The translations under genes were made by a program, and so were the position numbers. Positions 1 through 5,469 of a stretch of DNA of 5,469 nucleotides are shown here, piece by piece. The stretch lies in the NCBI GenBank assembly GCA_002279765.1, contig NCCR01000292.1:1-5469 (forward strand), given 5' to 3'. The DNA comes from Verrucomicrobia bacterium 12-59-8. GTDB taxonomy: Bacteria; Verrucomicrobiota; Verrucomicrobiae; Verrucomicrobiales; Verrucomicrobiaceae. Below the pieces are notes generated by a model. It was not told the DNA's origin. It saw only the letters and a list, made by a program, of their open reading frames with translations, and did no database searches. How positions within the stretch are numbered: the stretch's first letter is position 1; the number at the start of each line of letters is the position of its first letter.

Positions 1-1444
1 CCTCAAACTTCTGCAGCGCCAAAATCAGCCCCTCGATCGCCCAGATGTCCAGATGCGTCGTCGGCTCGTCCATCAGCAGCAGGTTCGGCGGATCCACCAG
101 AAACTTCACCAGGTTCACCCGGCTCTTCTCACCACCGCTCAGCACCCGGCACTTCTTGTGCACGTCCTCACGCTTGAACAGGAACGATCCCAAGATGCTC
201 CGCGCCTCATCCTCACGCAGCTCCGGCGCCACACGCTTCAGCTCCTCCAGCACACTGCAGTCCGGGTCCAAAGTATCCGCGCGATGCTGCGAAAAGTACC
301 CCATCTTCACATTCGTCCCCAGCTTCCGCTCACCCTTCTGAAACGGCACCTCGCCCGCCAAGATCTTGATCAGCGTTGACTTGCCCGAACCGTTCGGCCC
401 CACCAGCACCGTCCGCTCCCCACGCTCCACTTCCAGATCCAGCCCCGTGTACACCTTCTTCGTGCCATAGGCCTGATGAATGTCCGTCAGCGCAATCAGC
501 CGCTGACCACTCCGCTGCGGCTGCGGGAAGTTAAAGCGGAAGCCCTTTCGCAGCGGCCGCGGCTTGTCCAGCTTGTCCATCTTCGCCAGCTGCTTCTCAC
601 GGCTCTGCGCCTGGGACGCCTTCGACGCCACCGACCGGAAGCGATCAATGAAATCCTGGATCTGCTCGATCTCCTTCTGCTGGTTCTTGTACGACTGCAT
701 CGCACGCTCGTAGTTCTCCTCGCGCTGCTTCAGGTAGTCACTGTAGTTCCCTTGGTAAGACTGCAGCTTCCCCTCCTCGATCTCATACACCTGCTGCACC
801 AGCTCATCCATAAAGTCACGGTCATGCGAAATGATCAGCAGCGCCCCCGGATAATTTTTCAGATAATTCCGGAACCACATCAGCGACAGCAGATCCAGAT
901 GGTTCGTCGGCTCATCCAGCAGCAGCAGATCCGGCTCCATCACCAGCAGCCGCGTCATATGCGCACGCATCACCCAGCCACCGCTGAACTCACGCGCCGG
1001 CCTCGCAAAATCCTCCTCCTTGTACCCCAGTCCCTTCAGAATGCGCTTCGCCTTCGCCTCCGTCTGCGGGTCCTGCAGCGCATCATGCTTCGCATGCGCC
1101 TCAAAATATTCCGGGCTCGAAACATCCCCCGCCGCCTCAAACTCACGCAAAATCTTCTCCAGCGCCTCAATCTCCCCCGCCTTCCCCGTCGCCACCTCCA
1201 GCACCGTCTCCTCACCCACCGGCTCGCTCTCCTGCGGCAGGAATCCCACCGTCGTCCACTCATCCCGGATCACCTCCCCCGCATCCGGCACATCCGTCTT
1301 CAGGATCAGCGAAAACAGCGTCGATTTCCCCGCCCCATTCGGCCCCACCAGCGCCACCCGCTCCCCATAATTGATGGTCATCGACGCAGCGCTAAACAGC
1401 GTGCGGGCATTGAAAGTCTTGGTGACGTCGCGAATGGTAAGCAT
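1..1444 (-). CDS. ABC-F family ATP-binding protein (translation factor type), 3' end cut by window edge
   Basis: This is a soluble protein with two ATP-binding cassettes and no membrane segment, as in the ABC-F family, whose members act on the ribosome (EttA/Uup/YheS types or antibiotic-protection factors). I read 481 codons with no stop, so the C-terminus lies outside the window. Cassette 1 has Walker A GPNGAGKST (residues 34-42), signature FSGGW (153-157), Walker B plus the ABC-F hallmark LLLLDEPTNHLD (173-184) and the switch histidine in SHDRDF (His207). A charged helical linker covers about 225-310. Cassette 2 has Walker A GPNGSGKST (349-357), signature LSGGE (435-439) and LLLMDEPTTHLD (455-466). 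The ATG at 1442-1444 opens the typical start MLTIRDVTKTF, and an in-frame TGA at 1454-1456 rules out a longer start. No good ribosome binding site is visible; GAGGT lies too far upstream. Codons end mostly in G or C, unlike the neighbouring cassette. A housekeeping role is inferred; the exact subfamily cannot be fixed without the C-terminus. Confidence 0.95.
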   Translation of the reverse strand, partial: MLTIRDVTKTFNARTLFSAASMTINYGERVALVGPNGAGKSTLFSLILKTDVPDAGEVIRDEWTTVGFLPQESEPVGEETVLEVATGKAGEIEALEKILREFEAAGDVSSPEYFEAHAKHDALQDPQTEAKAKRILKGLGYKEEDFARPAREFSGGWVMRAHMTRLLVMEPDLLLLDEPTNHLDLLSLMWFRNYLKNYPGALLIISHDRDFMDELVQQVYEIEEGKLQSYQGNYSDYLKQREENYERAMQSYKNQQKEIEQIQDFIDRFRSVASKASQAQSREKQLAKMDKLDKPRPLRKGFRFNFPQPQRSGQRLIALTDIHQAYGTKKVYTGLDLEVERGERTVLVGPNGSGKSTLIKILAGEVPFQKGERKLGTNVKMGYFSQHRADTLDPDCSVLEELKRVAPELREDEARSILGSFLFKREDVHKKCRVLSGGEKSRVNLVKFLVDPPNLLLMDEPTTHLDIWAIEGLILALQKFE

Positions 1445-1620
1445 GGGGGCAGATCAGCTACCTCACCCCACGCCACTTGCAAGGCCCAAGCATGCCCCCG
1501 TGACGGAGGCGTAGCACATGCGTCTCGCATGTGGAGACGCTCAGCGCAGGCAGGCACTCCCGGGGCACCTGTACCGCCGCGTCTACCCTGCATTTTTCTG
1601 GAGATCTTTTTAAAATGAAG
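1445..1620. other. Intergenic spacer between protease and ABC-F genes
   Basis: This is 176 bp with no credible gene. Next to the protease stop it is A+T-rich (about 1590-1620); the rest is G+C-rich and carries a nested hairpin. No stem followed by a T-run is seen on the minus strand, so there is no canonical intrinsic terminator after the protease gene, and read-through into the ABC-F gene cannot be excluded. I found no convincing sigma-70-type promoter for the ABC-F gene. Confidence 0.6.
1515..1540. repeat. Two overlapping, mutually exclusive hairpins (REP-like element)
   Basis: CACATGCG (1515-1522) and CGCATGTG (1526-1533) form a perfect 8-bp stem with a 3-base loop. Overlapping it, GCGTCTC (1520-1526) and GAGACGC (1534-1540) form a perfect 7-bp stem with a 7-base loop. 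The two cannot pair at the same time in one strand. There is no following T-run, so this is not a standard terminator. It could be a dispersed REP-like palindrome or an mRNA 3'-end stabiliser for the protease transcript; the function is inferred. Confidence 0.55.
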
Positions 1621-4185
1621 TCACTCACCCCAGAAAGCAATCTCAGCCCGAGCTTCGATCTCAGCTTCGATGGCCGTGTAGATGGGCAGTTCCACATCCA
1701 AAGCTTCAAAAGAGATGGCTAGGCAGTATCGGGCAAGGCCTGCCCCCTCTTTGTGGTTCCAGCCAACATGAGCACGCACCGCAATGGCAAAGGTCTCCGG
1801 AAGCTGGTTGGCTTCAATGACAGCCCAGTCTTTTTGAACGGAGCCAAAGTTCCTGCTCACATCGACTTCACCATGCTGCGTTTGCTGGTGAATTTGCCAG
1901 GGAAGCCCGCGGTATGAACGAGTCTTGTTGCCCTGCATACGGTTCTTGAAATGATCGAGTGGCTCGCTCTCGCAGATCGAACACCAGTCGAGCCAGGTTT
2001 CCAAATAACCGGTTCGGCGTGAGCGAGTACGTCGAGGGCAGGCGGTGTAGGCGAGTGTGACATCGATTCGAATTTTCGCTTCTAAGGCAGCATTGCGGAT
2101 CTCGTCAGGAATGGTGATCTGATAAAGATGGTACTGCTTGCTCCGAATTTCTTTAGCCTCAGCCGTGATGAGGGTGACACGCTGCGGATTGTTGGTGGTC
2201 GCGCGTTCGAGAGATGGTATGCCATACCCAATCAACCGCAAAACCTTGTCTTTGTCTGCGATATTGAGTGCCCATTCTGGCCACTGGGCGCTTTGCACGA
2301 TCAAGGCCCGGTAAAGCTGGGCCGAGCCCTCAGGAAAGAGATTTTGCAAATGCGCGGCAATGTGAGCTACCTTCGGTGCCGCGTAAGAAGTGCCGACGTC
2401 ATCACGCGAAATGGCCGGCTCACCATGCAAGGTGCTGGCAATCATTTCGGGTGCCGTAGCCTCACTGGTGGGCAAACTGCGGGTCAATGGATTGCTGTGC
2501 AGACGGTCTCCGCCGTACTCAACCACCTCCGGTTTAACCACTTCCCACAGTGGCGAGTAACCCGCACGGCTGAAAGCAGAGGGGAAATGCTGCTGCCGCG
2601 CGAATGAACGCCGAAATCCCTCATCGACAACCGCATGTGCAATCGAACCCACGGTAAGCGCATGGAGGCTCTGTGCCGGACTGGAAACTCGGGCGTGATC
2701 TTCGAGCAATTGAGCTGGGTGCGCGGCTCCATCTTGCAGACTGTTAAATATGGCCGCAGGCTCAACATTTCCTGCGGCTTGGATGAAGAGCAAATCGTAC
2801 CGGTGTGACAAGTCATCGATTTTTGCCGCCCAGGAGCACATGCGGTGGCCTGCACACGGGCTGTGACCTGCGATGGAATGATTGAAGATTTTCGTGTCTT
2901 TCCCGCCGCCTGCAAAATGCGCTACCACCTCAGTCAGATAGCGTTCGGGCGGCAGACTGTCGGGCAGTTGGTTGTTAGCATCCAGTACTCGTGCGTTTTG
3001 AATCCACGCCACCGGCTGCACATCACCATTTTTTGGGACCTCACGCGGATAAAGCACAGCCCCCGCCACACGTGTGCCGTGACCTCTGGGTGCCACATAG
3101 TCACCCGCGTCATCGGATTCCTCGTCAGGCAGAAAGCACCGGCTGGTCGCCTTGTCCATGGCAGGTTCAATCCAGCGGTGCTCTTCCTGAATGCCGCTAT
3201 CAATGACGCAAACCTTTGGGGCGCTGGCATCAGGTGGCAGAATATTCATCTCACTGTCCACTCCTTCGGCCTCCGGCGAGCCAGGGAGGAACTGGATGTC
3301 AGGAGGCATGGAAACCTCAAACAAGTGTTTGAAATTTTGGATGAGGTCACGAAACCCCTTTCCTGACATCCGGAAACGTGCTTCAACGCTGTCTGGAAAC
3401 ACGATGCCTCTTCGTGTCTCAGCGGGAGAGTCGTGCTTCAATCCATCAAGAACCACGCCGCCGTAGTGGCTGATAAATGCATTCAGTTCATCGGATCTGG
3501 CATCGGCTGCATCCATCCAAATTTCGTCAGCCTTTTCGAGATCCTTGCTTCGCAGTTCGGCCTCCTGAGCGGCTCTATCTTCATGACTTTGCTCTTCCTT
3601 TTTTCGCGGAAGGCGGGTCCACTCAATATTTCTGCTGCTTGCTGCCGTCTGAATACCAAGATCGAAAGTATAAACAGTCGTGTCATTAAACGGCCAGAGT
3701 TCACTGACTCTTCCCAGCAGCAATTCAGAGAGTTTTCGTGCATCATCCGGCTCATAAAACACGTCCAGGACGCTGGCTGCACCGCCGCCGCCTCGGCTGT
3801 TGCTTTCAAACAATGAGAGCACCTCCGCGAGCTTCTTCAGATCGAGGGTTTCCGAGGCTGCAAACATCAGTCCGCTTTCAGTCTCAGCGACCAATTCAAC
3901 GCCCAGCGCATACGCCAGTGCGTCAACGTCGGTGCCTTCAGGCACCCGGAGGAGAAAGCCTTTTCCGTGTATTTCGGGAAGTCCGGTCGCACGCCGTTCT
4001 TCTGCGCTGGACATCGCTTCACGCTTCATCAAATCGAGTTGCCCACGAATTTTTCCTGAGTGGCCTTTCCTATCAGCTAAGACTGCCGCAACCTCTGGTG
4101 AAACCTTTCGTCCGCCATTAAACTTCGCATCGAACGATCCCTCGAATGCCAAATGCAGATGCGGGAAATCGTTGGTGGTTGGCAT
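1621..4185 (-). CDS. ietS: Subtilisin-like serine protease of the IetAS anti-phage system (IetS)
   Basis: This is an 854-aa S8-family peptidase, predicted to cleave proteins in the cytoplasm as the effector of the IetAS defence pair. The catalytic residues are all visible: Asp329 in VCVIDSG, His369 in RGHGTRVAG, oxyanion Asn473 in QAAGN and nucleophile Ser600 in DVGTSYAAP. No signal peptide or membrane segment is seen. The catalytic domain spans about 322-665. It is preceded by a long N-terminal region (1-320) that opens with FPHLHLAFEG, typical of this protein group, and includes a charged, probably helical stretch (about 190-235). A C-terminal region (about 670-854), probably beta-rich, follows; it contains Cys716 and a WCSIC motif (Cys735, Cys738). 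The protein is much larger than secreted subtilisins, and no clear cleavable propeptide is evident. The ATG lies 8 bp after the stop of the ATPase gene and has no Shine-Dalgarno sequence, which suggests translational coupling. The protease family is certain from the motifs; the IetS assignment rests on size, N-terminal style and partner, recalled from known systems and not searched. Confidence 0.9.
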   Translation of the reverse strand: MPTTNDFPHLHLAFEGSFDAKFNGGRKVSPEVAAVLADRKGHSGKIRGQLDLMKREAMSSAEERRATGLPEIHGKGFLLRVPEGTDVDALAYALGVELVAETESGLMFAASETLDLKKLAEVLSLFESNSRGGGGAASVLDVFYEPDDARKLSELLLGRVSELWPFNDTTVYTFDLGIQTAASSRNIEWTRLPRKKEEQSHEDRAAQEAELRSKDLEKADEIWMDAADARSDELNAFISHYGGVVLDGLKHDSPAETRRGIVFPDSVEARFRMSGKGFRDLIQNFKHLFEVSMPPDIQFLPGSPEAEGVDSEMNILPPDASAPKVCVIDSGIQEEHRWIEPAMDKATSRCFLPDEESDDAGDYVAPRGHGTRVAGAVLYPREVPKNGDVQPVAWIQNARVLDANNQLPDSLPPERYLTEVVAHFAGGGKDTKIFNHSIAGHSPCAGHRMCSWAAKIDDLSHRYDLLFIQAAGNVEPAAIFNSLQDGAAHPAQLLEDHARVSSPAQSLHALTVGSIAHAVVDEGFRRSFARQQHFPSAFSRAGYSPLWEVVKPEVVEYGGDRLHSNPLTRSLPTSEATAPEMIASTLHGEPAISRDDVGTSYAAPKVAHIAAHLQNLFPEGSAQLYRALIVQSAQWPEWALNIADKDKVLRLIGYGIPSLERATTNNPQRVTLITAEAKEIRSKQYHLYQITIPDEIRNAALEAKIRIDVTLAYTACPRRTRSRRTGYLETWLDWCSICESEPLDHFKNRMQGNKTRSYRGLPWQIHQQTQHGEVDVSRNFGSVQKDWAVIEANQLPETFAIAVRAHVGWNHKEGAGLARYCLAISFEALDVELPIYTAIEAEIEARAEIAFWGE

Positions 4186-4193
4186 GGTGAGAA

Positions 4194-5183
4194 TTACAGC
4201 ACTTGGTTGTGGCGCTCGCTGGCTTCAGCCAAAGCAAAACGTACGTCATCTGCCGTCAAAACTTTTCTGCCTTCAAGCACAGCGTGTTTTGCGGCATTTC
4301 GGCCGATCTGCGTGACCTCAGAGCATGACATGCCGTCCATCTCACGAGAGAGGTGGTCCCAACGGATGCCTTTTTCCGCCGTTACAGAAGACACGGTGCT
4401 CTTCAGAATGCCTTCAATCTGCTGGTTCGTTGGCAGAGGGATGCGGAGTACTTCATCGAAGCGGCGGATCAGTGCCGGATCGAGTGCCGAGTCCAGATTG
4501 GTTGCCGCAATGACCAGCCCCTCTCCCCGATAGCCCTCGAGCATTTCCAGCAAGGCATTGGTGATTCGGGTGGCCTCACCCACATCGTTGCGCTCCGTGC
4601 GTGAACGGGCCAGCGTGTCGCACTCATCGAGAAAGAGCGCGCAAGGGGTCGCTTGGGCTGCATCGAAGACTTTGCGAAGGTTGGTGTGAGTTTCGCCGAA
4701 GTAAGACGAAAGCAACGTGTCAAAGCGGAGTTTCAGCAAAGGCAGGCCGATGTTCCAGGCCAAACGTTCAGCGCCAAGACTTTTGCCACAGCCTGGTGGG
4801 CCATACAGCAAGATGCGCCGGCGGGGATGAAGCCCATGAGTGGCTAGGCGAGAACTTGCGGCAAATTCCTTTTCGATCCGGCGGAATCGCTGTTCCACCA
4901 GTTCAGGAAGCACCATGTAGTGCCGCAGTTGATCACGCGGAACTTCTTGCAGCAGAGGTGCTGAATCCCGACGATTTGTAGGAAGGCGGGAGAGTGTGCC
5001 CGGGGTGGGATCGAAGCTCCGCGTTTTGCGCGGGTCGCTGAGAATCCGGTCTAGCTCCTCGGCAACTCGCGAATGGCCCGCTTTTTTTTCATCTTCAACC
5101 ACCTTGCGGCAGAGCACGTCCACATCTGCCCCTGATCCAGACTGGATCGCACGAAAAAGGCGCTTGAGGAGAGTTGAGTTCAT
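4194..5183 (-). CDS. ietA: AAA+ ATPase of the IetAS anti-phage system (IetA)
   Basis: This is a 329-aa AAA+ ATPase, predicted to form a ring that remodels a target or controls the adjacent protease. An N-terminal helical domain (about 1-85) contains a helix-rich segment (CRKVVEDEKKAGHSRVAEEL, about 25-44). The AAA core follows: Walker A GPPGCGKS (128-135), a candidate aromatic pore loop SYFGET (160-165), Walker B FLDE (184-187), the conserved RNDVGE (198-203), sensor 1 ATN (227-229) and candidate arginine fingers Arg240/Arg241 in LIRRFDEV. A helical lid with a second helix-rich element (about 282-322) ends the protein. No zinc-protease motif is present, so it is not an FtsH-type protease; proteolysis is supplied by the next gene. 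The codon directly before the ATG is TGA (5184-5186), so the start cannot lie further upstream. No Shine-Dalgarno sequence is present. It is the first gene of a two-gene operon. The AAA+ call is firm; the IetA name depends on the subtilase partner and on family resemblance. Confidence 0.9.
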   Translation of the reverse strand: MNSTLLKRLFRAIQSGSGADVDVLCRKVVEDEKKAGHSRVAEELDRILSDPRKTRSFDPTPGTLSRLPTNRRDSAPLLQEVPRDQLRHYMVLPELVEQRFRRIEKEFAASSRLATHGLHPRRRILLYGPPGCGKSLGAERLAWNIGLPLLKLRFDTLLSSYFGETHTNLRKVFDAAQATPCALFLDECDTLARSRTERNDVGEATRITNALLEMLEGYRGEGLVIAATNLDSALDPALIRRFDEVLRIPLPTNQQIEGILKSTVSSVTAEKGIRWDHLSREMDGMSCSEVTQIGRNAAKHAVLEGRKVLTADDVRFALAEASERHNQVL

Positions 5184-5253
5184 TCAGTGGAAACGGCGAA
5201 AAATTTATCAGTCAACCTTAACAAGCTCGTGCCAGGGTGTAAACCTACGTTTC

Positions 5254-5270
5254 TCATGCCACTGTCATGA
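5254..5270. repeat. Short inverted repeat in operon leader
   Basis: TCATG (5254-5258) and CATGA (5266-5270) form a 5-bp inverted repeat with a 7-base gap. It would lie inside the untranslated leader if the promoter candidate further upstream is used. Arms this short arise by chance easily; a role as an operator half-site pair is speculative. Confidence 0.25.
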
Positions 5271-5291
5271 ATTTTAGCGTATAAAAGCAAT

Positions 5292-5306
5292 GGGTGATTA
5301 TCACCC
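5292..5306. promoter_or_regulatory. Perfect 15-bp palindrome, candidate operator
   Basis: GGGTGAT-T-ATCACCC is a perfect inverted repeat with 7-bp arms around a single central base. It lies about 110 bp upstream of the ATPase start and covers the -10 element of the best promoter candidate for that gene. This is the size and placement expected of a dimeric repressor site. The symmetry is seen directly; the operator role and the identity of any regulator are inferred. Confidence 0.45.
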
Positions 5307-5325
5307 GAAGTGGCCCATTTTGCAA
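5297..5325 (-). promoter_or_regulatory. Candidate sigma-70-type promoter for the ietA-ietS operon
   Basis: On the minus strand, TTGCAA (5320-5325) is a 4/6 match to the -35 consensus and GATAAT (5297-5302) a 5/6 match to the -10 consensus, separated by the optimal 17 bases. Transcription would start near 5290, giving a leader of roughly 107 nt before the ATPase ATG. The -10 is embedded in the 15-bp palindrome, which would allow direct repression. A second A+T-rich -10-like TAAAAT lies at 5271-5276 but has no acceptable -35. Confidence 0.4.
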
Positions 5326-5360
5326 ATGAATTCGAAATTTTTGCTCGCCGTTGAAAAAGA

Positions 5361-5378
5361 TGCCAGGCAAGAATGGCA
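5361..5378. repeat. Inverted repeat TGCCA-N8-TGGCA
   Basis: TGCCA (5361-5365) and TGGCA (5374-5378) are exact reverse complements separated by 8 bases, in the A+T-rich control region. The dyad has the length of a typical dimer binding site, but arms of 5 bp are weak evidence. No downstream T-run is placed to make it a terminator. Confidence 0.25.
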
Positions 5379-5449
5379 CTTAATTAAGGGCGGGTTTCGT
5401 TTTTAGCCAAGCTCATTCACAGAACCATTTGTAAATCTAAAGGTTAGCA

Positions 5450-5469
5450 ATGGTTAAGCGTATTGATCA
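5450..5469 (+). CDS. Possible start of a divergent gene, cut by window edge
   Basis: Six complete codons beginning MVKRID run to the right edge. The support is a Shine-Dalgarno-like AAAGG (5439-5443) six bases before the ATG and an in-frame TAA (5438-5440) that bounds the start. No product can be named. If real, it would be transcribed away from the ATPase gene and share the A+T-rich control region, where a regulator gene would be a natural neighbour. The stretch is too short to test coding bias, and a minus-strand gene ending here is also possible. Confidence 0.25.

Follow-up and report, generated by a model that had tools for sequence, protein, structure and literature searches.

A predicted anti-phage gene pair of the IetAS type on a divergent branch of the family

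IetAS, whose components are named IetA and IetS in PADLOC and 'IteA' and 'IteS' in NCBIfam, was reportedly presented as a defence system by Gao in 2020. The homologues from Salmonella genomic island 1 (SgiAT) and from pTiC58 are borne on mobile elements and have been studied for the maintenance of these elements; excerpts of PMC5006074 describe them as a subtilisin-like toxin and an AAA-ATPase antitoxin encoded in one operon. In the same excerpts the toxin of the island homologue is harmful alone and is neutralised by the ATPase, and the study's own test of SgiAT found no post-segregational killing. The title of Yamamoto 2009, as cited in PMC5006074, has the stability of pTiC58 determined by IetAS. 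Replication proteins are tied to ietAS in a passage of PMC10732053 that cites Stokar-Avihail 2023, and a table row on ietAS and replication proteins in PMC10286901 names this work among several. A passage of PMC11878078 terms the mechanism of IetAS unknown.

The window analysed here, a stretch of 5,469 nucleotides from Verrucomicrobia bacterium 12-59-8, carries a gene pair that resembles SgiAT and the pTiC58 pair by description. The upstream gene, ietA (4194-5183, minus strand), encodes a classical-clade AAA+ ATPase of 329 aa, and ietS (1621-4185, minus strand) encodes an S8 (subtilisin-like) protease of 854 aa, the latter supported by PADLOC, Pfam and a structure model. In the open reading frames the spacer comprises bases 4186-4193, and the coordinates of two adjacent minus-strand genes 8 bp apart, as given in the initial annotation, are borne out. 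Both reading frames are open and conserved, which excludes chance open reading frames or broken genes.

The initial annotation also assigned the pair to IetAS. In PADLOC the best match of the ATPase is the IetA model PDLC02196 (241 bits, E 6.5e-72), with the top four matches all IetA models, and that of the protease is the IetS model PDLC02198 (192.5 bits, E 2.3e-57), with the top eight all IetS models; no unrelated family ranks on top, the outcome that the initial annotation had named as a refutation. A profile comparison of the protease with five classical-type IetS sequences gives a probability of 100 and an E value of 3.2e-67, with columns 2-856 aligned against 1-815, and homology to classical IetS, as judged from this alignment, runs near full length. 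The ranking in PADLOC together with the profile match excludes an unrelated AAA+ or subtilase, and the assignment is right with regard to the family. Pfam models are matched well above their cut-offs (AAA at 106 bits, cut-off 21.2; Peptidase_S8 at 104.5 bits, cut-off 21.8). Both NCBIfam equivalog models also match, but at scores far under their cut-offs (NF042959, IteA: 211.6 against 510; NF042956, IteS: 129.1 against 900). This part of the identification therefore stands only for the wider family, of which the window pair would be a different equivalog on a divergent branch. Compared with four classical, plasmid-borne pairs, with which it shares both protein families, the gene order and the catalytic residues, the window pair is only 30-32% identical in IetA and 21-25% in IetS. 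From these comparisons we conclude that the window pair is a two-gene cassette of the IetAS type with a predicted anti-phage role, and that it is an intact copy on a distant, divergent branch of this known family.

The conservation of motifs in both proteins far exceeds chance. In IetA all three motifs that had been called intact were located by script on the minus strand: Walker A, GPPGCGKS, at 4779-4802 (residues 128-135, including Lys134), Walker B at 4623-4637 (residues 183-187, including Asp186 and Glu187) and sensor 1, AATN, at 4497-4508 (residues 226-229, including Asn229). Asp186 and Glu187 are invariant among the sequences compared, and Lys134, Asn229 and Arg241 are present in all 132 aligned sequences. 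Conservation points to two further elements on the same strand. Tyr161-Phe162-Gly163 (4695-4703) is a probable pore loop, which we take to be equivalent to that of p97 and Vps4; among 58 sequences Gly163 is invariant and Tyr161 and Phe162 occur in at least 90%. Arg240-Arg241 (4461-4466), invariant in the same number of sequences, presumably forms an arginine-finger pair as in other AAA ATPases. Unlike PAN, Rpt, FtsH and p97, IetA consists of one AAA module with a small N-terminal helical segment (three helices, residues 3-49) and has a subtilase as its partner.

In IetS, the catalytic residues Asp329 (3199-3201), His369 (3079-3081), Asn473 (2767-2769) and Ser600 (2386-2388; all minus strand) lie at the positions claimed for them, as confirmed by script, and do not vary in any of the 133 aligned sequences. 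The structure model (mean pLDDT 82.2) and its secondary structure divide the protein, all on the minus strand, into an alpha/beta N-terminal region (3301-4185, residues 1-295), a predicted flexible linker with pLDDT below 50 (3256-3297, residues 297-310), the catalytic domain (2191-3252, residues 312-665) and a C-terminal beta domain (1702-2181, residues 669-828). In the profile comparison the N-terminal region pairs with the corresponding part of classical-type IetS, and W164, W223, D265, R270, G277 and D280 within it are invariant. The alignment to the alkaline subtilases KP-43 and SubHal extends to residue 826. KP-43 and SubHal are secreted enzymes, whereas IetS has no evident leader and carries some 300 additional residues at its N-terminal end; its polar N-terminus, MPTTNDFPHLHLAFEG, is consistent with the leaderless protease proposed earlier. 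A single-sequence search found no close solved structure for IetS and a profile search gave three weak matches. Structure searches for a propeptide-like fold in the N-terminal region of IetS, and for the fold of the N-terminal helices of IetA, barely covered these parts.

The two genes co-occur in nearly every relative and are inherited as a unit. In 15 of the 16 full-length relatives, ietA immediately precedes ietS. The distances of IetA and IetS correlate with r = 0.976 over 20 pairs, and with r = 0.931 over the 12 pairs inside the close branch (0 of 2000 permutations in each case), a correlation that is also expected from mere co-travel, is inflated by the deep split into two branches and does not demonstrate physical contact. 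Related sequences number over 100 (120 among the matches listed, 52-96% identical). The branch is rare, with members in four of 387 genomes of the phylum (E<=1e-40), and none of the 56 relatives of the nearest genome has a full-length member. Relatives of the pair adjoin genes of type I R-M, Hma, PDC-S28 and PDC-S37/Hhe systems. In one relative, on a Planctomyces plasmid (L068), IetS retains the complete set of four catalytic residues, and no IetA-like sequence was found on this 86-kb plasmid (E<=1e-3; the search covered the plasmid and not the chromosome). The Planctomyces gene adjoins ParA/ParB.

The cassette ends sharply beside a gene conserved across the genus. This gene, which lies outside the cassette and runs off the window (2-1444, minus strand), encodes an ABC-F ATPase (NCBIfam ribo_prot_ABC_F, 394 bits) and, when paralogues are included, has a match in every one of the 48 genus genomes, with E <1e-100 in 45 of them. 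Homology to sister genomes begins at 1495-1501 (a boundary without strand) and continues into the ABC-F gene. Defence-like genes occupy the slot beside it in at least seven of 20 sister loci, with none seen in the remaining 13, three of which were scanned gene by gene; the defence-model families matched number 53 in the slot loci and nine in control loci. The initial annotation had named conserved neighbours with a housekeeping role as a refutation; this comparison suggests a defence slot more than a housekeeping setting. The pair is patchily distributed, and some sister species have different defence-like genes in the slot where it sits. Upstream of ietA lies a dispersed repeat (5353-5404, minus strand) with a hairpin (5360-5379), matched in 22 of 48 genus genomes. 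Rfam gave no match to an RNA element in the window at gathering scores, and promoters and terminators in 1400-5469 are no commoner than in shuffles (two found against 1.8 expected, and six against 5.0). The palindrome at 1515-1533 has no match in the loci compared, and an exact 19-base pattern spanning part of it is absent from the 48 genus genomes.

By analogy with the relatives, IetS is probably toxic and is restrained by IetA until a replication protein of a phage interferes with IetA. IetS would be a cytoplasmic protease and IetA an ATP-driven ring with a pore loop that grips its substrate. In healthy cells IetA would bind the N-terminal region of IetS and hold the protease in check; the choice of this region as the point of contact is a guess. 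A phage replication protein that engages or overloads IetA would free IetS, which may then cleave essential proteins and halt the infected cell ahead of phage maturation. The lone IetS on the Planctomyces plasmid is awkward for an obligate restraint by IetA, and the lack of post-segregational killing by SgiAT and the low NCBIfam equivalog scores also speak against this reading.

A possible, if rather unlikely, alternative is that the pair is an ATP-dependent protease aimed at the phage itself. In the manner of FtsH or the PAN-proteasome pair, IetA would recognise a phage replication protein, unfold it and thread it into IetS, and no cell killing would be involved. However, the excerpts of PMC5006074 treat the SGI1 homologues as an antitoxin with its toxin, and subtilisins are presumably open single-chain enzymes, with no closed chamber apparent in the predicted structure of IetS.

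We give distinctly less credence to a toxin-antitoxin or stability module that serves the persistence of mobile elements, with phage defence secondary or absent. The role in pTiC58 stability stated in the Yamamoto title (in PMC5006074) and the ParA/ParB neighbours of the Planctomyces gene agree with it, as do IetS matches in 445 plasmid records (E<=1e-5; 311 typed conjugative), although identity is low in many of these and some may be subtilases of another kind. However, the window pair adjoins a chromosomal gene that the genus retains, the window contains no gene for an integrase, a relaxase or replication, and in some sister species the slot is taken by different defence-like genes. Stability and defence are not mutually exclusive.

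Highly doubtful is the idea that this branch is the back-up arm of methylation-based defence, in which IetA would sense a phage that has blocked or escaped an adjacent methylase system and then free IetS. It arises because the pair lies inside or beside methylase systems in some relatives: in L013 the end of ietS and the start of hsdM share 4 bases, in L016 a type I methylase immediately precedes the pair, and the pair sits between HmaB-like and HmaC-like genes in L070 and, by annotation, in L071. These are three or four of 16 loci with partly scanned neighbours, too few to set against ordinary clustering of defence genes, and no methylase was found in the window. That the pair serves housekeeping protein quality control is exceedingly improbable because its distribution is so rare, even if an AAA+ motor with a protease is, we take it, the usual layout of such machines.

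Together with the more than 100 related sequences, this divergent copy provides a comparative handle on IetAS. Standard tools detect IetAS, and the copy in the window is an intact member far from the tested ones. Positions conserved in both branches are candidates for the contact between IetA and IetS and for the switch, and more defence genes of the genus may be sought in the slot upstream of the ABC-F gene.

The two genes lie on the minus strand where the initial annotation had placed them: ietS is an ORF of 854 aa at 1621-4185, and ietA an ORF of 329 aa at 4194-5183, separated by bases 4186-4193. The motifs described as intact were all located by script: Asp329, His369, Asn473 and Ser600 in the S8 protease IetS, and Walker A GPPGCGKS (from residue 128), Walker B Asp186-Glu187 and sensor 1 Asn229 in the AAA+ ATPase IetA. 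All 133 aligned IetS sequences (the window, 12 loci and 120 listed matches) share the four catalytic residues, and all 132 IetA sequences share Lys134, Asn229 and Arg241.

The gene pair is best described as a new, divergent representative of the known IetAS type, a reading supported by PADLOC, in which the four top matches of the ATPase are all IetA models (best 241 bits) and the eight top matches of the protease are all IetS models (best 192.5 bits). In NCBIfam the anti-phage models IteA and IteS likewise rank first, but the scores fall below the cut-offs (211.6 against 510 bits and 129.1 against 900 bits). Because the top PADLOC IetS match is restricted to residues 313-848, we compared profiles of whole IetS, using 84 sequences of the window's branch and five of the classical type. 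This gave a single alignment between columns 2-856 and 1-815 (E 3.2e-67, probability 100), rich in gaps around residues 143-222; its span suggests that the N-terminal region, though weakly alike, is probably homologous to the classical type too. The distance from that type is considerable, with 30-32% identity for IetA and 21-25% for IetS against four classical-type plasmid pairs. Among the listed matches, named entries from Haloferula sargassicola and 'Verrucomicrobia bacterium' have IetS at 65-66% identity, which makes a verrucomicrobial host probable.

The first set of full-length relatives comprised six genome contigs, one viral contig and five plasmids, the latter from 12 plasmid records with IetS coverage of at least 80%; the seven records outside the set are five more from Synechocystis and Leptolyngbya and two distant ones, from Roseovarius (26%) and Pseudomonas putida (21%). 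In 11 of these 12 relatives ietA lies directly upstream of ietS, and four further members of the phylum all carry the pair, which brings the count to 15 of 16. The sole exception is a plasmid of Planctomyces sp. SH-PL62, whose IetS (7974-10529) directly follows parA/parB and keeps all four catalytic residues; within this plasmid no IetA-like sequence was found at E<=1e-3. Distances among IetA and IetS sequences correlate at r = 0.976 over 20 pairs, a value inflated by the deep split between the branches, and at r = 0.931 over 12 close-branch pairs, with 0 of 2000 permutations as high in either case. The correlation fits inheritance of ietA and ietS as a unit, although shared descent alone would give the same. 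By eye, and as indirect evidence, the longest contig of at least 24 of 120 listed IetS clusters is exactly equal in size to that of a listed IetA cluster.

The distribution is patchy. At E<=1e-40, 4 of 387 genomes of the phylum contain a full-length member of the window's branch and one more a partial match. G001, the closest genome, shares 93% identity with the window over the neighbouring ABC-F gene and its leader; IetS has no match in it, and neither does IetA at E<=1e-20. Homology with sister species starts sharply at about window 1495-1501 and runs on into the ABC-F gene, whereas the sequence preceding this boundary varies from one sister species to the next. Third-position GC is 0.60 in ietA and 0.56 in ietS, against 0.81 in the ABC-F gene, as would be expected after acquisition. 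A search of 56 genomes related to G001 gave IetS matches at E<=0.001 in three, each partial and at 28-31% identity; this search undercounts distant pairs, since it caught only one (L092 in G035) of three IetAS-type pairs within the genus, the others being L096 (G057) and L098 (G016). All three are distant, at 29-32% (IetA) and 18-21% (IetS) identity. A further distant relative in the genus (L093, G009) has its protease frame seemingly in two pieces, which appears to reflect decay or an assembly error.

Two features flank the genes. Upstream of ietA lies a dispersed repeat (5353-5404) that contains a hairpin and a T-run and is matched in 22 of 48 genus genomes, with up to 18 matches per genome; it may be a REP-like element, because one G001 copy adjoins an ORF resembling, by eye, a Y1-type transposase (L007, 130-1404). 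Between ietS and the ABC-F leader lies a 19-base palindrome, CACATGCG-AGA-CGCATGTG (1515-1533), without a match in the relatives' loci examined; a 19-base pattern spanning part of it is absent from the 48 genus genomes.

We examined the slot upstream of the ABC-F gene in 20 sister genomes (7 kb in 17; 1.4 kb in G031, 4.8 kb in G032 and 5.1 kb in G005). Several share a conserved block (clusters 0-4) there, and family scans of 20 ORFs, chosen by eye from 10 of the loci, place defence-like genes, differing among loci, in at least 7 of 20: a Dsr1 model match (E 1.5e-11) and a PIN domain (G002); PDC-S08 and PDC-M70A, next to which lies a thymidylate-kinase-like gene (G029); RhuM/PDC-S05 (G003); a methylase, NsnA/GmrSD and HEPN (G020); PDC-M54A (E 3.6e-11) and a STAND match under the Pfam cut-off (G019); SMEK, NB-ARC and TPR (G057); and HEPN with a nucleotidyltransferase (G034). 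The ORFs chosen in G001, G024 and G032 include none. Selection by eye introduces bias, so a second scan compared 88 ORFs (150 aa or longer) from 19 of the slot loci with 92 such ORFs from 19 control loci. The controls represent a single slot in the same genomes, upstream of an ABC-F paralogue, and were trimmed to equal length where possible. At E<=1e-8, 53 PADLOC families matched in the slot and 9 in the control (mad3 and mad8, both in two ORFs, together with DrmC models and MkoB). Counting families exaggerates the gap, since a single RhuM gene is hit by dozens of models that are related to one another; 25 of the 53 families are named, and the matches that can be assigned amount to nine genes in six genomes. 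This is modest evidence that the slot is a site of defence-gene gain and loss in the genus.

Elsewhere, 19 chosen neighbours at window-branch loci and one at a classical-type locus were scanned. Clear defence genes flank 5 of 16 window-branch loci: type I HsdM and HsdS, with the end of ietS overlapping the hsdM start (L013); a type I methylase (L016); PDC-S28 (L017); HmaB, HmaC and PDC-S02 (L070); and, at L131, a type I restriction fragment and, just downstream of the pair, a 1789-aa protein (11707-17076) matching PDC-S37 and Hhe. On two Leptolyngbya plasmids, L070 and L071, the latter similar by annotation, IetAS sits between the methylase and DUF499 ATPase genes of an Hma-like system. Weak matches were obtained at L129 (3.7e-12) and L130 (1.7e-9), and none for 8 of the 19 neighbours (thresholds 1e-10 or 1e-5). 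The classical-type locus has a TIR-pAgo-like gene nearby. Together with the PADLOC ranking, the profile homology and the pairing, this defence-like setting supports the IetAS interpretation of the initial annotation, whose observation of an intact pair is confirmed. Separately, a terminase endonuclease-domain gene precedes ietA on a Phycisphaeraceae contig (L012, 4201-6480) and on a viral contig (L018, 1890-4163), the two genes having near-identical starts, which suggests a phage-like element as the carrier of ietA and ietS there.

For the mechanism, published relatives serve as a guide. The passages of PMC5006074 on the SGI1 homologues describe SgiA as antitoxin and SgiT as toxin in E. coli, name the pair of pTiC58 as their closest known relative, and report post-segregational killing as absent. 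A passage in PMC10732053, citing Stokar-Avihail 2023, counts ietAS among systems activated by phage replication-machinery proteins, and a table row in PMC10286901 lists it among those that phages overcome via functional proteins, DNA polymerase and ssDNA-binding protein among them; PMC11878078, where it mentions IetAS, terms the mechanism unknown. By analogy, the window's IetS would be toxic and held in check by IetA, a phage replication protein would lift this restraint, and the freed IetS would cleave cell proteins. What the sequences themselves show is an intact, paired locus, apparently inherited as a unit, with a patchy distribution and a defence-like setting; toxicity, restraint, trigger and outcome are extrapolated from the relatives.

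The main value of the window's IetAS is comparative, and a specialist would find little in it surprising: the type itself is already known, and what is new here is a divergent member.
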